Assembly: GCF_014637725.1 (NCBI RefSeq) | Contig: NZ_BMFC01000014.1 | Location: forward strand, 1 to 64,000 | DNA from: Marivita lacus | GTDB taxonomy: Bacteria; Pseudomonadota; Alphaproteobacteria; Rhodobacterales; Rhodobacteraceae | Length of the DNA stretch: 64,000 bases | Reading direction: 5' to 3' | Part shown: piece after piece, positions 1 to 64,000 of the stretch | Layout: each line of letters starts with the position of its first letter | How positions within the stretch are numbered: position 1 is the first letter of the stretch | Program-made: the position numbers and the translations under genes | Notes under the pieces: model-generated | Database searches by the model: none | What the model saw: the letters and a program-made list of their open reading frames with translations, nothing else | Told to the model about the DNA's origin: nothing

Positions 1-712
1 GACCGAAACCGGCGGGCACCTGCTCACCCCGCTGCCCGGCGCGCATGCCACCAAGCCGGGTGCTGCGATGAAGCCGTTCTTCGGGGTGGTGCCCGTGGTG
101 CTCGATCCGCAATCGGGCGCGGAGATACACAGCTCTCCCACCGAGGGGGTGCTGGCGATCAAGGACAGCTGGCCGGGGCAGATGCGCACCGTCTGGGGCG
201 ATCACGAGCGGTTCGAGAAAACCTATTTCTCGGACTACAAGGGCTATTACTTCTCGGGCGACGGCTGCAAGCGGGACGCCGACGGGGATTACTGGATCAC
301 CGGGCGCGTCGACGACGTGATCAACGTGTCGGGCCACCGCATGGGCACGGCCGAGGTGGAATCGGCGCTGGTGGCCCATGCCAAGGTCGCCGAGGCCGCG
401 GTCGTGGGCTATCCGCACGCCATCAAGGGCCAGGGCATCTATTGCTACGTCACCCTGATGAACGGGGTGGAGCCCAGCGACGAGCTCACCAAGGAGCTGC
501 GCAACTGGGTCCGCACCGAGATCGGCCCCATCGCCAGCCCGGACGTGATCCAATGGGCCCCCGGCCTGCCAAAAACCCGCTCCGGCAAGATCATGCGCCG
601 CATCCTGCGAAAGATCGCCGAAAACGACACCGGCAGCCTGGGCGATACCTCCACACTCGCAGACCCCTCGGTCGTCGATGAACTCATCGAAAACCGGATG
701 AACAAGGGGTGA
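1..712 (+). CDS. acs: acetyl-CoA synthetase, C-terminal part (5' end outside window)
   Basis: AMP-forming acetate-CoA ligase, which converts acetate, ATP and CoA to acetyl-CoA in the cytoplasm. The reading frame is open from base 2 (TETGGHLL...), so the start lies before the window. About 236 of roughly 650 residues are present. The adenylation-domain core [22 protein letters not shown] is followed by the hinge aspartate and [15 protein letters not shown]. Near the C-terminus is [14 protein letters not shown], whose lysine (SGK) is the conserved catalytic residue that is acetylated in this family. It ends 20 bases before a clear terminator. Identification is firm. Confidence 0.95.
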
Positions 713-731
713 GGATTTCCGAGACCCAAGC

Positions 732-761
732 AAAAAGGGCGGTCCTCGGGCCGCCCTTTTT
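732..761 (+). terminator. rho-independent terminator after acs
   Basis: A perfect 11-bp stem (AAAAAGGGCGG at 732-742 and its complement at 751-761) has an 8-base loop and ends in a T run. It begins 20 bases after the acs stop. The A/T ends make it potentially bidirectional, but no convergent gene follows. Confidence 0.85.
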
Positions 762-864
762 CGCTCAGGTGACCCGTTAAGCCTGTTGTCACTATGCCCG
801 CGCATTTCGGCGTAAATTCGGGTATGATGATATCTTGGGGGCTTCGAACCGACGGAGCATGACA

Positions 865-1110
865 ATGCCGATACTGCAACCAACCATGCCCGGCATGGCG
901 TTCAAGCCGCTGTACCGGGATGACCAGGCCACGAAACCGGCAAGCCTGACGCGCCCATCCATCGCCGCACCCTTGCCCGGCACCATTGGCGACGACCGAA
1001 TTGTTCCACCGGCCGCTCCGCCCTCGGCTGTCCAAATGCAGATCAAGGCGCTCATTTCCGAGCAAGCGCTGGGGTTGGAGGCCGCGAAGGAGGCACAGAC
1101 CGACACCTGA
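865..1110 (+). CDS. small proline-rich protein of unknown function
   Basis: An 81-residue reading frame. The ATG at 865 is preceded by GGAG at 854-857 with 7 bases spacing. This favours it over the ATG at 859, which sits only 1 base from that site. The protein is proline/alanine-rich in its first two thirds (PTMPGMAFKPLYRDD, PLPGTIGDDRIVPPAAPPSAV). It ends in a short predicted helix, MQIKALISEQALGLEAAKEAQ. It has no signal peptide, membrane segment or recognised domain. It lies between the acs terminator and accB. A good ribosome binding site supports it, but there is no family recognition, so it could be chance. Confidence 0.45.
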   Translation: MPILQPTMPGMAFKPLYRDDQATKPASLTRPSIAAPLPGTIGDDRIVPPAAPPSAVQMQIKALISEQALGLEAAKEAQTDT

Positions 1111-1297
1111 CAGGCGCGCCTTTCCCGCCCCTTGCGACGCTGTCATTGCCGAGATTGATCGCTGCTGCCCCTTGCCCCCGCACCGTAATCGGTGCAAGGA
1201 AAGGCATGCAAAGCGGGTGGTACCCGTAGGTAAAGCGCACCTCCGATCCATCCACTGACGGGGCCGTGCGAAGAGCAGGAAGCGGGCGAGGAACAGC

Positions 1298-1783
1298 ATG
1301 ACCAAGACCAACCATGAAGCTGACGTGGCTTTTATCGAAGCACTGGCAAAGCTGTTGCGTGAGAACGACCTGACCGAATTGCAAGTCAAACGCGAATACG
1401 GCGAAGACGACAGCCTCAATGTCCGCGTCAGCCGCATCACGCAGACCGCCCCTGCCTTCCACACCGCCATGGCAGCACCCACTGCCAGTCCGATGTCGTC
1501 CGCGCAGGTGGTACCTGCCCCCAGCGCACCAGAAGACCCCGCCTCACATCCCGGCGCAGTCACCTCGCCGATGGTCGGCACCGTCTACATGCAGGCAGAG
1601 CCCGGCTCGCCTTCCTTCATCTCGGTCGGCCAGCAGATCAATGAAGGCGACACGCTTTTGATCGTCGAGGCAATGAAGACAATGAACCACATACCGGCGC
1701 CCCGCAGCGGCACGGTGAAACGCATTCTTGTCGAAGACGGGGCACCCGTCGAATACGGTGCGCCGCTCGTGATCCTCGAGTGA
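1298..1783 (+). CDS. accB: acetyl-CoA carboxylase biotin carboxyl carrier protein
   Basis: Carrier subunit of acetyl-CoA carboxylase. Biotin on its lysine shuttles carboxyl groups from AccC to the carboxyltransferase for malonyl-CoA synthesis. The 161 residues are of normal length. A helical N-terminus is followed by an Ala/Pro-rich linker (about 50-85) and the biotinyl domain (about 86-161). The biotinylation motif is EAMKTMNHI with Lys127; the usual form is EAMK(M/L)MN. The start has GAGGAACAGC in front of it. accC follows 13 bases downstream, so the two are co-transcribed as is usual. Confidence 0.96.
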
Positions 1784-1796
1784 ACGGGACGCAGGC

Positions 1797-3149
1797 ATGT
1801 TTGACAAAATCCTGATTGCCAACCGCGGCGAGATCGCCCTTCGCGTGATCCGCGCCTGCCGTGAAATGGGCGTGGCCAGCGTGGCCGTACATTCGACCGC
1901 CGATTCCGACGCAATGCATGTGCGCATGGCCGATGAGGCGATCTGCATCGGGCCGCCCTCGTCCACGGAAAGCTACCTGTCGATTCCGGCCATCATCTCG
2001 GCCTGCGAAATCTCGGGCGCGCAAGCGATCCATCCGGGCTACGGCTTCCTGTCGGAAAACGCGCGCTTCGTGCAGATCGTGGAAGATCACGGCCTGATCT
2101 TCATCGGCCCGACCGCCGAACATATCCGCGTCATGGGCGACAAGATCACCGCCAAGGACACGATCAAGGCGCTTGGCGTGCCCTGCGTGCCTGGCTCTGA
2201 CGGTGGTGTGGCTGATCTCGCAGAGGCCAAGAAGGTCGGGGAAGAGATCGGCTATCCGGTGATCGTCAAGGCGACCGCAGGCGGCGGCGGGCGCGGCATG
2301 AAGGTGGCACATACCGCTGCCGACATGGAGCGCGCCTTTCAGACCGCGCGGTCCGAGGCCAAGGCAGCCTTTGGCAATGACGAAGTCTATATCGAGAAAT
2401 ACCTGACCACACCGCGCCATATCGAGGTGCAGGTCTTCGGCGATGGCAAGGGCAAGGCGGTCCATCTGGGTGAGCGCGATTGTTCGCTGCAACGCCGCCA
2501 CCAGAAGGTTCTGGAAGAAGCCCCCGGCCCCTGCATCACGCCGGAAGAGCGCGCGCGGATCGGCAAGGTCTGTGCGGATGCCGTGTCAAAGATCAACTAC
2601 GCCGGCGCGGGCACGATTGAATTCCTGTACGAGAACGGTGAATTCTATTTCATCGAGATGAACACCCGTCTTCAGGTCGAACACCCGGTGACCGAGGCGA
2701 TCTTTGGCGTCGATCTGGTGCGCGAACAGATCCGCGTGGCCTCGGGCCTGCCGCTTTCGTTTGAACAGGATGAACTGGTCATCAACGGCCATTCCATCGA
2801 GGCCCGGATCAACGCGGAAAAACTGCCGAATTTCTCGCCTTCGCCCGGTCGGATCACTCAGTATCATGTGCCCGGTGGTCTGGGCGTGCGGATGGACAGC
2901 GCGCTGTATGATGGCTACACGATCCCGCCCTATTACGACAGCCTGATCGGCAAGCTGATCGTGCATGGAAGAGACCGGGACGAGGCATTGGCCCGGATGT
3001 CGCGAGCGCTTGGCGAGCTGATCGTGGACGGTGTGGACAGCACAGTGCCGCTGTTCCGCGACCTGCTCGAAGACCCGGACGTGCGCAGCGGCAATTACAA
3101 CATCCACTGGCTCGAGCAATGGCTGGAGCGTACCTACGCGAAGCCTTGA
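1797..3149 (+). CDS. accC: acetyl-CoA carboxylase biotin carboxylase subunit
   Basis: ATP- and bicarbonate-dependent carboxylation of biotin on AccB, the first half-reaction of fatty-acid synthesis. The 450 residues match the family length. Visible features are the N-terminal [19 protein letters not shown], the ATP-grasp glycine-rich loop GGGGRG (162-167), [14 protein letters not shown], the [17 protein letters not shown] block and the metal/bicarbonate region [14 protein letters not shown]. It directly follows accB. Confidence 0.97.
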
Positions 3150-3195
3150 GGTCGTTCGAGCACCCGTATTGCGCTGAAGCTCAAGGCGGTGCGCC

Positions 3196-3831
3196 ATGAC
3201 CGTGACGCCCGAGCTTTTGCTTCAGGCCTACCGCGTGGGTGTGTTTCCCATGGCGGAACATCGCGACGATCCAGAGATGTTCTGGGTCGATCCGCGCAAG
3301 CGGGGGGTGTTTCCGCTCGACAGGTTTCACATCTCGCGCAGCCTTGCCAGAGCGCTGCGGCGCGACGGGTATCGCGTCACTTTGAACACCGTTTTTGCCG
3401 AGGTGATCGACGCCTGCGCGGATCGCAGCGAGACATGGATCAATCAGGAAATCCGCGCTCTCTACGAAACGCTGCATCACCAAGGCCATGCCCATTCGAT
3501 CGAGGTGTGGATGGAGGACCGTCTGGTGGGCGGTGTCTACGGCGTGACGGTGGGGGCAGCCTTCTGCGGCGAAAGCATGTTTTCGCGCGAACGGGATGCA
3601 TCGAAAATCGCACTTGCCTGGCTGGTCGATCTGTTGCGCAGGTCGGGGTTCATTCTGTTCGACACGCAATTCCTGACACATCACCTTGCATCTCTTGGCG
3701 CGATCGAGATCACGCGCACGGAATATCGGGCACATCTGGCGCAGGCGCTGCAACTCGAGGCCGATCTGACACGGGTGCCCCTGGCAGCGTCAGGTCAGGA
3801 CGTGGTGCAGCGCAACACCCAGACATCGTAA
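3196..3831 (+). CDS. aat: leucyl/phenylalanyl-tRNA-protein transferase
   Basis: Transfers Leu or Phe from aminoacyl-tRNA to N-terminal Arg/Lys of proteins, making N-degrons for ClpS/ClpAP. The 211 residues show the family signatures FPMA, MFWVDPRKRGVFPLDRFHISRSL, GGVYGVTVGAAFCGESMFSR and ASKIALAWLVDLL. The ATG at 3196 follows AAGGCGGTGCGCC. It lies 46 bases after accC and may share its transcript. Its last 37 bases overlap the 3' end of the convergent DUF2155 gene. Confidence 0.95.
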   Translation: MTVTPELLLQAYRVGVFPMAEHRDDPEMFWVDPRKRGVFPLDRFHISRSLARALRRDGYRVTLNTVFAEVIDACADRSETWINQEIRALYETLHHQGHAHSIEVWMEDRLVGGVYGVTVGAAFCGESMFSRERDASKIALAWLVDLLRRSGFILFDTQFLTHHLASLGAIEITRTEYRAHLAQALQLEADLTRVPLAASGQDVVQRNTQTS

Positions 3832-4157
3832 CGCTGGTGATCCATCGCATTCAGCGCAGGCGAGGATGCGATCATCCAGCCCTGATACACTGGTGCGTCC
3901 TTGCCGATTTCCATGATGGTGAGCGACGCATAAGCCTCACCCGCGGCATTGCTCTCGGGATAGCGGCATTCATTGGCAGTGACCGTGATCCGCCCGACCG
4001 TGGCCGATTGACCGGCGGCGATCTGCAGCTCCTGCACCCTGCCCGTGATCTTGTCCAAGGCACGCACGGTGACACCGGTGCCGTTCGACGTGGCAACCTG
4101 GGCCGTGCTGACCGAGGCCAACATCAAGGGCAGGATAAAGGCGATCAGACGTGGCAT
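3795..4157 (-). CDS. DUF2155 domain secreted protein
   Basis: 120 residues starting at the ATG at 4157, which has GGAG 5 bases upstream. An N-terminal signal peptide (MPRLIAFILPLMLASVSTAQ) predicts export. The remainder, VRALDKITGRVQELQIAAGQSATVGRITVTANECRYP...GWMIASSPALNAMDHQRYDVWVLRC, is the DUF2155 pattern found in alphaproteobacteria, with two conserved cysteines. Function is unknown. It is convergent with aat and overlaps it by 37 bases. It lies directly downstream of the NDUFA12-like gene, a common arrangement in Rhodobacterales. Confidence 0.88.
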   Translation of the reverse strand: MPRLIAFILPLMLASVSTAQVATSNGTGVTVRALDKITGRVQELQIAAGQSATVGRITVTANECRYPESNAAGEAYASLTIMEIGKDAPVYQGWMIASSPALNAMDHQRYDVWVLRCTTS

Positions 4158-4191
4158 CCGCACTCCGTCCCTGTTCGGCGGTAGGCCGGGA

Positions 4192-4575
4192 TCATTCGGG
4201 GCGCCATGCCTCGTAATCCTGACGCGGCGCGGGTTCCGGACGACGGATCGAGCCAGCCGGCGCATAGGCCAGCGCCGTGCCTGTCAGGTTTTCCTGGTGC
4301 GGCTTGGACCATGCTTTTTTGGTCAGCGGGCGTTCGGTCGGCGGTTCCTTGAACGTGTGATGCAGCCAGCCGTGCCAATCCGGATCGACGCGGCTTGCCT
4401 CGGCTTCGCCGTTGAAGATGACCCAGCGCTTCTTGTCGTCCTTGCACCGGTAAAAGATGTTGCCCTGGGTGTCTTCACCGACTTTTTCGCCTTTGCGCCA
4501 CGTATAGAACTGTGTGCCAAGCGTCTGCCCGTTCCACCAGGTGACAGCGCGAAGAAGGGTATTCAGAATGCCCAT
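4192..4575 (-). CDS. NADH:ubiquinone oxidoreductase NDUFA12-family subunit
   Basis: 127-residue homologue of the mitochondrial complex I accessory subunit NDUFA12 (B17.2), which in alphaproteobacteria is a supernumerary complex I subunit. Sequence signs are the N-terminal [24 protein letters not shown], the [15 protein letters not shown] block and the [16 protein letters not shown] motif. The C-terminus ([18 protein letters not shown]) also fits. No nuo operon is nearby, so the subunit is encoded apart from its complex. The function rests on family knowledge. Confidence 0.9.
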
Positions 4576-4639
4576 GGACGACTCCTCGGGGTTGGTTCAG
4601 CGCCTTATAGGGTGCTTTGCGGGCCAAGGTCCAGCGCAG

Positions 4640-5008
4640 CTATGACGCAGCGGGTGCCAGCGCGGTCACTTCGATCTCGATGCGGTATTTCGCGTCGATC
4701 AACCCGCATTCGATCATCGTGGCGGCAGGCGGGTTGTCGCCGAATGTCCGCGCAAGGATGTCGTGGCAGGCTTCGAATTCGTTCCGGTCCGGCAGATAGT
4801 ATGTCACCCGGACCACATCGGCCAAGGACGCACCGGCCTTGGCCAGTGCGCCCGCGATCACGTCCAGCGCGCTCTGGCATTGCTCTGCCACCGTATCGCC
4901 CTGCCCGACCGTGCCCGCGACAAACACAAAGCCACCGGCCACAACGGCGCGGCAATAGCCGATCTTGGCCTCGAAAGCGCCACCCGAAGAAATGCGTGTA
5001 ATCGTCAT
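4640..5008 (-). CDS. RidA family protein (enamine/imine deaminase-like)
   Basis: 122 residues of the YjgF/YER057c/UK114 fold, whose members hydrolyse reactive enamine/imine intermediates from PLP enzymes. Visible are the VAGGFVFVAGTVGQG strand, the QCQSALDVIAGALAKAGASLADVVRVTYYLPD helix-strand and a C-terminal IEIEVTALAP. The usual substrate-carboxylate arginine (consensus CxR...E near the C-terminus) is not obvious, as the region reads PPAATMIECGLIDAKYRIEIE. It may therefore belong to a non-archetypal Rid subgroup. The start at 5008 gives the family's normal length. Confidence 0.85.
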   Translation of the reverse strand: MTITRISSGGAFEAKIGYCRAVVAGGFVFVAGTVGQGDTVAEQCQSALDVIAGALAKAGASLADVVRVTYYLPDRNEFEACHDILARTFGDNPPAATMIECGLIDAKYRIEIEVTALAPAAS

Positions 5009-5074
5009 GGTTCTCGTCCCAAAAAGAAAGGCGGGCAAAATGCCCACCTTTTCAAGTTAACGCCGATGGAAGGT

Positions 5075-6340
5075 TCAACCCGCCTCGGCAGGTTCCTTTT
5101 TCTGATCCGCGTAGATCATCAGCGGCTTGGCGTCGGACGTCACCGCTTCTTCGTTGACCACCACCTCGACAACGTCATCCATGCCCGGCAGTTCGAACAT
5201 GGTGTCGAGCAGGATGTCTTCGAGGATCGACCGCAGGCCGCGCGCCCCGGTCTTGCGCTGGATCGCCCGCTTGGCGATGGCGCTCAGCGCGTCATCGGTA
5301 AAGCTGAGCGTTGTACTCTCGATCTCGAACAGGCGCTGATACTGCTTGACCAAGGCGTTCTTTGGCTGGGTCAGAATGATGATCAGCGCGTCTTCGTCCA
5401 GATCCTCAAGCGTTGCAATCACCGGCAGACGGCCGACGAATTCAGGGATCAGGCCGAACTTCAGCAGATCCTCGGGTTCCAACGATTTGAACGTCTCGCC
5501 AATCCCCTGTTCGCTGTCGTCACGCACATCCGCACCAAAGCCCATCGCCGAGCCTTTGCCACGTTGCTTGATGATCCGGTCCAGACCCGCAAAGGCACCG
5601 CCGCAGATGAACAGGATGTTTGTCGTGTCCACCTGCAGGAACTCCTGCTGAGGATGCTTGCGCCCGCCCTGGGGCGGCACCGACGCAACCGTGCCTTCCA
5701 TCAGCTTGAGCAGCGCTTGCTGCACGCCTTCGCCCGACACGTCACGGGTGATCGACGGGTTTTCCGACTTCCGCGTGATCTTGTCGACCTCGTCGATATA
5801 AACAATGCCGCGCTGCGCGCGTTCAACGTTATATTCCGACGATTGCAGCAGCTTGAGGATGATGTTCTCTACATCTTCACCCACATAACCGGCCTCGGTC
5901 AGTGTCGTTGCATCCGCCATGGTGAACGGCACATCCAGTATCCGCGCCAGCGTCTGGGCCAACAGCGTCTTGCCGCAGCCGGTTGGACCGATCAGCAGGA
6001 TGTTGGACTTCGACAGTTCGATATCTGACGATTTCTGAGAATGGTTCAGGCGCTTGTAGTGGTTGTGCACAGCCACCGACAGAACACGCTTGGCCACGGA
6101 TTGACCGATCACGTAATCATCAAGCACGTCGCAGATCTCGCGCGGAGTCGGCACGCCTTCCGACGACTTCAGGCCACCGCCTTTGGTTTCCTCGCGGATG
6201 ATGTCCATGCACAGCTCGACGCATTCGTCGCAGATGAAGACGGTCGGCCCTGCGATCAGCTTTCGCACCTCGTGTTGGCTCTTGCCACAGAAGCTGCAGT
6301 AAAGGGTATTCTTGCTGTCGCCGCCAGAATTCGTCGCCAT
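5075..6340 (-). CDS. clpX: ATP-dependent Clp protease ATP-binding subunit ClpX
   Basis: AAA+ unfoldase that feeds substrates to ClpP. 421 residues. The N-terminal zinc-binding domain has Cys15, Cys18, Cys37 and Cys40. The Walker A motif GPTGCGKT is at 118-125 and Walker B YIDEVDKI at 181-188. The sensor/arginine-finger region ([12 protein letters not shown]) and the [22 protein letters not shown]-terminal domain follow. It lies 151 bases downstream of clpP on the same strand, the usual order. Confidence 0.98.
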
Positions 6341-6491
6341 GTCTTTACCTTTCCTGACTCACCCAAAGGATGTGATCTTGAAAATCACTACCCTTAAGCG
6401 TGTGTCATGTTTTCTTCCAAGAACCTTAGGACAGCAAAACTTGGGCCACAACGTCAAAAACACATCCGAGACGTCGTGACCCAATCACGAT

Positions 6492-7121
6492 TTATTCGGC
6501 CTCTGGCGTCTTGACGCGGCTTGCCACGATCTCGTCGATCAAGCCCCATTCCTTGGCCTCGTCGGGGGACATGAAGTTGTCCCGCTCGAGCGCCGCTTCG
6601 ACCTTCTTGAGCGTCTGGCCGGTGTGCTTGACGTAGATTTCGTTCAGACGCGTCTTGAGCTTCTGGGTTTCCTGCGCGTGGATCATGATATCCGTCGCCT
6701 GACCCTGATAGCCACCCGAGGGTTGGTGCACCATAACGCGGCTGTTGGGCAGTGAAAAGCGCATACCGGCTTCGCCTGCCGTCAGCAGCAGCGACCCCAT
6801 CGAGGCCGCCTGCCCGATGACAAGCGTGCTGACCTTGGGCTTGATGTACTGCATCGTGTCGTAGATCGACAGTCCGCTGGTCACCACGCCGCCCGGGCTG
6901 TTGATGTACATGCTGATTTCCTTGGACGGATTCTCAGCCTCGAGATGCAAAAGCTGTGCCACGATCAGCGACGACATGCCGTCATGCACCGGGCCGCTCA
7001 GAAAGATGATCCGTTCTTTCAGCAAACGCGAGAAGATGTCGTAGGCCCGTTCGCCACGGCTGGTCTGCTCGACCACCATGGGGACAAGGGTATTCATGTA
7101 CGTGTCAATGGGATCTTTCAT
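6492..7121 (-). CDS. clpP: ATP-dependent Clp protease proteolytic subunit ClpP
   Basis: Serine protease of the ClpXP/ClpAP complexes. 209 residues. The catalytic triad is readable: Ser107 (GQAASMGS), His132 (VMVHQPSGG) and Asp181 ([13 protein letters not shown]). The N-terminal [29 protein letters not shown] is typical. The 145 bases upstream separate it from the divergent flavoprotein gene and should hold its promoter. Confidence 0.98.
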
Positions 7122-7266
7122 CTGTGCCTGCCTGGATGAGGAGCCCGCCGAACGGGGGCCTGGTTGCGAGTTGACCCAAGACTAGTGTTGGGTGCAGGGG
7201 GCTGCAAGGGGCAGCGGTGCGCGAACCGGCCTTGACCCTGCGCCGACCGGCGTTACTTCGCGCCGC

Positions 7267-8472
7267 ATGTCAAACCTGTTCCCCCCGACCCGCACAGCGG
7301 CACTGGAAAAGCTGTCCACCTTCGTGCCGAAGGCTGCGCGCGACTATGCGGCGCAGCGCAACTACGATTTCGGGCCGGGGCAACACGCCGCGGTTTCGAC
7401 CCTGTCGCCCTACCTGCGCCACCGGTTGATCACCGAGGCCGAGGTGCTGGAGGCCGTTCTGGGTCGCTATTCGCTGAGCAGCGCCGAGAAATTCGTACAG
7501 GAGGTGTTCTGGCGCACCTACTGGAAAGGCTGGCTGGAAATGCGCCCTGCGGTCTGGGGCGGCTACCAGCAGGGCTTGTCCCGCGCATGGGATCAGGTTC
7601 AGACCCAGTCGGGCCTGCGCGCCGAATGGGAAGCCGCCTGTCGCGGCGAAACCGGGATCGAGTGCCTTGACCACTGGGCGCGCGAACTGGTGGACACGGG
7701 CTACCTGCACAACCATGCCCGCATGTGGTTCGCGTCGATCTGGATTTTCACCCTGCGCCTGCCATGGGAACTGGGCGCGGATTTCTTCCTGCGGCATCTG
7801 TACGACGGCGACCCGGCATCGAACACGCTCAGCTGGCGCTGGGTGGCCGGGATGCAGACGGAAGACAAGAATTACGTCGCAACCGCCTCGAACATCTCGA
7901 AATACACGGACGGGCGCTTCATGCCGCTCCACCAACTGGCCTCCAACCCCGCGCCGCTCGACGGCCCGCCCCATCCTCCCCGCATGGATGCGCCCTTGGG
8001 CGACAGGCTGGACCCGTCAAAACCGTCGGTGCTGCTGCTGCACGAGGACGATCTCAGCCCCGGCTGGCTGATCGATCTGGGCCTGCAGCCCTTGGAGACC
8101 GCGACACTCGATGCAACCAGCCAGATCAGCCCGCTGCACGTCGCGCCTCAGGTCACGGCGTTCAAATCAGCACTAATGGCGGATTGCACGGCGCGCTGGT
8201 CGGCCTCGCTTGGGCGGGTCACCGATGGCCTGAGATCCGCGCAAGAGATCGAGGATTGGGCGCGTGCCGCTGGTGCGGAACAGATCGTGACGCCTTACGC
8301 GCCTGCCGGGCCCGCCGCAACGATCCTGAACGACATCCGCGCGCTGCCCCTTGTCCGCCCACTCCGCAATTTTGATCGGCGCGCCTGGCCCCATGCAACC
8401 GCCGGCTTTTTCAAGTTCAAGAAAAAGATCCCGGAACTGGTCGGCGCGATGAAAGGGCTGCAAGCGGTCTGA
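7267..8472 (+). CDS. cryptochrome/photolyase-family FAD-binding protein with apparently permuted domains
   Basis: 401 residues from the ATG at 7267. The N-terminal 260 residues read as the helical FAD-binding domain of photolyases. They include YLRHRLITEAEVLEA, FVQEVFWRTYWKGWLE, the GIECLDHWARELVDTGYLHNHARMWFASI block, the WELGADFFLRHLYDGDPASNTLSWRWVAG flavin region and YTDGRFMP. Canonical photolyases carry an alpha/beta antenna domain before this part, but here the gene starts with it. Residues about 265-401 instead resemble an alpha/beta domain (SVLLLHEDDLSPGWL, AGAEQIVTPYAPAGP) ending in GFFKFKKKIPEL. DNA repair or blue-light signalling is possible; neither is shown by the sequence. Confidence 0.82.
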   Translation: MSNLFPPTRTAALEKLSTFVPKAARDYAAQRNYDFGPGQHAAVSTLSPYLRHRLITEAEVLEAVLGRYSLSSAEKFVQEVFWRTYWKGWLEMRPAVWGGYQQGLSRAWDQVQTQSGLRAEWEAACRGETGIECLDHWARELVDTGYLHNHARMWFASIWIFTLRLPWELGADFFLRHLYDGDPASNTLSWRWVAGMQTEDKNYVATASNISKYTDGRFMPLHQLASNPAPLDGPPHPPRMDAPLGDRLDPSKPSVLLLHEDDLSPGWLIDLGLQPLETATLDATSQISPLHVAPQVTAFKSALMADCTARWSASLGRVTDGLRSAQEIEDWARAAGAEQIVTPYAPAGPAATILNDIRALPLVRPLRNFDRRAWPHATAGFFKFKKKIPELVGAMKGLQAV

Positions 8473-8559
8473 CCTTCATCTTGCCTGATAAACTCGAGCG
8501 GGCCTTTGGGGGCTGTCACCGCGACTGATCGGATGGCGCAGCGATACCTGACACTCCCC

Positions 8560-8590
8560 AAAAGAAAAAGGCCGGGACAGATGCCCGGCC
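8560..8590 (-). terminator. terminator at the end of the sox operon
   Basis: Read on the minus strand, a 7-bp GGCCGGG/CCCGGCC stem with a 7-base loop (8570-8590) is followed by a T-rich tract (complement of 8560-8569). It starts 26 bases after the soxF stop. It fits a rho-independent end of the sox transcript. It also shows that soxG and soxH, which follow soxF in Paracoccus, are absent here. Confidence 0.8.
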
Positions 8591-8615
8591 TCCCTCGCAT
8601 ACTTCGACCAAAAGA

Positions 8616-9881
8616 TCAGCCGAACATGTCCGTCGTGATGCCTTCGTACCAGCCGATGCTTTCCTCGTAGGTCGCCTTGCGCATGGCCTCATCTTCGCCG
8701 GTCTGGCTGACGAAACTCGACACGCTGGCGATCTTCTCTTCGTTCGGCTCATAGGCCGCGCCAACCTTGACACCGTCATCGGTCGCGATCAGCGACCAGC
8801 AGGTGTTCGAGTATTTCGCCGGGAACACGCGGCTGCCGGTCAGCGCGCCGCGCACCGCCATCGCCGCAACCTTGGCCTGGCTATTGGCCGAGTAGCCCGA
8901 TTTCGGCATGTCGCCCTGATTGGTGGCATCGCCCAGAATGTGGATGTTCTCATCCATCCGCGACACCATGCTCGCCCCGTCGACCGGCGCCCAGTTGCCA
9001 TCGGTCAGGCCCGCCGCTTCACAGATCAGGCCCGCCTTCTGCGCCGGGATCACGTTGACCACATCGGCCTTGACCACTTCGCCGTCGATATCCACCGTCA
9101 TCGCAGCCGGGTCCACAGTGACATTCCCGCCGCCGAAATCCGGACCGATCCGGGTCACCATTCCCGAATAGTGCTTTTGCCAGCCTTCCTCGAAGAGCGC
9201 CTGTTTCGAAAAGCTTTCCTTGGGGTCGGCGATGATGATCTTGGCCGTCGGATTGTTGGCCTTGAGTTGGTGCGCTACCATCGAAATGCGTTCGTACGGT
9301 CCGGGCGGGCAGCGGTACGGGTTGGGCGGGGCCACCATCACGTAGGTGCCGCCTTCGGGCATCGCCATGATCTGCGCCTTGAGCAATTCGGTCTGACTGC
9401 CCCCCTTGTAAGCATGCGGCATCGCGTTCTGCGCCGACACGTCCCAACCCGGGACAGCACCATCGACAAAATCGATGCCGGGACTGAGGATCAGCCGGTC
9501 ATAGGGCACCGATCCGCCACCGGCGAGGGCAACGGTCTTTGCGTCGCGGTCCACACCCGTGGCCCAGTCATGCACCACGTTGATCCCGTAATCCGCGGCC
9601 AGCTTGCCATAGGAATGCGCAAGGTTCTCGATTTCCCAGAACCCACCGATATAGAGGTTGGAAAAGAAGCAGGTGTAGTAGCTGCGGCTGGGTTCGATCA
9701 GCGTCACGTCGATCTCACCTGCGCTGTCCTTGGCGATATAGCGCGCAGCCGTGGCACCGCCTGCGCCCCCGCCCACGACAACCACCTTGGGTTTGCCGTG
9801 CGACGCCGCATGCACCATCGGAGCGCTGAGCGTTGCCACCGCCACCCCGGTGCCCATAAAGGCGCGTCTGTTGAGTTTCAT
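8616..9881 (-). CDS. soxF: SoxF, flavoprotein subunit of flavocytochrome c sulfide dehydrogenase type
   Basis: FAD-dependent sulfide-oxidising flavoprotein paired with the cytochrome SoxE. 421 residues from the ATG at 9881, which has AGGAAGACC before it. The N-terminus is a twin-arginine signal (LNRRAFMGTG...HAA), so the folded flavoprotein is exported to the periplasm. The dinucleotide-binding loop VVVGGGAGG lies at about 34-42. The two redox cysteines expected in FccB-type proteins are Cys71 (YYTCFFSN) and Cys361 (NTCWSLI). The FAD-contact ILGDATNQGDMPKSGYSANSQAK is present. It is the last gene of the sox operon. Confidence 0.93.
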   Translation of the reverse strand: MKLNRRAFMGTGVAVATLSAPMVHAASHGKPKVVVVGGGAGGATAARYIAKDSAGEIDVTLIEPSRSYYTCFFSNLYIGGFWEIENLAHSYGKLAADYGINVVHDWATGVDRDAKTVALAGGGSVPYDRLILSPGIDFVDGAVPGWDVSAQNAMPHAYKGGSQTELLKAQIMAMPEGGTYVMVAPPNPYRCPPGPYERISMVAHQLKANNPTAKIIIADPKESFSKQALFEEGWQKHYSGMVTRIGPDFGGGNVTVDPAAMTVDIDGEVVKADVVNVIPAQKAGLICEAAGLTDGNWAPVDGASMVSRMDENIHILGDATNQGDMPKSGYSANSQAKVAAMAVRGALTGSRVFPAKYSNTCWSLIATDDGVKVGAAYEPNEEKIASVSSFVSQTGEDEAMRKATYEESIGWYEGITTDMFG

Positions 9882-9930
9882 GGTCTTCCTCCCTTTTGAA
9901 ACACCCCGTCCGACGCGACCTCTCCGGGCC

Positions 9931-10890
9931 TTATTCGGTTTGGGCAAAATACGCCGCGAGTGCGGCAATCTCTTCGTCCGACAACCGCGCTGCCATCATC
10001 TGCATCACCGGGTGCGGTCTGATCTGTCTCTTGTAGGCATGCATGGCGACCACGAAATCTTCGGTCGGCCATTGCGTGATCGCGGGGATGCCCTTGTCCG
10101 ACCCATCCTGTTGGTGGCAGGTCTTGCATTCGCTGGCAAGGTATTCGCCGTAATCCGTGTCTCCCACGATCGCCAGCACCTCGGGAGCCAAATCGACCTC
10201 GCGCGGCTGGGCGGTGGGGGCCGCTTCGGGGATGTTCTGCGGGCTGGCCGAGAACTGGCGCAGATAGGCAAGAATATCAGACCGGTCCTGAGGGTCTTTC
10301 AAACCGGCAAAGTTCATCCGGGTGCGCGACACCAGCGCCTTGGGGTTTTCGAGATAGGCATCCAGAGTGTCGATCTCCCAGGTGAGACCGTCCGAGCCCA
10401 TCATCTGCATGTTTTCGGAATAGCGGTAATCCGCATGCGCGCCTGCCCGGCGGCCGAAAATGCCGTTCAGATGCGGGCCGATGCGGTCGGTCGCACCCTG
10501 CCCGACCTGGTGGCAGGACCGGCATTGGCCAAACACCTGTTCGCCTTTCGCGGGGTCGCCAAAACTCGGATCACCGGCATCTGCCAGAACGGTCTCGGCG
10601 TCAGCTTCGGGCACGACGGCCGGAGCCGTTTCCGCCTGTTGCGCATCTTCGACAGCCTGCAAAGCTGTGGCCAATTCGGTTTCGAGAGTGGAAAGCCGCG
10701 CTTCAAGCGCGGTGGCCTGTTCGGCCTTGTCCGCCAAATCCGCGTTGCTGCGTTCAACTTGGGCCAGTCGTTCGGTCAAGGCATCCAGTTCTGCGATGCG
10801 ATAGTCCCGCGCGGTCCAGCCATAGGCAACCCCCAGCACAAGCGCTGCGCCTCCGAGAACGGACATGAACAGACCGGACGTGTTCGCCAT
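9931..10890 (-). CDS. soxE: SoxE, diheme cytochrome c with N-terminal membrane anchor and coiled coil
   Basis: 319 residues with two heme c motifs, CRSCH (123-127) and CKTCH (255-259). Partner of SoxF as electron acceptor. Residues 7-24 are hydrophobic without an obvious cleavage site, so the protein is probably membrane-anchored with its hemes in the periplasm. Residues 30-85 form a heptad-like stretch rich in Leu, Ala and Glu (ELDALTERLAQVERSNADL), a likely coiled coil. The first cytochrome domain has Met192 (TRMNFAGL) as probable axial ligand and closely resembles the C-terminal domain of SoxD. The second resembles small cytochromes c of flavocytochrome c. Confidence 0.88.
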   Translation of the reverse strand: MANTSGLFMSVLGGAALVLGVAYGWTARDYRIAELDALTERLAQVERSNADLADKAEQATALEARLSTLETELATALQAVEDAQQAETAPAVVPEADAETVLADAGDPSFGDPAKGEQVFGQCRSCHQVGQGATDRIGPHLNGIFGRRAGAHADYRYSENMQMMGSDGLTWEIDTLDAYLENPKALVSRTRMNFAGLKDPQDRSDILAYLRQFSASPQNIPEAAPTAQPREVDLAPEVLAIVGDTDYGEYLASECKTCHQQDGSDKGIPAITQWPTEDFVVAMHAYKRQIRPHPVMQMMAARLSDEEIAALAAYFAQTE

Positions 10891-10949
10891 GTTACCTCAA
10901 CAGATAATGTTGGCCGGTAGTTGTATCTCAGAATTACATTAACGGGTTT

Positions 10950-10978
10950 TGCGCGGCAGGGTAGATCCTTGCCGCGCA
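10950..10978 (-). other. hairpin between soxD and soxE
   Basis: A GCGCGGCA/TGCCGCGC stem with a short AGG/CCT extension lies between the soxD stop and the soxE start. No T run follows on the minus strand, so it is not a typical terminator. It may be an mRNA-stabilising or processing hairpin that separates soxBCD from soxEF expression. Confidence 0.45.
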
Positions 10979-10986
10979 GACCGTGA

Positions 10987-12168
10987 TTATTGGAAGCTTG
11001 CCAGATACGCGGTCACAGCCGCGATGTCGTCCTCGCTCTTGAGGCCTGCAAAGCTCATCTTGGTCCCCTTGGCGAACCCGCGAGGATCGGCAAGGAAGGC
11101 TGCAAGTGTCTCGTGCGTCCATGTCCCGCCCATTTCGGCAAGCACCTTTGAGTACTTGAACCCGTCAACCGCGCCGATATCCGCACCGATGATGCCGTTG
11201 AGATGCGGGCCAGTCCGGCTTTTCGCGCCATCCCCGACCTGGTGACAGGCCTTGCACTTGCCGAACACCTTTTCACCGGCAGCAACCAGCATCGGGTCAA
11301 GGGCGTCTGCTTCGGCAGCTGCCACGACAGCCGCTGCTTCGGCGGCAGGCGCCTCGGCAACCGGCTCTGTCACAGCTGCGGTCTGCGCCACGGCAGCTTG
11401 CGCGGCGGCCGCTTCTTCCTGCGGCGTCACATCCAGCACGGTTGCGCGCATGGTGATTTCGACACTGTCCTTGCAGTTTTCCATGCAGGGCTCGGTGCGC
11501 CAGATCGTGTATTCGGTCTCGGCACGGTCGTCGATGATGAAGCCATCGGCATTGGGCAATTCGACCTCCAGGAAGTTCTCGTTGCTCAGGACAAAATCAT
11601 CCTCCACGAGGAAGTTCGAGTAGAGGATATAGGCGACGATCGCGTAGACATCATCATCGCTCAGCGTCTGGGCGTTGCCATAGGGCATGGAGCGGTTGAC
11701 GTAGTCCCATGCGGTGGACAGGTGGGGCCAATAGCTGCCCACGGTCTTGACCGGGTCGTCATTGGCCAAGGTGCCTTCACCGCCCGCCAGCTTGGGCCAG
11801 TTGCCGACGCCTTCGGCAAATTCGCCATGACACACGGCGCACCCTTCGGAAAAGAGCATTTCGCCATCTTCGACCGATCCAGACCCAACCGGCAAGCCGG
11901 TGCCATCAGGACTGACATCGACATCCCATGCCGCGATTTCTTCGGGCAGTGCCACACGGCCCAGGCCGAACTTGCCCTCGCCTGCGCCGGTCGACGCGTT
12001 GGCCGCACCGATCAGGCCGCTGGACACGACAGGTGCCGCAATGGCCGTCATGACCGGCGGATTTTCCGGAAACCCGGCGATGTTGCGGTCGGCAAAGTTG
12101 ACCGCCATGGTCAGCACGGCAACCGTGCCGAACGCGGCTCCGCCGAAAAGATTAAGAGACTTCGACAT
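10987..12168 (-). CDS. soxD: SoxD, diheme cytochrome c subunit of sulfane dehydrogenase SoxCD
   Basis: Electron-accepting subunit of SoxCD, which oxidises the SoxY-bound sulfane sulfur. 393 residues. An N-terminal hydrophobic signal or anchor is followed by the first heme motif CAVCH (110-114), a region of unknown fold and an Ala-rich linker (about 250-292). The second heme domain has CKACH (305-309) and Met371 in TKMSFAGL as likely axial ligand. The start overlaps the end of soxC by 17 bases, which implies translational coupling. Confidence 0.95.
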   Translation of the reverse strand: MSKSLNLFGGAAFGTVAVLTMAVNFADRNIAGFPENPPVMTAIAAPVVSSGLIGAANASTGAGEGKFGLGRVALPEEIAAWDVDVSPDGTGLPVGSGSVEDGEMLFSEGCAVCHGEFAEGVGNWPKLAGGEGTLANDDPVKTVGSYWPHLSTAWDYVNRSMPYGNAQTLSDDDVYAIVAYILYSNFLVEDDFVLSNENFLEVELPNADGFIIDDRAETEYTIWRTEPCMENCKDSVEITMRATVLDVTPQEEAAAAQAAVAQTAAVTEPVAEAPAAEAAAVVAAAEADALDPMLVAAGEKVFGKCKACHQVGDGAKSRTGPHLNGIIGADIGAVDGFKYSKVLAEMGGTWTHETLAAFLADPRGFAKGTKMSFAGLKSEDDIAAVTAYLASFQ

Positions 12169-13426
12169 TTTCGGCCTCCCCGTTGGGCATGATGTGCCAC
12201 GTCTGGATGCAATTGTTGTGGTAGATCGAGTTCTCGCCGCGCACCTCGCGCAGCTGATGCTTGGTCGGCTGAACGTATCCGGTTTCGTCCATCGCCCGCG
12301 ACTGGATCAGCATGTCTTCGCCGTTCCATTCGGTGTCGAGATAGAAGCGCGTGAGCGCCATCTTCTCGCCCGGCTTGGCCAAGCGTGCGGTTTCCCATGT
12401 CTTGCCGCCATCCTTGGACACGTCCACGCGGGTGATCGCGCCGTGCCCCGACCAGGCCAGACCAGTGATGACCAGCGGCCCTGAGCCATGGGTGATCGGT
12501 GCCTGCGGGCTGGGCGATGTGATGACGGATTTCGCGTCCATCACCCATGTCCACTTGCGGCTTGTGCCGTCTTCCAGCGTGTCGGTGTACTTCGACGTTT
12601 CCTCGCGGCTTTCGACCGCGTTCGCCGTCACTTCGATGCGGCGGATCCACTTGACCCACATGTTGCCTTCCCAGCCGGGAACGACCAGACGCACGGGGTA
12701 GCCGTGTTCCTTGCGCAGCGCTTCGCCATTGGCCTTGAACGCGACCAGAACATCGTCCAGCGCCTTGTCCATCGGGATGGACCGCCCGTTCGAAGACGCA
12801 TCCGCGCCTTCGACATAGACCCACTTGTCGGACAGGTCACCAGCCGCCTCAAGCCCGGCTTCGGTCAGCAGGGTGCGCAGCGACACGCCGGTATATTCCA
12901 TGTTGTGGATCATGCCGTGGGTGAATTGCGCACCGTTCAGCTGCGCACCCGCCCATTCCATGCCGGTATTGGCGGCACATTCGCAGAAATAGACGTGGTT
13001 TTCGCGCGGGAAGCGTTCGAGATCGGCATAGGAGAACACCAGCGGTGTGTCGACCAGGCCGTTGATCATCAGGCGATAATCTTCCTTGCGCAGTTCAATC
13101 GCGCCTGAGTGATGGCGTTCAAACGCGCAACCCTGCGGTGTGATCGTACCATCCAGCGCATGGATCGGCGTGAAGTTGATCGAGCTGGTGGTGTCGGCGG
13201 TGAGCCATTCCACGTTGCGGCGGACCACGTCGCTTTCGTACTGGATCGGCAGTCCGTAGGGCGAGGCATCGACGCCATCGCCAAAGGACATGGCCCAGTC
13301 CTGCACCTCGGTGATCAGCGGATCGGGGACGTTCGCCCGCGCGGCGCCCGCAGCGGTCAGCCCCGCCGCAGCCGCGGCAGAGCCCCGCAGAAACGCGCGG
13401 CGGGAGGGTTTGAGCATATCAGACAT
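12152..13426 (-). CDS. soxC: SoxC, molybdopterin subunit of sulfane dehydrogenase
   Basis: Sulfite-oxidase-family Moco protein which, with SoxD, removes six electrons from the SoxY-cysteine persulfide. 424 residues with a twin-arginine signal (PSRRAFLRGSAAAA...ARA). The Moco cysteine is in FCECAANTGMEW, probably Cys150, matching the CAGN motif of sulfite oxidases. The dimerisation domain (ITRVDVSKDGGKTWETA) is visible towards the C-terminus. It ends 17 bases inside soxD. Confidence 0.96.
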   Translation of the reverse strand: MSDMLKPSRRAFLRGSAAAAAGLTAAGAARANVPDPLITEVQDWAMSFGDGVDASPYGLPIQYESDVVRRNVEWLTADTTSSINFTPIHALDGTITPQGCAFERHHSGAIELRKEDYRLMINGLVDTPLVFSYADLERFPRENHVYFCECAANTGMEWAGAQLNGAQFTHGMIHNMEYTGVSLRTLLTEAGLEAAGDLSDKWVYVEGADASSNGRSIPMDKALDDVLVAFKANGEALRKEHGYPVRLVVPGWEGNMWVKWIRRIEVTANAVESREETSKYTDTLEDGTSRKWTWVMDAKSVITSPSPQAPITHGSGPLVITGLAWSGHGAITRVDVSKDGGKTWETARLAKPGEKMALTRFYLDTEWNGEDMLIQSRAMDETGYVQPTKHQLREVRGENSIYHNNCIQTWHIMPNGEAENVEVS

Positions 13427-13446
13427 ATCTCACACTCCGGTTGAAG

Positions 13447-15144
13447 TTACGCGCCTACGACGGTGACGCTGTCATTGGGTTGAACGGTGACGGTGCCAAG
13501 CTTCTTGATATGCGCTTCGACCACGTCCCAGATTTGCGGACCTTCGGTGCCTTCGTTGACCGACGCCCAGCCAGCGACGACATAATTCTTCGCCGGATCA
13601 ATGGCTTCGCCGGTCTTGAGCAGCACCATGTCGGTGATGCGTTCACCCTGCGGCTTGTTGACGTCAATGCGATAGCCCATGCCCCCGATGCGCACCATGT
13701 CGCCGCCCTGCTGGTAGTAGGGGTCGGGGTTGAAGATGTTGTCGGCGACGTCTTCGAGGATGATCTTGATGAATTCACCGGTCATTTCAGACCGGTACGC
13801 CTTGCCATAGCTCATCGAAGTGACATTCCAGATGTCCTCGCGGGTGATGTTGTCACCGGGGATCAGGCTTGGCCCCCAGCGCACGCCGGGCGACATGGCG
13901 ATGTCGGCCTCGCGCTCGCTCAGCAGAGCGTCACAAATCAGGTCGTCCCATGTGCCGTTGAAGTTACCCCGACGGTACAGCAGGCTGTCGGTCTGGCCGA
14001 TCACCTCTTCCAACTGGGCGGTGAAGGGTGCCCGCTGTTCGTCGATGAGGGCGGACATTTCGGGGTCAGGCGCGATCACGTCCGAGAAAATTGGGATCAG
14101 CTTGTGACGGAAGCCCATCATGCGGCCGTTCTGGATGTCCAGATCGACGCGGCTGACGAACTTGCCGTTGGAGCCTGACGCGATCAGGATGGTGTCGCCC
14201 ACCAGCACGGGTTCCGGCAGCGCGTCATGCGTGTGACCCGTCAGGATCACGTCGATGCCGGTGACCTTGCTGGCCATGCTCTTGTCGACGTCGAAACCGT
14301 TATGGCTGAGGCAGACGACGCATTCGGCACCTTGCGCGCGCACTTCGTCAACCATGGCCTGCATGTTCTCGTCGCGGATACCAAAGGAATATTCGGGGAA
14401 CATCCAGCCGGGATTGGCGATCGGCATGTAGGGAAAGGCCTGACCGATCACGGCAATCTTGACGCCGCCGCGTTCGAAGAACTTGTAGGGCGGGAACAAT
14501 TCTGCGGGCTCGTCCCATTCGGCGTCGAAAATATTCTGACCCAGCGCGGCGAAGGGCAACCCCTCGACAATCTCTTGCACACGGGCGGACCCCAGCGTGA
14601 ATTCCCAGTGGAAGGTCATCGCGTCGGGCTTGAGCATGTTCATCACGTTGACCATGTCCTGCCCTTCGGTGTGGTGGCAGGTGTACGAGCCATGCCACGT
14701 ATCCCCACCATCCAGCAGAAGCGCATCCGGCCGATCGGCCCGGATCGCGTTGACCACAGTGGCCACGCGATCCAGTCCGCCGACGCGCCCGTAAGCCTTG
14801 GCCAGGGAGGAGAAATCGCCAGAGCTGAGCGCGTAGTGAGAAGGGCTGCCGTCGTCGATCCCGTAAAGCTTGCGGAAATCGGCACCGGTCACGTGAGGGA
14901 CAGCACCCCGGTTGTCACCGACTCCGATATTCACCGACGGTTCGCGGAAATAGATCGGCTTGAGTTGCGCGTGAATGTCGGTGACGTGGATCAACGAGAC
15001 ATTGCCAAAGGTGTCGAACTGCAAAAGCTGGTCCTGGGTCAGCGCCTGTTGCGCGGCCAGCCGGGACCAGTTGCCGAAACCGGACGCGCCGACCAGTGCG
15101 GAGGCGGCCATGGACACCTGAAGGAAATCGCGACGTGAAATCAT
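13447..15144 (-). CDS. soxB: SoxB, thiosulfohydrolase
   Basis: Dimanganese hydrolase that releases sulfate from SoxY-bound thiosulfate. 565 residues from the ATG at 15144 (AAGAAGG 7 bases upstream). The twin-arginine signal is SRRDFLQVSMAAS. 5'-nucleotidase-family metal motifs are all present: VTDIHAQLKP, LLDGGDTWHG, CLSHNGFDVD and LTGHTHDALPEP. It is preceded by its own candidate SoxR site and by a terminator-like hairpin after soxA. Confidence 0.97.
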   Translation of the reverse strand: MISRRDFLQVSMAASALVGASGFGNWSRLAAQQALTQDQLLQFDTFGNVSLIHVTDIHAQLKPIYFREPSVNIGVGDNRGAVPHVTGADFRKLYGIDDGSPSHYALSSGDFSSLAKAYGRVGGLDRVATVVNAIRADRPDALLLDGGDTWHGSYTCHHTEGQDMVNVMNMLKPDAMTFHWEFTLGSARVQEIVEGLPFAALGQNIFDAEWDEPAELFPPYKFFERGGVKIAVIGQAFPYMPIANPGWMFPEYSFGIRDENMQAMVDEVRAQGAECVVCLSHNGFDVDKSMASKVTGIDVILTGHTHDALPEPVLVGDTILIASGSNGKFVSRVDLDIQNGRMMGFRHKLIPIFSDVIAPDPEMSALIDEQRAPFTAQLEEVIGQTDSLLYRRGNFNGTWDDLICDALLSEREADIAMSPGVRWGPSLIPGDNITREDIWNVTSMSYGKAYRSEMTGEFIKIILEDVADNIFNPDPYYQQGGDMVRIGGMGYRIDVNKPQGERITDMVLLKTGEAIDPAKNYVVAGWASVNEGTEGPQIWDVVEAHIKKLGTVTVQPNDSVTVVGA

Positions 15145-15174
15145 GGGTGAGCCTTCTTGGATTTCGGAACACAC

Positions 15175-15192
15175 ATTCGCATGTGTGAATAA
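15175..15192 (-). promoter_or_regulatory. candidate SoxR operator upstream of soxB
   Basis: On the minus strand the sequence is TTATTCAC, four bases, then GCGAAT. This is the same dyad as upstream of soxX, with one half-site base different. It lies 31-48 bases upstream of the soxB ATG. The site is inferred from similarity to the two other copies at soxV/soxS and soxX. ArsR-family SoxR proteins are known to bind such intergenic sites. Confidence 0.6.
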
Positions 15193-15204
15193 GATGGACG
15201 GGGG

Positions 15205-15233
15205 AAAAGCCCGCACCATTCCTGGCGCGGGCC
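15205..15233 (-). terminator. terminator-like hairpin after soxA
   Basis: On the minus strand GCCCGC (15232-15227), a 12-base loop and GCGGGC (15214-15209) are followed by TTTT. It begins 8 bases after the soxA stop and stands directly before the candidate soxB operator. The stem is short, so it may be partial or act as an attenuator. Confidence 0.5.
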
Positions 15234-15239
15234 TTGAAG

Positions 15240-16091
15240 TTATTGACGGACCGACGGTCCTTCGACGCTCAGGCCATTGCCGCGCGACGCGACGTAGACT
15301 TCAAGCGCAACGAACTCGGGAGAGCCAACGGCAAATGTCTCGGCGCGAGTGTCGCGGATACAGCCGCGGAAGCGGTTGTGGGTCTGCACCAGACCTGCGT
15401 TCTTGAGGCGATAGGTCGGGAAACCGTTGATCTGACCCTGCGACAAGTGGTCGGCACGAATGTAGTTGCCATAATTGTCTTCATGACAATTCGCGCAGGA
15501 CAGTTCGAGTTGACCGTAGCGGGTGTAGTAGATTTCCTTGCCCTTTTCGTAATATTCGGCGGCAGGGCCGTCGATTGCCACGTTCACCGGCATACCGCGC
15601 GACTGCACCGAGATCAGTGCTTCCATCGCGGTCATCTCTGCCTTTTCGTACTTGTAGGGCTCTGCACCCATCTGTTCGGTGCGGCAATTGTTGATCTGCA
15701 TCGCAAGCGTCCGCATCTCACCCGCTTCGGCGTTCCACTTGGGGTACACCGCACGGACACCTCCCATGCTTTCCGGGCCTTCGTGGCAGGAAGCGCAGGA
15801 CTTTTCAGCCGTGCCTTCGACGGTGTTCCACGCATCGGTCGCCTGATCCACGGCGATCATGCCGGGGTTGTCGAACGTGTCCATCTGCATGGCCTGCGTG
15901 TCGTCTTCGCGGAAATGCCAGCCCGACATGATGGTGTCGATGCCTGTTTCCGCCATATGTGCGGGCGCCGCCGTTTTCGTGATCATTTCCTGACCGTCGA
16001 TCGTGAGCGTGTCGTCATCCGCACCCCCCGCGAAAAGCATCGGGGCCGAGATGGCCAGCGCGGCTAACGCGGTCATTGCCTTGAATTTCAT
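15240..16091 (-). CDS. soxA: SoxA, diheme cytochrome c subunit of SoxAX
   Basis: Catalytic subunit of the L-cysteine S-thiosulfotransferase that attaches thiosulfate to SoxY. 283 residues from the ATG at 16091 (GGGAGGGAACAGA upstream). The signal peptide is MKFKAMTALAALAISAPMLFAGG. The heme motifs are CASCH (99-103) and CANCH (199-203). The active-site cysteine persulfide ligand is Cys244 (RFRGCIRDTRAE). Confidence 0.96.
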   Translation of the reverse strand: MKFKAMTALAALAISAPMLFAGGADDDTLTIDGQEMITKTAAPAHMAETGIDTIMSGWHFREDDTQAMQMDTFDNPGMIAVDQATDAWNTVEGTAEKSCASCHEGPESMGGVRAVYPKWNAEAGEMRTLAMQINNCRTEQMGAEPYKYEKAEMTAMEALISVQSRGMPVNVAIDGPAAEYYEKGKEIYYTRYGQLELSCANCHEDNYGNYIRADHLSQGQINGFPTYRLKNAGLVQTHNRFRGCIRDTRAETFAVGSPEFVALEVYVASRGNGLSVEGPSVRQ

Positions 16092-16150
16092 TCTGTTCCC
16101 TCCCAAAAATATCCCTGCCCCGTGAAACCGGAACAGGGAGGAGCTTGTGC

Positions 16151-16477
16151 TCAGACCGTGATCGCTTTTGCGTCTTCGTAGACGGACCCGTCATCATCGT
16201 ACCAGGTGAACTTGAATTCACCGGCTTCGGGCACGGTAGCCTCGAATTCGAAATACGGGTTTGTCGAAATCGCCGGTTCCATCTTCACGTCGATGACGTT
16301 CTGGCCGTTGAAGTCGCAGGTGAAGCGATTGATGATCGAGCGTGGGATCGGATTGCCGTCACCGTCCTTGCGCTGACCCGATTCCATCGGGTGGCTGATC
16401 AATGTCTTGATGACGATCCCTTCGCCTGCCGAAGCAGAACCGGGAACCTTGACGCGGGGTTTTACACCGGATGCCAT
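16151..16477 (-). CDS. soxZ: SoxZ, sulfur carrier complex subunit
   Basis: 108 residues; the immunoglobulin-like partner of SoxY in the periplasmic SoxYZ carrier. It has the family pattern KPRVKVPGSASAGEGIVIKTLISHPMESGQRKDGDGNPIPRSIINRF and a C-terminal KFTWYDDDGSVYEDAKAITV. It has no signal peptide of its own, as usual, since it is exported bound to SoxY by the Tat system. It lies between soxY and soxA. Confidence 0.96.
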   Translation of the reverse strand: MASGVKPRVKVPGSASAGEGIVIKTLISHPMESGQRKDGDGNPIPRSIINRFTCDFNGQNVIDVKMEPAISTNPYFEFEATVPEAGEFKFTWYDDDGSVYEDAKAITV

Positions 16478-16507
16478 GTTGTCTCTCCTGAAATCTGTGT
16501 GTGACCG

Positions 16508-16924
16508 TTAGCCGCCGCAGCCGCCGATGGTGACCTTCACGGTCTTGGCGCTTTGGGCAAAGCTGCCATCCGCCAGCTTGGCGATGGCGATGACGTCCTG
16601 AGTACCGGCAAGGCGCATCCGCGTGCTTGCAGTTTGCGACGCGGCCAGCGGGCCAAAGTTGAACGTCGCGACGCCGGGTGTCGGGTTGCCGGCTGCCAGA
16701 ACCATGATCGCCGATGCACCGGGCGCGGAGACCGCGATCGGAACGGTGTTGCCGTTCTCGGCAATCTCGGGCGCGGTCAGCTCGACGCCTGCGTCACCGA
16801 CAGCGGCACCGCCGGTGAATTCTGCGATCACGTCTTCAACCGCAGCATTGGCGCGGAATGGCAGAACGAAGGTCAGCGCGGCTGCCCCACCCAGTGCCAG
16901 GGTTTCGCGTCTTGTGAAATCCAT
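16508..16924 (-). CDS. soxY: SoxY, sulfur carrier subunit with C-terminal GGCGG
   Basis: Covalent carrier of sulfur intermediates. 138 residues with a Tat signal (DFTRRETLALGGAAALTFVLPFRANA). The protein ends in KVTIGGCGG, so the swinging-arm cysteine is Cys136, as in all active SoxY proteins. It immediately precedes soxZ. Confidence 0.97.
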   Translation of the reverse strand: MDFTRRETLALGGAAALTFVLPFRANAAVEDVIAEFTGGAAVGDAGVELTAPEIAENGNTVPIAVSAPGASAIMVLAAGNPTPGVATFNFGPLAASQTASTRMRLAGTQDVIAIAKLADGSFAQSAKTVKVTIGGCGG

Positions 16925-16953
16925 GTCTTGTCTCCTAATTCAGTGACAGCAGC

Positions 16954-17433
16954 TCAGCTGCCTTTGAGCGTCATCAAGAACGCCACCACATCTTCGATTT
17001 CCTGCGCCGTCAGGATGGGCGTCAGGTCTTCTTCCTTAGCGCCTTTGCCGGTGTAGCCGTCGCCGGCACGGATAAAGCCGCTGGTCTTGTAGAAGGCGGG
17101 CATGATGCTGCCTTCGAAGGTCATCTTTGCGTTGGCAATGATGCCGCGCAGTTCTTCCGCCGTGCGGTAGTCTGCAATGCCGTCGAGTGTCGGGCCGACC
17201 TCGCCATGAAACGGCGCATCCTTGAGCGCGGTCACGGCGTGACAGGCAACGCAATTGCCCTTGGCCCGGCTGGTCATGATCTTGGCACCGCTGGCAGCGT
17301 CACCCATGGTGCCGGAAAGCGATGTCTGGATGGCACCGTATTCGTCGAATTGAACGTCACCCGGCGTGACCGGGTTGGCGATGGCTGCGGTCGCGCAAAA
17401 CACGACTGCGGCGGAAATACCTGTTAGCTTCAT
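16954..17433 (-). CDS. soxX: SoxX, monoheme cytochrome c subunit of SoxAX
   Basis: 159 residues with a signal peptide (MKLTGISAAVVFCATAAIA) and one heme motif, CVACH (61-65). Further family blocks are GEVGPTLDGIADYRTAEELRGIIANAKMTFEGSIMPAFYKT (Met as axial ligand candidate) and ILTAQEIEDVVAFLMTLKG. It accepts electrons during formation of the SoxY-thiosulfate adduct. It is the first gene of the XYZA block behind a SoxR-like operator. Confidence 0.96.
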   Translation of the reverse strand: MKLTGISAAVVFCATAAIANPVTPGDVQFDEYGAIQTSLSGTMGDAASGAKIMTSRAKGNCVACHAVTALKDAPFHGEVGPTLDGIADYRTAEELRGIIANAKMTFEGSIMPAFYKTSGFIRAGDGYTGKGAKEEDLTPILTAQEIEDVVAFLMTLKGS

Positions 17434-17522
17434 TGTCCCTCCCTTACCGCCCGATACGTTGACCGGGCTGACATGTGGCTTTGTATACCGTAGGCCACAG
17501 ACCTTGATTCACGCAACAACAA

Positions 17523-17540
17523 ATTCACAGAAGTGAATAA
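17523..17540 (-). promoter_or_regulatory. candidate SoxR operator upstream of soxX
   Basis: A perfect dyad, ATTCAC-AGAA-GTGAAT (17523-17538), is extended to TTATTCAC on the minus strand. It lies 90 bases upstream of the soxX start in the 128-base soxW-soxX gap. The soxW-soxX interval is a known SoxR-binding region in related sox clusters. The exact site assigned here is inference. Confidence 0.7.
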
Positions 17541-17561
17541 TTGAGTGTGAGTGTTGCAGGC

Positions 17562-18137
17562 TCAGTCCGTGCTGCCGTTGTTGCGCTCCTGGATCATGCG
17601 GGCATGGTAGCGTTGAAAATCTTCTTCGCTGTCAAGCAGATAGCGCTTTTCCGCGACCCATGTAAACATGTCCAGCGTCGTCCCCTTGCCAAAGGCTCCG
17701 GGCATGACGGCAACCGACGCTTCAAGCGCATTTTGACCCTCGGGCACCTCTTCGGGCAGGAAAACGATGTTCGGAGTGAACATGACCCGCCACTTCCGCG
17801 CCATGTCTTTTTCCGACAGCGTCTCGCCATCGAAATCCGTGACCTCGATGTCGCCGTGCAGGTTCATCTGCACCACGAAATAGGTCTCCCCGATGAAGTC
17901 GCTGATGCTGGGGTCCGAGAACACCTCCTCGTGCATCTTGGTGCAGTAGATGCAGCCGCGCTGTTCGAAGAACAGCACCAGCCGCTTGCCCTCGGCATTG
18001 GCCTCTTCGAGGTCCTCGCGCAGATCCTTGAACGTGTCCCGCATCCACGGTTGCTTGTGCAGACCGTCATCCCCCAGCTCTGCCGCCACGGGAAGCGCCA
18101 TCATCAGCGCCAGCGCGCTACTTAGTACAAGTCTCAT
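17562..18137 (-). CDS. soxW: SoxW, periplasmic thioredoxin
   Basis: 191 residues starting at the ATG at 18137, which follows a strong GGAGGAGGACGGAAG. The same frame stays open further upstream through soxV, but the signal peptide MRLVLSSALALMMALPVAA and the ribosome site fix this start. The thioredoxin-fold active site is Cys62-Ile-Tyr-Cys65. It receives electrons from SoxV and is thought to reduce or reactivate SoxYZ. Confidence 0.92.
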   Translation of the reverse strand: MRLVLSSALALMMALPVAAELGDDGLHKQPWMRDTFKDLREDLEEANAEGKRLVLFFEQRGCIYCTKMHEEVFSDPSISDFIGETYFVVQMNLHGDIEVTDFDGETLSEKDMARKWRVMFTPNIVFLPEEVPEGQNALEASVAVMPGAFGKGTTLDMFTWVAEKRYLLDSEEDFQRYHARMIQERNNGSTD

Positions 18138-18166
18138 CTTCCGTCCTCCTCCACAAAGGTTGGCGA

Positions 18167-18904
18167 TCATCCCAGCGATGACCAATTCGGAAACCAGCGC
18201 AACATAGCGTCCGCGATCAGGTTCACGGTATCGGTTGCGATCAACAGCGCAAACAGGATCAGCATGCCCCCCATGACCTTTTCGGCATAGCCGAGGAAAC
18301 TGCGGTTGCGCGCTGTCCAGCGCAGGAACGGGCCGGAAAACAGCGCGGCAACCACGAAGGGTGCTGTCATCCCTACCCCGTACACGAAGAGCAGCAGACC
18401 GCCCTGATAGATGTCCCCCATCCCACCCGCGATCATCAGGATCGACGCCAGCGCCGGGCCGACACAAGGCGTCCAGCCAAATCCGAAGGCAAGCCCCATC
18501 ACGTAAGCGCCCACAAGCGTGGTTGGTTCGGCCTTCGCTTCGACCCGCGCCTCTCGGTATAGGATCGGAATGCGCACGACGCCAAGGAAATGCAGGCCGA
18601 ACGCTGCCAGAACCGCAGCCGCGACATAGCGCAGGGGTTCGTGGAAATCGGCAAAGGCCTGACCGACAGCCGTGGCTCCCATGCCGAGCAGCACGAAGAT
18701 CGTCGTCACGCCCAGCGCGAACAGGCAGGCCGACAGCACGAGGTTCCACGCAATCCCGCGCGGCACATCCTCTTCGCCCTTGAGTTCGTTCATCGAGATC
18801 CCGGCCATGTAGCACAGGTAGAACGGCACCATCGGCAGGATGCAGGGGGTAAAGAAACTCAGGATCCCCGCCAGTGCCGCGCCCGCGAAAGAAATGTCGA
18901 ACAT
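18167..18904 (-). CDS. soxV: SoxV, CcdA/DsbD-type membrane electron transporter
   Basis: 245 residues, about six membrane helices. It carries thiol electrons from cytoplasmic thioredoxin across the membrane to SoxW and SoxS. The CcdA signatures are SFFTPCILPMVPFYLCYMAG (Cys21, Cys31) and FGWTPCVGPALASI. It is divergent from soxS, with a 69-base intergenic region, and is followed by soxW 29 bases downstream. Confidence 0.94.
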   Translation of the reverse strand: MFDISFAGAALAGILSFFTPCILPMVPFYLCYMAGISMNELKGEEDVPRGIAWNLVLSACLFALGVTTIFVLLGMGATAVGQAFADFHEPLRYVAAAVLAAFGLHFLGVVRIPILYREARVEAKAEPTTLVGAYVMGLAFGFGWTPCVGPALASILMIAGGMGDIYQGGLLLFVYGVGMTAPFVVAALFSGPFLRWTARNRSFLGYAEKVMGGMLILFALLIATDTVNLIADAMLRWFPNWSSLG

Positions 18905-18922
18905 GGACGGAGATTCCTTGAA

Positions 18923-18940
18923 TTATTCACATATTCAAAC
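18923..18940 (+). promoter_or_regulatory. candidate SoxR operator in the soxV-soxS gap
   Basis: Plus-strand TTATTCAC, four bases, then a degenerate second half TCAAAC. It shares the TTATTCAC octamer with the soxX and soxB sites. A further GTGAAT half-site overlaps the soxS start (18970-18975). It would control both divergent transcripts. The second half-site is poor, so this copy is the weakest dyad. Confidence 0.55.
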
Positions 18941-18973
18941 TAAGTAATTTGTTGTAACTTCGTCAATTGGTGA

Positions 18974-19375
18974 ATGATGAAAGCCATCAACGCTCTCGCA
19001 CTTGCTGCTGCACTGGTTTCTCCGGCCTGGGCCGGGACAGCCTTTGCAGAGCCGCAATTGATTATGGTCGAACAGCCGGGGTGCATCTATTGCGAACGGT
19101 GGGACGCCGAGATCGGACCAGCCTATCCCAAAACGGCCGAAGGGAAATTTGCGCCACTTATTCGGGCAAATCTGCGCGAAGGCCCCCCCGAGGGCATCAC
19201 TTATGCGCGCCGCGTGCTTTTCACCCCGACATTTGTTCTGGTAAACAATGGCGAGGAACAGGCCCGCATCGAAGGCTACCCCGGAGAAGATTTCTTCTGG
19301 CCGCTGCTCACACGGCTGCTGGAAGACACCACTGATTTCTCTGCGCCCGGCGCAACGGAAACGGTCAGGAACTAG
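18974..19375 (+). CDS. soxS: SoxS, periplasmic thioredoxin-like protein
   Basis: 133 residues with a signal peptide (...ALALAAALVSPAWAGTAFA) and the active site Cys37-Ile-Tyr-Cys40 in EQPGCIYCERWDAEI. SoxS proteins keep the Sox system active by reducing SoxYZ. The start may be the ATG at 18974 or the adjoining ATG at 18977. It is followed 9 bases later by soxR. Confidence 0.92.
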   Translation: MMKAINALALAAALVSPAWAGTAFAEPQLIMVEQPGCIYCERWDAEIGPAYPKTAEGKFAPLIRANLREGPPEGITYARRVLFTPTFVLVNNGEEQARIEGYPGEDFFWPLLTRLLEDTTDFSAPGATETVRN

Positions 19376-19384
19376 AGGCACGGC

Positions 19385-19720
19385 ATGGCACTTCCCCAGC
19401 TTGGTCCAGATCTGAACGACGAAGAGCTTGACCGGATCGTCGACAAGGCGACCGCCGCGTCCAACTTTCTCAAGGCGATCAGCCATGAAGGCCGGCTGAT
19501 GATTCTGTGTCATCTCGTGACCGGCGAGAAATCCGTGACCGAACTCGAGGAACTGCTTGCGGCGCGTCAGGCGGCGGTGTCGCAACAATTGTCGCGCCTG
19601 CGGCTGGAAGGACTTGTCATTCCCCGCCGCGATGGCAAGACGATCTATTACCGGCTTGCTGATGACAAACCGCGCAAGATGCTGGAATGCGTCTACGAGT
19701 TGTTCTGCAAAGACGACTGA
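19385..19720 (+). CDS. soxR: SoxR, ArsR-family repressor of the sox genes
   Basis: 111-residue winged-helix DNA-binding protein. The ArsR pattern is FLKAISHEGRLMILCHLVTGEKSVTELEELLAARQAAVSQQLSRLRLEGLVIPRRDGKTIYYRL. Recognition helix is QAAVSQQLSRL. Cysteines in MILCHL and the C-terminal MLECVYELFC could sense sulfane sulfur, as in other persulfide-responsive ArsR proteins. GAGG precedes the start. Its targets are probably the three TTATTCAC dyads in this cluster. Confidence 0.93.
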   Translation: MALPQLGPDLNDEELDRIVDKATAASNFLKAISHEGRLMILCHLVTGEKSVTELEELLAARQAAVSQQLSRLRLEGLVIPRRDGKTIYYRLADDKPRKMLECVYELFCKDD

Positions 19721-19802
19721 CCCCGCGCGCTTACTCTTTTCTTGCTCTCACATCTCACTGGCCGCATACTTGATGCGGGAGCCTGTCTTGGGAGGACAGC
19801 AC

Positions 19803-20864
19803 ATGCTGGAGAGCGTTCCGGAACACATTCTTGTGGCTGGTATCGGTTTGTTTGGTGGCGTCCTGCTGGGACTTGCCGCCAGACTGGGCCGCTTCTGCAC
19901 ACTGGGCGCGATCGAAGACCTGCTTTATGGCGGGTCCGACACGCGGCTTCGCATGTGGGGCATTGCCATAGGCATCGCGATCATCGGCAGCTTCGCCCTC
20001 ATGGGCGCGGGCTTTGTCGAGGCGGAAACCACCTATTACCTGTCGATCAACTGGCTGCCCTGGGCGTCGGTCGTCGGCGGGCTGATGTTCGGCTATGGAA
20101 TGGCCCTTGCTGGCAATTGCGGCTATGGCGCGGTGGCCCGTCTTGGCGGCGGCGACCTGCGCAGTTTCGTGATCGTGCTGGTTATGGGTGTCGCGACCTA
20201 TGTTGTTCTCAGCGGCCCGCTTGCGCCCCTGCGCGATATGCTGTTCCCGCAAAGCCCGGTTCTGCCCGGTGAGGTGCCACCGGGGATCGCCCATGCCACT
20301 GCTCATTGGACAGGCCTGTCGGCCAATGTCATCGGGTTGAGTATCGGCATCGCGGTCCTGATCCTGTCGGCCAGTTCACGCGCCTTCGTCGAGAAACCCA
20401 AGGCCGCGATCTGGGCCGCAGTGGTCGGCATCGCCATCATAAGCGGCTGGGCGGGCACGTCGTGGGTCGCCCAGACCGGGTTCGAAGCCCTGCCTGTCGT
20501 GTCGCACAGCTTTGCCGCCCCACTGGGCGAGAGCATCATGTGGTGGATGATAGGATCGGCGCAACCGGTCAGCTTTGCCGTCGGATCGGTTGCGGGCGTC
20601 TGGTTCGGCGCCTTCACCGGGTCACTCATCAAGGGCCATTTCCGCTGGGAAGCCTGCGAAGACCCGCGCGAATTGCGCCGTCAGATCTTTGGCGCCGCCC
20701 TGATGGGTGTGGGTGCCGTGATCGCGCTGGGATGCACTGTTGGACAGGGCATCAGCGCCTTTTCCATGCTGGCCTTCAGCGCCCCGGTGACGTTCCTTGC
20801 CATCTTCGCAGGGGCCGCCCTTGGGCTGCGGCAATTGATCGTCGGGTTCAGCCCGGCCGAATAA
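19803..20864 (+). CDS. YeeE/YedE-family transporter (SoxT-like)
   Basis: 353 residues, about nine membrane segments. The start at 19803 follows GGGAGGACAGCAC. The family takes up thiosulfate or related sulfur compounds (TsuA type). Three conserved membrane cysteines are seen: Cys32 (GRFCTLGA), Cys106 (LAGNCGYG) and Cys311 (ALGCTVGQG). It lies 82 bases downstream of soxR on the same strand and probably belongs to the soxSR unit. A paralogue is at 44971-46032. Confidence 0.88.
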   Translation: MLESVPEHILVAGIGLFGGVLLGLAARLGRFCTLGAIEDLLYGGSDTRLRMWGIAIGIAIIGSFALMGAGFVEAETTYYLSINWLPWASVVGGLMFGYGMALAGNCGYGAVARLGGGDLRSFVIVLVMGVATYVVLSGPLAPLRDMLFPQSPVLPGEVPPGIAHATAHWTGLSANVIGLSIGIAVLILSASSRAFVEKPKAAIWAAVVGIAIISGWAGTSWVAQTGFEALPVVSHSFAAPLGESIMWWMIGSAQPVSFAVGSVAGVWFGAFTGSLIKGHFRWEACEDPRELRRQIFGAALMGVGAVIALGCTVGQGISAFSMLAFSAPVTFLAIFAGAALGLRQLIVGFSPAE

Positions 20865-20928
20865 AGCGGCAAACCAGACGCGCCGCACGCCGATCCGTTG
20901 CCGAAGAATCACGCTGTCAAATTAATTT

Positions 20929-20944
20929 ACCGCCACAAGGCGGT
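20929..20944 (+). terminator. weak hairpin after the YeeE/YedE gene
   Basis: ACCGCC-acaa-GGCGGT is a perfect 6-bp stem 65 bases past the transporter stop. A T run follows only 8 bases later (20953-20957), so termination is plausible but not convincing. Confidence 0.35.
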
Positions 20945-21027
20945 TCGGCGCGTTTTTGCCTTCTAACGTGCTCAATGCCGGTTACTCTAAAGATAAAAAT
21001 AAAACTAAAGAGCAGGCACACAGGTAT

Positions 21028-22092
21028 ATGGGAACGGCTTTCAACGGCACGTTCGTCATCTCCTGGTCGCAGACAACGATAGACACGCTTCAGTCGGCTC
21101 CGGTCGATTTCCTGAAGGTCGGTGTAACATGGGGTTGGGAAGGTGAGGCCGTTCGCGTGGATGGTCCCAACGATCTGCTGCGACTGGACGATGCGGAAGG
21201 TGAAGCAGAGCGGCGCAAACGGGCCGCCCGTATGGTGCGGCGCCTTGTCGGTGCGGCCATCGACGACACCATCGATCTTGGCACAGTCTCGATTGACCAC
21301 CCTATCGCGGACAAATGTTTCGTGCTCACCGACGGCAAAAGCACCTATACCGTCACCCTGATCGAGTCCGGCACGCGCAAACCGCCGCTGTTGATGTTTC
21401 TCAACACCATGCCGCCCCGCAACCGGGATCTCTGGGTCGTCCACACCGCCCTTACCAACAGTGTCACGCAAAGCGACGCGGAACATCAGGGGGCTGTGAT
21501 CTGCTTCACCCCCGGCACGCGCATCCTGACACCCGATGGAATCAAGCTGATCGAAGAGCTGCGCGAAGGCGATTACGTGCAGACCAAGGACAATGGCCGG
21601 CAGCCGATCCAGTGGATGGGTCAACGCCGGATGAGCGGCGCACGGCTGTTTGCGATGCCGAAATTGCGCCCGATCCGCATTCGCGCCGGATTGTTCGGGC
21701 TGGATGAACCCGATGAGGACCTGTTGGTGTCTCCGGAACACCGGATGCTGATCAAGGGGCGCGTCGCGATGGACCTGTTCAACACGCCCGAAGTACTGGT
21801 GGCGGCGCGCGATCTGGCCGATCATGACCGCGTGTCCGTAGACCTGAACGTGCGCGAAATCACCTACGTTCACATGCTGTTGCCCCGGCACGAGATCCTC
21901 TTCGCGAACGGCGTCGAATCCGAAAGCTTCCACCCCGCCAATGCCGCGCTTTCGACTCTGGACCCGGCGGATCGGTCTCGCCTCAGGGAGGCGTTGCCGA
22001 ATGTCGAATTCAACCCGCAAGCCTATGGCAGCTATGCGCGGCGCAAACTGTCATCGTCCGAGGCCGCGATCCTGACGCATCAGGCGGCCTGA
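21028..22092 (+). CDS. Hint-domain protein
   Basis: 354 residues. The ATG at 21028 is favoured; a TTG in frame at 20956 would add 24 residues, and neither has a strong ribosome site. Residues 1-155 match nothing I recognise. From Cys159 a Hedgehog/intein (Hint) domain begins: CFTPGTRILTPDGIKLIEELREGDYVQTKDNGRQPIQWMG, ending with the SPEHRMLIKG and HEILFANGVESESFHP blocks. Such proteins are frequent in Rhodobacteraceae and may cleave themselves at the cysteine, but no C-terminal extein is present. No signal peptide is visible. Confidence 0.82.
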   Translation: MGTAFNGTFVISWSQTTIDTLQSAPVDFLKVGVTWGWEGEAVRVDGPNDLLRLDDAEGEAERRKRAARMVRRLVGAAIDDTIDLGTVSIDHPIADKCFVLTDGKSTYTVTLIESGTRKPPLLMFLNTMPPRNRDLWVVHTALTNSVTQSDAEHQGAVICFTPGTRILTPDGIKLIEELREGDYVQTKDNGRQPIQWMGQRRMSGARLFAMPKLRPIRIRAGLFGLDEPDEDLLVSPEHRMLIKGRVAMDLFNTPEVLVAARDLADHDRVSVDLNVREITYVHMLLPRHEILFANGVESESFHPANAALSTLDPADRSRLREALPNVEFNPQAYGSYARRKLSSSEAAILTHQAA

Positions 22093-22129
22093 ACCGAGCA
22101 TTGCCGGGTCCTGCTTTGCGGGTTTCGGC

Positions 22130-22651
22130 TCAGTCGAACACGTCCTGCGGCTCGACACCCCAATACGCGCCCTTGCGTGCCCAGCCTCTGTAGCCACCGG
22201 CAGTCAGTTCGCACCATTCCAACTGGCACTCGCGCAATTCGGCCACCACACCCATCGACAATTGCGCAGTGACCTGCGCCGAAGGATCGGGCCGGGCGTG
22301 CAGGTTGAGCAACTCCACCTCGACAATCGCGGTGCGCACGCCTGACAGCAGCGAGTAATGCACCCAGCCGCCCGCGCCGTCACGGTCCTGCACGCGCCGC
22401 CAGTGGCCATGTTCGGCGGTGATCTGCAAAGGCATGCTGCGGCGTTTGTAGACCCAGTCGATTCGATGCGACAGCGACGGTCCACGCCGCACATTGCCCT
22501 CGTTCGCCTTCATCGAGACAAAGCGCGGCAGGGGCAGATTGGTCACCGATCCCTTTTCAGCCGACATCGCGGGCACGGAATTCAGAATCCCCACGATCAA
22601 TGCGACGGACAGGGATTTTACCGTCAACGCCCGGAACGAATGCCAGCTCAT
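22130..22651 (-). CDS. secreted SH3-like domain protein
   Basis: 173 residues from the ATG at 22651. The signal segment is ALTVKSLSVALIVGILNSVPAMSA. It has two bacterial SH3-like repeats: RFVSMKANEGNVRRGPSLSHRIDWVYKRRSMPLQITAEHGHWRRVQDRDGAGGWVHYSLLSG, and ELLNLHARPDPSAQVTAQLSMGVVAELRECQLEWCELTAGGYRGWARKGAYWG. These domains usually bind peptidoglycan or envelope proteins. It is divergent from the dehydrogenase gene. Confidence 0.88.
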   Translation of the reverse strand: MSWHSFRALTVKSLSVALIVGILNSVPAMSAEKGSVTNLPLPRFVSMKANEGNVRRGPSLSHRIDWVYKRRSMPLQITAEHGHWRRVQDRDGAGGWVHYSLLSGVRTAIVEVELLNLHARPDPSAQVTAQLSMGVVAELRECQLEWCELTAGGYRGWARKGAYWGVEPQDVFD

Positions 22652-22769
22652 GTGATGCGCCTCAATTTGCTTGGGTTTTTTGTTTTTGACGGCAGGTTCT
22701 TGTACCTGCCGCGCCTTTGGGACACTCTGCCAAAACCTGACACGCCGGGGAAGTAGCGGGAGCACGTCC

Positions 22770-23756
22770 ATGCCATCAAAACGTCTGAGTGTTGTCGTGA
22801 CGCGACGTTTGCCTGACGCCGTCGAGACGCGCCTGAAGGAGCTGTTCGACGTCCGACTGCGAGACAGCGACGCACCGATGACACAGGCCGAACTCACCGA
22901 GGCGGTCAAATCGGCAGATGTCCTCGTTCCGACCGTGACAGACCGTATCGACGCTGGCCTGATAGGACAGGCCGGAGACCGCCTGCGCCTGATCGCCAAT
23001 TTCGGTGCCGGTGTCGATCACATCGATGTCGACACAGCCCGCAGCCGCGGCATTCTCGTGTCGAACACGCCCGGTGTCGTCACCGAAGACACCGCCGACA
23101 TGGTGCTTGCCCTGATGCTGAGCGTAACGCGCCGCATCCAGGAAGGCCTCAACGTCATGCAGAGCGGCGATTGGGAAGGCTGGGCTCCCACCGCGTTTCT
23201 GGGAGGACGTCTGGGCGGACGCCGCCTTGGCATTCTCGGCATGGGTCGCATCGGTCAGGCTGTCGCCCGCCGCGCCCGCGCATTCGGCATGCAGATCCAT
23301 TACCACAACCGCCGCCGCCTGCGTCCGGAAACCGAAGACGCGCTCGAGGCGACCTATTGGGAAAGCCTCGACCAGATGGTCGCGCGCATGGACATCCTGT
23401 CGGTGAACTGCCCACACACGCCATCCACCTTCCACCTGCTGAATGCGCGGAGGTTGAAACTGCTCAAACCCAGCGCGGTGATCGTGAACACCTCCCGCGG
23501 AGAGGTGATCGACGAAAACGCCCTGACCCGAATGCTCAAGGCGGGTGACCTGGCCGGTGCGGGACTTGACGTCTACGAACATGGCCATCGCGGCAATCCC
23601 GAATTGCGCAACATGCCGAATGTCGTGATGCTGCCACATATGGGGTCGGCTACGCAGGAAGGCCGCCTCGAGATGGGCGAGAAAGTCATCATCAACGTCA
23701 AGACCTTTGCCGATGGTCACCGCCCACCGGATCAGGTGGTGCCCGCCATGCTGTGA
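22770..23756 (+). CDS. D-2-hydroxyacid dehydrogenase (glyoxylate/hydroxypyruvate reductase type)
   Basis: 328 residues, start at 22770 with GGGAG 7 bases upstream. NAD(P)-dependent reduction of a 2-oxoacid. Visible are NFGAGVDHIDVDTARSRGILVSNTPGVVTEDTAD, the nucleotide-binding GILGMGRIGQAVARR, the catalytic arginine in NTSRGEVIDE, the glutamate in LDVYEHG and the histidine in LPHMGSAT. The pattern is closest to the GyaR/glyoxylate reductase group. The exact substrate cannot be read from sequence. Confidence 0.9.
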   Translation: MPSKRLSVVVTRRLPDAVETRLKELFDVRLRDSDAPMTQAELTEAVKSADVLVPTVTDRIDAGLIGQAGDRLRLIANFGAGVDHIDVDTARSRGILVSNTPGVVTEDTADMVLALMLSVTRRIQEGLNVMQSGDWEGWAPTAFLGGRLGGRRLGILGMGRIGQAVARRARAFGMQIHYHNRRRLRPETEDALEATYWESLDQMVARMDILSVNCPHTPSTFHLLNARRLKLLKPSAVIVNTSRGEVIDENALTRMLKAGDLAGAGLDVYEHGHRGNPELRNMPNVVMLPHMGSATQEGRLEMGEKVIINVKTFADGHRPPDQVVPAML

Positions 23757-23807
23757 CAGGGGCGTTCTGCCCTTGCCTTCAGCATATGTCTGAGCGATGA
23801 ACAAAGC

Positions 23808-24488
23808 ATGAACGCGCTCGAATTTTCTTTCCAGGATCAAACCCTGTACGCTTTGCCGACCGGCGGGCTATTCTGGCCGTCCCAAGACCTTCTTGTCGTG
23901 TCCGACCTGCACCTTGGCAAATCCGCCCGCGCGGCGCGGTTCGGCGGCGCGCAATTGCCCCCCTACGAGACGACGGAAACGCTGACACGGCTGGCAAGTG
24001 ACCTGCACTCGACAGGCGCGCGCCGCGTGATCTGCCTCGGCGACAGTTTTGACGCACCAATGCTGCAAGGCGCGCTGCCCGAATCCGACCTTCTGACCCT
24101 GACCACTCTGCAAGCGGGCCTTGACTGGGTCTGGATCGAAGGCAACCACGATCCCGGCCCCGTCGAACTGGGCGGCACCCATCGTCGCAGTCTCGCACTT
24201 GGCCCCCTGCACTTCCGCCACATCGCCGAAACCACCACGACGCCGGGCGAGGTAAGCGGGCACTACCACCCCAAGGCCACGCTGTCGCTTCGCGGTCGGG
24301 CGCTGACACGGCCCTGTTTCCTCTTTGACGACACGCGTCTGATCCTGCCCGCTTACGGGGCCTTTACCGGCGGGTTGCACTGTCATGACCCGGCGTTGAC
24401 ACGGCTGATGTCGCGTGGCGCGCAGGCGATCCTGACAGGCGCGCGCCCCTGCAAAATCCCGATGCCGGGGCTCGCCCCCTTGTCTTGA
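23808..24488 (+). CDS. pdeM: ligase-associated DNA-damage-response metallophosphoesterase PdeM
   Basis: 226 residues of the calcineurin-like phosphoesterase fold. Metal-binding blocks are VVSDLHLGKS, CLGDSFD, IEGNHDPG and VSGHYHPKA. PdeM genes usually neighbour genes for ATP-dependent DNA ligase and Lhr helicase; none is in this window, so its partner genes lie elsewhere or are missing. The stop lies 26 bases before the favoured start of the thioesterase gene. Confidence 0.87.
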   Translation: MNALEFSFQDQTLYALPTGGLFWPSQDLLVVSDLHLGKSARAARFGGAQLPPYETTETLTRLASDLHSTGARRVICLGDSFDAPMLQGALPESDLLTLTTLQAGLDWVWIEGNHDPGPVELGGTHRRSLALGPLHFRHIAETTTTPGEVSGHYHPKATLSLRGRALTRPCFLFDDTRLILPAYGAFTGGLHCHDPALTRLMSRGAQAILTGARPCKIPMPGLAPLS

Positions 24489-24514
24489 CCCGCGCGGCAT
24501 GCTCACTGGTTGAC

Positions 24515-24928
24515 ATGACCATGAACCCGCGCATCCAGGCCAGTTTCGACCGCCAGTCCATGATGGCGACGCTGGGCGCGCAGCTCGTCGAAACCGGCGA
24601 TGGCACAGCGACCATCACCGCGCCGATCCTGCCCGGTGCGCGGCAACAACAGGGTTTTGGCCATGCAGGCCTGACCTTTTCCATCGGGGACAGCGCGGCG
24701 GGGTACGCGGCCCTGACCCTGATCCCCGACACGCAGGAAATCGTGACCGCCGAGATAAAGATCAACCTGCTGGCCCCGGCCATCGGCGACCGCCTGATCG
24801 CCCGTGGTCGCGTGATCAAACCCGGGCGCCGACTGATTGTCGTGACCTCGGATGTCTATGCGGAAACCAATGGCACAGAACGCCATATCGCCTGCCTCAT
24901 GGGCACGATGATACCGGTGGATCTCTGA
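24515..24928 (+). CDS. PaaI-type hotdog thioesterase
   Basis: 137 residues from the ATG at 24515. A TTG at 24485 overlapping the pdeM stop is an alternative start, and neither has a strong ribosome site. The hotdog-fold pattern is GFGHAGLTFSIGDSAAGYAAL (catalytic Asp/Ser region), EIVTAEIKINLLAPAIGDRLIARGRVIKPGRRLIVVTSDVYAE and CLMGTMIPV. It should hydrolyse acyl-CoA thioesters; the acyl group is unknown. Confidence 0.85.
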   Translation: MTMNPRIQASFDRQSMMATLGAQLVETGDGTATITAPILPGARQQQGFGHAGLTFSIGDSAAGYAALTLIPDTQEIVTAEIKINLLAPAIGDRLIARGRVIKPGRRLIVVTSDVYAETNGTERHIACLMGTMIPVDL

Positions 24929-24939
24929 AGGAGACGTAA

Positions 24940-25887
24940 ATGCCGACATACAACCAGCCCCTTGGCGGCAATACATCGCCGCGATTTTCCGGCCCCAACA
25001 CGATGATGCGCCTGCCGACGCAGATCACGGCCGAAGGGCTGGACGCCTGTTTCGTCGGCATCCCGATGGATCACGGCGCATCGAACCGCCCCGGGACACG
25101 GCTTGGCCCGCGCCAGATTCGCGAAGAAAGCCGGATGATCCGCCCCTACAACATGGCCACGGGTGCAGCCCCGTTCGAGTGCATGCAAGTGGCCGATATC
25201 GGCGATGTTGCAGTAAATACATTCGATTTGAAGAAAACCATCGGCATTATCGCAGATCATTACCGCAACATCCTCAAACACGGCACCATCCCGCTGACAC
25301 TGGGTGGCGACCACACGCTGACCTGGCCGATCCTGCGGGCGATCAAGGAAAAACATGGCCCCGTCGCCCTGATCCATGTCGATGCCCATGCCGACACGAG
25401 CGACGAGATGTTCGGCGAAAAAGAAGCCCATGGCACCCCGTTCCGCCGCGCCTGGGAGGAAGGCTGCCTGATCAACGACAAGGTCTGGCAGATCGGCCTG
25501 CGCGGTTCAGGCTATTCCCCGGACGACTGGAACTGGGCGCGCGATCAGGGCTGGACGGTGATCCCGGCCGAACAATGCTGGTACACATCGCTGGCCCCGC
25601 TGATGGCGGACATCCGCGCGCGGATCGGCGATGCGCCGGTCTATCTCAGCTATGACATCGACAGCCTGGACCCGGCTTTCGCGCCCGGCACCGGCACGGT
25701 CGAAATGGGCGGTCTCAGCACATGGCAGGCGCTGGAAATCGTGCGTGGCTGCGCGGGCCTCAACCTTGTCGGCGGTGATCTGGTCGAGGTCTCTCCACCG
25801 TTCGACACCACCGGCACGACCGCGTTGATCGCATCGAACCTGCTGTTCGAGATGCTTTGCGCGCTTCCCAAGGCACAGAAAAGGTAA
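24940..25887 (+). CDS. speB: agmatinase (ureohydrolase family)
   Basis: 315 residues. Hydrolyses agmatine to putrescine and urea, or is a close guanidino-hydrolase. All manganese-binding motifs are present: GGDHTLTWP, HVDAHADTSD and SYDIDSLDPAFAPGTGT. The N-terminal GIPMDHGASNRPGTRLGPRQIREESR is typical of SpeB. The start has GAAGGAGACG upstream. No agmatine-making speA is nearby, so another guanidino substrate (for example guanidinobutyrate) is possible. Confidence 0.88.
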   Translation: MPTYNQPLGGNTSPRFSGPNTMMRLPTQITAEGLDACFVGIPMDHGASNRPGTRLGPRQIREESRMIRPYNMATGAAPFECMQVADIGDVAVNTFDLKKTIGIIADHYRNILKHGTIPLTLGGDHTLTWPILRAIKEKHGPVALIHVDAHADTSDEMFGEKEAHGTPFRRAWEEGCLINDKVWQIGLRGSGYSPDDWNWARDQGWTVIPAEQCWYTSLAPLMADIRARIGDAPVYLSYDIDSLDPAFAPGTGTVEMGGLSTWQALEIVRGCAGLNLVGGDLVEVSPPFDTTGTTALIASNLLFEMLCALPKAQKR

Positions 25888-25888
25888 A

Positions 25889-25906
25889 GCCGGGCAAACG
25901 CCCGGC
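25889..25906. terminator. hairpin between convergent speB and folD
   Basis: GCCGGG-caaacg-CCCGGC is a perfect stem in the 38-base gap between the two convergent stop codons. No T run is present on either side, so strength is uncertain, but the position fits a shared terminator. Confidence 0.5.
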
Positions 25907-25925
25907 CTACGTGTCGTCGACGTGC

Positions 25926-26819
25926 TCAGGCGGTCAAACCCTCGGGCTCTGCCACGCCATTGGCCCTGCAACAGGCTGTCACGGTATTCGCCAAAAGGCA
26001 CGCAATGGTCATCGGCCCAACGCCACCCGGCACCGGCGTGATCGCGCCTGCGACCTCGGCACAGCTGTCATAGTCGCAATCACCGACAAGCCGCGTTTTG
26101 CTCTCGCCAGCATCGACCCGATTGATGCCGACGTCGATCACCGTCGCACCTGGCTTGATCCAGTCGCCCGGCACCATCTCCGGGCGCCCGACGGCAGCCA
26201 CCACGATATCCGCGCGGCGCACCACGTCCGGCAAATCCCTGGTCCGCGAATGCGCAATCGTCACGGTGCAACTGTCGCCCAGCAGCAACTGCGCCATCGG
26301 CTTGCCGACGATGTTCGACCGACCGATCACAACCGCATCCATGCCAGACAGGCTGCCATGATACTCACGCAGCATCATCAGGCAGCCCAGCGGCGTACAG
26401 GGCACCATCGACTTCTGCCCGGTGCCCAACAGTCCCACATTCGAGATATGAAACCCGTCGACATCCTTGGCCGGATCGATCGAATTGATCACCAGATCCT
26501 CATCCAGATGTTTTGGCAAGGGCAGCTGCACCAAAATGCCATGCACCTCCGGATCAGTGTTCAACTGCGCGATCAGCGCCAGCAAATCGGCCTCGGACGT
26601 GTCCGGATCAAGCTTGTGCTCGTAGGAATTCATCCCCACTTCGACGGTCATCTTGCCCTTTGAACGCACGTAGACCTGGCTTGCCGGGTCTTCACCCACC
26701 AGCACCACTGCCAGACCCGGCGTGATGCCGTGATCCGACTTCAACCGCGCGACATGGTCGGCCACCTGACCGCGCACCTTTGCGGCAAAGGCCTTTCCGT
26801 CGATGATCTGAGCGCCCAT
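25926..26819 (-). CDS. folD: bifunctional methylenetetrahydrofolate dehydrogenase/cyclohydrolase
   Basis: 297 residues from the ATG at 26819. Interconverts 5,10-methylene-THF and 10-formyl-THF. Signatures include [29 protein letters not shown] and the NADP-binding [24 protein letters not shown] and the [14 protein letters not shown] signature are also present. It works with Fhs, encoded 131 bases upstream on the same strand, in the tetrahydrofolate C1 pathway. A 24-base motif repeated elsewhere in the window lies immediately upstream. Confidence 0.96.
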
Positions 26820-26827
26820 GATCCGTC

Positions 26828-26851
26828 CTTCTTCTTTTTCCAAATATGCAA
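26828..26851 (-). repeat. 24-base leader motif, copy 1 (before folD)
   Basis: Minus-strand TTGCATATTTGGAAAAAGAA followed by GAAG, ending 8 bases before the folD ATG; its 3' AGAAG extends into AGAAGGA as ribosome binding site. The identical 24 bases occur at 39154-39177 before an unrelated gene. It could be a shared leader or promoter element. Confidence 0.65.
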
Positions 26852-26901
26852 ATGCACCCTAGGCCATTCGCAAGCAAGCGGCTGTCAGATACCCCTTGCG
26901 G

Positions 26902-26947
26902 GATGGCGGGTGGGGCGATGGGCAAAGCCCGAGCCCCACCCGCCATC
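26902..26947 (-). other. strong hairpin after fhs
   Basis: A perfect 15-bp GC-rich stem (26902-26916 with 26933-26947) and a 16-base loop sit 3 bases past the fhs stop. No T run follows on the minus strand. It may terminate or pause transcription between fhs and folD or protect the fhs mRNA end. Confidence 0.6.
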
Positions 26948-26950
26948 AGT

Positions 26951-28627
26951 TCAAAACAGTCCTTCGATCTGGCCTGCATCATTGAGGTGGATGCTCTCGG
27001 CTGACGGCACGCGCGGCAAGCCCGGCATGGTCATGATCTCACCGCAGACCACCACGACAAACCCCGCACCGGCGGACAGGCGCACTTCGCGGACCGGGAC
27101 GCTGAACCCTGTGGGCGCGCCACGCTGGTTCGGATCGGTCGAGAAGCTGTACTGCGTCTTCGCCATACAGACCGGCAGGTGGCCGTATCCCTGGTCTTCC
27201 CAAATCTTGAGCTGATCGAGGATCTTCTGGTCCATGACCGCCTGATCCGCGCGGTAGATGTTCTTGGCAATGGTCTGAACCTTGTCCGCCAGAGACATCT
27301 CGTCCGGATAGATCGGTGCGAAATTCGCCAGCCCCGCCTCGGCAACCTCGGCCACCTTGCGCGCCAGATCGGCCGACCCTTTCGATCCCAGTTCCCAATG
27401 CCGCGACAGAACCGCCTCGGCGTCGTGCCCGGCCACGAAATCCTTGATCGCCTGCACTTCGGCCTCGGTGTCGGTCACGAAATGGTTGATCGCCACGACA
27501 ACCGGCACACCGAAGGATTTGAGGTTCTCGATGTGACGACCAAGGTTCGGGCAGCCTGCCTTGACTGCGTCGACATTCTCGATCCCCAGATCGGCCTTGG
27601 CGATGCCGCCGTTCATCTTCATCGCGCGCACCGTGGCCACGCAGACCACCACCGACGGGGCGATGCCCGCCTTGCGGCACTTGATGTTCATGAACTTCTC
27701 GGCACCCAGATCAGCGCCAAAGCCCGCTTCGGTCACCACGTAATCCGCCAACTTGAGCGCCGTGGTGGTCGCGATCACCGAATTGCAGCCATGTGCGATA
27801 TTCGCGAACGGACCACCATGCACGAAGGCCGGGTTGTTTTCCAGCGTCTGCACGAGGTTCGGTTGCATTGCATCCTTGAGCAGCACCGTCATCGCGCCTT
27901 CGGCCTTGATGTCGCGGCAGAACACCGGGCTCCGGTCACGCTTGTAAGCGACGATCATGTCGCCAAGGCGCTTTTCGAGATCCTTGAGATCCTTCGCCAG
28001 ACACAGGATCGCCATGACTTCGGACGCCACGGTGATGTCATAGCCCGCTTCGCGCGGGAACCCGTTGGCGACACCACCCAATGAGCAGGTGATCTGCCGC
28101 AGCGCGCGGTCGTTCATGTCGACCACGCGGCGCCAGACGACGCGGCGGGTGTCGATATCCAGCTCGTTGCCCCAGTAGATGTGGTTGTCGAGCATCGCCG
28201 ACAGCAGGCTGTGCGCACTTGTGATGGCGTGGAAATCGCCTGTGAAGTGCAGGTTCATGTCCTCCATGGGCACAACCTGCGAATAGCCACCACCCGCAGC
28301 GCCGCCCTTCATGCCGAAGTTCGGCCCGAGCGACGCTTCGCGGATGCAGACCATCGCCTTCTTGCCGATATGGTTCAGGCCGTCCCCCAGACCGACCGTC
28401 GTCGTGGTCTTGCCCTCACCCGCAGGCGTGGGGTTGATCGCGGTGACAAGGATCAGCTTGCCGTTCGGGCGATCCTGCACCGAGTTGATGAAGGACTGGC
28501 TGACCTTGGCCTTGTCATGGCCGTAGGGCAGCAGGTCTTCCGACCCGATCCCGATTTTCTCACCGATCTCCATGATGGGGCGCTTTTGCGCCTCACGGGC
28601 GATCTCGATATCCGATTTGTACGACAT
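26951..28627 (-). CDS. fhs: formate-tetrahydrofolate ligase
   Basis: 558 residues from the ATG at 28627 (AGGGGAG 7 bases upstream). ATP-dependent formylation of tetrahydrofolate. The nucleotide loop is [20 protein letters not shown]. Further family blocks are [48 protein letters not shown] and [15 protein letters not shown]1 flow with FolD supports formate or methyl-compound oxidation and purine synthesis. Confidence 0.97.
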
Positions 28628-28775
28628 GAAAGGGCTCCCCTGTTCGGAACGACATTTGCCCAACGCATACCTTTGTGCACCAGAGGGCTGTCACGGTGAA
28701 ACCGACACTTCCGCGACAAACTGCGGCGGGATCGAAATCACGCCGTCGCCGATCGGAAACACAACACCGTTTGCG

Positions 28776-29372
28776 TCACGCGCGGGCAGCGTCCTGATGC
28801 GGCCAGACCGGCTGATCCGGCACATGCAAACGCAGGATATCCCCCAGACCAAGCGTTCCGGGCCGCTCGACCCAAGCGGTAACACCCCGGCGATTCTGCG
28901 CAGCGGATTTGAATGCCTTGCCCTTGCCGGGATGGATGGCGTCGATCTCGCGCGCCGGAAGATGACAGGGACGGTTCTCCATGTCGACGATCAGCGTCAC
29001 ACCGCCCGGCCCCTGCAGCCGCGACGACGGTGGGACCCATGTGAAATTTGGGATACCCTCGATCACGAGGGTGGCACCCAGCCAGACCGGATCGATCGCA
29101 TCAAGCCCCATGGCGGTGGCGATGGCCGTCAGTTCTTCTGTCGAGAGGACCGACAGTTGCCGCACATTCGCGATCTCGGTGCCGCGCGGATACTGTGTCG
29201 TGACCCGGCTGCACGAGGGCCGCGTGCGCCCGGAGTGACGTTCCCCCATTGGCCCGTCAAAGCCGAGTTCCAATCGGTCGGCAGCGGCCGACAGGATCGC
29301 CGCGCCCTCGAGCGGAACGCGGCCGATCCAACGGACGGTCGCGGTGAAATCGGTGGGTTTCAATGCGGGCAT
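28776..29372 (-). CDS. MOSC domain protein
   Basis: 198 residues from the ATG at 29372 (GGAG 8 bases upstream). It has the MOSC-type core: RHSGRTRPSCSRVTTQYPRGTEIANVRQLSVLSTEELTAIA, then WLGATLVIEGIPNFTWVPPSSRLQ and a C-terminal TAWVERPGTLGLGDILRLHVP. MOSC domains handle molybdenum cofactor sulfur in enzymes such as YiiM, but the typical C-terminal cysteine is not clear (PCHLPAREIDA has one). Function is unassigned. The 112-base gap to fhs holds nothing recognised. Confidence 0.83.
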   Translation of the reverse strand: MPALKPTDFTATVRWIGRVPLEGAAILSAAADRLELGFDGPMGERHSGRTRPSCSRVTTQYPRGTEIANVRQLSVLSTEELTAIATAMGLDAIDPVWLGATLVIEGIPNFTWVPPSSRLQGPGGVTLIVDMENRPCHLPAREIDAIHPGKGKAFKSAAQNRRGVTAWVERPGTLGLGDILRLHVPDQPVWPHQDAARA

Positions 29373-29454
29373 CACTCTTGCTCCAAAACTGTCCGGCGCA
29401 AGGAACCTCGGCAGGTTTGGAAGGACAAGCCGAAAATTGAAGGTCTGCCAAAAG

Positions 29455-29488
29455 AAAACCCCGGCATCATGAGGATGCCGGGGTTTTT
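29455..29488 (-). terminator. rho-independent terminator after ftsH
   Basis: A perfect 10-bp stem (29459-29468 with 29474-29483) and 5-base loop are followed on the minus strand by TTTTCTTTT. It lies 20 bases past the ftsH stop and separates ftsH from the MOSC gene. Confidence 0.88.
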
Positions 29489-29507
29489 ATTCGCAAACGT
29501 CGCGGAC

Positions 29508-31427
29508 TCAGACGCTCGGTTCAGGCTCCAGATCGCCATCATCCTTGGGCGCTTTTGCCTTCGGCTTGGTCTTGGGGATCGCCGTGATGCTGGGTGTCTC
29601 GGGCACACCGCCCGATGCATCGTCGTCGCCGGAATGCGGCGACTCGCCCCGCATCACGCGCTTGATCTCTTCGCCGGTCAGGGTTTCGTACTCAAGCAAC
29701 CCCTGCGCCAGACGTTCCCATTCGTCCTTGCGCTCGGAAAGGATCGCAAAGGCTCGGTCATAGGCGTTCTGGATGAAGCTTTTGACTTCTTGCTCGATCA
29801 TTTCCTTGGTGTTTGCAGACACCGAGAACCCTGCCGTGTTGCCGCTATAGCCTTCGGCCGCTTCGCGGTAATCGATGTTGCCCACCTTGTCGGACATGCC
29901 CCACTGAAGCACCATCGCGCGGGCAAGTGCGGATGCCTGCTGAATATCGCCTGCCGGTCCGTTCGAGACGTTCTCGGGACCGTACTTGATGATCTCGGCC
30001 GCCTTGCCCGCCATGGTCATGGCCAGCTTTTCTTCGCATTCCGACTTGTGCCAGTTCAGCCGGTCGATTTCCGGCAGTGAGACCACCATGCCCAACGCGC
30101 CGCCGCGTGGAATGATCGTTGCCTTGTAGACCGGATCGCATTGCGGCAGCGCCATGCCGACCACGGCATGGCCTGCTTCGTGATAGGCGGTCTTTTCCTT
30201 TTGATCGGCGGTCAGAACCATGGAGCGGCGTTCCGCACCCATCATGACCTTGTCCTTGGCGTTCTCAAAATCTTCCATCGTCACGAAACGACGTCCGACA
30301 CGCGCCGCCATCAAGGCAGCCTCGTTCACCAAGTTCGCCAGATCGGCGCCCGAGAAACCGGGCGTGCCACGCGCGATGATGCGCAAATCCACATCCGGGC
30401 CCAGCGGTGTCTTGCGGGCATGCACGCCCAGGATCTTTTCACGCCCCTTGATGTCCGGGTTGGGCACGGTCACCTGACGGTCGAAACGACCGGGGCGCAG
30501 CAGCGCGGGGTCCAGAACGTCGCGACGGTTGGTCGCGGCGACGATGATCACGCCTTCATTGGCCTCGAACCCGTCCATTTCGACCAGAAGCTGGTTTAGC
30601 GTCTGTTCGCGCTCATCGTTGCCACCACCGTAACCGGCCCCACGGGCGCGGCCCACAGCGTCGATTTCGTCGATGAACACGATGCAGGGCGCATTCTTCT
30701 TGGCCTGCTCGAACATGTCACGGACACGGCTTGCGCCGACACCCACAAACATTTCCACGAAGTCGGAGCCCGAGATGGTGAAGAACGGCACACCCGCCTC
30801 GCCCGCAATGGCGCGCGCGAGCAGCGTCTTACCGGTGCCCGGAGGCCCGACAAGCAGCGCACCCTTGGGGATCTTGCCGCCGAGCCGCGAGAACCGCTGC
30901 GGATTGCGCAGGAATTCGACGATCTCTTCCAGCTCTTCCTTGGCCTCGTCGATGCCTGCCACGTCGTCAAAGGTAACGCGACCATGCTTTTCGGTGAGCA
31001 GCTTGGCCTTGGATTTGCCAAAGCCCATCGCTCCGCCTTTGCCGCCGCCCTGCATCCGGTTCATGAAGTAAATCCAGACACCGATCAGCAGAAGGAACGG
31101 AAGCAGGCTCAACAGGAAGGACTGGAAGCCCGATTGCTGCTGCTGTTCGGCGCGGATCGGCACGTTGTTGTCGATCAACAGATCGGTGACAGTCGCGTCT
31201 TCGGGTTTGATCGCAACATAGTCCTGCCCGTCCGTGCTGCGGAACCGAAGTTGTTCACCGTCGAGGGTGACCGAACTGACCGTGTTGCTCTCCACTGCCG
31301 AGACGAAATCCGAATAACTGATCTCACGGCTCTGGAGCGTATTGCCGCCACCAGAGAAAATATTGAAAAGCGCGAGGATCAGCAGGAATAGGACGACCCA
31401 AAAGGCTATATTTCGTGCATTGCCCAA
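29508..31427 (-). CDS. ftsH: ATP-dependent zinc metalloprotease FtsH
   Basis: 639 residues. Membrane-bound AAA+ protease that degrades unassembled membrane proteins and regulators. TM1 is at about 8-24 and TM2 at about 101-123, flanking a periplasmic domain. Walker A GPPGTGKT is at 194-201, followed by [10 protein letters not shown]. The zinc site HEAGH is at 416-420. The C-terminus is Lys/Pro-rich and acidic. It is 79 bases downstream of tilS on the same strand, the usual tilS-ftsH order. Confidence 0.98.
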
Positions 31428-31506
31428 GAAAATTTCTCCTGAATCTGACAGGGGGCGGAACAGCCCTCGTCTATTGGTTCATAACATAGACATGCGCAGG
31501 CTGGGT

Positions 31507-32862
31507 TCAATGCGAAAGACAAAATGCCTCGAATCCGGTGTCCCGCCGCCCAAGCACGAACCGGCATGCCTCGATCTGCGGCCCGATGCCCAGAGATGGA
31601 CAGGCCATCAGGTCCGTGCCCAACCAGACCGATGGCAGGGCGATTGCAGCCCTGAAAGGCACCGCAAGCGCCGATCGATCCGCAATCTGGCGCCACCCCT
31701 CTTCGCCAAGGGCGCGAACACGCGCACCCTGGGGCATTTTGTCTTCGGGATCGGACACAAGCCATTGACCATCCCAGAGCGTGCCCAGCGGGGTCTCCTC
31801 ATCGCTCACGGCAGACGTTTCACGCACGATCCTCAGATGCGCCTTTTCGACCAGCACTTCGGCACCGTGCAAGGTGCCGCCTGCGCCGGACAGCACCCGC
31901 TCCAGCAGCGCCTCGCTGGATGCGACGCGCGGACGGTATTCAGCACCAGCCACATAACTCAGGCCAGCGGTGAGCAGGCGCAGGCGCGTTTCGTCGTCAA
32001 GCGCGGCAAAGCCATCCCGGTCCATCCGCACCTGCCCCAAGGGCGCATCCGAACAGAGCTGGCGCACCGCGCCAACCATCCGGGCCGTCAAACCGTCGCG
32101 CGCACGGGCCATGCGACGCGCCGTGTCGGACAGCACCGACGACGTGAGTCCTTCTTCGCCCAGAAGTCTTAACAATTGGCGAATACGAACACGATCGAAG
32201 TCGCGGTTTTCGTTGCTGGGATCATCTACCCAACGCCCCTTGAGAACCGTCAGGTAATGCCGAAGCGCATCGCGCTCCATATCGAGACAGGGCCGCACAA
32301 CGCGGTATCCAGGCGTTCCCCCCTGCCGTGGAGGAGCCGCTCCCGTTATCTCGCCACCTCCCAGCACGCGCACGATCCCGGCATGCGGTGCGACATCCCG
32401 CACGGCGCGCATGCCCGACAGACCGTCGACCCCGGAACCACGGGCCAGACGCATCAGGAACGTTTCCGCCTGATCATCCTGCGTGTGAGCAAATAAAACA
32501 TGGCGCACAGTCCCGCGCCATCGGTCGATCAGCGCCAGGCGCGCACGGCGCGCGGCATCCTGCACATTGCCGCGCCCGTCCCACTGCCAGAGCAAAGTTG
32601 CATGTGGCCAACCGAGAGAAGCGCACTCTTCGGCCACCATCGCAGCCTCTGCCGCACTTTCGGCGCGCAGACCGTGATCAACGGTCACCACCCAGAGCCG
32701 GACGCCATAGTCCCGTGTCCAGTTATGCGCGAGATACAGCATCGCCATGCTGTCGCCGCCACCAGACACTGCAAGGGCGATATCAGAGGGGAATTCGGGG
32801 CCAAGAAGCTGGCCCATCGCGTCGGCGAACCGCTGCGCGAGCGGCCTTTCGGTCACTGGCAA
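31507..32862 (-). CDS. tilS: tRNA(Ile)-lysidine synthase
   Basis: 451 residues. ATP-dependent conversion of C34 to lysidine in tRNA-Ile(CAU). The PP-loop SGGGDS is at 33-38, followed by VVTVDHGLRAES and the RHVLFAHTQDDQAETFLMRLARGSGVDGLSGM block, with RPCLDMERDALRHYL and WVDDPSNENRDFDRVRIRQ. Its start overlaps the cpoB stop by 10 bases, so the two are coupled. Confidence 0.96.
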   Translation of the reverse strand: MPVTERPLAQRFADAMGQLLGPEFPSDIALAVSGGGDSMAMLYLAHNWTRDYGVRLWVVTVDHGLRAESAAEAAMVAEECASLGWPHATLLWQWDGRGNVQDAARRARLALIDRWRGTVRHVLFAHTQDDQAETFLMRLARGSGVDGLSGMRAVRDVAPHAGIVRVLGGGEITGAAPPRQGGTPGYRVVRPCLDMERDALRHYLTVLKGRWVDDPSNENRDFDRVRIRQLLRLLGEEGLTSSVLSDTARRMARARDGLTARMVGAVRQLCSDAPLGQVRMDRDGFAALDDETRLRLLTAGLSYVAGAEYRPRVASSEALLERVLSGAGGTLHGAEVLVEKAHLRIVRETSAVSDEETPLGTLWDGQWLVSDPEDKMPQGARVRALGEEGWRQIADRSALAVPFRAAIALPSVWLGTDLMACPSLGIGPQIEACRFVLGRRDTGFEAFCLSH

Positions 32863-33674
32863 TTGAACTGTGCTTTGGCCGCTTCCGCCTGCGCGATGGC
32901 GTCGCTGCTGCCCGGATAGCGCCCAGACACCTCGTTCAGCGTCACGCAGGCCTCAGCCACATTGCCGAGTTCACCCAGAGCCGCACCCAGCCGCCACAGC
33001 GCCTCGGGACCTGCGGCATCGTCGGGATACCCGGCATAGGCATCAAGGTAGCGCCGCGCGGCATCACGGGTGTTGCCCAGTCCTTCGAGAGCCTGTCCTT
33101 CGGCGACAAGCGCCTGCGCCTCTAGCGGTCCGCCCGGATAGGTCTGGCGAAAGGTCGCAAACTGGTCAGCGGCGGATTGAAAGTCACCGCTGGCGAGCGC
33201 CTCCCCGGCTCGCCGAAAGTCTGTCTCTTCTCCAACGGCAAGCTGAGTGCCGCCTGCCTGAGGGGCCGTAGACGAGGGCGCGGGGGCCGTGGGAGCATCG
33301 GGAACGCCGCCAAGGGTCGGCACTTGCCCCAATGAACCGATGTCACATCCCGGCTCGATCTCGCAAAACCGGAATTCCAGGTCACCCAAACGGCGCGCCC
33401 CGTCTTCAGCCACGCGACTGACCCGAAACTCAAGTTCTTCGGTCTTGGCCGTCATGCGCTGCAACTCGCTCTCGATCGCATCGAGCCGGTCCAGAACACC
33501 CGACGGCAGAGTGACTGATGATCCGCCGGTCGTGCTCAATTCGCGCTTGAGCCGCTGCAGCTCGACCGAGAGGATCGACATGTCCTGACGGATATCGGCA
33601 AGCGTTTCCTGAGCCTGCCCGGCAATCGGGACAAACACCAAGGCAAGACCCAGAACGATACCCGTCAGTCGCAT
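32853..33674 (-). CDS. cpoB: CpoB/YbgF, periplasmic Tol-Pal associated TPR protein
   Basis: 273 residues from the ATG at 33674 (GGAGAGTTAC upstream), with a signal peptide (MRLTGIVLGLALVFVPIAGQAQ). An N-terminal coiled-coil segment (ADIRQDMSILSVELQRLKREL) precedes a Pro/Ala linker. The C-terminal TPR domain has ALASGDFQSAADQFATFRQTYPGGPLEAQALVAEGQALEGLGNTRDAARRYLDAYAGYP. It coordinates peptidoglycan synthesis with outer-membrane constriction. It is 11 bases after pal. Confidence 0.95.
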   Translation of the reverse strand: MRLTGIVLGLALVFVPIAGQAQETLADIRQDMSILSVELQRLKRELSTTGGSSVTLPSGVLDRLDAIESELQRMTAKTEELEFRVSRVAEDGARRLGDLEFRFCEIEPGCDIGSLGQVPTLGGVPDAPTAPAPSSTAPQAGGTQLAVGEETDFRRAGEALASGDFQSAADQFATFRQTYPGGPLEAQALVAEGQALEGLGNTRDAARRYLDAYAGYPDDAAGPEALWRLGAALGELGNVAEACVTLNEVSGRYPGSSDAIAQAEAAKAQFNCQ

Positions 33675-33685
33675 GTAACTCTCCG

Positions 33686-34204
33686 TCAGCCTGTCAATCC
33701 GGCCGAGATGATCGTCACGGCGCGGCGGTTCTTGGCATAACATGCCTCTTCCGAACACAGCTCGATCGGGCGTTCCTTGCCGAAGCTGACAAAGCGTAGC
33801 CGGTTGGACGGAATGCCCTGGGCAACAAGATATTCCATCACCGCGTTCGCGCGGCGTGCACCAAGCGCAAGGTTGTAGGCCCGCGTGCCCTGCTCGTCGG
33901 CGTGACCTTCGATCACGGCGTTGTAGTCGGAGTTGGTCAGCAACCACTGCACCTGACCATCAAGCGTGGCCCGCGCTTCGGGGCTGAGCGAGGATTGGTC
34001 CACGGCGAACAGCACCCGGTCCCCGACCGTCTGCTGGAAATAGGCGGGTGACCGGGGATCGCTGGCGCTGCCCGGCAGGATGCCACCGGCATTGCCCGTC
34101 GCGGCGTTCAGATCAACCGCACCGTTGTCGAACCGGTTTGCGTTGGTACAGGCTGACACGGCCAGAACGGCGATCAGCATCGTGATTTTTGCGGTAAGTC
34201 GCAT
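33686..34204 (-). CDS. pal: peptidoglycan-associated lipoprotein Pal
   Basis: 172 residues. The lipobox V-S-A-C has Cys19 as lipidated residue. The C-terminal OmpA-like peptidoglycan-binding domain shows VIEGHADEQGTRAYNLALGARRANAVMEYLVAQGIPSNRLRFVSFGKERP. It anchors the outer membrane to peptidoglycan and interacts with TolB. It is separated from tolB by a 135-base gap that holds a long perfect palindrome. Confidence 0.97.
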   Translation of the reverse strand: MRLTAKITMLIAVLAVSACTNANRFDNGAVDLNAATGNAGGILPGSASDPRSPAYFQQTVGDRVLFAVDQSSLSPEARATLDGQVQWLLTNSDYNAVIEGHADEQGTRAYNLALGARRANAVMEYLVAQGIPSNRLRFVSFGKERPIELCSEEACYAKNRRAVTIISAGLTG

Positions 34205-34280
34205 TGGGTATCCTGCTTTCTTATGATTGATCCGAAATTACCACAGCCGTTTCGCTGCGCCTAGTCCTCTGCGGAGCCTC

Positions 34281-34302
34281 AGAATTTTCGTACGAAAATT
34301 CT
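34281..34302. promoter_or_regulatory. 22-base perfect palindrome between tolB and pal
   Basis: The central bases read ATTTTCGTACGAAAAT, extended by AGA/TCT on the outside. No loop bases remain, so a DNA-binding dimer site or a repeated genome motif is more likely than an RNA hairpin. It lies 77 bases upstream of the pal start. Confidence 0.6.
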
Positions 34303-34339
34303 AAATGCCCCGCATTAATTTTTGGTGGACGCACGCGGG

Positions 34340-35665
34340 TCACTGGAGCGGACCCCAGCTGGGGTCCGATGCACCCTCGGGTGTGCGCACCCGCTTGAGG
34401 TTCCGCCCCGAGATGTCCACGGTATAAAGGGACGACGACCCCTGCGCACCCTGGGTTTCACGGGCGAACATGATCACCCGGCCATTGGGCGCCCAGGTCG
34501 GGCCCTCATCCAGGAACGACGCGGTGAGCAGGCGTTCTTCGGACCCGTCGGTGCGCATCACGCCAATATGGAACCGCCCCGCGTTCTGCTTGGTAAAGGC
34601 GATCATGTCGCCCCGCGGCGACCATACGGGCGTCGAATAGCGTCCCTGACCGAAACTGATCCGCCGCGCCTCGCCGCCCGAGGCCGACATGACGTACAAT
34701 TGCTGCGTGCCGGACCGATCGCTCTCGAACACGATCTGGCTGCCATCCGGCGAATAGCTCGGTGCGGTTTCGATCGACGGCGCGCTGGTCAACTGACGTG
34801 TCCCGCCGCTGCCGATGTCCATCGCCCAGATATCGGTGTTCGACCCCTGCGTCAGCGAATAGACCACTGTCTGACCATTCGGAGCAAAGCGGGGCGCAAA
34901 GCTCATCACACCGTCCTGCCCCTGCAGGATGCGGCTTTGGACCGTCCCCACCTCGAGGACATGCACCCGCGGCATGCCCGTCTCGTAGCTGGTATAGAGC
35001 ACCCGCTGGCCGTTTTCCGAAAACCGGGGCGCGAGGACAAGCGCATTGCCCCCGGTCAGGTACTGCACGTTGGCGCCGTCGTAATCCATGACCGCCAAGC
35101 GCTTGGCACGCTGATCCTTGGGTCCGCTTTCCGACACGAAGACCACGCGGCTGTCGAAATAGCCACTTTCGCCAGTGATCCGACTGTAGACTTGGTCCGC
35201 CACCTTGTGCGCCATGCGCCGCCAGCCATCGGGCGTTCCGGCAAATTGCATGCCCTCGCCCAGTTCGGTGCCCGCGAACACGTCCCAGACCCGGAACTTG
35301 ACCACGATGCGCCCGCCCTCGGAGCTCACCGCTCCAGTGATCAGCGCCTGCGCGTTGATCGCCTTCCAGTCGGCGAACTGCACCGGGCTGCCAAAACTCG
35401 TGATCTGGCTGATATGCGCCTCGCGCGGCACTTCGCGGAACAGGCCCGTGCCGGTCAAATCCTCTGCCACGACCCGCGCGATCTGCTGCGCAAGCTGCTG
35501 TGCGGCAGCCGTTTCGCCCACAAAGTCGGGCACGGCGTAGGGCAAAGGCTCGATCACCCCTTCGGTGATCTCGATCCTGAGGGGCCCATTTTGCGCCAAA
35601 GCTACACCCGGCGTGCTGACCGCCCATACCATTACAGCCAACAACGACGCGACGAACTGTTTCAT
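34340..35665 (-). CDS. tolB: Tol-Pal system beta-propeller protein TolB
   Basis: 441 residues from the ATG at 35665, which shares ATGA with the tolA stop. The signal peptide is [25 protein letters not shown]. An N-terminal alpha/beta domain is followed by WD-like blades such as [23 protein letters not shown] and [13 protein letters not shown]. Periplasmic linker between TolA and Pal. Confidence 0.97.
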
Positions 35666-36810
35666 CGGACCCTCATGCTTTCCGGGTTGAACGTCATCTC
35701 GACGGTCTTCCACTGATCAAATTTTTCTGGCGGCAGGGTATACCCATCGCCCTGACAGCGCAAAATCGCGCGGCGCGCCGCCTGGAACGCCGTTTCCGCA
35801 GCCGCACCATCGCCACCGCTTGCCGCCAGCATCTGCAGACTTGAACTCACGACCCGCCCGGATCGATCCATGTCGAAACCGACGGTCACCGTAACGCTCG
35901 AGGCTTGTGACCCCACATCGACCACCCAGCAATCCTGCACCGCGATACGGAATCCATCGGTTTCGCCCTGCGTGAGGGGCGGACCGCTTTCCGCGCTGCC
36001 GGTGCTGGCACCGGACAACGCCTCTTCCAACGCGCCGGCAATCGCCGAAGCGGTGGCGTCGCTCGTATCCGGTTGCGGCGCAGGCGTCGGTTCGGCAGCC
36101 GGCGCTGGTGTTGGGTCTGGCGGCGATTCTGCCGTTTGCGGTGGCGTCGGGGCCGGAGCCGGACGGTTCGGCCGCGCCTGCGGGCGCACCGATGCGCTCG
36201 GCGCCCGGGCGGGCTCTTCGGCTTCGGTCACGATCTCGGTGGCCGCCGCTTCGGGGGCGGTGGCCTGCTGTTCCTCGGAATCGGTCACATCGGGCGCATC
36301 CGACGGCTCGACCGTTTCCTGCACATCGGGGGCCACCTCGGCCTCCGGCGCAGGCTCGGGCACCGCTTCGGGCGCAACACGCGGCGCGGGGCGCGGGATC
36401 GGACGCAGGGCCACCTCGGGCGCATCCACTTCAGGCACCGGCTCGGGTGCGGGCGGCTGCGGAGGCGTCTCGGCCACCTCGGGTTCGGGTGTGGGCAGAA
36501 CGGGCTGCGGCACCGGATCAGGCTCCGCCGCCTGCGGTTCGACCGGGTCAGGAGGCGTTACAGGCTGTGTCTCTTCGACCGGGGGCGTGGGCACCGGTTC
36601 CGCCACCTCCGGCTCGGGCAAGGCAGAAGGTTCCGACCCAAGAACCGGGGCCGCCTGCGGTTGCGTCATGGCCGCGAACTCCGCCTCGGAAATCACCGAG
36701 ACATCAGCCACCTGCACCTCTGGTGGATCACTGCGGAACATGCCGCCGAAGAGCGCCCAGAGGATCAGAATCCCATGGGCACCTCCCGAGATATATTGGC
36801 CGGTATGCAC
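35662..36810 (-). CDS. tolA: TolA, energy-transducing membrane protein
   Basis: 382 residues. A single N-terminal membrane anchor ([17 protein letters not shown]) is followed by a very long Pro/Glu/Ala-rich segment (about 55-265) in place of the E. coli helical domain. The C-terminal TonB-like domain is [30 protein letters not shown]...[40 protein letters not shown]. It lies between tolR (8-base gap) and tolB (4-base overlap). Confidence 0.95.
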
Positions 36811-36818
36811 TTCGCGCC

Positions 36819-37289
36819 TCAGCCATCCGACCCGTCAAGCGCCGGGCCACCGATATCCGTGACCAGCCCGATGGAATTGAACCCACCGGCATTCAGCGCG
36901 CCCATGATCTGCGCGACCACCTCGTAGGCGACAGTGCCATCGGCCCGCAGGAACACCCGGTCATCCGACCGTTCGACGGCAATCGCCCGCAGGCGGGGCA
37001 CCAGTTCGGCGCGGGGCACCTCGGTGTTCATGATCGACACGGACCCATCCGCAGCAATCGTGACGGACAGGGGCTCTTCGGTCTCGGACGGCAGGGCCGA
37101 CGCGGCGGTCTTGGGCAATTCGACGGGCACACCCACGGTCAAAAGAGGCGCCGCCACCATGAAGATGATCAGCAGCACCATCATCACATCCACGAACGGC
37201 GTGACGTTGATTTCCGACATCGGCATGGCGCGGCCCTTGCGCCGCCTGCGCCCGCCGCCTCCGCCTGATCTGACCACGCCACCCCCCAT
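36819..37289 (-). CDS. tolR: TolR, proton-channel subunit of the Tol system
   Basis: 156 residues. A basic N-terminus (GGGGGRRRRKGRAMPMSEINVTPF) precedes one membrane helix, VDVMMVLLIIFMVAAPLL, with the conserved Asp of the ExbD/TolR proton path in FVDVMMVLL. The periplasmic domain follows. It is 3 bases from tolQ. Confidence 0.96.
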   Translation of the reverse strand: MGGGVVRSGGGGGRRRRKGRAMPMSEINVTPFVDVMMVLLIIFMVAAPLLTVGVPVELPKTAASALPSETEEPLSVTIAADGSVSIMNTEVPRAELVPRLRAIAVERSDDRVFLRADGTVAYEVVAQIMGALNAGGFNSIGLVTDIGGPALDGSDG

Positions 37290-37292
37290 AGC

Positions 37293-37988
37293 TCAGCTGT
37301 CCAACTGGCGGCTGAGGATGGTCGAGAATTCATCGGCAAAAGATTCGTACCCGGCAAGAATACGGTCACTGTCGGCCGACAGCTTGTTGTAGAAGATCAC
37401 GGCCGGGATCGCCGCCAAAAGCCCAAGGCCGGTTGCCAGAAGTGCCTCGGCAATACCGGGTGCCACGACGACCAGAGACGTGTTCTGCTGCTGCGCAATC
37501 TCGACGAACGCGTGCATGATACCCCAGACGGTCCCGAACAGACCGACAAACGGCGTCACCGAGCCAACAGTGGCCAACACGGCGAGATTGCTTTGCAAAT
37601 CCTCGGCTTCCTTCTGGATCGCCACGTCCATGGACCGGTCGATGCGCGCATGCGCCCCGGCGATCAGGCCGCCATCATCCCGGTGAGAGCGGCGCCATTC
37701 CGTCATGCCCGCGGCAAACACCTTCTTGGCGCGCCCGTCAGGTTCCGGTCCGATCTGATCGAACAGTTCGTCAAGGGGCTCGCCCGACCAGAACGCCCGG
37801 TCGAACTCGGCCGCTTCGGCCCGCGCCTTGCGATAGGCGATCAACTTTTCGAAAATGATGCCCCACGCCCAGAAGGACGACAGGATCAACATGACCATGA
37901 CGATCTTCACCGTAAGGGTGGCGCGCGCGAAAAGTCCCCACATGGAGAAATCAATCTCCTGCGCAAGCGCAAGTGTCTCTGCTTCCAT
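37293..37988 (-). CDS. tolQ: TolQ, proton-channel subunit of the Tol system
   Basis: 231 residues with three membrane helices. The MotA/ExbB-type block is LATVGSVTPFVGLFGTVWGIMHAFVEI and ...GIAEALLATGLGLLAAIPAVIFYNKLS. It uses the proton gradient with TolR to energise TolA. The 117 bases upstream separate it from ybgC, so tolQ may have its own promoter. Confidence 0.97.
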   Translation of the reverse strand: MEAETLALAQEIDFSMWGLFARATLTVKIVMVMLILSSFWAWGIIFEKLIAYRKARAEAAEFDRAFWSGEPLDELFDQIGPEPDGRAKKVFAAGMTEWRRSHRDDGGLIAGAHARIDRSMDVAIQKEAEDLQSNLAVLATVGSVTPFVGLFGTVWGIMHAFVEIAQQQNTSLVVVAPGIAEALLATGLGLLAAIPAVIFYNKLSADSDRILAGYESFADEFSTILSRQLDS

Positions 37989-38105
37989 CTGCCTGCTCTA
38001 TAGCCGATTGGCCCCGGTTCGTCGGGCTCTGATTGCCAGTATCATTAACGCAATTGCAGGGGAAACGCCAACACAATGGCGTCAGATCATGCAGTTTCCG
38101 GCGCG

Positions 38106-38495
38106 CTAGTGGATCCGACGGCGGATATTTGCCGGCAGACGCGCCGGCGCACCGTCCGCGCGGATGCAAACCACCGTCACCTCCGCCCGGAACAGCAGAT
38201 CCGCACCGCGCAAAACCTCCTGGCCCATGATCAGCCGTACCCCGGTGACGGCCTTGACGACCGTGCGGACCAGCAATGCGTCGTCGAATTTCGCAGGCTT
38301 GAGGTAATCCGCCTCGACCCGGCGCACCACAAAGACCACGCCGTCGCCTTCGCGCATCGCGTTCTGGTCAACACCCAGCGTCCGAACCCAGTCCGAGCGC
38401 GCGCGCTCGATATACCGCAGGTAATTGGCGTAATAGACGATCCCGCCCATATCGGTGTCTTCGTAATAGACCCGGACCGGAAATTCGTGGACCAT
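38106..38495 (-). CDS. ybgC: YbgC, tol-pal-associated acyl-CoA thioesterase
   Basis: 129 residues from the ATG at 38495, whose A is also the last base of the upstream TGA (TGATG coupling). Hotdog thioesterase with the signature YYEDTDMGGIVYYANYLRYIERARSDWVRTLG, whose Asp is catalytic. It is the usual first gene of tol-pal operons. Confidence 0.95.
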   Translation of the reverse strand: MVHEFPVRVYYEDTDMGGIVYYANYLRYIERARSDWVRTLGVDQNAMREGDGVVFVVRRVEADYLKPAKFDDALLVRTVVKAVTGVRLIMGQEVLRGADLLFRAEVTVVCIRADGAPARLPANIRRRIH

Positions 38496-39136
38496 CAATG
38501 CGCCCCTCCCTGCGCCGCTTGCAGACGCGCGGCAAGGCGCAGGGCGTGGCTCGGATCATCGGCCATCGCGGGCAGCACCTGATCATAGCCCGCACGGATC
38601 AAGGCGCCGATCTCGGGCCGCAGCACCACGTGCCCATCCTCCAACGCGCCCAGCGGCGACCGGTCGGTGAAGGCCAGATCGGACCAAAGCAGTACCGACT
38701 GCACCACCTGGCTGAGCGCGAGAGTCTCGGCAGGCTGCGCCGACAACACGGAATCCATCCGCAGGAAGATGAAACAGGCCTTGATCGCGCCCGCCTCGTC
38801 GAACCGGAACACCCGGTACTGGTTCGCCTCTGCCTCGGTGAGCCGGGCCACCAAGGGCACCAACCCGTTGATCAACCGATCAAGGTCACGAACCTCCAGC
38901 AGTTCCGCCCAGTCACGGAAGAAAAACACCATCACGTTGGCGCCAAGTTCGGGATCGGTTTCGGCCATCTGGTGCCCAGCCATGGCGCAGACCGCCTCCA
39001 GCGCGCCTTTGACCACGCCAAGCGTTGCGTCTTCGACCCCGAACACGATCGGCGCGATCGGCCGCCCCCATCGGGCAAACAGGTACGTCCCGTCCGACCG
39101 CGTGAAAAACCGCTCGACCTCGGCCGCATCCATCAT
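38495..39136 (-). CDS. protein of unknown function between ruvB and ybgC
   Basis: 213 residues (ATG at 39136, or the adjoining ATG at 39133). It is a globular mixed alpha/beta sequence: VERFFTRSDGTYLFARWGRPIAPIVFGVEDATLGVVKGALEAVCAMAGH, DPELGANVMVFFFRDWAELLEV, RVFRFDEAGAIKACFIFLRMD and WSDLAFTDRSPLGALEDG. No signal peptide or membrane helix is present, and I do not recognise a family. Its stop overlaps the ybgC start by one base, so it is coupled to the tol-pal genes. The 24-base leader motif found before folD lies upstream. Confidence 0.8.
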   Translation of the reverse strand: MMDAAEVERFFTRSDGTYLFARWGRPIAPIVFGVEDATLGVVKGALEAVCAMAGHQMAETDPELGANVMVFFFRDWAELLEVRDLDRLINGLVPLVARLTEAEANQYRVFRFDEAGAIKACFIFLRMDSVLSAQPAETLALSQVVQSVLLWSDLAFTDRSPLGALEDGHVVLRPEIGALIRAGYDQVLPAMADDPSHALRLAARLQAAQGGAH

Positions 39137-39153
39137 GAGGCACCGCCCCCCTG

Positions 39154-39177
39154 CTTCTTCTTTTTCCAAATATGCAA
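39154..39177 (-). repeat. 24-base leader motif, copy 2
   Basis: Identical to 26828-26851: minus-strand TTGCATATTTGGAAAAAGAA then GAAG. Here it ends 17 bases before the ATG of the unknown gene and lies in the 77-base gap after ruvB. Confidence 0.65.
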
Positions 39178-39213
39178 TCACGACCTTTGGCACAGCGCGC
39201 CCGGTCGGGCAAG

Positions 39214-40242
39214 TCAGGCAGGTCCGAACAGGTCCGACTGCCCCGGCGGGCGCGGTGCCGTCATGCCCAGATGCGTCCACGCCTTCTGTGCGAGCATCCG
39301 CCCGCGGGGCGTGCGCTGAATCAGACCCTGCTGCAAGAGATAGGGCTCGATCACCTCTTCCAGGGCATCGCGGCTTTCCGACAGCGCCGCCGACAGCGTC
39401 TCGATCCCCACCGGACCACCCTGATAGTTCTCTGCGATCAGCCGCAGGTACCGCCGGTCCGCACCATCAAGGCCAAGGCGGTCCACCCCCAACCGGGTCA
39501 GTGCGCCGTCGGCCAATTCCTTGCTCACCACGCCATTGCCCTCGACCACGGCGAAATCCACCACGCGACGCAACAACCGCCCGGCGATCCGCGGCGTGCC
39601 GCGCGACCGGCGCGCGATCTCGCGCGCACCTTCAGAGGCCGCCTCGACCCCAAGCTTGACCGCATTGCGCGACACGATCGCGTGCAGCTCGTCCTCGGTA
39701 TAGAAATTGAGCCGCGTGGGAATTCCGAAACGGTCGCGCAGCGGCGTCGTCAAGAGCCCAAGCCGCGTCGTCGCCCCGACCAGTGTGAAGGGCTGCAATT
39801 CGATCCGCACGGTCCGCGCCGCCGGTCCCTCGCCGATCACGAGATCCAGCTCATAATCCTCGAGCGCCGGATAGAGCACCTCTTCGACCGCCGGGTTCAG
39901 CCGGTGGATCTCGTCGATGAAAAGCACGTCGCGCGCCTCGAGATTGGTCAGGATCGCCGCCAGATCGCCCGCCTTTGCCAGCACCGGACCCGAAGTCATG
40001 CGGAACCCGACCCCCAATTCGCGCGCCATGATCTGCGCCAGCGTCGTCTTGCCAAGTCCCGGCGGCCCGTGGAAGAGCGTGTGGTCCATCGCCTCGCCGC
40101 GCTGGCGTGCAGACTGGATGAACACCCGCAAGTTGGCACGCGCCTCGGCCTGCCCCACGAAATCGTCCAGCATTTGCGGACGCAGGGCGCGGTCACGGTC
40201 CTCGGGCAAGGGCTCGGGACGCATGATCGGATCAGTAGACAT
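39214..40242 (-). CDS. ruvB: Holliday junction branch migration helicase RuvB
   Basis: 342 residues. AAA+ motor of RuvABC. Walker A GPPGLGKT is at 59-66 and Walker B is [11 protein letters not shown]. Also seen are the [17 protein letters not shown] sensor region and the winged-helix C-terminus [16 protein letters not shown]. It follows ruvA by 83 bases. Confidence 0.98.
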
Positions 40243-40325
40243 GGCCGCTCCTCAAGCCCTGACGGGGGTTCGTCGCAGGACCAGGGCGAAGAGGCCTGCA
40301 AGGGCCGATGAGCGTCCCCATGCCG

Positions 40326-40994
40326 CTACCCTTTCGGTGCCAGAAGCTTCAACGCCGCCCGGATCAGCGCGGGCGTATCAGCGTCGGATGCCAGTGCGGC
40401 GGCCTGCGCCACGGCTCCGGCTGCCTCACCCGGCGCATAACCCAGATTGCTCAACGCCGACAGCGCCTCGGCCTGGGCGGAAGCCGTCATCACCGGAGCG
40501 GGCGCGGTTGCCGCAGACAGCACTGCTTCGATCACCGCATCGTCTTCGGATGGTGTGGCTGCGACCGACGCGGCCCCTCCCATCGCCATCACGCCATGCG
40601 CCTTGTCCTTGAGCTCGTTGACCACCCGCTGCGCGGTTTTCGGCCCGATGCCCCGCGCCGCCTTGACCGAGTTCCAGTCGCCCAGCGCAATTGCGCGGCT
40701 GACCCCGTCCGGCCCAAGTGCGCCGAGGATGGCCAAAGACGCCTTCGCGCCGACCCCCTGCACCGACATCAGCAAGCGGTGCCATTCCTTTTCCACCAGC
40801 GTCGGAAAGCCGAAAAGCTGCAGGATATCCTCGCGCACCAGAAGATCGGTATAAAGCGCCGCCGCCTCGCCCGGCCGCCCGATCTGCGACAGCACCCGGT
40901 CCGAGCAATAGACCACATAGCCCACGCCACGCACGTCGATCAGCACGTGATCGTCCGCCTTGTATTCGATCCGCCCCGCGATCCGCCCGATCAT
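40326..40994 (-). CDS. ruvA: Holliday junction branch migration protein RuvA
   Basis: 222 residues from the ATG at 40994, overlapping the ruvC stop as ATGA. It has an N-terminal OB domain ([31 protein letters not shown]). Two HhH motifs follow: [24 protein letters not shown] and [22 protein letters not shown]. The C-terminal domain III binds RuvB ([22 protein letters not shown]). Confidence 0.97.
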
Positions 40995-41479
40995 GCCCGC
41001 ATCCTCATTCCCGGCCCGGTCATGTGATGCGCGTGACAAATCGCGATCGCAAGCGCATCCGCCGCGTCGGAACCGTGGATCTGCGCGCCAGGCAATTGCA
41101 TCTTGACCATGTGCTCGACCTGCCGCTTGTCCGCGTGGCCCACGCCGACAACCGTCTTCTTGACCGAATTCGGAGAATACTCCCCGATCTCAAGCCCGAA
41201 CTGCGCCGGAACCAGCAAGGCCACACCGCGCGCCTGGCCCAGCTTGAGTGTCCCGACAGCGTCCTTGTTCACGAATGTCTTCTCGATGGCGACCGTATCG
41301 GGCTGATACTGCTGGAACACGTCGGTCAACGCGCTGTGCAAGGCCAAGAGCCGCACCGCCAATTCGCCCGTACCCGACAGGCAGACCCCGTTTGCAACAT
41401 GGCGCAAACGACTGCCTTCGGCCTCGATCACGCCCCAGCCAAGGAAACGCAGACCCGGATCGATCCCCAATACACGCAT
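40991..41479 (-). CDS. ruvC: Holliday junction resolvase RuvC
   Basis: 162 residues. RNase H-like endonuclease that cuts Holliday junctions. The catalytic Asp7 is in VLGIDPGL, followed by [27 protein letters not shown] and the C-terminal [16 protein letters not shown] acidic pair. It heads the ruvC-ruvA-ruvB series. Confidence 0.97.
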
Positions 41480-41792
41480 TCTGCTCGCGCCTTTGTTGCT
41501 TTTAAATCACGGCTAGCACGAAACGCGAACAAACGCCAAGCATTCAAAACAAATATGCCAAAGGAAAGCCGGTGTCGAAAACACTCTACAGAAGGTCGAC
41601 TTTGAACCCCGCAAGCACAAAACGACGCCCAAATTGTCGCTTTCGTCGTATTTCTGCGCCGCAGAAAAGCCGTGCCAACAGCCATGCACAAACCGCATAA
41701 AAACTATGCGAAAACGACAATTGAAGACGCGAAACTCCGCAACTAGATGCCTGTCAGTAGATTTTTCCCCCATTCACCCAAGGAACATGGCC
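41480..41792. other. intergenic region with an A/T-richer stretch and a palindrome
   Basis: 313 bases between divergent ruvC and the DUF1127 gene without a credible gene. It is richer in A/T than the neighbours. TTTCTGCG-C-CGCAGAAA (41651-41667) is a perfect dyad around one base and could be an operator. The promoters for both genes should lie here; I cannot fix their boxes. Confidence 0.5.
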
Positions 41793-41984
41793 ATGGCCGC
41801 TTTTGACACATCCCGCCCGACTTACACTGCAAGCCCGAAAGGCTTCGGCGGACTCGCAACATCCCTGATCACCGCGTTCACCGCGTGGAACGACTCCCGC
41901 CAGACACGCACCGCTCTGAGCCAGCTCAGCGATCACGAACTCGAAGACATCGGCCTGACACGGGGCGACATCAACTCGTTCTGA
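41793..41984 (+). CDS. DUF1127 protein
   Basis: 63 residues. The ATG at 41793 is preferred because AAGGA (41780-41784) is 8 bases upstream; the ATG at 41787 is too close to it. The C-terminal DUF1127 core, WNDSRQTRTALSQLSDHELEDIGLTRGDI, is a small arginine-containing helical motif. In alphaproteobacteria such proteins affect RNA and phosphate or stress responses; here the role is unknown. A clear terminator follows. Confidence 0.9.
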   Translation: MAAFDTSRPTYTASPKGFGGLATSLITAFTAWNDSRQTRTALSQLSDHELEDIGLTRGDINSF

Positions 41985-42005
41985 GCCTGCCGATCAGACC
42001 ACATG

Positions 42006-42040
42006 AAAAAGCCGTGTCAGCGACCCTGACACGGCTTTTC
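42006..42040 (+). terminator. terminator after the DUF1127 gene
   Basis: A perfect 10-bp stem GCCGTGTCAG/CTGACACGGC (42011-42020 with 42026-42035) with a 5-base loop is flanked by A5 before and T4 after. It is likely bidirectional and also serves the convergent small membrane-protein gene. Confidence 0.88.
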
Positions 42041-42074
42041 TCATTTCAAACCGACACGTCCGCGTCCGGCGAAT

Positions 42075-42422
42075 TCAGCCCATGATATAGGTCAGAAGTC
42101 GCGACAACGGCGCGGTGATCGGATCGATCTGCATGAACACGGCCCCCATCTGTTCCACGAAACCGCCCTCGCGCAAAAGATCGACCTGCTGGCGGTATCC
42201 ATCCTCGCCCAGAACCGTCACGATCGCGGCCTTGAGCACGAACAGAATGCCGAAGGGCAACAGCAATGCCGAGAACGACACCGCCTCGCGCACATGGCGG
42301 ATCGGTTTGTGCACGATCACGCCGGTTTTCTCGATTTTTGTGACATAGCCACGCGACAATTGGCGGTGGCGCTTGAGGACGCGGCGGTACCGTTCGTCAA
42401 ACATGTCCTGCTGTTTGGTCAT
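42075..42422 (-). CDS. small membrane protein of unknown function
   Basis: 115 residues from the ATG at 42422. The N-terminus is highly charged (MFDERYRRVLKRHRQLSRGYVTKIEKTGVIVHKPIRHVRE). One hydrophobic helix, SFSALLLPFGILFVLKAAIVTVL, comes next, then a C-terminal soluble part (GEDGYRQQVDLLREGGFVEQMGAVFMQID). I do not recognise a family. It is probably an inner-membrane protein with the basic N-terminus in the cytoplasm. It lies between the DUF1127 terminator and prmA. Confidence 0.75.
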   Translation of the reverse strand: MTKQQDMFDERYRRVLKRHRQLSRGYVTKIEKTGVIVHKPIRHVREAVSFSALLLPFGILFVLKAAIVTVLGEDGYRQQVDLLREGGFVEQMGAVFMQIDPITAPLSRLLTYIMG

Positions 42423-42555
42423 GTGAAGCAGCCTTTGTTCCGGCCCCCACCGGATGTGTCCGAGATAGGGGTGGAATGTGGCAAGAATTGGGCAAACAGG
42501 GCAAATCCGCTCGAAATGCGGCAAAATTCCGCAAAAACCTGAAATTGCGGCGCGA

Positions 42556-43431
42556 TTAAGAAGCGGTTTTTTGCAGCGTCAACGTCGTCCAGTCACCAAT
42601 CTCTTCGCGGTGCCAGGCATTGATGCCGTTTTGCGCATAAGCCTCTGCCACTTCGTCGCCTTGTTCGTTCAGCAGGCCCGACAGGATCACGAAACCACCC
42701 GGAGCCAGGTGGCTGGCCATGTCCGGTGCCAGATCGATCAAGGGCTGCTTGAGGATATTCGCAAAGACCAGATCGAAGGGTGCCGTGTCGTGCAATTGCG
42801 GATGCTCGAACCCCAGCGCCTCGAGACAGATGACCCGACCGGTCAGGTCATTCGCGGTCACGTTCGCCTCTGCCACGTCAACCGCCACCTCGTCCATGTC
42901 GCTTGCCAACACGGTTTCGGGCCAGACCCGCGCCGCGGCCATCGCCAGAACGGCCGTGCCACAGCCGATATCGGCCACGTTGTGACAGGTCACACCCGCC
43001 TCGATCAGACGGTCCAGCGCGCGCAGACAGCCTTGGGTCGTACCGTGATGCCCGGTGCCAAAGGCCATCGCCGCCTCGATCAACAGCGGCTCCACTCCGT
43101 CGGGCACCGTGTCGGCGTCATGGCTGCCGTAGACATAGAACCGGCCCGCAGCGACGGGCACCAGTTCGCGTCGCACCTTTGCCACCCAATCAGTCTCGGG
43201 CAGTTCCGAGACGACAAAGGTTTTCGCCCCGTGCGCTGCCGCCAGAAGCGCCAGTTCAACATCATCGGGGGCCTGCATGAAATACCCGCCCACTTCCCAC
43301 ATGCCGCTGCCATCCTCGATCTCGAAGACGCCTACGCCATAGGGTTCGGGTTCCAGGTCCTCGAGCGCCTCGCCCAACGCCTCGGCCATGGAACTGTCGG
43401 ACAGGGTGGTGAAGGCGGTGAAGGTGGTCAT
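42556..43431 (-). CDS. prmA: ribosomal protein L11 methyltransferase
   Basis: 291 residues from the ATG at 43431. SAM-dependent methylation of L11. The SAM-binding motif is VADIGCGTAVLAMAAARVWP, preceded by AFGTGHHGTTQGCLRALD and followed by FDLVFANILKQPLIDLAPDMASHLAPGGFVILSGLL. The N-terminal substrate-binding domain is present. It lies downstream of the MFS gene on the same strand. Confidence 0.94.
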   Translation of the reverse strand: MTTFTAFTTLSDSSMAEALGEALEDLEPEPYGVGVFEIEDGSGMWEVGGYFMQAPDDVELALLAAAHGAKTFVVSELPETDWVAKVRRELVPVAAGRFYVYGSHDADTVPDGVEPLLIEAAMAFGTGHHGTTQGCLRALDRLIEAGVTCHNVADIGCGTAVLAMAAARVWPETVLASDMDEVAVDVAEANVTANDLTGRVICLEALGFEHPQLHDTAPFDLVFANILKQPLIDLAPDMASHLAPGGFVILSGLLNEQGDEVAEAYAQNGINAWHREEIGDWTTLTLQKTAS

Positions 43432-43497
43432 GGTACTCAACTTTCTGGAACTGCGGCGATGCTGTCCCTCTGCCACGAAGGCCCCCCTGCCGCAAGC

Positions 43498-44730
43498 TTA
43501 CTCCGCCGGGGCGGGAACATAGACCGAGAAAACGGTCTCGTTTCCCGGTTCTGGATGGCGCGGAATCATCAGCGCCAGAATCAGCGACACCAGCGCCATG
43601 GCCGCTGCCAGCCCGAACACCGCGCCGGGCGAGACAAGCCAGAGATAGCCCAACACCGCGGGCAGGAACACCGCCGCGATGTGGTTGATCGTGAACGCCA
43701 CCGCCGCCGTCGGTGCGATATCGCCCGGATCGGCGATCTTCTGGAAATAGGTCTTGAGCGCCAGCGCCAGCGCAAAGAAGATGTTGTTCACGATGTAAAG
43801 CACCGTCGCCAGCATCACCCCCCAGCCGAACCAGTAGATCCCGCCATACAGGACAAAGACCACAACCAGCCCGGCATATTCCACCGCCATCGCGTTGCGC
43901 TCCCCGAACCGGTGCACGATCTGCCCCAGCACCGGGGCCAGCACCATGTTGGCCATGAGAGTCACCAGCATCAGCTTGGTGATTTCATCCACTCCCAAAC
44001 CGAACCGTTCGACCATCATGAAGGCTGCAAAGACCACGAAGATCTGCCGCCGCGCGCCGGACATGAACTGCAACGCGTAGTAAAGCCAATAGCGCTTGCG
44101 CAGGATGAACTTCTTGACTTGCGGATTGGGCGCTTCGAAATGCGGCATCATCAGCACGCAATAGGCCACGATGATCAGCGTCAGCGCACCCGACACCATG
44201 TAGACGAAATTGTAGCTCAGGTCATAGGCGCGCCACGTCACCACGATCACGCCATAGGCCACAAGCGTCGCCGCAGAGGCCGCCGAGACCAGCAAACCCA
44301 GCATTTGCGGCGCGCGGTCCTTGGGCAGCCATTGAAGCTGCAACGACTGGTTCACCGTTTCGTAGTAGTGAAACCCGATCGAACTGATCAACGTGACGAA
44401 CAGCAGCCCGCCCATGGACGGGAAATAAGCGGTCATCCCCGTGGCGATCCCCAGCATTGCCAGCGAGATCATCGCCAGCGTCTGTTCCCGCACGAACAGG
44501 ATCACGGCGATCACGCCAATGGCCAGAAAGCCCGGAATCTCGCGCACGGTGTGCAGCCAGCCGATGTCTGCTCCGTCGAACTGCGCCACCTCGATCACGA
44601 AATTATTCAGCAGCGCCGACCATGTCGCAAATGACAGGGGCATGGCAATCGCCATCAGGAACAGCAGCGTGACGGGCCGTTTGTGGATCGGCAGATCACG
44701 CGCGTCAGCAAGGGGAACAACGCGCTTCAT
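43498..44730 (-). CDS. MFS transporter
   Basis: 410 residues, about 12 membrane helices, in the major facilitator pattern (for example GWLHTVREIPGFLAIGVIAVILFV, VLAPVLGQIVHRFGERNAM). Substrate is not readable. It is 66 bases upstream of prmA on the same strand. On the plus strand an open frame of over 700 codons crosses this gene and prmA; it is not coding. Confidence 0.9.
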   Translation of the reverse strand: MKRVVPLADARDLPIHKRPVTLLFLMAIAMPLSFATWSALLNNFVIEVAQFDGADIGWLHTVREIPGFLAIGVIAVILFVREQTLAMISLAMLGIATGMTAYFPSMGGLLFVTLISSIGFHYYETVNQSLQLQWLPKDRAPQMLGLLVSAASAATLVAYGVIVVTWRAYDLSYNFVYMVSGALTLIIVAYCVLMMPHFEAPNPQVKKFILRKRYWLYYALQFMSGARRQIFVVFAAFMMVERFGLGVDEITKLMLVTLMANMVLAPVLGQIVHRFGERNAMAVEYAGLVVVFVLYGGIYWFGWGVMLATVLYIVNNIFFALALALKTYFQKIADPGDIAPTAAVAFTINHIAAVFLPAVLGYLWLVSPGAVFGLAAAMALVSLILALMIPRHPEPGNETVFSVYVPAPAE

Positions 44731-44903
44731 CGTTTTCCTTTACGCCCGCTTTTTCCCTTTGGCGAGGGTCTAGCGACGCCTGGCCTACCCGTTTTCAGGA
44801 TGTCACATCATCCGCACGCAGCTTTGAAAATCGCGTTGATCCGTTTGCCCATTGCCAGAGTGTCCGAAATTCCCTGCGATTCTGTTAAATGCCTTGCACA
44901 AAT

Positions 44904-44917
44904 CTGATCCACATCAA
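44904..44917 (+). promoter_or_regulatory. FNR/FnrL-type binding site candidate
   Basis: CTGAT-CCAC-ATCAA matches the TTGAT-N4-ATCAA consensus of FNR-family regulators except for one base. It lies 54 bases upstream of the YeeE/YedE gene start. It suggests oxygen- or redox-dependent expression; a DNR/NNR-type regulator could use the same site. Confidence 0.55.
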
Positions 44918-44970
44918 GGCGCACACATTCACACCTGCGCATACATGGCGAACTCAGGACGGAGAGCGCC

Positions 44971-46032
44971 ATGGATCTTGTCACACTTGTGGACCGCATC
45001 GGCGAAGCGCCCACAGCCGCGCTGTTCGGCCTGCTCACCGGCATCGTCTTCGGCATCGCTGCCCAGCGCTCGCGGTTCTGCCTGCGCGCGGCCACCGTCG
45101 AATTCGCCCGCGGCATGATGCAGGACAAGGTCGCAGTCTGGTTGCTGACCTTTTCAACCGCCGTCGTCTGGGTGCAGGCGGCGCAGATGTTCGGCCTGAT
45201 CGACACCACCGAGGCCCGCATGATGGCCGTTCCGGGAAGCTGGTCCGGTGCCATCATCGGTGGGCTGATGTTCGGCGCGGGAATGGTCCTGGCGCGCGGA
45301 TGTTCGGGGCGGCTGCTGGTGCTGGCCGCCACCGGAAACCTGCGGTCGGTCGTGTCGGGCCTGATCTTTGCCGTGGTCGCCCAGATGAGCCTGACCGGTT
45401 GGCTGGCCCCGATCCGCGATAATCTCGCCGCAATGTGGATCACCTCGGGCGGGCGCAACATGAACCTGTTGACCACCCTGCACCTGCCAGAAGGCTCCGG
45501 TCTTGTCTTTGGCCTTGCCACTGCGCTGCTGGCGCTCGAACTCTCGCGGCGCAACCAGATCGGCTGGCAACGGCTTGTCTTTGCCTCGGGCGTCGGCTTT
45601 GCCGTGGCGATGGGCTGGGCCTTGACCTACGCGCTCAGCCTTGTCGCCTTCGACCCGGTGCAGATCGAAAGCGCCACGTTTACCGGCCCCTCGGCCAACA
45701 CGCTGATGTTCTTTCTCGACCGCTCATCGATCCTCGAATTCGACATCGGACTGGTGCCGGGCGTTGTGATCGGGTCGTTTCTTGCCGCCTTCTTTGCAGG
45801 AGAGTTGAAATTCCAGGGCTTCGAAGGCTCGACCCCGATGCGCAACGCGATGATCGGCGCGGCACTGATGGGGTTCGGCGGGATGCTTGCGGGTGGCTGC
45901 GCCATCGGTGCAGGGGTGACCGGCGGGTCGATATTTGCCGGCACCGCCTGGCTTGCACTCTTTTGCATGTGGATCGGCGGCATGAGCATGGATCTGGTCA
46001 TGGGAGGCCGGGGCCAGCCGGCACCGATCTGA
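44971..46032 (+). CDS. YeeE/YedE-family transporter, second copy
   Basis: 353 residues, the same length as the sox-linked copy at 19803. Its three conserved cysteines are at nearly identical spacing: Cys37 (SRFCLRAA), Cys111 (LARGCSGRL) and Cys310 (AGGCAIGAG). Probable importer of thiosulfate or another sulfur compound. The ATG is preceded by GGACGGAGAGCGCC. A FNR-like box lies upstream. Confidence 0.88.
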   Translation: MDLVTLVDRIGEAPTAALFGLLTGIVFGIAAQRSRFCLRAATVEFARGMMQDKVAVWLLTFSTAVVWVQAAQMFGLIDTTEARMMAVPGSWSGAIIGGLMFGAGMVLARGCSGRLLVLAATGNLRSVVSGLIFAVVAQMSLTGWLAPIRDNLAAMWITSGGRNMNLLTTLHLPEGSGLVFGLATALLALELSRRNQIGWQRLVFASGVGFAVAMGWALTYALSLVAFDPVQIESATFTGPSANTLMFFLDRSSILEFDIGLVPGVVIGSFLAAFFAGELKFQGFEGSTPMRNAMIGAALMGFGGMLAGGCAIGAGVTGGSIFAGTAWLALFCMWIGGMSMDLVMGGRGQPAPI

Positions 46033-46226
46033 CCAAGCGTCTGAGCAGCGTCACAGAAACCGCTTTCCTCCCCAACCAGATCGCGACAAGAACCGGGGGC
46101 ATCAGGCGGAATTCTTAAGCGGGAATTCAGTGTGAATTCCGACTCTCACGTATTTGAAAACAAGCCATCCATGGTATGGGTGCCCATTGGATTTTTCCCA
46201 AAGAACATTTTCAAACGGTAAAACAG

Positions 46227-46556
46227 ATGCTTGTTGTCGATCTTTTTTCGAACAAGACCTTTTTGGTCATCGCCGCTGGTTTAGGCTACGCAGTCGCGAC
46301 AATTCTCATGAAAATCGCATCCCACGAAACAACAACGGTCCTGATCGGAACGATTGCGATCGTCCTGGCAGCCGTTGTCACCGCCGAGATCCTGCTGCTG
46401 CGGCAGGTCGATCTGGGCCTTGCCTATATCGCCATTATGGCCACCGAGACGCTTCTGGTGCTCGGGGCAGCTTATTTCGTCGGTCAACCCTTGTCAGGCC
46501 GCGAGCTTGCAGGCGGCGCACTGGTATTGGCGGGCGTGGCCATCGTCAGCTTCTGA
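46227..46556 (+). CDS. small multidrug-resistance/EamA-like membrane protein
   Basis: 109 residues, four predicted helices, from the ATG at 46227. The sequence FLVIAAGLGYAVATILMKIASHETTTVLIGTIAIVLAAVVTAEILLLRQVDLGLAYIAIMATETLLVLGAAYFVGQPLSGRELAGGALVLAGVAIV has the shape of half an EamA/DMT protein or an SMR protein. The conserved membrane Glu of SMR proteins would be in VTAEILLLR or ATETLLV. Ribosome site is weak. Possible efflux pump; substrate unknown. Confidence 0.8.
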   Translation: MLVVDLFSNKTFLVIAAGLGYAVATILMKIASHETTTVLIGTIAIVLAAVVTAEILLLRQVDLGLAYIAIMATETLLVLGAAYFVGQPLSGRELAGGALVLAGVAIVSF

Positions 46557-46591
46557 CAACCCGCCACCGCCCGCTTGTCGAACCGGTCTCG

Positions 46592-47353
46592 TCATTGCCG
46601 GATGCGCCAGCCTGTCTTGAAGATCCACCAGATCACCGCAAGGCACAGCATTGTAAACGCCCCAATTGCCAGCAGGCTCAGCCCGATGGGCACATCCGCC
46701 AGCCCGAAGAACGACCAGCGGAATCCCGACACGAGGTAGACCACCGGGTTGAAGAACGAGATTGTCTGCCACACCGGCGGCAGCATCGAGATCGAATAGA
46801 ACGACCCGCCGAGGAACACCAAGGGCGTCACGATCAGCAGTGGAACCAGTTGCAGCTGTTCGAAATTGCCCGCCCAGATGCCGATGATGAAGCCCAACAG
46901 GGAAAAGCTCAGGCAGGTCAGCACCAGAAACAGGAGCATCGCGAAGGGGTGCTGGATCGACAGGTCCACGAACAGCGCCGATGTGCCAAGGATGACCACA
47001 CCGATGAACAGCGCCTTGGTGGCCGCAGCCCCGACATAGCCCATGACGATCTCGAGAAAGTTGATCGGGGCCGACAGCAGTTCATAGATCGTGCCGATGA
47101 ATTTCGGGAAATAGATGCCGAAGCTCGCATTCGAGATCGCCTGCGTCATCACCGACAGCATGATCAACCCCGGCACGATGAACGCGCCGTAGGATATGCC
47201 ATCGACCTGGTCGATGCGGCTGCCGATGGCGGCACCGAAGACCACGAAATAGAGCGAGGTCGAAATCACCGGCGACACGAAGCTTTGCAGAAGCGTTCGG
47301 AAGAACCGCGACATCTCAAAAACATAGATCGCGCGAATGGCCTGCCAGTTCAT
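46592..47353 (-). CDS. ABC-2 type exporter permease
   Basis: 253 residues, six membrane helices. The ABC-2 pattern is [36 protein letters not shown] and a C-terminal [53 protein letters not shown], similar to NodJ/DrrB permeases. It shares ATGA with its ATPase gene. Substrate unknown. Confidence 0.92.
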
Positions 47354-48282
47354 GCTGCATCCTCCTGTTTCGTCACCAGCCCGACAAAGATGTCCTCAAG
47401 CGAGTTTTGCCGCGTCTGCAGGTCGCGCAGGACCAGTCCCGCCTCGCTGATATCGCGGATCAGCGTGGCAATCCCGGTTCGGTCCTTCGACGTGTCGTAC
47501 GTGTAGACAAGCACCTGTCCGTCTTCCTCGATCCGCAAACCGCGATCTGCAAGGGCTGTTGGCAACGCTGTCACCGGCTCGTGCAATTCGATCCGCAATT
47601 CCTTTTGCCCCAAACGCGTCATGAGCGCGGTCTTTTCCTCGACCAGCAGGATCTCGCCCGCGTTGATCACGCCGATCCGGTCTGCAATCGCCTCGGCCTC
47701 TTCGATGTAATGCGTGGTCAGGATGATTGTCACACCGGACTGTTTCAGCCCCGCCACGATGTCCCACATATCGCGGCGCAGCTCCACATCGACGCCCGCG
47801 GTCGGTTCATCCAGGAACAGCACGCGCGGTTCATGCGCCAGCGCCTTGGCGATCAGCACGCGGCGTTTCATGCCGCCGGACAATTCCATGATCTTGTTGT
47901 CGCGCTTGTCCCACAGCGACAACTGCCGCAGGATGCGCTCCAGCAGCGCGTCATCCTTGGGTTTGCCGAACAACCCGCGCGAGAACCGCACCGTGTTCAT
48001 CACCCGCTCGAAAGGTTCGAGGTTGATCTCCTGTGGCACCAGCCCGACCAGCGACCGCGCCCCGCGATAGGCCGTGACAACATCATGCCCGCCCACGGTG
48101 ATCGTGCCGGATGTGGGCTGCGTGATGCCGCAGATCGTCGAAATCAGCGTTGTCTTGCCCGCGCCGTTCGGCCCGAGCAGCGCGAGGATTTCACCCTCGT
48201 GGATGTCCAGCGACACGCCCTTCAGCGCCTCGAACCCGGTGGCATAGGCTTTGCGCACGTTCGTGATCCGAACCATCGGCAT
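47350..48282 (-). CDS. ABC exporter ATP-binding protein
   Basis: 310 residues. Walker A GPNGAGKT at 37-44, signature [20 protein letters not shown], Walker [14 protein letters not shown] and switch His in TTHYIEEAE. The NodI/DrrA-type C-terminal extension follows. It pairs with the permease encoded directly downstream. AGGAGGG lies upstream of the ATG. Confidence 0.95.
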
Positions 48283-48430
48283 CAGGCATCCCTCCTCTTC
48301 ATGCAGGCAAAGTGCACACCTAATACAGCGCTGCGCAGACGCAATGCCGAAACACGTGCGCCAGAACGCATGGCCTGTGCAGGTCGCTTTTTGGCCTGAC
48401 CTTTCGGGCCACCCGGCCTATGCCTGCATC

Positions 48431-49411
48431 ATGACCACCTTGACCGACTCCCATATCGCGCGCGGCATCACGCTTGTCTGCATCGGCGTCTTCGCCATTT
48501 CGATCAATGACATGCTGATCAAGATGCTGTCGGACGGCTATCCGCTGCACCAGATCGTGTTCACCCGCACAGCCATCGGGATCATCCTGTCCTTCGTGAT
48601 GCTGCATCTCGAAGGCGGGCTGTCGCTCTTGCGCACCAACCGCCCCAGCCTGCACATCCTGCGCGGGTTGACGCTGGTGGCGGCCAACATGACCTTCTTC
48701 GCCTCGCTGGCGGTGCTGCCGCTGGGGCTGACCACGGCGCTCTTCTTTGTCGGCCCGCTGTTCATCACGCTGTTCAGCTTTCTCTTCCTTGGGGAAAAGG
48801 TCGGCCCCCTGCGGCTGGGCGCGATCGTGTTCGGGTTCATGGGCGTGATCGTCATGCAGGAACCCTGGAGCGACGGGTCGGAATACGGCCCGCCCTGGCT
48901 TTTTGCGCTGCCGGTGATCGCGGCGTCACTTTACGCGGCGATGGCCGTGATGACCCGTGCACTGGGCGTCAAAAGCACCGCGGCCGCGCTCACCATCTAC
49001 AATCAGGTGATGTTTCTCGTGGTCTCGAGCCTGTTCTACCTTCTTGTCGGACAGGGTCAGGCCGATCCCGGCCCAGACGCGCCCAGCTTGCATTTCCTGT
49101 TGCGCGCATGGACATGGCCCAGCCAGCAGGACTGGCCACTGTTCATCCTGACGGGGGTCTGCAACGGCATCATCGCCTATTGCATCACGGCAGCCTACCG
49201 CATGGCGCCTTCGGCCAGCATCGCGCCGTTTGAATATATCGGATTGCCGCTGGCGATCTTCTGGGGCTGGCTTTTCTTTGCCGAATGGCCAACGCCCTCG
49301 ATCTGGACGGGCTGCGCGATGATTCTTGGCGCGGGCCTCTTCGTGTTCCTGCGCGAACGCCGCAAGGGCAAGGTCATCGTGCCAAAACGCCCCGGCGGCC
49401 ATATGCGCTGA
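48431..49411 (+). CDS. DMT-family (EamA) transporter
   Basis: 326 residues, ten helices in two EamA halves: ...SINDMLIKMLSDGYPLHQIVFTRTAIGIILSF and SLYAAMAVMTRALGVKSTAAALTIYNQVMFLV. The second half ends in ASIAPFEYIGLPLAIFWGWLFFAEWPTPSIWTGCAMILGAGLFVFLRERR. Such proteins export metabolites or amino acids. It is convergent with hemE, with a short CTCCC-gtat-GGGAG hairpin between (49415-49428). Confidence 0.9.
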   Translation: MTTLTDSHIARGITLVCIGVFAISINDMLIKMLSDGYPLHQIVFTRTAIGIILSFVMLHLEGGLSLLRTNRPSLHILRGLTLVAANMTFFASLAVLPLGLTTALFFVGPLFITLFSFLFLGEKVGPLRLGAIVFGFMGVIVMQEPWSDGSEYGPPWLFALPVIAASLYAAMAVMTRALGVKSTAAALTIYNQVMFLVVSSLFYLLVGQGQADPGPDAPSLHFLLRAWTWPSQQDWPLFILTGVCNGIIAYCITAAYRMAPSASIAPFEYIGLPLAIFWGWLFFAEWPTPSIWTGCAMILGAGLFVFLRERRKGKVIVPKRPGGHMR

Positions 49412-49450
49412 CACCTCCCGTATGGGAGATGCCAAGGCTGGTGTGGAGAC

Positions 49451-50485
49451 TCAGGCGCTGCGCACCGTGTCGATCATCAGCTGCACGTTCTCGGGATCCG
49501 CATCCGGCGTGATCCCGTGCCCGAGGTTGAAGATATGTGGCCCGTTCCTGAGCGCATCCACAACCTTGCGGGTCTCATCGACCAATTCCTGACCGCCAGT
49601 CACCATGTGACGCGAGGCAAGGTTGCCCTGCACACAGCCACCGGGCTGCACATGCTTGGCCACCCATTCCGGGCTGACGCTGTCATCGACCGCGACGCAA
49701 TCCGCACCGGTCTCGGCATGGAAGCCGATATACTTGTCGCCGGCCTGACGCGGGAAGGCGATGACCGGAATGCCCGGATGCCGGCGCTTGAGTTCCTCGG
49801 TGATGACACGGGCGGGTTGGAGCGCATAGCGATTGAAATCCTCGCCCTGAAGCGATCCCGCCCAGCTGTCGAAGATCTTGACCACTTCGGCACCGGCGTC
49901 GATCTGCGCCGAGAGGTAATCAATCGTGCTTTCGGTCAACCGCTCGAGGATCGCTTCGAAGAGCGCGCGGTTCTCGTATTTCAGCGCATGCGCCGGGCCT
50001 TGGTCGGGCGTGCCGCGCCCGGCGATCATGTAGGTCGCCACGGTCCATGGCGCACCCGCAAAGCCTATCAGCGTGGTCTCTTCCGGCAGTTCGCGCCGCA
50101 GGATGCGGATGGTCTCGTAGACCGGGTTCAGCGTGTCGTGGATCATCTCGCCACGACCCAGCTTGTCGAACTCGGCCTGCGTTGTGATCGTGGACAGGCG
50201 CGGGCCTTCACCCGTGACGAACCACAGATCCGCTCCCAGCGCCTGCGGCAGCAGCAGGATATCGGCAAACAGGATCGCCGCATCGAACCCGTAGCGCCGG
50301 ATCGGCTGCAAGGTGACTTCGGCGGCAAGCTCCGGATTATAGCAGAGCGACAGGAAATCCCCGGCCTGCGCACGGGTCGCGCGATACTCGGGCAGATACC
50401 TGCCAGCCTGACGCATCATCCAGATCGGCGGGGTCGGAAGAGTTTCGCCCGCGAGGGCACGGAGGATGGTTTTTGTCTGGCTCAT
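49451..50485 (-). CDS. hemE: uroporphyrinogen decarboxylase
   Basis: 344 residues. Converts uroporphyrinogen III to coproporphyrinogen III. The N-terminal signature [17 protein letters not shown] is intact, as are [19 protein letters not shown] and [30 protein letters not shown] precedes the ATG. It is divergent from hemC with 101 bases between the two starts. Confidence 0.98.
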
Positions 50486-50533
50486 CAGGTCTTTCCTTGT
50501 CTATTGCCTTCGGATCAACCGTAGAAAAGCATA

Positions 50534-50569
50534 TGTCAAGACAAGCATGGTTGTCAGGACAAGTTTACA
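50534..50569. promoter_or_regulatory. paired dyads and a PpsR-like box in the hemE-hemC gap
   Basis: TGTCAAGACA (50534-50543) and TTGTCAGGACAA (50551-50562) are two dyads of the form TGTC-NN-GACA, 18 bases apart. The second begins a TGT-N12-ACA string (50552-50569), the consensus of PpsR/CrtJ regulators of tetrapyrrole genes. A match of six fixed bases is weak evidence by itself. Confidence 0.4.
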
Positions 50570-50586
50570 TGCATAAAGATCGATTC

Positions 50587-51537
50587 ATGACGATTGACTT
50601 GCCCACACCCGCCAAACCCCTGAACATCGGCACGCGCGGATCCCCGCTCGCTTTGGCTCAGGCCCACGAAACCCGCGAACGACTGGCCAAGGCCTTCGAT
50701 TTGCCCTTTGAGGCCTTCACCATCGTCGTCATCAAGACGACAGGTGACAGGATCATCGACCGCCCGCTGAAAGAAATCGGCGGCAAGGGTCTGTTCACCC
50801 GCGAAATCGAAGACGACATGCTCTCGGGCAAGATCGACATCGCGGTCCATTCGATGAAGGACATGCCCGTTCTGCAACCCGGCGGGCTGCTGCTTGACAC
50901 CTACCTGCCACGCGAAGACGTGCGGGACGCATTCATCTCGCCGGAATTCACCGGCATCGCGCAACTTCCCGAAGCGGCCATTGTCGGCACGTCGTCGCTG
51001 CGCCGCCGCGCGCAATTGCTCAACCGGCGGCCTGACCTGAACGTGGTCGAATTCCGCGGCAACCTGCAAACCCGGTTGAAGAAACTGGATGACGGCGTGG
51101 CCTCCTGCACCTTCCTCGCGATGGCCGGTCTGAACCGCCTGCGCATGGACGAGGTGCCGAAAACCGCCATCGACTCGACCGACATGCTGCCCGCCATCGC
51201 ACAAGGCGCCATCGGCATCGAACGCCGCGCCAACGACATGCGCGCCGCCGAGATGCTGGCGGCGATCCACGACACGCAGACGGGCCAACGCCTTGCCGCC
51301 GAACGCGCCTTTCTGGCCGAACTCGACGGCTCCTGCGAAACGCCGATTGCCGGTCTGGCCGAATTGGACGGCGACACGCTGCACCTGCGCGGCGAAGTGC
51401 TCCGTCCGGACGGGTCGGTTTCACATGCCGATCAGATCAGCGGCCCGATTTCAGACGGTGCCACGATGGGCAAGGCGCTGGCCCGCACGCTTCTGGATCG
51501 CGCGGGTCCCGGCTTTTTCGACTGGCATACGAATTGA
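50587..51537 (+). CDS. hemC: hydroxymethylbilane synthase (porphobilinogen deaminase)
   Basis: 316 residues from the ATG at 50587; the ATG at 50569 would add six residues. It joins four porphobilinogen units. Seen are LNIGTRGSPLALAQAHETR, the active-site lysine/aspartate region GKIDIAVHSMKDMP and GTSSLRRRAQLL. The dipyrromethane-cofactor cysteine is Cys250 (LDGSCETPIAG). It precedes hemE in the pathway by two steps; the genes are divergent. Confidence 0.96.
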   Translation: MTIDLPTPAKPLNIGTRGSPLALAQAHETRERLAKAFDLPFEAFTIVVIKTTGDRIIDRPLKEIGGKGLFTREIEDDMLSGKIDIAVHSMKDMPVLQPGGLLLDTYLPREDVRDAFISPEFTGIAQLPEAAIVGTSSLRRRAQLLNRRPDLNVVEFRGNLQTRLKKLDDGVASCTFLAMAGLNRLRMDEVPKTAIDSTDMLPAIAQGAIGIERRANDMRAAEMLAAIHDTQTGQRLAAERAFLAELDGSCETPIAGLAELDGDTLHLRGEVLRPDGSVSHADQISGPISDGATMGKALARTLLDRAGPGFFDWHTN

Positions 51538-51549
51538 ACGCTGTGCCGG

Positions 51550-52356
51550 TTACTCCGGCACGGCAAAGGTCAGTGATGCCCAGAGGCTTTCCCACACGGG
51601 GTCGTTTTCCGCCCGCGGCTCAAGCGGCCGCAGCACCACCGCATCGGCAAGATAGGCATAACCCGGCTGCACCGGCAGGGTGACGCGACCGTTGGCATCC
51701 GTGCGATGCAGCGTCACCGTGACCTTGCCCGAAGGCGGTCTTGCGAACAGTTCGACCTGCGCATCGGCACGCGGCGCACCGTTGTAGAGCACTCGAATCG
51801 GCAAACCACCCGCCATGTTGTCGGTATAGGGGTTCGCCTCGGCCACGATCTCGGTCAAAAGCCCGACCTTTGCATCCTTGCCTGCGCCATCGCCCACCGC
51901 GATCAGACTCTTGGCATAGCGGCTGTAAAGCTCGACAAACCCAGTTTCGGGCAAGCCACGTGCCGCATGGTCGGCCAGAACACGGTCGAAATCCTTGTGC
52001 TCGACGAAATTCACGAATTTCTGCCATTCGTCATAGGTCAGCGTGTAATCGGTGGTCTGGTGGATGATCACGCACAACCCGTCCTGCGGCGCTGCGACAT
52101 TCAACGCGGGACGATCCCCCGCGCGGCCCGGCACGGCATCCAAGTCACCGGCGCATCGCATGTCGAACCGCTCGAAACTGCGTTCAAGATAGGGTTGCTC
52201 TGCCCCGGCAAAATTCTCTCCAACGCGCAGGGCCGCCACCAGGGTGCCATCCGACGCCACGGTATAATCGACGGGATCAATCCAGAACTCGTGCGCCGAC
52301 AGTGAGACCGGCAAGCTGGCAAGTGCCACCACGCTCAGGATATTCGAAAATTTCAT
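51550..52356 (-). CDS. DUF4198 periplasmic protein
   Basis: 268 residues with a signal peptide (MKFSNILSVVALASLPVSLSA) directly followed by HEFWIDP. That His-rich mature N-terminus is characteristic of DUF4198/NikM-like proteins connected with metal (often nickel or cobalt) uptake. A C-terminal Ig-like fold shows PIRVLYNGAPRADAQVELF and the repeat TLHRTDANGRVTLPVQPGYAYLADAVVL. It overlaps the SRPBCC gene by 4 bases. The metal role is inference. Confidence 0.82.
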   Translation of the reverse strand: MKFSNILSVVALASLPVSLSAHEFWIDPVDYTVASDGTLVAALRVGENFAGAEQPYLERSFERFDMRCAGDLDAVPGRAGDRPALNVAAPQDGLCVIIHQTTDYTLTYDEWQKFVNFVEHKDFDRVLADHAARGLPETGFVELYSRYAKSLIAVGDGAGKDAKVGLLTEIVAEANPYTDNMAGGLPIRVLYNGAPRADAQVELFARPPSGKVTVTLHRTDANGRVTLPVQPGYAYLADAVVLRPLEPRAENDPVWESLWASLTFAVPE

Positions 52357-52820
52357 GCGGTTTTTTCCAGCTTATGTTCGATGCCGCGTGCGAAATCGGT
52401 CATGCGTTTCTTGAACCTCTTGTTGATGTTCGACCGCGCCAGCTTGAGCGATTGCACCAGAAGCCGGGCCGACAGCGTCTTGGGTGTCATCTTGAACACC
52501 ACGTTCACCCGCGTCCGATTGGGCGACATTGGCACCAGCTCGATCAGCGTATTGGTCTCGAGCCCACCGGACGCGCCCTCGAATTGCACCATATTGGGCG
52601 CATCGCAGGCCGCAAGGATGATCTTGGCAGTTCGCTCCTTGCCGCGAAACCGAAAGGTCGATTCCCAGCCTTCGCCAATCGTGGGCTCGGCCCCGCGAAA
52701 CTGTCGCCGCACGTCAATGCCGCGCCGCATGGCCTGCCGCTCCAACGCGTCGAATGCCGTCAATTCCGCGAAGACATGCTCAATCGGTGCAGCCACATCC
52801 TCGGTTCCCGTCACTTGCAT
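52353..52820 (-). CDS. SRPBCC-family protein
   Basis: 155 residues of the START/Bet v1-like lipid- or ligand-binding fold: GTEDVAAPIEHVFAELTAFDALERQAMRRGIDV, WESTFRFRGKERTAKIILAACDAPNMVQFEGASGGLETNTLIELVPMSPNRTRVNVVFKMTPKTLSARLLVQSL. Cytoplasmic, function unknown. Its stop overlaps the DUF4198 start as ATGA, so the two genes are coupled. Confidence 0.85.
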   Translation of the reverse strand: MQVTGTEDVAAPIEHVFAELTAFDALERQAMRRGIDVRRQFRGAEPTIGEGWESTFRFRGKERTAKIILAACDAPNMVQFEGASGGLETNTLIELVPMSPNRTRVNVVFKMTPKTLSARLLVQSLKLARSNINKRFKKRMTDFARGIEHKLEKTA

Positions 52821-52859
52821 CGGCTCGCCCCCGTTCGATACAGTTGGACTAGACTTGCC

Positions 52860-53828
52860 TCATTCCAGCGTATCGGCAAGCCAGTTGCGCAATAAAAAAT
52901 GCGCGATGGCGCCTTTGCGCGCAGGCAACAGCCCTGTTCTCAGCCCCGCGACCGCATCCATCACCTCTTCACGGCTGACCCAAAGCGCGTCTTCGATCTC
53001 GTTTGGATCAATCGTGATCTCTTCGCTGGTCGCGATGCCGTGGCACCCGAACATGAGCGACGCGGGAAACGGCCAGGGCTGACTGGACAGGTAACGCACC
53101 TCGCCAACCCGCACACCCGCCTCTTCCCAGACCTCGCGGCGCACCGCCGCCTCGATGGCCTCGCCCGGTTCAACAAAGCCAGCGAGGCAGGAATACATCC
53201 CCTCGGGCCAGCCCGGCGAGCGGCCCAGCAGAACCTTGTTGCCGTGAGTGATCAGCATGATGACCACCGGGTCGGTGCGCGGGAAATGGCTGCCTCCGCA
53301 GGCCTGACACACCCGTTGCCAGCCCGCCTGCGTCACATCGCTGGGCGCACCGCAGCGGGCGCAAAACCCATGTGTCTCGTGCCAGCCCATGATCGCCTTG
53401 GCGGTCGCCGCCAGTTCCGCGTCACGCGTACTCAGCACCGTCATGACACCGCGCAGTTCGGCAAAGCCGTGATCCGCAGGCAGTGTCGGATGGGTCTGCA
53501 CGCTCTTGTCGACAAAGGCGCCGATCTGGCTCAGATCCGTGTCCGGAACCCAGTCCGAAATGTCATGCGCAAACCGCGCGGCGCCGTCCTCGCGGCCCAA
53601 CAGGATCGGCATGCTGCGCGCCTCTTTCAAAATCGGATGATCCAGCGGCAATCGAACCAGCGCGCACGCCCCATCCGACTGGGCGACAAGCGGCTTGCCC
53701 TTCCACATCAGAATCGTCCGGGTCGCAGCATCCTGCAACAGCGCGGCAATCGCCGGGATATCTCCCCTGAGTTCCGCCGCTCGATCCAGCCCCGAGCCGC
53801 CAAAAGTCACCTGTTCCGCGCTGCGCAT
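52860..53828 (-). CDS. nudC: NAD+ diphosphatase
   Basis: 322 residues. Cleaves NAD(H) to NMN(H) and AMP, and can remove NAD caps from RNA. The zinc ribbon has Cys156, Cys159, Cys174 and Cys177. The Nudix box GFVEPGEAIEAAVRREVWEEAGV is at 217-239, followed by the NudC signature SSQPWPFPASLM. It lies 39 bases upstream of the SRPBCC gene on the same strand. Confidence 0.95.
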   Translation of the reverse strand: MRSAEQVTFGGSGLDRAAELRGDIPAIAALLQDAATRTILMWKGKPLVAQSDGACALVRLPLDHPILKEARSMPILLGREDGAARFAHDISDWVPDTDLSQIGAFVDKSVQTHPTLPADHGFAELRGVMTVLSTRDAELAATAKAIMGWHETHGFCARCGAPSDVTQAGWQRVCQACGGSHFPRTDPVVIMLITHGNKVLLGRSPGWPEGMYSCLAGFVEPGEAIEAAVRREVWEEAGVRVGEVRYLSSQPWPFPASLMFGCHGIATSEEITIDPNEIEDALWVSREEVMDAVAGLRTGLLPARKGAIAHFLLRNWLADTLE

Positions 53829-53947
53829 TGCGTCTCACCCTTGCTGTCACGGATTGCGCTTGCCACGCGGGGACGAAAAGAACAATGCACACAGCAGGAT
53901 TTGCCGCGCTCGACGGGTTGCAATCCGGGCGGGCCTCTACTATCTGG

Positions 53948-54052
53948 ATCGTTGAGAGGTTGGCGCGGGCGAGCACCTCGCCAACCCGGTCAGGTCCGGA
54001 AGGAAGCAGCCGTAACGAGCCCCGCTTGGGTCGTTGTCCAGCCTCTCACCTA
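53948..54052 (+). ncRNA. ffs: signal recognition particle RNA (small bacterial type)
   Basis: Contains the invariant SRP domain IV: CAGGTCCGGAAGGAAGCAGC followed by CGTAACGAG (53990-54018), with the GGAA tetraloop and Ffh-binding internal loops. The closing arms pair GAGAGG (53954-53959) with CCTCTC (54042-54047). The hairpin is about 100 bases long. It directs Ffh and nascent membrane proteins to FtsY. Ends are approximate. Confidence 0.92.
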
Positions 54053-54087
54053 CTCCAATATCATCATTCCTGAATGCCTTTGAAGTT

Positions 54088-54114
54088 GGCCAAACGCGCC
54101 GTTGCGCGTTGGCC
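54088..54114 (+). terminator. hairpin downstream of the SRP RNA gene
   Basis: GGCCAAACGCGC pairs with GCGCGTTGGCC around a CGTT loop, with one bulged A. No strong T run follows. It is located 36 bases past the SRP RNA and may end its transcript or that of the convergent small gene. Confidence 0.45.
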
Positions 54115-54133
54115 ATCCCCGAGACCAAGGTGG

Positions 54134-54328
54134 CTACCCCTGCAGCCACATGGTCAGCGCCGTTCCGATCAGCAGGAGCAATGCAACGGCCCCCGTGATC
54201 TTGGTTTCCATGCCAAGGTGATTTTCGCTCTGGTCGGTCGCCTGATGGCGCCAGATTTCGCGCAGCAAAACCAAGAGAAGCACCGAAAGCGGCAGGAAGA
54301 ACAAAACCGCAAACGTGTTTTCCATCAT
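54134..54328 (-). CDS. small two-helix membrane protein
   Basis: 64 residues from the ATG at 54328 (GGGGGA 9-10 bases upstream); the adjoining ATG at 54325 is possible. Two hydrophobic helices, FAVLFFLPLSVLLLVLLREIW and ITGAVALLLLIGTALTMWL, are joined by a polar loop RHQATDQSENHLGMETK. Not recognised. The balanced hairpin topology argues for a real gene; expression evidence is lacking. Confidence 0.5.
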   Translation of the reverse strand: MMENTFAVLFFLPLSVLLLVLLREIWRHQATDQSENHLGMETKITGAVALLLLIGTALTMWLQG

Positions 54329-54926
54329 TTGGGGTCGTCCCCCGGTGCACCGAGCGCACCCAAGGCTGCGCGGGAACATCCCGTCTCACGCGGTGACTGA
54401 GCGAGAGCGACAAAACCCGGCAAGTTTGGTGGAGTTAAGAGGAAACCAAACCGCACTTTCGGGTTGGTCGGAACAGGTGCGGGAATAGCCCAGTCGCCAA
54501 GCGAGTGAACAAGAACCTCATGCCTTTGCGGCGTCACGATCAAAGTCTCCAAGCCCGGATGCGCCGGGCGCGGTTCGCCACTGACCCATGCAAGATGACG
54601 CCCCCATCAGACGACAGGCCGGCGCCATTGCATGTCTGGCTTCGCTGAGATCATGCCGGAAACCATCCCGCACAAGGGCCGGTCGCAAATAAATATTCCG
54701 CACACTCGCGCTTGACTGCAAACGGCCAATCGCCGCGTCCACACAGCGCGAGTTCCGGGTCCCCGACACGCATCATGCAGCGGTGCAAGGCTGCACCTTT
54801 GCGCTGCTCAGGAACTTCTGAACACCAGCCGGGAACCGGAACGGTGCCTTCCAGAGTTGACTGTCAGAGACACACAGAAAGCCATTCTCTTGAAGTCTTG
54901 GCAATTGAAACAAAAATGGAATCAAC
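54329..54926. other. 598-base region without a supported gene
   Basis: Between the small membrane protein and the antiporter I see no gene with a plausible start and family. Short open frames on the minus strand begin with TTG or lack ribosome sites. The last 100 bases become A/T-richer (for example GCAATTGAAACAAAAATGG) and should hold the antiporter promoter. Confidence 0.5.
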
Positions 54927-55910
54927 ATGTTGGAAATTTGGCTGCCTCTTATCGCAGGTCTTGTCCTGCTGATCGCCGGGGGTGAATTCCTTGTCAGGGG
55001 TGCAGTTCAGGTTGCAACGCGGTTTGGCGTGTCCCCTCTGGTCATCGGGCTGACACTGGTCGGGTTTGGAACGTCGACACCCGAGCTTGTCACCTCGGTT
55101 CAGGCAGCCTTGTCGGATGCGCCCGGGATCGCCTACGGCAACATCGTCGGCTCCAACATCGCCAACATCCTGCTGATTGTCGGCGTCGCCGCGCTCATCA
55201 GCCCGATGATCATCTCTTCTGTTGCATTAAAACGCGATGGGGCTGTCATGCTGGCCGTTGCCATCGTGTTTTCGGCCGTGGCTTTTGCGATGCCGCTTGG
55301 CCGTCCGCTTGGCGCACTCTTCATCGCGGGGCTGATCGTCTACGTGTATTTGGCGTTCCGGCAGGAAAAGATGTCCGCGCCCGCCGGTCACGGCGCGGTT
55401 TATGACAAGAGCCTCGCATTGCAGGGAACCGACACCGCACTCGCCCCCGATGCGCCTGCACAGGGGTCTCTGCTGACACCAATCCTCATTGCACTCGCCG
55501 GGATTGTACTTGTGGTGATCGGTGGCCGTTTCCTAGTGGAGGGCGCTGTCTCGTTGGCACGGGGCTTCGGCATTTCCGAGACCGTCATCGGCCTGACCAT
55601 CGTCGCCATCGGCACCTCGATGCCCGAATTCGTGACCTCGGTGGTGGCCGGGCTGCGCAAGCAGGGCGACGTGGCGTTCGGCAACATCGTCGGGTCGAAC
55701 ATCTACAACATCCTCGGGATCGGCGGCTTCACGGCGCTGATTTCGCCGGGCGCGGTGCCGACAGAGATCGCGACTTTCGACAACCTTGTCATGATCGCGG
55801 TGACGCTTGCGCTGGTTGCCTTCGCCTGGACGGGCCTCAGGATCGCCCGCTGGGAAGGCGCGGTGCTTTTGGCCGGATACATCACCTACGTCTACGTCAT
55901 CTGGCCTTGA
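54927..55910 (+). CDS. calcium/sodium antiporter (YrbG family)
   Basis: 327 residues, ten helices in two inverted repeats. Each repeat has the cation-binding alpha-repeat: GFGTSTPELVTSVQAAL with GNIVGSNIANILLIVG in the first half, AIGTSMPEFVTSVVAGL with GNIVGSNIYNILGIGG in the second. It exchanges Na+ or H+ for Ca2+ across the inner membrane. Confidence 0.94.
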   Translation: MLEIWLPLIAGLVLLIAGGEFLVRGAVQVATRFGVSPLVIGLTLVGFGTSTPELVTSVQAALSDAPGIAYGNIVGSNIANILLIVGVAALISPMIISSVALKRDGAVMLAVAIVFSAVAFAMPLGRPLGALFIAGLIVYVYLAFRQEKMSAPAGHGAVYDKSLALQGTDTALAPDAPAQGSLLTPILIALAGIVLVVIGGRFLVEGAVSLARGFGISETVIGLTIVAIGTSMPEFVTSVVAGLRKQGDVAFGNIVGSNIYNILGIGGFTALISPGAVPTEIATFDNLVMIAVTLALVAFAWTGLRIARWEGAVLLAGYITYVYVIWP

Positions 55911-55977
55911 GGGTTGTCGCGTTTGTGAGGGCGTTTTACAGCGAGCCAAGACTTATCGGCGAAGTTGCGCAGAGGCT

Positions 55978-56008
55978 ACAAATAGGTCATTCTGACTGAC
56001 CTATTTGT
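55978..56008. promoter_or_regulatory. 12-bp perfect inverted repeat downstream of the antiporter
   Basis: ACAAATAGGTCA (55978-55989), seven bases, then TGACCTATTTGT (55997-56008). It lies in the 277-base gap between the convergent antiporter and tyrosine-phosphatase genes, which is A/T-rich and otherwise empty. No T run follows, so it could be an operator, a weak terminator or a remnant of a mobile element. Confidence 0.55.
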
Positions 56009-56187
56009 CCTTGCATGGGCGGTCTTGACCTGAAGGACCACCTCGCTGCTTTATCCACTCGCCTTTTCAAACCCTAGATTTCTCCTATAATATCAAATAC
56101 TTAAATCTTGACGGCAGCGATACGCCAATTGCAATTATGCTTATGCAGGCAATGTTCAGAAACGGGTGATCGAGGCGCTCGTCCGTG

Positions 56188-56697
56188 TCAGTCCTCGTGA
56201 CGCAGGAACACCGCCGGTTCACGCTTGGCGGCGAGGGCCCACGCCATCTGCGCGTCCGTCTCGACCGCGCAGGGCCGGACCTGGCGCAGCCGGTTCAAGG
56301 CATCATCCGCCGCTTCGCCCATCTCGATCATCAGCCGCAGCGCCACCATGCCGGACCGCCCGCACCCACCGCGACAATGCACCAGAACCCGACCACCACC
56401 GGTCAGGGCGCGCCGCGCAGAGCTGCTGACCTCGGGCCATGCCTCCTCGAATTCCGCGTCGGGAACGCCAAAATCATGAATCGGCAAATGTTCCCAGCGG
56501 GTTCCGGTGTCCGAAAGGGTGCGCCACAATCCGGTCGCCCCCGCCGACACGAGCTCCGCCTCGGTCACAAGTGACATCACGATCGACGGCTTCCATGCGA
56601 TGATGTGCGTGATGTCGCCAGCATAATCGCGCTCCCCGCCCGGAATCGGCGAAATGGCCAGAATGCCCTGTCCGACCGACACCGCGTAGACGATCAT
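56188..56697 (-). CDS. tyrosine/dual-specificity phosphatase-family protein
   Basis: 169 residues. The cysteine-phosphatase P-loop is H107-C108-RGGCG-R114-S115-G116, an intact C-X5-R. A candidate general acid is Asp75 in PIHDFGVPD. The fold is closest to CDKN3/PTP-like bacterial proteins. Cytoplasmic; substrate unknown. It has its own start with no close upstream gene on its strand (202-base gap). Confidence 0.88.
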   Translation of the reverse strand: MIVYAVSVGQGILAISPIPGGERDYAGDITHIIAWKPSIVMSLVTEAELVSAGATGLWRTLSDTGTRWEHLPIHDFGVPDAEFEEAWPEVSSSARRALTGGGRVLVHCRGGCGRSGMVALRLMIEMGEAADDALNRLRQVRPCAVETDAQMAWALAAKREPAVFLRHED

Positions 56698-56899
56698 CTC
56701 ACACCCTTTTGCGCCTCGAACGAGACGTCGCTGCGGATGTTGCCGATTTCAAACCCAGTGAAAAACCGGTGCGCGCATGACCCTCGACTGCGACGACGAT
56801 CTTCGATCTTGCGGCTGCCGCGACTGCCCTTCAGGCGCATATCATCCCCCCTCACTCAGGGTTTCATGATACACAAGCCACCCACGCAGGATAGCCCCA

Positions 56900-57691
56900 T
56901 CAATCGGCGTGACGGATCACCTTGGCGAGCGCCGCAAAGATCTGGGCGTTGGCGCACAGAACCGAACCGTCTTCCAAAGGCACCTGCCCAGGACGCACCC
57001 CTTCGACCAAGGCGCCCGCTTCGGCTGCGATCAACACGCCGGCCGCCAGATCGGTCACCGCGCCTTCGCGCTGCCAGAATCCGTCGAACCGCCCTGCCGC
57101 AACATAAGAGAGGTCCAAAGCCGACGATCCCGAGGCCCGCATGCCCGAACATTCCGGCATCACCCGTGCAAGATCCTTCAACGTGGCAGGCAAGGTCCGC
57201 TTCACGCTGAAGGGAACGGCGTGGCCCAACACCGCCTCGACCAGCTTGGTCCGGCTCGACACGCGCATGCGCTTGTTGTCGTTCAACCAGGCACCCTGCC
57301 CTTTTTCGGCATAGAACATCTCGTCCTTCGCGGGGTCGAACACCACCGCCGAAACGATCTGGCCCTTGTGTTCCAGCGCGATGGACACGGCGAAATGCGG
57401 CTGCCCGTGCAGGAAATTCGCACGGCCCTCGATCGGGTTCACGATCCAGCGGCGCGTCGGGTCTTCGCCCTCGGTCTCGCCCGTCGGGTCGACATAGCCA
57501 TAGGTCCCACGTGCGCCCGTCAGGTCATCGCGCAGGATGGCCCCTGCCGCCGTGGCCGAGCGCGAGACAAACTCGACAGCGTTCGACGCCGAGGTCTGCA
57601 GGTTCTCGACCTCGCGGAAGTCCTTGTTGAGCGACCGACCCGCCTTGCGGGCGGCTTTGATCATGATGTTGAGATTGGCGCTACCCTGCAT
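56900..57691 (-). CDS. inositol-monophosphatase-family protein with degenerate active site
   Basis: 263 residues from the ATG at 57691 (GGAGG 6 bases upstream; the ATG at 57694 is too close). The fold matches SuhB/IMPase through its length: MQGSANLNIMIKAARKAGRSL, FLHGQPHFAVSIALEHKG, VVFDPAKDEMFYAEKGQGAW. The metal motifs are altered. The usual D-P-[IL]-D-G-T-x-N-F is N85-P-I-E88-G-R90-A-N-F; the G-E-E motif is V-D-P-T-G-E-T; W-D-x-A-A-G is T-D-L-A-A-G (Asp214 kept). The frame is intact. Probably a pseudoenzyme with a binding or regulatory role. Confidence 0.85.
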   Translation of the reverse strand: MQGSANLNIMIKAARKAGRSLNKDFREVENLQTSASNAVEFVSRSATAAGAILRDDLTGARGTYGYVDPTGETEGEDPTRRWIVNPIEGRANFLHGQPHFAVSIALEHKGQIVSAVVFDPAKDEMFYAEKGQGAWLNDNKRMRVSSRTKLVEAVLGHAVPFSVKRTLPATLKDLARVMPECSGMRASGSSALDLSYVAAGRFDGFWQREGAVTDLAAGVLIAAEAGALVEGVRPGQVPLEDGSVLCANAQIFAALAKVIRHAD

Positions 57692-57869
57692 CATGGGCCT
57701 CCGGCTGTTCGGGATCAGACCGGGCGTATAAGCGGGACAGCCACCAATGCCAAGGGGGCGCGGGCGATGACGGCATTTCACGACACTGTCAGCTGTGTAT
57801 CAACCTCCTTCTTTCCGTGGCGTCACCCCCCAACTGTGATGCAAAGTTGTTGAAAAAGGATGAACGCCC

Positions 57870-58316
57870 ATGAACCGCCGCAGATTTTCCGCCCTTGTCC
57901 TCGCCACCCCTGCACTCTGGCTCGCGCGCCCGGCCCTCGCCCGCGAACCCGAGATCTACCAGAACGGCGGAATCGCCATCGACGGCTCTGACCCCGTCGG
58001 CTACTTCACCACGGGCGGCCCGGTGCCCGGCGACGACGTGACCGTGGACTACAAGGGCGCAACCTGGCGCTTTGCCGAGCAAGCCTCCGCCGACGCCTTC
58101 GCCGCCAACCCGACCGCCTACGCCCCCGCCTTCGGAGGCTACTGCGCCTTCGCCGCCTCCCGCGGTTACCTCGCGCCGACAATCCCCGAGGCCTGGACGA
58201 TCCACGAGGGCACGCTCTACCTCAACGCCAACCTGCGCGCCCGTGAGTTATGGCTCGAGGACATCCCCGGCAACATCGCCAAGGGTGAAGCGAATTGGCC
58301 GGGGATTTTGGGCTAA
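57870..58316 (+). CDS. exported YHS-domain protein
   Basis: 148 residues with a Tat-like signal (NRRRFSALVLATPALWLARPALA). The YHS-type core is GIAIDGSDPVGYFTTGGPVPGDDVTVDYKGATWRFAEQASADAFAANPTAYAPAFGGYCAFAASRGYL. The AFGGYCA block with its single cysteine is typical, and the family may bind metal. Periplasmic. Function unknown. Confidence 0.88.
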   Translation: MNRRRFSALVLATPALWLARPALAREPEIYQNGGIAIDGSDPVGYFTTGGPVPGDDVTVDYKGATWRFAEQASADAFAANPTAYAPAFGGYCAFAASRGYLAPTIPEAWTIHEGTLYLNANLRARELWLEDIPGNIAKGEANWPGILG

Positions 58317-58373
58317 CCCGTGGGGTGCGTGATCTCACGCACCCCCGTGCCTCCGCCCGTCAACGTGCTGAAA

Positions 58374-59279
58374 TCACCCCAACAACCCCTCAAACTCCCG
58401 CCATTCCCCCTTGGACATGCCAGAGGTCTCCTGCGTCACGGACTCGCCCTTGAGCATCCGCCGCACGCAGTCCAGCGCGGTCGCCGACAGCGTAGCGCCC
58501 CCCATGCGGTAATCCTCGAAGGCGCGATAAGCGAAGGGAACCCAGTCGGCGACGACTTTGCAAATCTCGTCGGCGTAAACCCTTATTTCATACTGCGCAT
58601 GCGAATCTGCCCGGAGTCGGAGGAAATGGAGCAGGTTGTGCAGATCGACCTTCCAATACCATTGCGTATAGATGTTCGCGGGCAGGTTCATCCGGGCCAG
58701 TTCGCGCGCCAGTCCCTGTTGGCCCTCTTGGCTGATCATCTCTTCGTAATGATCGTAGCAGCGCATCGCGTCCTCGCGCAGCAGGCGCAGCACGCGGTCC
58801 GCTTCCTCACCCTCCAGCGCCGCACCGCGCCCCTGGTTGTTCACCACCGACTGCGCGTTCAGGTGTTCCGGCGCGGGGATATAGAACTCCCGATCCAGAA
58901 TCGAATACCGGGCCGAGTATTCGTTGACGTTGGCCGTGCGGTGCCTGATCCATTGCCGCGCAACGAAAACGGGCAGTTTGACGTGCAGCTTGATCTCGCA
59001 CATCTCGAACGGCGTCGAATGCCAGTGCCGCATCAGATACCGGATCAGCCCTTCGTCGTTCTGTACGGATTTCGTGCCCTTGCCGTACGACACCCGCGCC
59101 GCCTGGCAGATCGCGGCGTCGTCACCCATGTAATCCACCACCCGGATGAACCCGTGATCCAGCACCGGATAGGCGGTATACAGATGCGCCTCCATGCCCT
59201 CGCTGACCGCGCGCAGCGTCTGTTGCGGCGCACCGCGCTGTTCGGTGATTTCGGCCTGTTGTTCCGGCGACAGGGGCAT
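58374..59279 (-). CDS. thyX: FAD-dependent thymidylate synthase
   Basis: 301 residues from the ATG at 59279 (AAAGGATTCGCC upstream). Makes dTMP from dUMP with methylene-THF and NADPH. The ThyX motif [15 protein letters not shown] fits RHRxxSxNxxSxR with Ala in place of the first Ser. Other blocks are [28 protein letters not shown] and [27 protein letters not shown]. It is not linked to folA, as expected of ThyX organisms. Confidence 0.96.
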
Positions 59280-59493
59280 GGCGAATCCTTTCCCACTAGG
59301 ATGAGTCGTCACCAACTATATCTCGGGGGGTGCTCCGCAGGAACCACCAAGGATGGTATCTTGCACCGAGGTCGCAGTCCTCCTCTTTTTCGCGCCCACC
59401 CGCGCGCAATGCGTTGACTTTCAACGAACGCCACCGGATTTTCGGAGGAGGGGTCGCACAGAAGACCAAAAGTTAGCCGGGGCAGTATCTTTC

Positions 59494-60639
59494 ATGACAC
59501 GCATTCTATTCCTCATCCTGTGTTTGGGCTTCGTGGCCGCCTGCGACAGCGGCGGAGGCGACGTTCTGCGCGCACCAACCACCGGCGATGGCACCGGAAC
59601 GGATGCCGACGGTGACGGCACCCCGGATGAAACCCCGATCACCAGCGATCGTGGCACCCCGGAACTGCCCCCCGGCACGACGAACCCGACCCCGAACAAC
59701 GAGATCGTCCGCAGGGAAGCGCGCGATGATGAGGACGGCGGAGGTTTCGCAACAAACATCCAATACCTCAACGATCAGGGTCAGGACGAATTCTTCGTCG
59801 ACAACATCGCCTTCGACGGTGACAACGTCTACACGCGCGGCGATCCGGTCACCGGCGTGGCACAGCTTGGGTCATTTGCGGTCTATGAAGGTGCCGAAAC
59901 CACCGAAGACCCGGTGACGGGAACCACGCTGCGCACCTTCACATATCGCGCGATCTATGGCCGCAGCACCAACGGCGAAACGGAATTCGCAATCGTGCGA
60001 TCAGGCTCCTACGTCGATTTCGGCTTCGGCGGCTTTGTCTATCAACGCAACGGGTTCGACGACGATGGCAACGCGGTCAGGCTGGTCCTGCCCGAAGAAG
60101 GGGACGCGCGTTATCTCGGCGATTATGCAGGCATTCGCGTCTTCCGGGGCCGAGGCGGTTTGGAATATGTCGAAGGAGATGCCGAAATCTTCGTCGACTT
60201 CAAAGACTTCAACGATGGCAACCGCGGCGTGGCGCTTTTCGTGAACAACCGTCGCCTGTACGACATCAACGGCACCGAAATCACCCGCACCTATCTGGAC
60301 GCGCTGGGGCGCGGCGATGCAGCCGGTGATGGCTCCACGACGCGGTCGCTGATCCCCGAAATGGACGCAGAAGGCAATCCCGTTCTGCCGGCAATTCGTC
60401 CCGTCATCTCGCCGGATGATGCCGATGCCAATGGTGAAATCGCGGGCGAAGTGTTCGAGATCGCCCAGTTTGACAACGGCGACACAATCGAAAGCGGCGA
60501 GGGCACCTATTTTGCGATCGTCTCTGGAGAGGATGCAGGCGAAATTGTCGGCGTTCTTGTGATGACGGGCGATGACCCGCGCTTTGACAACGAGGTCACC
60601 TACCAGGAAACAGGTGGGTTCATCGTCTATCGCCAGTGA
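59494..60639 (+). CDS. surface lipoprotein candidate, TbpB-like, partner of the Slam protein
   Basis: 381 residues from the ATG at 59494. Lipobox V14-A-A-C17. The residue after the lipidated Cys is Asp. A 50-residue Gly/Thr/Pro/Asp-rich linker follows. The rest is beta-rich: YRAIYGRSTNGETEFAIVRSGSYVDFGFGGFVYQRNGFDDDGNAVRLVLPEEGDARYLGDYAGIRVFRGRGGLEY...GDAEIFVDFKDF. This resembles the barrel domains of transferrin-binding-protein-B-like solute-binding lipoproteins. The stop overlaps the downstream Slam start, so it is the natural cargo. The ligand is unknown. Confidence 0.75.
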   Translation: MTRILFLILCLGFVAACDSGGGDVLRAPTTGDGTGTDADGDGTPDETPITSDRGTPELPPGTTNPTPNNEIVRREARDDEDGGGFATNIQYLNDQGQDEFFVDNIAFDGDNVYTRGDPVTGVAQLGSFAVYEGAETTEDPVTGTTLRTFTYRAIYGRSTNGETEFAIVRSGSYVDFGFGGFVYQRNGFDDDGNAVRLVLPEEGDARYLGDYAGIRVFRGRGGLEYVEGDAEIFVDFKDFNDGNRGVALFVNNRRLYDINGTEITRTYLDALGRGDAAGDGSTTRSLIPEMDAEGNPVLPAIRPVISPDDADANGEIAGEVFEIAQFDNGDTIESGEGTYFAIVSGEDAGEIVGVLVMTGDDPRFDNEVTYQETGGFIVYRQ

Positions 60640-62003
60640 TGCCGTGTATGCGCCGCCGGATCAGCCTGACGCTCGCCGCCTTTATATTGGCCGCGGCGCA
60701 AGCCTCGGCGCAGGCTGTGCTCAGCCCCGAGCAAATGCGAGAACTGGCAGGACAGGCGGTGCTGCAGGGCCAGGCAGGGCTGGCCTATGATCTGACAGGC
60801 GCGCTGATCGACCGTGACGACACCGATCTTGACGCCCACCTGATCCGGTCGCGGGCGGCCCGCAACCTTGGTCGCAACGAAGACGCCCTGACCCATGCGC
60901 GCCGCGCCTGGGCGCTGTCCGATGAGGATCCGGCGAAGTATGCATCCGCGCTCGCGATGGCGCAGGCCCTGTCGTCGTCCGGGCGACGCACTGCCGCGCA
61001 ACTCTGGCTGCGCCGTGCGGTGCAGATCGCTCCGAATGAGGCGCTCAAGGCCCGCGCCGCCGAGGACTTCCGCTATGTGCGGCGGCAAAACCCGTGGTCC
61101 ACAGCCCTGCGGTTTTCGATTGCGCCAAGCTCGAACATCAACAATGGCAGCCGCAACGAAACCTCCGAACTCTTCGGCCTGCCCTTCCAGTTTGCGCTGG
61201 AGGGCGAGGCGCGCGCGCTGTCCGGTGTCGAGATCTCGACCGGGCTGAGCATGCGCTACCGCCTCGCGAACACTGACCGCAAGCGGACCGATCTTCTGTT
61301 CGGTCTGTCGTATCGAACCTATGTGCTCTCCGACGATGCCAAAGATATCGCGCCGGATGCCGAAGGGTCCGATTTTGCCACCGGCTCGGTCTTTGTCGGC
61401 CTGCAGGAGGATTACGCCCTGCCCGGTGGCCGGGCGCGGCTTGGATGGGACGCCCGACTGGGCCGGACCTGGTACGCTGGCAATCCGCTGCTGTCCTATA
61501 CCCGTCTGGGCGCAAATTATCGCCGAGTGGCCGGGGATAACGGGATGCTGAGCCTGTCGCTCAACCGCGAGGGGCAGAACGGCGAAAACGGTCGGCAGGA
61601 TGCGACGATCTGGAGCGCGCAACTGGGTTACGGCATGTCGCTTGCCAGCGGCGATACAGTGTCGCTGTCCACCAGTTTTCTGAACTCGCACAGCGATGCG
61701 GATTACCTCGATTACACGCAACGCGCGATCTCGGCGCGCTACGGCCTGGCCAATCCCATCGGTCCGGCACAACTGGAATTTGGCCTGACCCTGTCCGAAA
61801 AGCGCCATGAGGTGTCGAGCCTGACAGCCGATGGCCGCGACGAGCGCAGCATTTCCGTCAGCGTTACCGCAGCCCTGCCGGAGATCGATTTCTACGGCTT
61901 CATTCCGACAATCACCCTGAATGCGGAGCGGACCGAGGCCAATATCGACCTCTACGAGACCGAAAATTTCGGCATCCAGCTTGGTATTCGATCCGCCTTC
62001 TGA
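60639..62003 (+). CDS. Slam-type surface lipoprotein assembly modifier (type XI secretion)
   Basis: 454 residues. The ATG at 60639 overlaps the previous TGA by one base; the ATG at 60648 is the alternative. The signal peptide is RRRISLTLAAFILAAAQASAQ. A helical TPR-like domain (about 28-145) has DALTHARRAWALSDEDPAKYASALAMAQAL. The hallmark R-R-Q-N-P-W at 148-153 and S-N-I-N-N-G at 165-170 open the 14-strand DUF560 barrel. The last strands are amphipathic and the C-terminal residue is Phe, as in outer-membrane proteins. It should flip its partner lipoprotein to the cell surface. Confidence 0.8.
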   Translation: MPCMRRRISLTLAAFILAAAQASAQAVLSPEQMRELAGQAVLQGQAGLAYDLTGALIDRDDTDLDAHLIRSRAARNLGRNEDALTHARRAWALSDEDPAKYASALAMAQALSSSGRRTAAQLWLRRAVQIAPNEALKARAAEDFRYVRRQNPWSTALRFSIAPSSNINNGSRNETSELFGLPFQFALEGEARALSGVEISTGLSMRYRLANTDRKRTDLLFGLSYRTYVLSDDAKDIAPDAEGSDFATGSVFVGLQEDYALPGGRARLGWDARLGRTWYAGNPLLSYTRLGANYRRVAGDNGMLSLSLNREGQNGENGRQDATIWSAQLGYGMSLASGDTVSLSTSFLNSHSDADYLDYTQRAISARYGLANPIGPAQLEFGLTLSEKRHEVSSLTADGRDERSISVSVTAALPEIDFYGFIPTITLNAERTEANIDLYETENFGIQLGIRSAF

Positions 62004-62072
62004 CACCGCTTTGGCACTCGACATCGCGGCGAATTGGCCTAGCCTCTTGGGGAACCAAACCAAGAGGACACT

Positions 62073-62501
62073 ATGCCCCTACGCTATCTCCATACCATGG
62101 TCCGCGTGAAAGACCTTGAAGAATCGCAGAAATTCTACAGCCTGTTGGGCCTCAAAGAGACCCGTCGCATGGACAATGAAAAGGGGCGGTTCACGCTGAT
62201 CTTCATGGCGCCCGAGGGGCAGGAGGACTGTCCGGTCGAACTGACCTACAACTGGGACGGTGATGACGGACTGCCGTCGGACAGCCGTCATTTCGGCCAC
62301 CTCGCCTACCGCGTCGATAACATTTATGACACCTGCCAGCACCTGATGGACAATGGCGTCACGATCAACCGTCCGCCGCGCGACGGGCATATGGCGTTTG
62401 TGCGCTCACCAGACAACATCTCGATCGAACTGCTGCAGGCCGGCGACGCGCTGCCACCGCAAGAGCCATGGTCCAGCATGGAAAATACCGGTCACTGGTA
62501 A
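62073..62501 (+). CDS. gloA: lactoylglutathione lyase (glyoxalase I)-like protein
   Basis: 142 residues of the VOC fold. Metal-ligand blocks are YLHTMVRVKDLEESQKFYSLLGL (His7), VELTYNWD (Glu), HFGHLAYRVDN (His) and ISIELLQ (Glu), the four ligands expected of GloA. It detoxifies methylglyoxal as the glutathione hemithioacetal. GAGGACACT precedes the start. It lies 69 bases after the Slam gene. Confidence 0.92.
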   Translation: MPLRYLHTMVRVKDLEESQKFYSLLGLKETRRMDNEKGRFTLIFMAPEGQEDCPVELTYNWDGDDGLPSDSRHFGHLAYRVDNIYDTCQHLMDNGVTINRPPRDGHMAFVRSPDNISIELLQAGDALPPQEPWSSMENTGHW

Positions 62502-62505
62502 TGTG

Positions 62506-63216
62506 ATGCGGCACGTCGCGACAGCCCTCGCGCTGGCGGTCTGGTGGGCGTTCGCGGCACCCGTTCAGGCGCAAGGCCACTGCCGACTGGCGCTTGTGCT
62601 TGCGCTCGACGTGTCGTCGTCAGTCGATGCACGGGAATATGAGCTTCAGCGTGACGGCCTTGCCGCCGCGCTGGGTGATCCGACGATCCGCAGCGCGATC
62701 CTCGATGGCGACGGGCATGTCGCCATCACAATCTATGAATGGAGTGGCAGGCGGCAGAGCGTGATGATCCGCGAATGGAGCCGCCTGACCGACAACCGGT
62801 CGATTGACGAAGTCATCCAGTCTCTGCGATCCGCCCCCCGCAGTCATTCGCGGTTCCCCACGGCGATGGGCTATGCGCTTGGATACGGAGCAACGCTGCT
62901 GTCGCGCGGGCCGGAATGTGATCGACGGGTGATCGACCTGTCCGGCGACGGCGAGAACAATGACGGCTTTCCACCGCGTCTGGCTTACACGCATTATCCC
63001 TTTGCCAATGTCACGGTCAACGGCTTGGCAGTGCTGGGCGGGTCGCAGGATGTGGTGGATTACTTCCAGCGCGAGGTGCGCCACGGGTTCGGCGCTTTTG
63101 TCGAAACCTCGGAAGGGTACGAGGGCTACCGAGATGCAATGACCCGCAAGCTGTTGCGCGAGTTGAACGACATGATCCTCGGGGCCAATCCGGTCGAAAG
63201 GTCCCGGCCCGGCTAG
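62506..63216 (+). CDS. DUF1194 exported von Willebrand factor A-like protein
   Basis: 236 residues from the ATG at 62506, four bases past the gloA stop. A signal peptide (MRHVATALALAVWWAFAAPVQA) is followed by a vWA-like domain with a MIDAS motif D35-V-S-S-S39 and VIDLSGDGENNDG. The region ASYNP-like is absent, but GFGAFVETSEGYEGYRDAMTRKLLREL fits DUF1194. Periplasmic, metal-dependent protein interaction is likely. Its last four bases overlap the convergent MarR gene. Confidence 0.88.
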   Translation: MRHVATALALAVWWAFAAPVQAQGHCRLALVLALDVSSSVDAREYELQRDGLAAALGDPTIRSAILDGDGHVAITIYEWSGRRQSVMIREWSRLTDNRSIDEVIQSLRSAPRSHSRFPTAMGYALGYGATLLSRGPECDRRVIDLSGDGENNDGFPPRLAYTHYPFANVTVNGLAVLGGSQDVVDYFQREVRHGFGAFVETSEGYEGYRDAMTRKLLRELNDMILGANPVERSRPG

Positions 63217-63710
63217 TAGATATAGCGGATCTGATCGGTCCAGTAGCGTTCCATGCGGCGCAGGGTGGTGCTCATGTCGCCCAAGGTCCCGTGGTCGATC
63301 ACATTCTTTGCGATCAGCCCATCGGCATGGCGGGCGAAGAGCGCCGAAATGATATCCCGGATTTCGCGTCCGCGTGGCGTCAGCCTGACCCGCACCGACC
63401 TGCGGTCGATCTCGCAGCGCTGGTGATGCATGTATCCCATATCCACGAGTTTCTTGAGGTTGTAGCTGACATTGCTGCCTTGATAATAGCCACGGGTCTT
63501 CAATTCGCCTGCCGTCACCTCGTTGTCCCCGATGTTGAACAGGAGCAGCGCCTGAACAGCGTTGATTTCGAGGATGCCGACCCGTTCGAATTCATCCTTG
63601 ATCACATCGAGCAGCAGGCGGTGCAGACGTTCCACCAGCGCGAGCGCTTCCAGATAGCCGTCCAACATGGCGTTGGCGCCGTTCCGATCAACAGATGCAT
63701 GGATGCTCAT
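63213..63710 (-). CDS. MarR-family regulator (LdtR-like)
   Basis: 165 residues of winged-helix fold: EINAVQALLLFNIGDNEVTAGELKTRGYYQGSNVSYNLKKLVDMGYMHHQRCEIDRRSVRVRLTPRG. The recognition helix is SNVSYNLKKLVD. The N-terminal dimerisation helix is ALALVERLHRLLLDVIKDEFERVG. The pattern is like LdtR of Rhizobiales, which controls cell-wall and osmotic genes. The 82 bases upstream should hold its promoter. Targets unknown. Confidence 0.87.
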   Translation of the reverse strand: MSIHASVDRNGANAMLDGYLEALALVERLHRLLLDVIKDEFERVGILEINAVQALLLFNIGDNEVTAGELKTRGYYQGSNVSYNLKKLVDMGYMHHQRCEIDRRSVRVRLTPRGREIRDIISALFARHADGLIAKNVIDHGTLGDMSTTLRRMERYWTDQIRYIY

Positions 63711-63792
63711 TCGTTTCTCCGCCTTGTCCGTCAGGCAGGAGAATCGTCCATAATCCCCAATAATCAGTTAAGTCCGGAACATTCTTTTCGGC

Positions 63793-64000
63793 TCAACGCT
63801 CGAAGGCGACTGACGAAATGTCCAAGATCATGTCGCGCAGGCCATCCGGGGCGGGTTTCTGGCCGCTGACCCACTGATACAAATCCTGATCGTTCTCCGA
63901 CAGGAGCGCATCATAGCGATCCAGCGTGGCATCATCAAATTCCTCGAGCCGCAGTTCCGCATACCGCGCGAGAATGAGGTCCATCTCCTTGATTCCACGG
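63793..64000 (-). CDS. sdhE: FAD assembly factor SdhE, start outside the window
   Basis: Frame open to the window edge; about 68 residues present. The sequence R-G-I-K-E-M-D-L-I-L-A-R-Y contains the SdhE hallmark RGxxEMD, so the ATG at 63984 inside it is the Met of this motif and not the start. LEEFDDATLDRYDALLSENDQDLYQWVSGQ is also typical. SdhE inserts FAD into succinate dehydrogenase SdhA. The N-terminus (about 20 residues) is missing. Confidence 0.88.
   Translation of the reverse strand, partial: RGIKEMDLILARYAELRLEEFDDATLDRYDALLSENDQDLYQWVSGQKPAPDGLRDMILDISSVAFER

Follow-up and report, generated by a model that had tools for sequence, protein, structure and literature searches.

Genes and features of the locus

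The window, by which we mean the entire stretch of 64,000 nucleotides analyzed, comes from Marivita, in keeping with the initial annotation's placement of the DNA in an alphaproteobacterium of likely marine origin. It contains a pair of overlapping genes coding for a predicted lipoprotein (the cargo) and a predicted outer-membrane exporter of the type XI secretion system (T11SS), with a divergent gene on one side and two further genes on the other:

58374..59279, minus strand: thyX, FAD-dependent thymidylate synthase, divergent neighbour (TIGR02170, 1.6e-60)
59414..59442, plus strand: candidate promoter of the pair, TTGACT (59414-59419), 17-bp spacer, GATTTT (59437-59442), proposed from conservation of CGTTGACTTT in Marivita
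59494..60639, plus strand: cargo lipoprotein gene, open frame, 381 aa, stop included in the coordinates
59494..59544, plus strand: signal peptide and lipobox read from the sequence, with putatively lipidated Cys17 (codon 59542-59544) and Asp at +2
59668..60057, plus strand: N-terminal (putative effector) domain of the cargo, residues 59-188, the region of highest conservation among cargos
60058..60636, plus strand: C-terminal TbpB_B_D/FHBP_C-like barrel domain of the cargo by hhalign, residues 189-381
60639..62003, plus strand: predicted T11SS outer-membrane protein gene (Slam/DUF560/SlipAM type), 454 aa, stop included in the coordinates
60870..61046, plus strand: TPR part of the periplasmic N-terminal domain of the exporter, residues 78-136 (sub-threshold TPR_19/TPR_14 matches)
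61101..62000, plus strand: predicted beta-barrel (SlipAM) domain, from directly past NPW through the C-terminal Phe
62073..62501, plus strand: gloA-like lactoylglutathione lyase gene, downstream (TIGR00068, 4.9e-27, 94.6 bits, under the cut-off of 120)
62506..63216, plus strand: DUF1194 gene, vWA-like with a DVSSS MIDAS-like motif, downstream (PF06707, 1.2e-64)

Both frames of the pair are open over the extents initially proposed. The lipoprotein gene runs from the ATG at 59494 to the TGA at 60637-60639 and the barrel gene from the ATG at 60639 to a stop ending at 62003, such that the stop of the former and the start of the latter overlap exactly in TGATG; translation of the barrel protein may instead begin at a further in-frame ATG, at 60648. 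The region 59414..59442 would act as the promoter, CGTTGACTTT being conserved in 16 of the 17 aligned Marivita upstream regions, the window's counted, with L047 deviating. Since the genus conserves CGTTGACTTT alone, the upstream palindrome CGTTGA-CTT-TCAACG was rejected as an operator.

Family assignment of the exporter and its cargo

By profile comparison, 60639-62003 encodes a T11SS (Slam/DUF560) outer-membrane protein. When the exporter family profile was aligned to a reference of 30 SlipAM-positive proteins with hhalign, the match covered columns 28-453 of 456 with a probability of 100, an E-value of 2.1e-44 and 14% identity, which places the barrel in the family named by the initial annotation and not in a different barrel family. 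The SlipAM profile matched the window's exporter alone with 17.8 bits over profile positions 170-280 of 288, under the curated Pfam cut-off of 22 bits, which is an annotation threshold and not a biological feature. Matches to SlipAM were recovered at E<=0.01 in 45 of the 52 aligned exporters (best 1.5e-12) and at E<=1 in all 23 members of the first exporter alignment, the window's protein being counted in both sets. The signal peptide (read by eye from the sequence), TPR part and RRxNPW/SNINNG opening previously described for this protein are all present. The two motifs correspond to R148-W153 and S165-G170, and P163, N166 and N168 are invariant across the same 52 exporters; the C-terminal residue is Phe. 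TPR matches to the single protein are sub-threshold (best 20 bits). They are backed by its relatives, as 21 of the 23 proteins in the first alignment, which includes the window's, match TPR_14 at E<=1, and by the family profile, which matches TPR structures in the PDB. The PDB sequence search with the exporter alone and with its profile returned TPR proteins and weak matches to unrelated proteins.

The cargo carries the lipobox ascribed to it, VAAC with Cys17; this cysteine is invariant in 62 aligned cargos and is the predicted site of lipidation. The accompanying description of beta-rich TbpB-like repeats survives in part. Profile comparison points to a TbpB_B_D-type barrel domain in the C-terminal half: against 30 TbpB_B_D domains, hhalign gave a probability of 94.8 for the whole cargo and 95.8 for the C-terminal half, with 0.1 for a reversed-profile control. 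Repeats were rejected, since with the N-terminal half there was no match to the barrel references (probability 0.1) or to the C-terminal half (0.8). Weak matches at E<=1 were seen among the 62 aligned cargos to FHBP_C (27/62) and TbpB_B_D (4/62), the window's cargo itself matching neither at this threshold. Searched alone, it had no match in Pfam and one, at chance level, in NCBIfam, and a PDB sequence search using the cargo and both of its profiles gave no match. The N-terminal domain, whose boundaries were placed by eye, likewise has no match in Pfam, NCBIfam or the PDB. This domain contains the motif FAIVRxGxYxxYGFGGF and is detectable by profile in the cargos of 68 further genera among 150 sampled. 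Over the 62 cargos, the commonest residue makes up on average a fraction of 0.60 in the N-terminal domain, against 0.48 for the barrel and 0.38 for the linker.

Linkage, co-variation and chromosomal address

Examination of the co-occurrence of the two genes in Rhodobacteraceae, proposed with the initial annotation, bore out the pairing: both genes and their adjacency are conserved in 17/17 Marivita genomes, the window's counted, and of 81 family places, sampled at one genome per genus, 73 have the cargo adjoining the exporter. By tblastn, 79 of 80 named loci have a cargo relative upstream of the barrel gene. Two of the eight places with no neighbouring cargo are cut by contig ends and six are not. 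Cargo and exporter have decayed jointly at four loci; at L153 the exporter is retained and the cargo absent, and at L136 the cargo is retained with a stop within the exporter. In the plasmid collection, 2 records had an exporter relative (24-25% identity) and none a cargo relative; judged by this collection, the pair appears not to be plasmid-borne.

The two proteins co-vary beyond their neighbours, with a mirror-tree correlation (n=59) of 0.709 for cargo and exporter against 0.431 for cargo and ThyX and 0.451 for cargo and GloA. The partial cargo-exporter correlation is 0.587 (n=59), with 0/999 permutations as high, and 0.574 (n=44) when Marivita is removed. As exporter distances also correlate with those of GloA (0.642) and ThyX (0.664), part of this co-variation reflects shared ancestry.

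In E. coli, Asp at +2 retains lipoproteins in the inner membrane, a rule that may not hold in this host. The +2 residue is Asp or Glu in 16/16 named Marivita loci and in 22/70 overall, and the Marivita state would favour a lipoprotein that remains on the periplasmic face, with the barrel protein serving as a channel or envelope scaffold. However, the full-length SlipAM match of the exporter, the TbpB-like C-terminal barrel of the cargo, and the linkage and co-variation of their genes all speak against this arrangement, which we hold to be highly improbable.

In all 51 exporter-less genomes with thyX and gloA on one contig, these two genes are divergent neighbours, the median gap between them being 181 bp without the pair and 2675 bp with it. 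Adjacent even when the pair is missing, these genes indicate the address of the pair without necessarily being its partners, and thyX is probably part of this address and not of the secretion system. A DUF1194 gene follows gloA in 50/71 loci with the exporter and 29/51 without the pair (p 0.13); with this order present either way, DUF1194 likewise belongs to the address, and its proteins are not favoured as cargo. A single gain of the cassette was rejected as the simple story, since its presence requires at least 25 changes on a ThyX+GloA tree, of which well-supported branches force 9, whereas shuffled labels require 37 (0/500 shuffles as low); this tree, of 112 rows, came from a short search, has 43 weak branches among 109 inner ones and does not separate gains from losses.

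These observations bear on the proposal, raised in PMC12282271, that the whole neighbourhood is one system, with an exporter that acts in thymidylate/folate, aldehyde or nickel metabolism or exports DUF1194 proteins. Among 145 cluster 3 exporters, that study counted DUF1194 near 102, glyoxalase near 89 and thymidylate synthase near 77; the window itself has gloA and DUF1194 closely downstream of the pair on the same strand, and DUF1194 after gloA is somewhat commoner with the exporter. Yet that difference is not significant, the divergent thyX/gloA arrangement persists in every one of the 51 exporter-less genomes, and DUF1194 genes also occur at other places in these genomes, with four matches in the window's own. 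Consequently we consider a single functional system very unlikely.

Relation to known systems and proposed role

The locus is not new: a bioinformatic description of it exists for related bacteria (Grossman et al. 2025, PMC12282271, Fig. 8), with locus tags taken from Ruegeria pomeroyi. Compared via text and legend, the cluster 3 T11SS locus of Roseobacteraceae/Rhodobacteraceae resembles the window in having thyX, an SPII lipoprotein with a C-terminal barrel, a T11SS exporter, lactoylglutathione lyase and DUF1194; the main text makes no mention of Marivita. The study calls cluster 3 cargo rare (0.21 per exporter) and absent in Pseudooceanicola marinus LMG 23705, whereas here cargo adjoins most sampled exporters and was found on a contig of that very strain (L081). 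Beyond the published description, then, cargo is not rare beside the exporter, and thyX and gloA are adjacent also where the pair is missing. The same source places all verified exporters in cluster 1, and our literature search found no experiment on any cluster 3 exporter. The earlier suggestion of an unstudied ligand or function therefore holds as regards bench work, but the locus itself had been noticed before.

By family profile and not by direct comparison, the pair resembles Slam1 and TbpB of Neisseria (T11SS cluster 1), which combine a TPR and SlipAM barrel exporter with a lipoprotein bearing a C-terminal TbpB-type barrel. It differs in the N-terminal domain, in having one lobe in the cargo against two in Neisseria TbpB (PMC8406197), and in the lack of an adjoining TonB receptor. 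As initially remarked, no TonB gene stands beside the pair: the genome has two TonB-receptor matches, found on contigs C9 and C2, and none on the window's contig. A nutrient receptor of the TbpB/HpuA type could still capture a metal or cofactor and pass it to a TonB-dependent receptor encoded elsewhere, as known cluster 1 cargos do; such receptor genes occur in 120 of 185 lipoprotein-bearing Slam clusters (PMC5449769), and the two matches in this genome would suit the idea. Against it, receptor presence at a cut-off of E<=1e-10 does not track that of the exporter (44/80 genomes with and 40/70 without, Fisher p 0.87), and 36 of the 80 exporter-bearing genomes have no such match; a TonB-coupled role thus appears unlikely. 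In domain layout, the pair also recalls NilB/NilC of Xenorhabdus nematophila, an exporter with a two-domain lipoprotein of N-terminal effector and C-terminal barrel (PMC9100927). NilC has a known role in host association, and none is known for the window's cargo.

The two genes thus very probably form a type XI secretion pair belonging to the marine "cluster 3", in which the exporter displays its own lipoprotein on the surface, encoded as a two-gene cassette at the thyX/gloA site with no dedicated TonB receptor. Family membership, domain layout, linkage, co-variation, the common site and the lack of a TonB association support this at the level of sequence. In weighing it, we counted on the other side the score of the window's exporter alone under the Pfam cut-off and the cargo's lack of a Pfam match, as well as Asp/Glu at +2, the six uncut exporter places with no cargo, L153 and L136, and the part of the co-variation that reflects shared ancestry.

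We infer that the cargo would leave the cytoplasm through Sec as a prolipoprotein, receive its lipid on Cys17 and be brought to the outer membrane, where the TPR-plus-barrel protein from the overlapping gene would recognize its C-terminal barrel and hand the chain to the cell surface. There the cargo would remain lipid-anchored, with its N-terminal domain shown on a flexible linker. The cassette in the divergent thyX/gloA gap would have been repeatedly lost from or returned to this site. With no dedicated TonB receptor, the likeliest role would be the binding of a ligand or surface and not TonB-coupled uptake. What the cargo binds is a matter for guesswork. Rather speculatively, its N-terminal half might be an effector domain of a new kind, displayed on the surface, whose non-TonB ligand is conserved at least among cargos of the window's type. 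The cassette would then have come and gone over evolution at a single thyX/gloA address, as expected if display is alternately useful and costly (for instance an adhesin exploitable by phages or predators), and the "partner" genes of the literature would be address only.

Within type XI secretion, cluster 3 represents the marine branch. If cargo truly adjoins the exporter in most genomes, the question of whether cluster 3 has cargo becomes testable with one gene pair in a cultivable marine bacterium. Likewise, if thyX, gloA and DUF1194 are address only, the case for a tie to one-carbon, aldehyde or nickel metabolism is much weakened, and genomes that keep this address but lack the exporter can serve as natural controls. 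Neisserial Slam requires Skp (PMC9090332), and a gene of the OmpH/Skp family is present in the window's genome.

A probable cargo-exporter pair of the marine type XI secretion branch

The adjacent lipoprotein and barrel-protein genes that the initial annotation had read as a type XI secretion pair prove to be a sound finding, ordinary in kind, and the locus has already been described. Our analysis adds two points: most of the sampled exporters have a cargo gene beside them, and the functional neighbours named in print are for the most part positional. Gene-by-gene inspection covered positions 56000-64000 of the window:

57870-58316: YHS-domain protein
58374-59279, minus strand: thyX, whose start possibly lies further out, giving a longer gene
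59494-60639, plus strand: cargo lipoprotein, 381 aa
60639-62003, plus strand: barrel protein (the exporter), 454 aa
62073-62501: lactoylglutathione-lyase-like gene (gloA)
62506-63216: DUF1194 gene
63213-63710, minus strand: MarR-type regulator close to LdtR (229 bits, cut-off 250)

The cargo and exporter genes overlap at a TGATG, as annotated. The closest named relatives belong to Marivita, a Roseobacteraceae genus in the NCBI taxonomy, with identities of up to 86%, and both genes occur in 17/17 genomes of the genus. A promoter-like element, TTGACT - 17 bp - GATTTT, lies 5' of the pair at 59414-59442, and its CGTTGACTTT part is conserved in 16 of 17 Marivita regions. The DUF1194 protein displays a DVSSS MIDAS-like motif directly behind a likely signal peptide, and the end of its gene is overlapped by that of the MarR regulator on the opposite strand.

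The assignment of the barrel protein to the Slam/DUF560 family was right. Taken alone, the window's exporter reaches 17.8 bits against SlipAM, under the cut-off of 22, in a match confined towards the C-terminus. SlipAM is matched at E<=1 by all 23 members of a first alignment, which includes the window protein along with L023 and L026, a pair of exporters further removed (best 3.4e-33), and at E<=0.01 by 45 of 52 members of the cluster 3 alignment, the window's counted (best 1.5e-12). When the 52-row profile was compared with 30 SlipAM-positive proteins, obtained by searching 299 genomes from across the phylum, the probability was 100 (E 2.1e-44, for one pairwise comparison), with the alignment covering columns 28-453 of 456, that is, both the TPR part and the barrel.

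In the cargo, a lipobox whose Cys17 is invariant across 62 aligned rows leads into a linker that is variable and rich in Gly, Asp and Thr, then a conserved N-terminal domain (residues 59-188, delimited by eye) and a C-terminal half (residues 189-381). Against a profile built from 30 TbpB_B_D domains, the C-terminal half reaches a probability of 94.8-95.8; each of three controls, run with the exporter profile, the cargo's N-terminal half or the cargo profile reversed, gave 0.1. Among the 62 aligned cargos, Pfam FHBP_C weakly matches 27 (best E 8.9e-5) and TbpB_B_D four (best 7.4e-4), the window's own cargo matching neither. Ten cargos examined singly gave FHBP_C in five and TbpB_B_D in one, all below cut-offs and every match beginning at residue 144 or later. 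Searches of Pfam, NCBIfam and the PDB gave no match for the N-terminal domain, which is the best-conserved part (0.60 vs 0.48 for the barrel in 62 named, mostly near, relatives), the opposite of what would be expected of a diversifying antigen.

The residue after the putatively lipidated cysteine is Asp or Glu in 16/16 named Marivita loci; across all 70 loci, with L118 excluded for its doubtful start, it is Gly in 34, Asp in 17, Ser in 12, Glu in five, and Leu and Asn in one each. In E. coli, Asp at this position causes retention in the inner membrane. The window's genome encodes an OmpH/Skp-family protein, and the neisserial Slam route needs Skp, according to PMC9090332.

Cargo genes beside sampled exporters

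Grossman et al. (2025; PMC12282271) describe a locus of the same kind in 11 strains, in ten of which signal sequence and AlphaFold models led them to predict that the lipoprotein is cargo, and report cluster 3 cargo as rare (31 ORFs, 0.21 per exporter). Our searches of the open-licence literature turned up no bench work on any cluster 3 exporter. Among named genomes, where the best 80 loci of 177 relatives found were retained, tblastn placed a cargo relative immediately upstream of the exporter in 79; at the remaining locus, L124, the contig starts 372 bases ahead of the exporter match.

A family sample of 150 genera, one genome each, gave exporter-profile matches in 90 genomes at E<=1e-5. We fetched 96 of 104 exporter places, omitting the window's own, two pieces of one contig-split gene, three second pieces and two places where nothing but the TPR part matched. 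The exporter match attained E<=1e-50 at 81 of the 96, in 78 genomes. If either a lipobox frame or a cargo-profile hit with E<=0.1 is counted as cargo, it lies upstream in 73 of these 81 places, 70 of them attaining 1e-5. At L177 and L195 the profile match is limited to signal and linker, and L178 offers a lipobox frame alone, so that these three calls rest on position and lipobox. Cargo adjoins the exporter in 72/76 loci with thyX or gloA and in 1/5 with neither. As for the misses, L152 and L204 are truncated, their contigs stopping 155 and 330 bases short of the match; L153 has an exporter and no cargo; L205 (genome G092, contig 36) has a 348-aa exporter frame without the TPR part, and L206 a broken exporter frame, both lacking cargo; and the exporters at L158, L184 and L203 lie off the thyX-gloA site with no cargo alongside. 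The L205 exporter is a natural TPR-less variant. Among the fifteen places where the exporter match is weaker, eight are preceded by a lipobox frame or a weak cargo hit. That cargo adjoins most exporters sampled is an addition to the published picture.

In one strain the two accounts differ directly. PMC12282271 reports cargo to be absent from Pseudooceanicola marinus LMG 23705, whereas we find an intact 348-aa lipobox frame between thyX and the exporter (L081, NZ_PGTC01000010.1), which shares 43% identity with the window's cargo over the best tblastn segment. Both P. marinus strains among the best 80 named loci carry cargo (L081:3761-4807 and L101:3722-4783). The likeliest source of the discrepancy is that the cargo falls short of the Pfam thresholds.

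Mostly positional neighbours at the thyX-gloA site

PMC12282271 counts DUF1194, glyoxalase and thymidylate synthase in 102, 89 and 77 of 145 neighbourhoods, respectively; our search of the open-licence literature found no paper on exporter-less thyX-gloA neighbourhoods. Among the 150 genomes, GloA is found in at least 149 and ThyX in 122 (E<=1e-30). In all 51 genomes that lack a cluster 3 exporter and carry thyX and gloA on one contig, these two are neighbours, divergent and no more than 6 kb apart; in 18 others of the 69 exporter-less genomes tallied, one gene is missing or the contigs differ, and one further genome lacks both. Exporter genomes show the divergent arrangement in 63/66, with one gene missing or contigs differing in 14 more of the 80. 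The median gap is 181 bp without an exporter (n=51; <=400 bp in 41) and 2675 bp with one (n=61), the window's being 2793 bp; in G148, one of the 63, it is 169 bp and the exporter lies elsewhere. As thyX and gloA adjoin without an exporter too, the published counts are largely those expected from a fixed site, and these neighbours, with DUF1194, are mostly positional. A DUF1194 gene begins no more than 800 bases beyond gloA in 29/51 exporter-less loci vs 50/71 of the exporter loci whose sequence extends far enough (Fisher p 0.13), and may have a modest additional link to the exporter.

The gap in exporter-less L284, L316, L324 and L332 holds another, membrane-protein-like frame of ~265-300 aa, which suggests that it may be a recurrent insertion spot. 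No exporter remnant was found in the 51 exporter-less loci; one exporter-less locus, L308, retains a broken cargo gene. On the ThyX+GloA tree, cassette presence requires at least 25 changes, 9 of them on well-supported branches, vs a mean of 37 for shuffled labels, none of 500 shuffles being as low as 25. The cassette thus comes and goes at a single site, non-randomly over the tree.

A TonB-coupled role is unlikely as a general rule. The annotation correctly saw no TonB gene beside the pair: the two TonB-receptor matches in the window's genome both lie on other contigs. In the family sample a receptor (E<=1e-10) occurs in 44/80 exporter genomes vs 40/70 others, showing no association (p 0.87).

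Co-variation, decay and cargo variants

Over 59 named loci, cargo distances correlate with those of the exporter at 0.709, vs 0.431 with ThyX and 0.451 with GloA. The partial correlation controlling for both is 0.587, reached by 0/999 permutations, and 0.574 when Marivita is removed (44 loci). Exporter distances also correlate with GloA (0.642) and ThyX (0.664), and hence shared ancestry contributes to the co-variation. Decay is joint at four loci: both genes are fragmented at L202, the exporter is damaged and cargo missing at L205 and L206, and cargo is broken and the exporter absent at L308. It is not joint at L153 and L136, the latter having a stop within the exporter beside a cargo frame matching at 7e-126.

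By domain score the cargo profile matches 71 places. At 68 of them (68 genomes) the match extends over >=60% of the N-terminal domain, and at 60 it takes in at least the same share of the C-terminal half. A GFGG-like motif occurs in 34/71 and at least two cysteines within the last 45 residues in 27/71, with both in none. These motifs define two predicted cargo types, the window's falling in the first, GFGG-like one. Examples of the second (L171, L176, L181, L193) have a tail of FVLxxCGTxxxxxxC or similar, without the GFGG-like motif.

In two Marivita loci, L042 (G010) and L043 (G012), the cargo is just 50-51% identical to the window's and contains an insert bearing two cysteines, the exporters being 68% and 78% identical; here the exporter was apparently retained and the cargo replaced. 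Finally, genome G007 carries a second, solitary cargo lipoprotein (L045:1501-2409, minus strand, contig 25; lipobox ALAAC), 47% identical to the window's, on a contig with no exporter match. G007 has one exporter match in all, and so a single exporter may serve two cargos.
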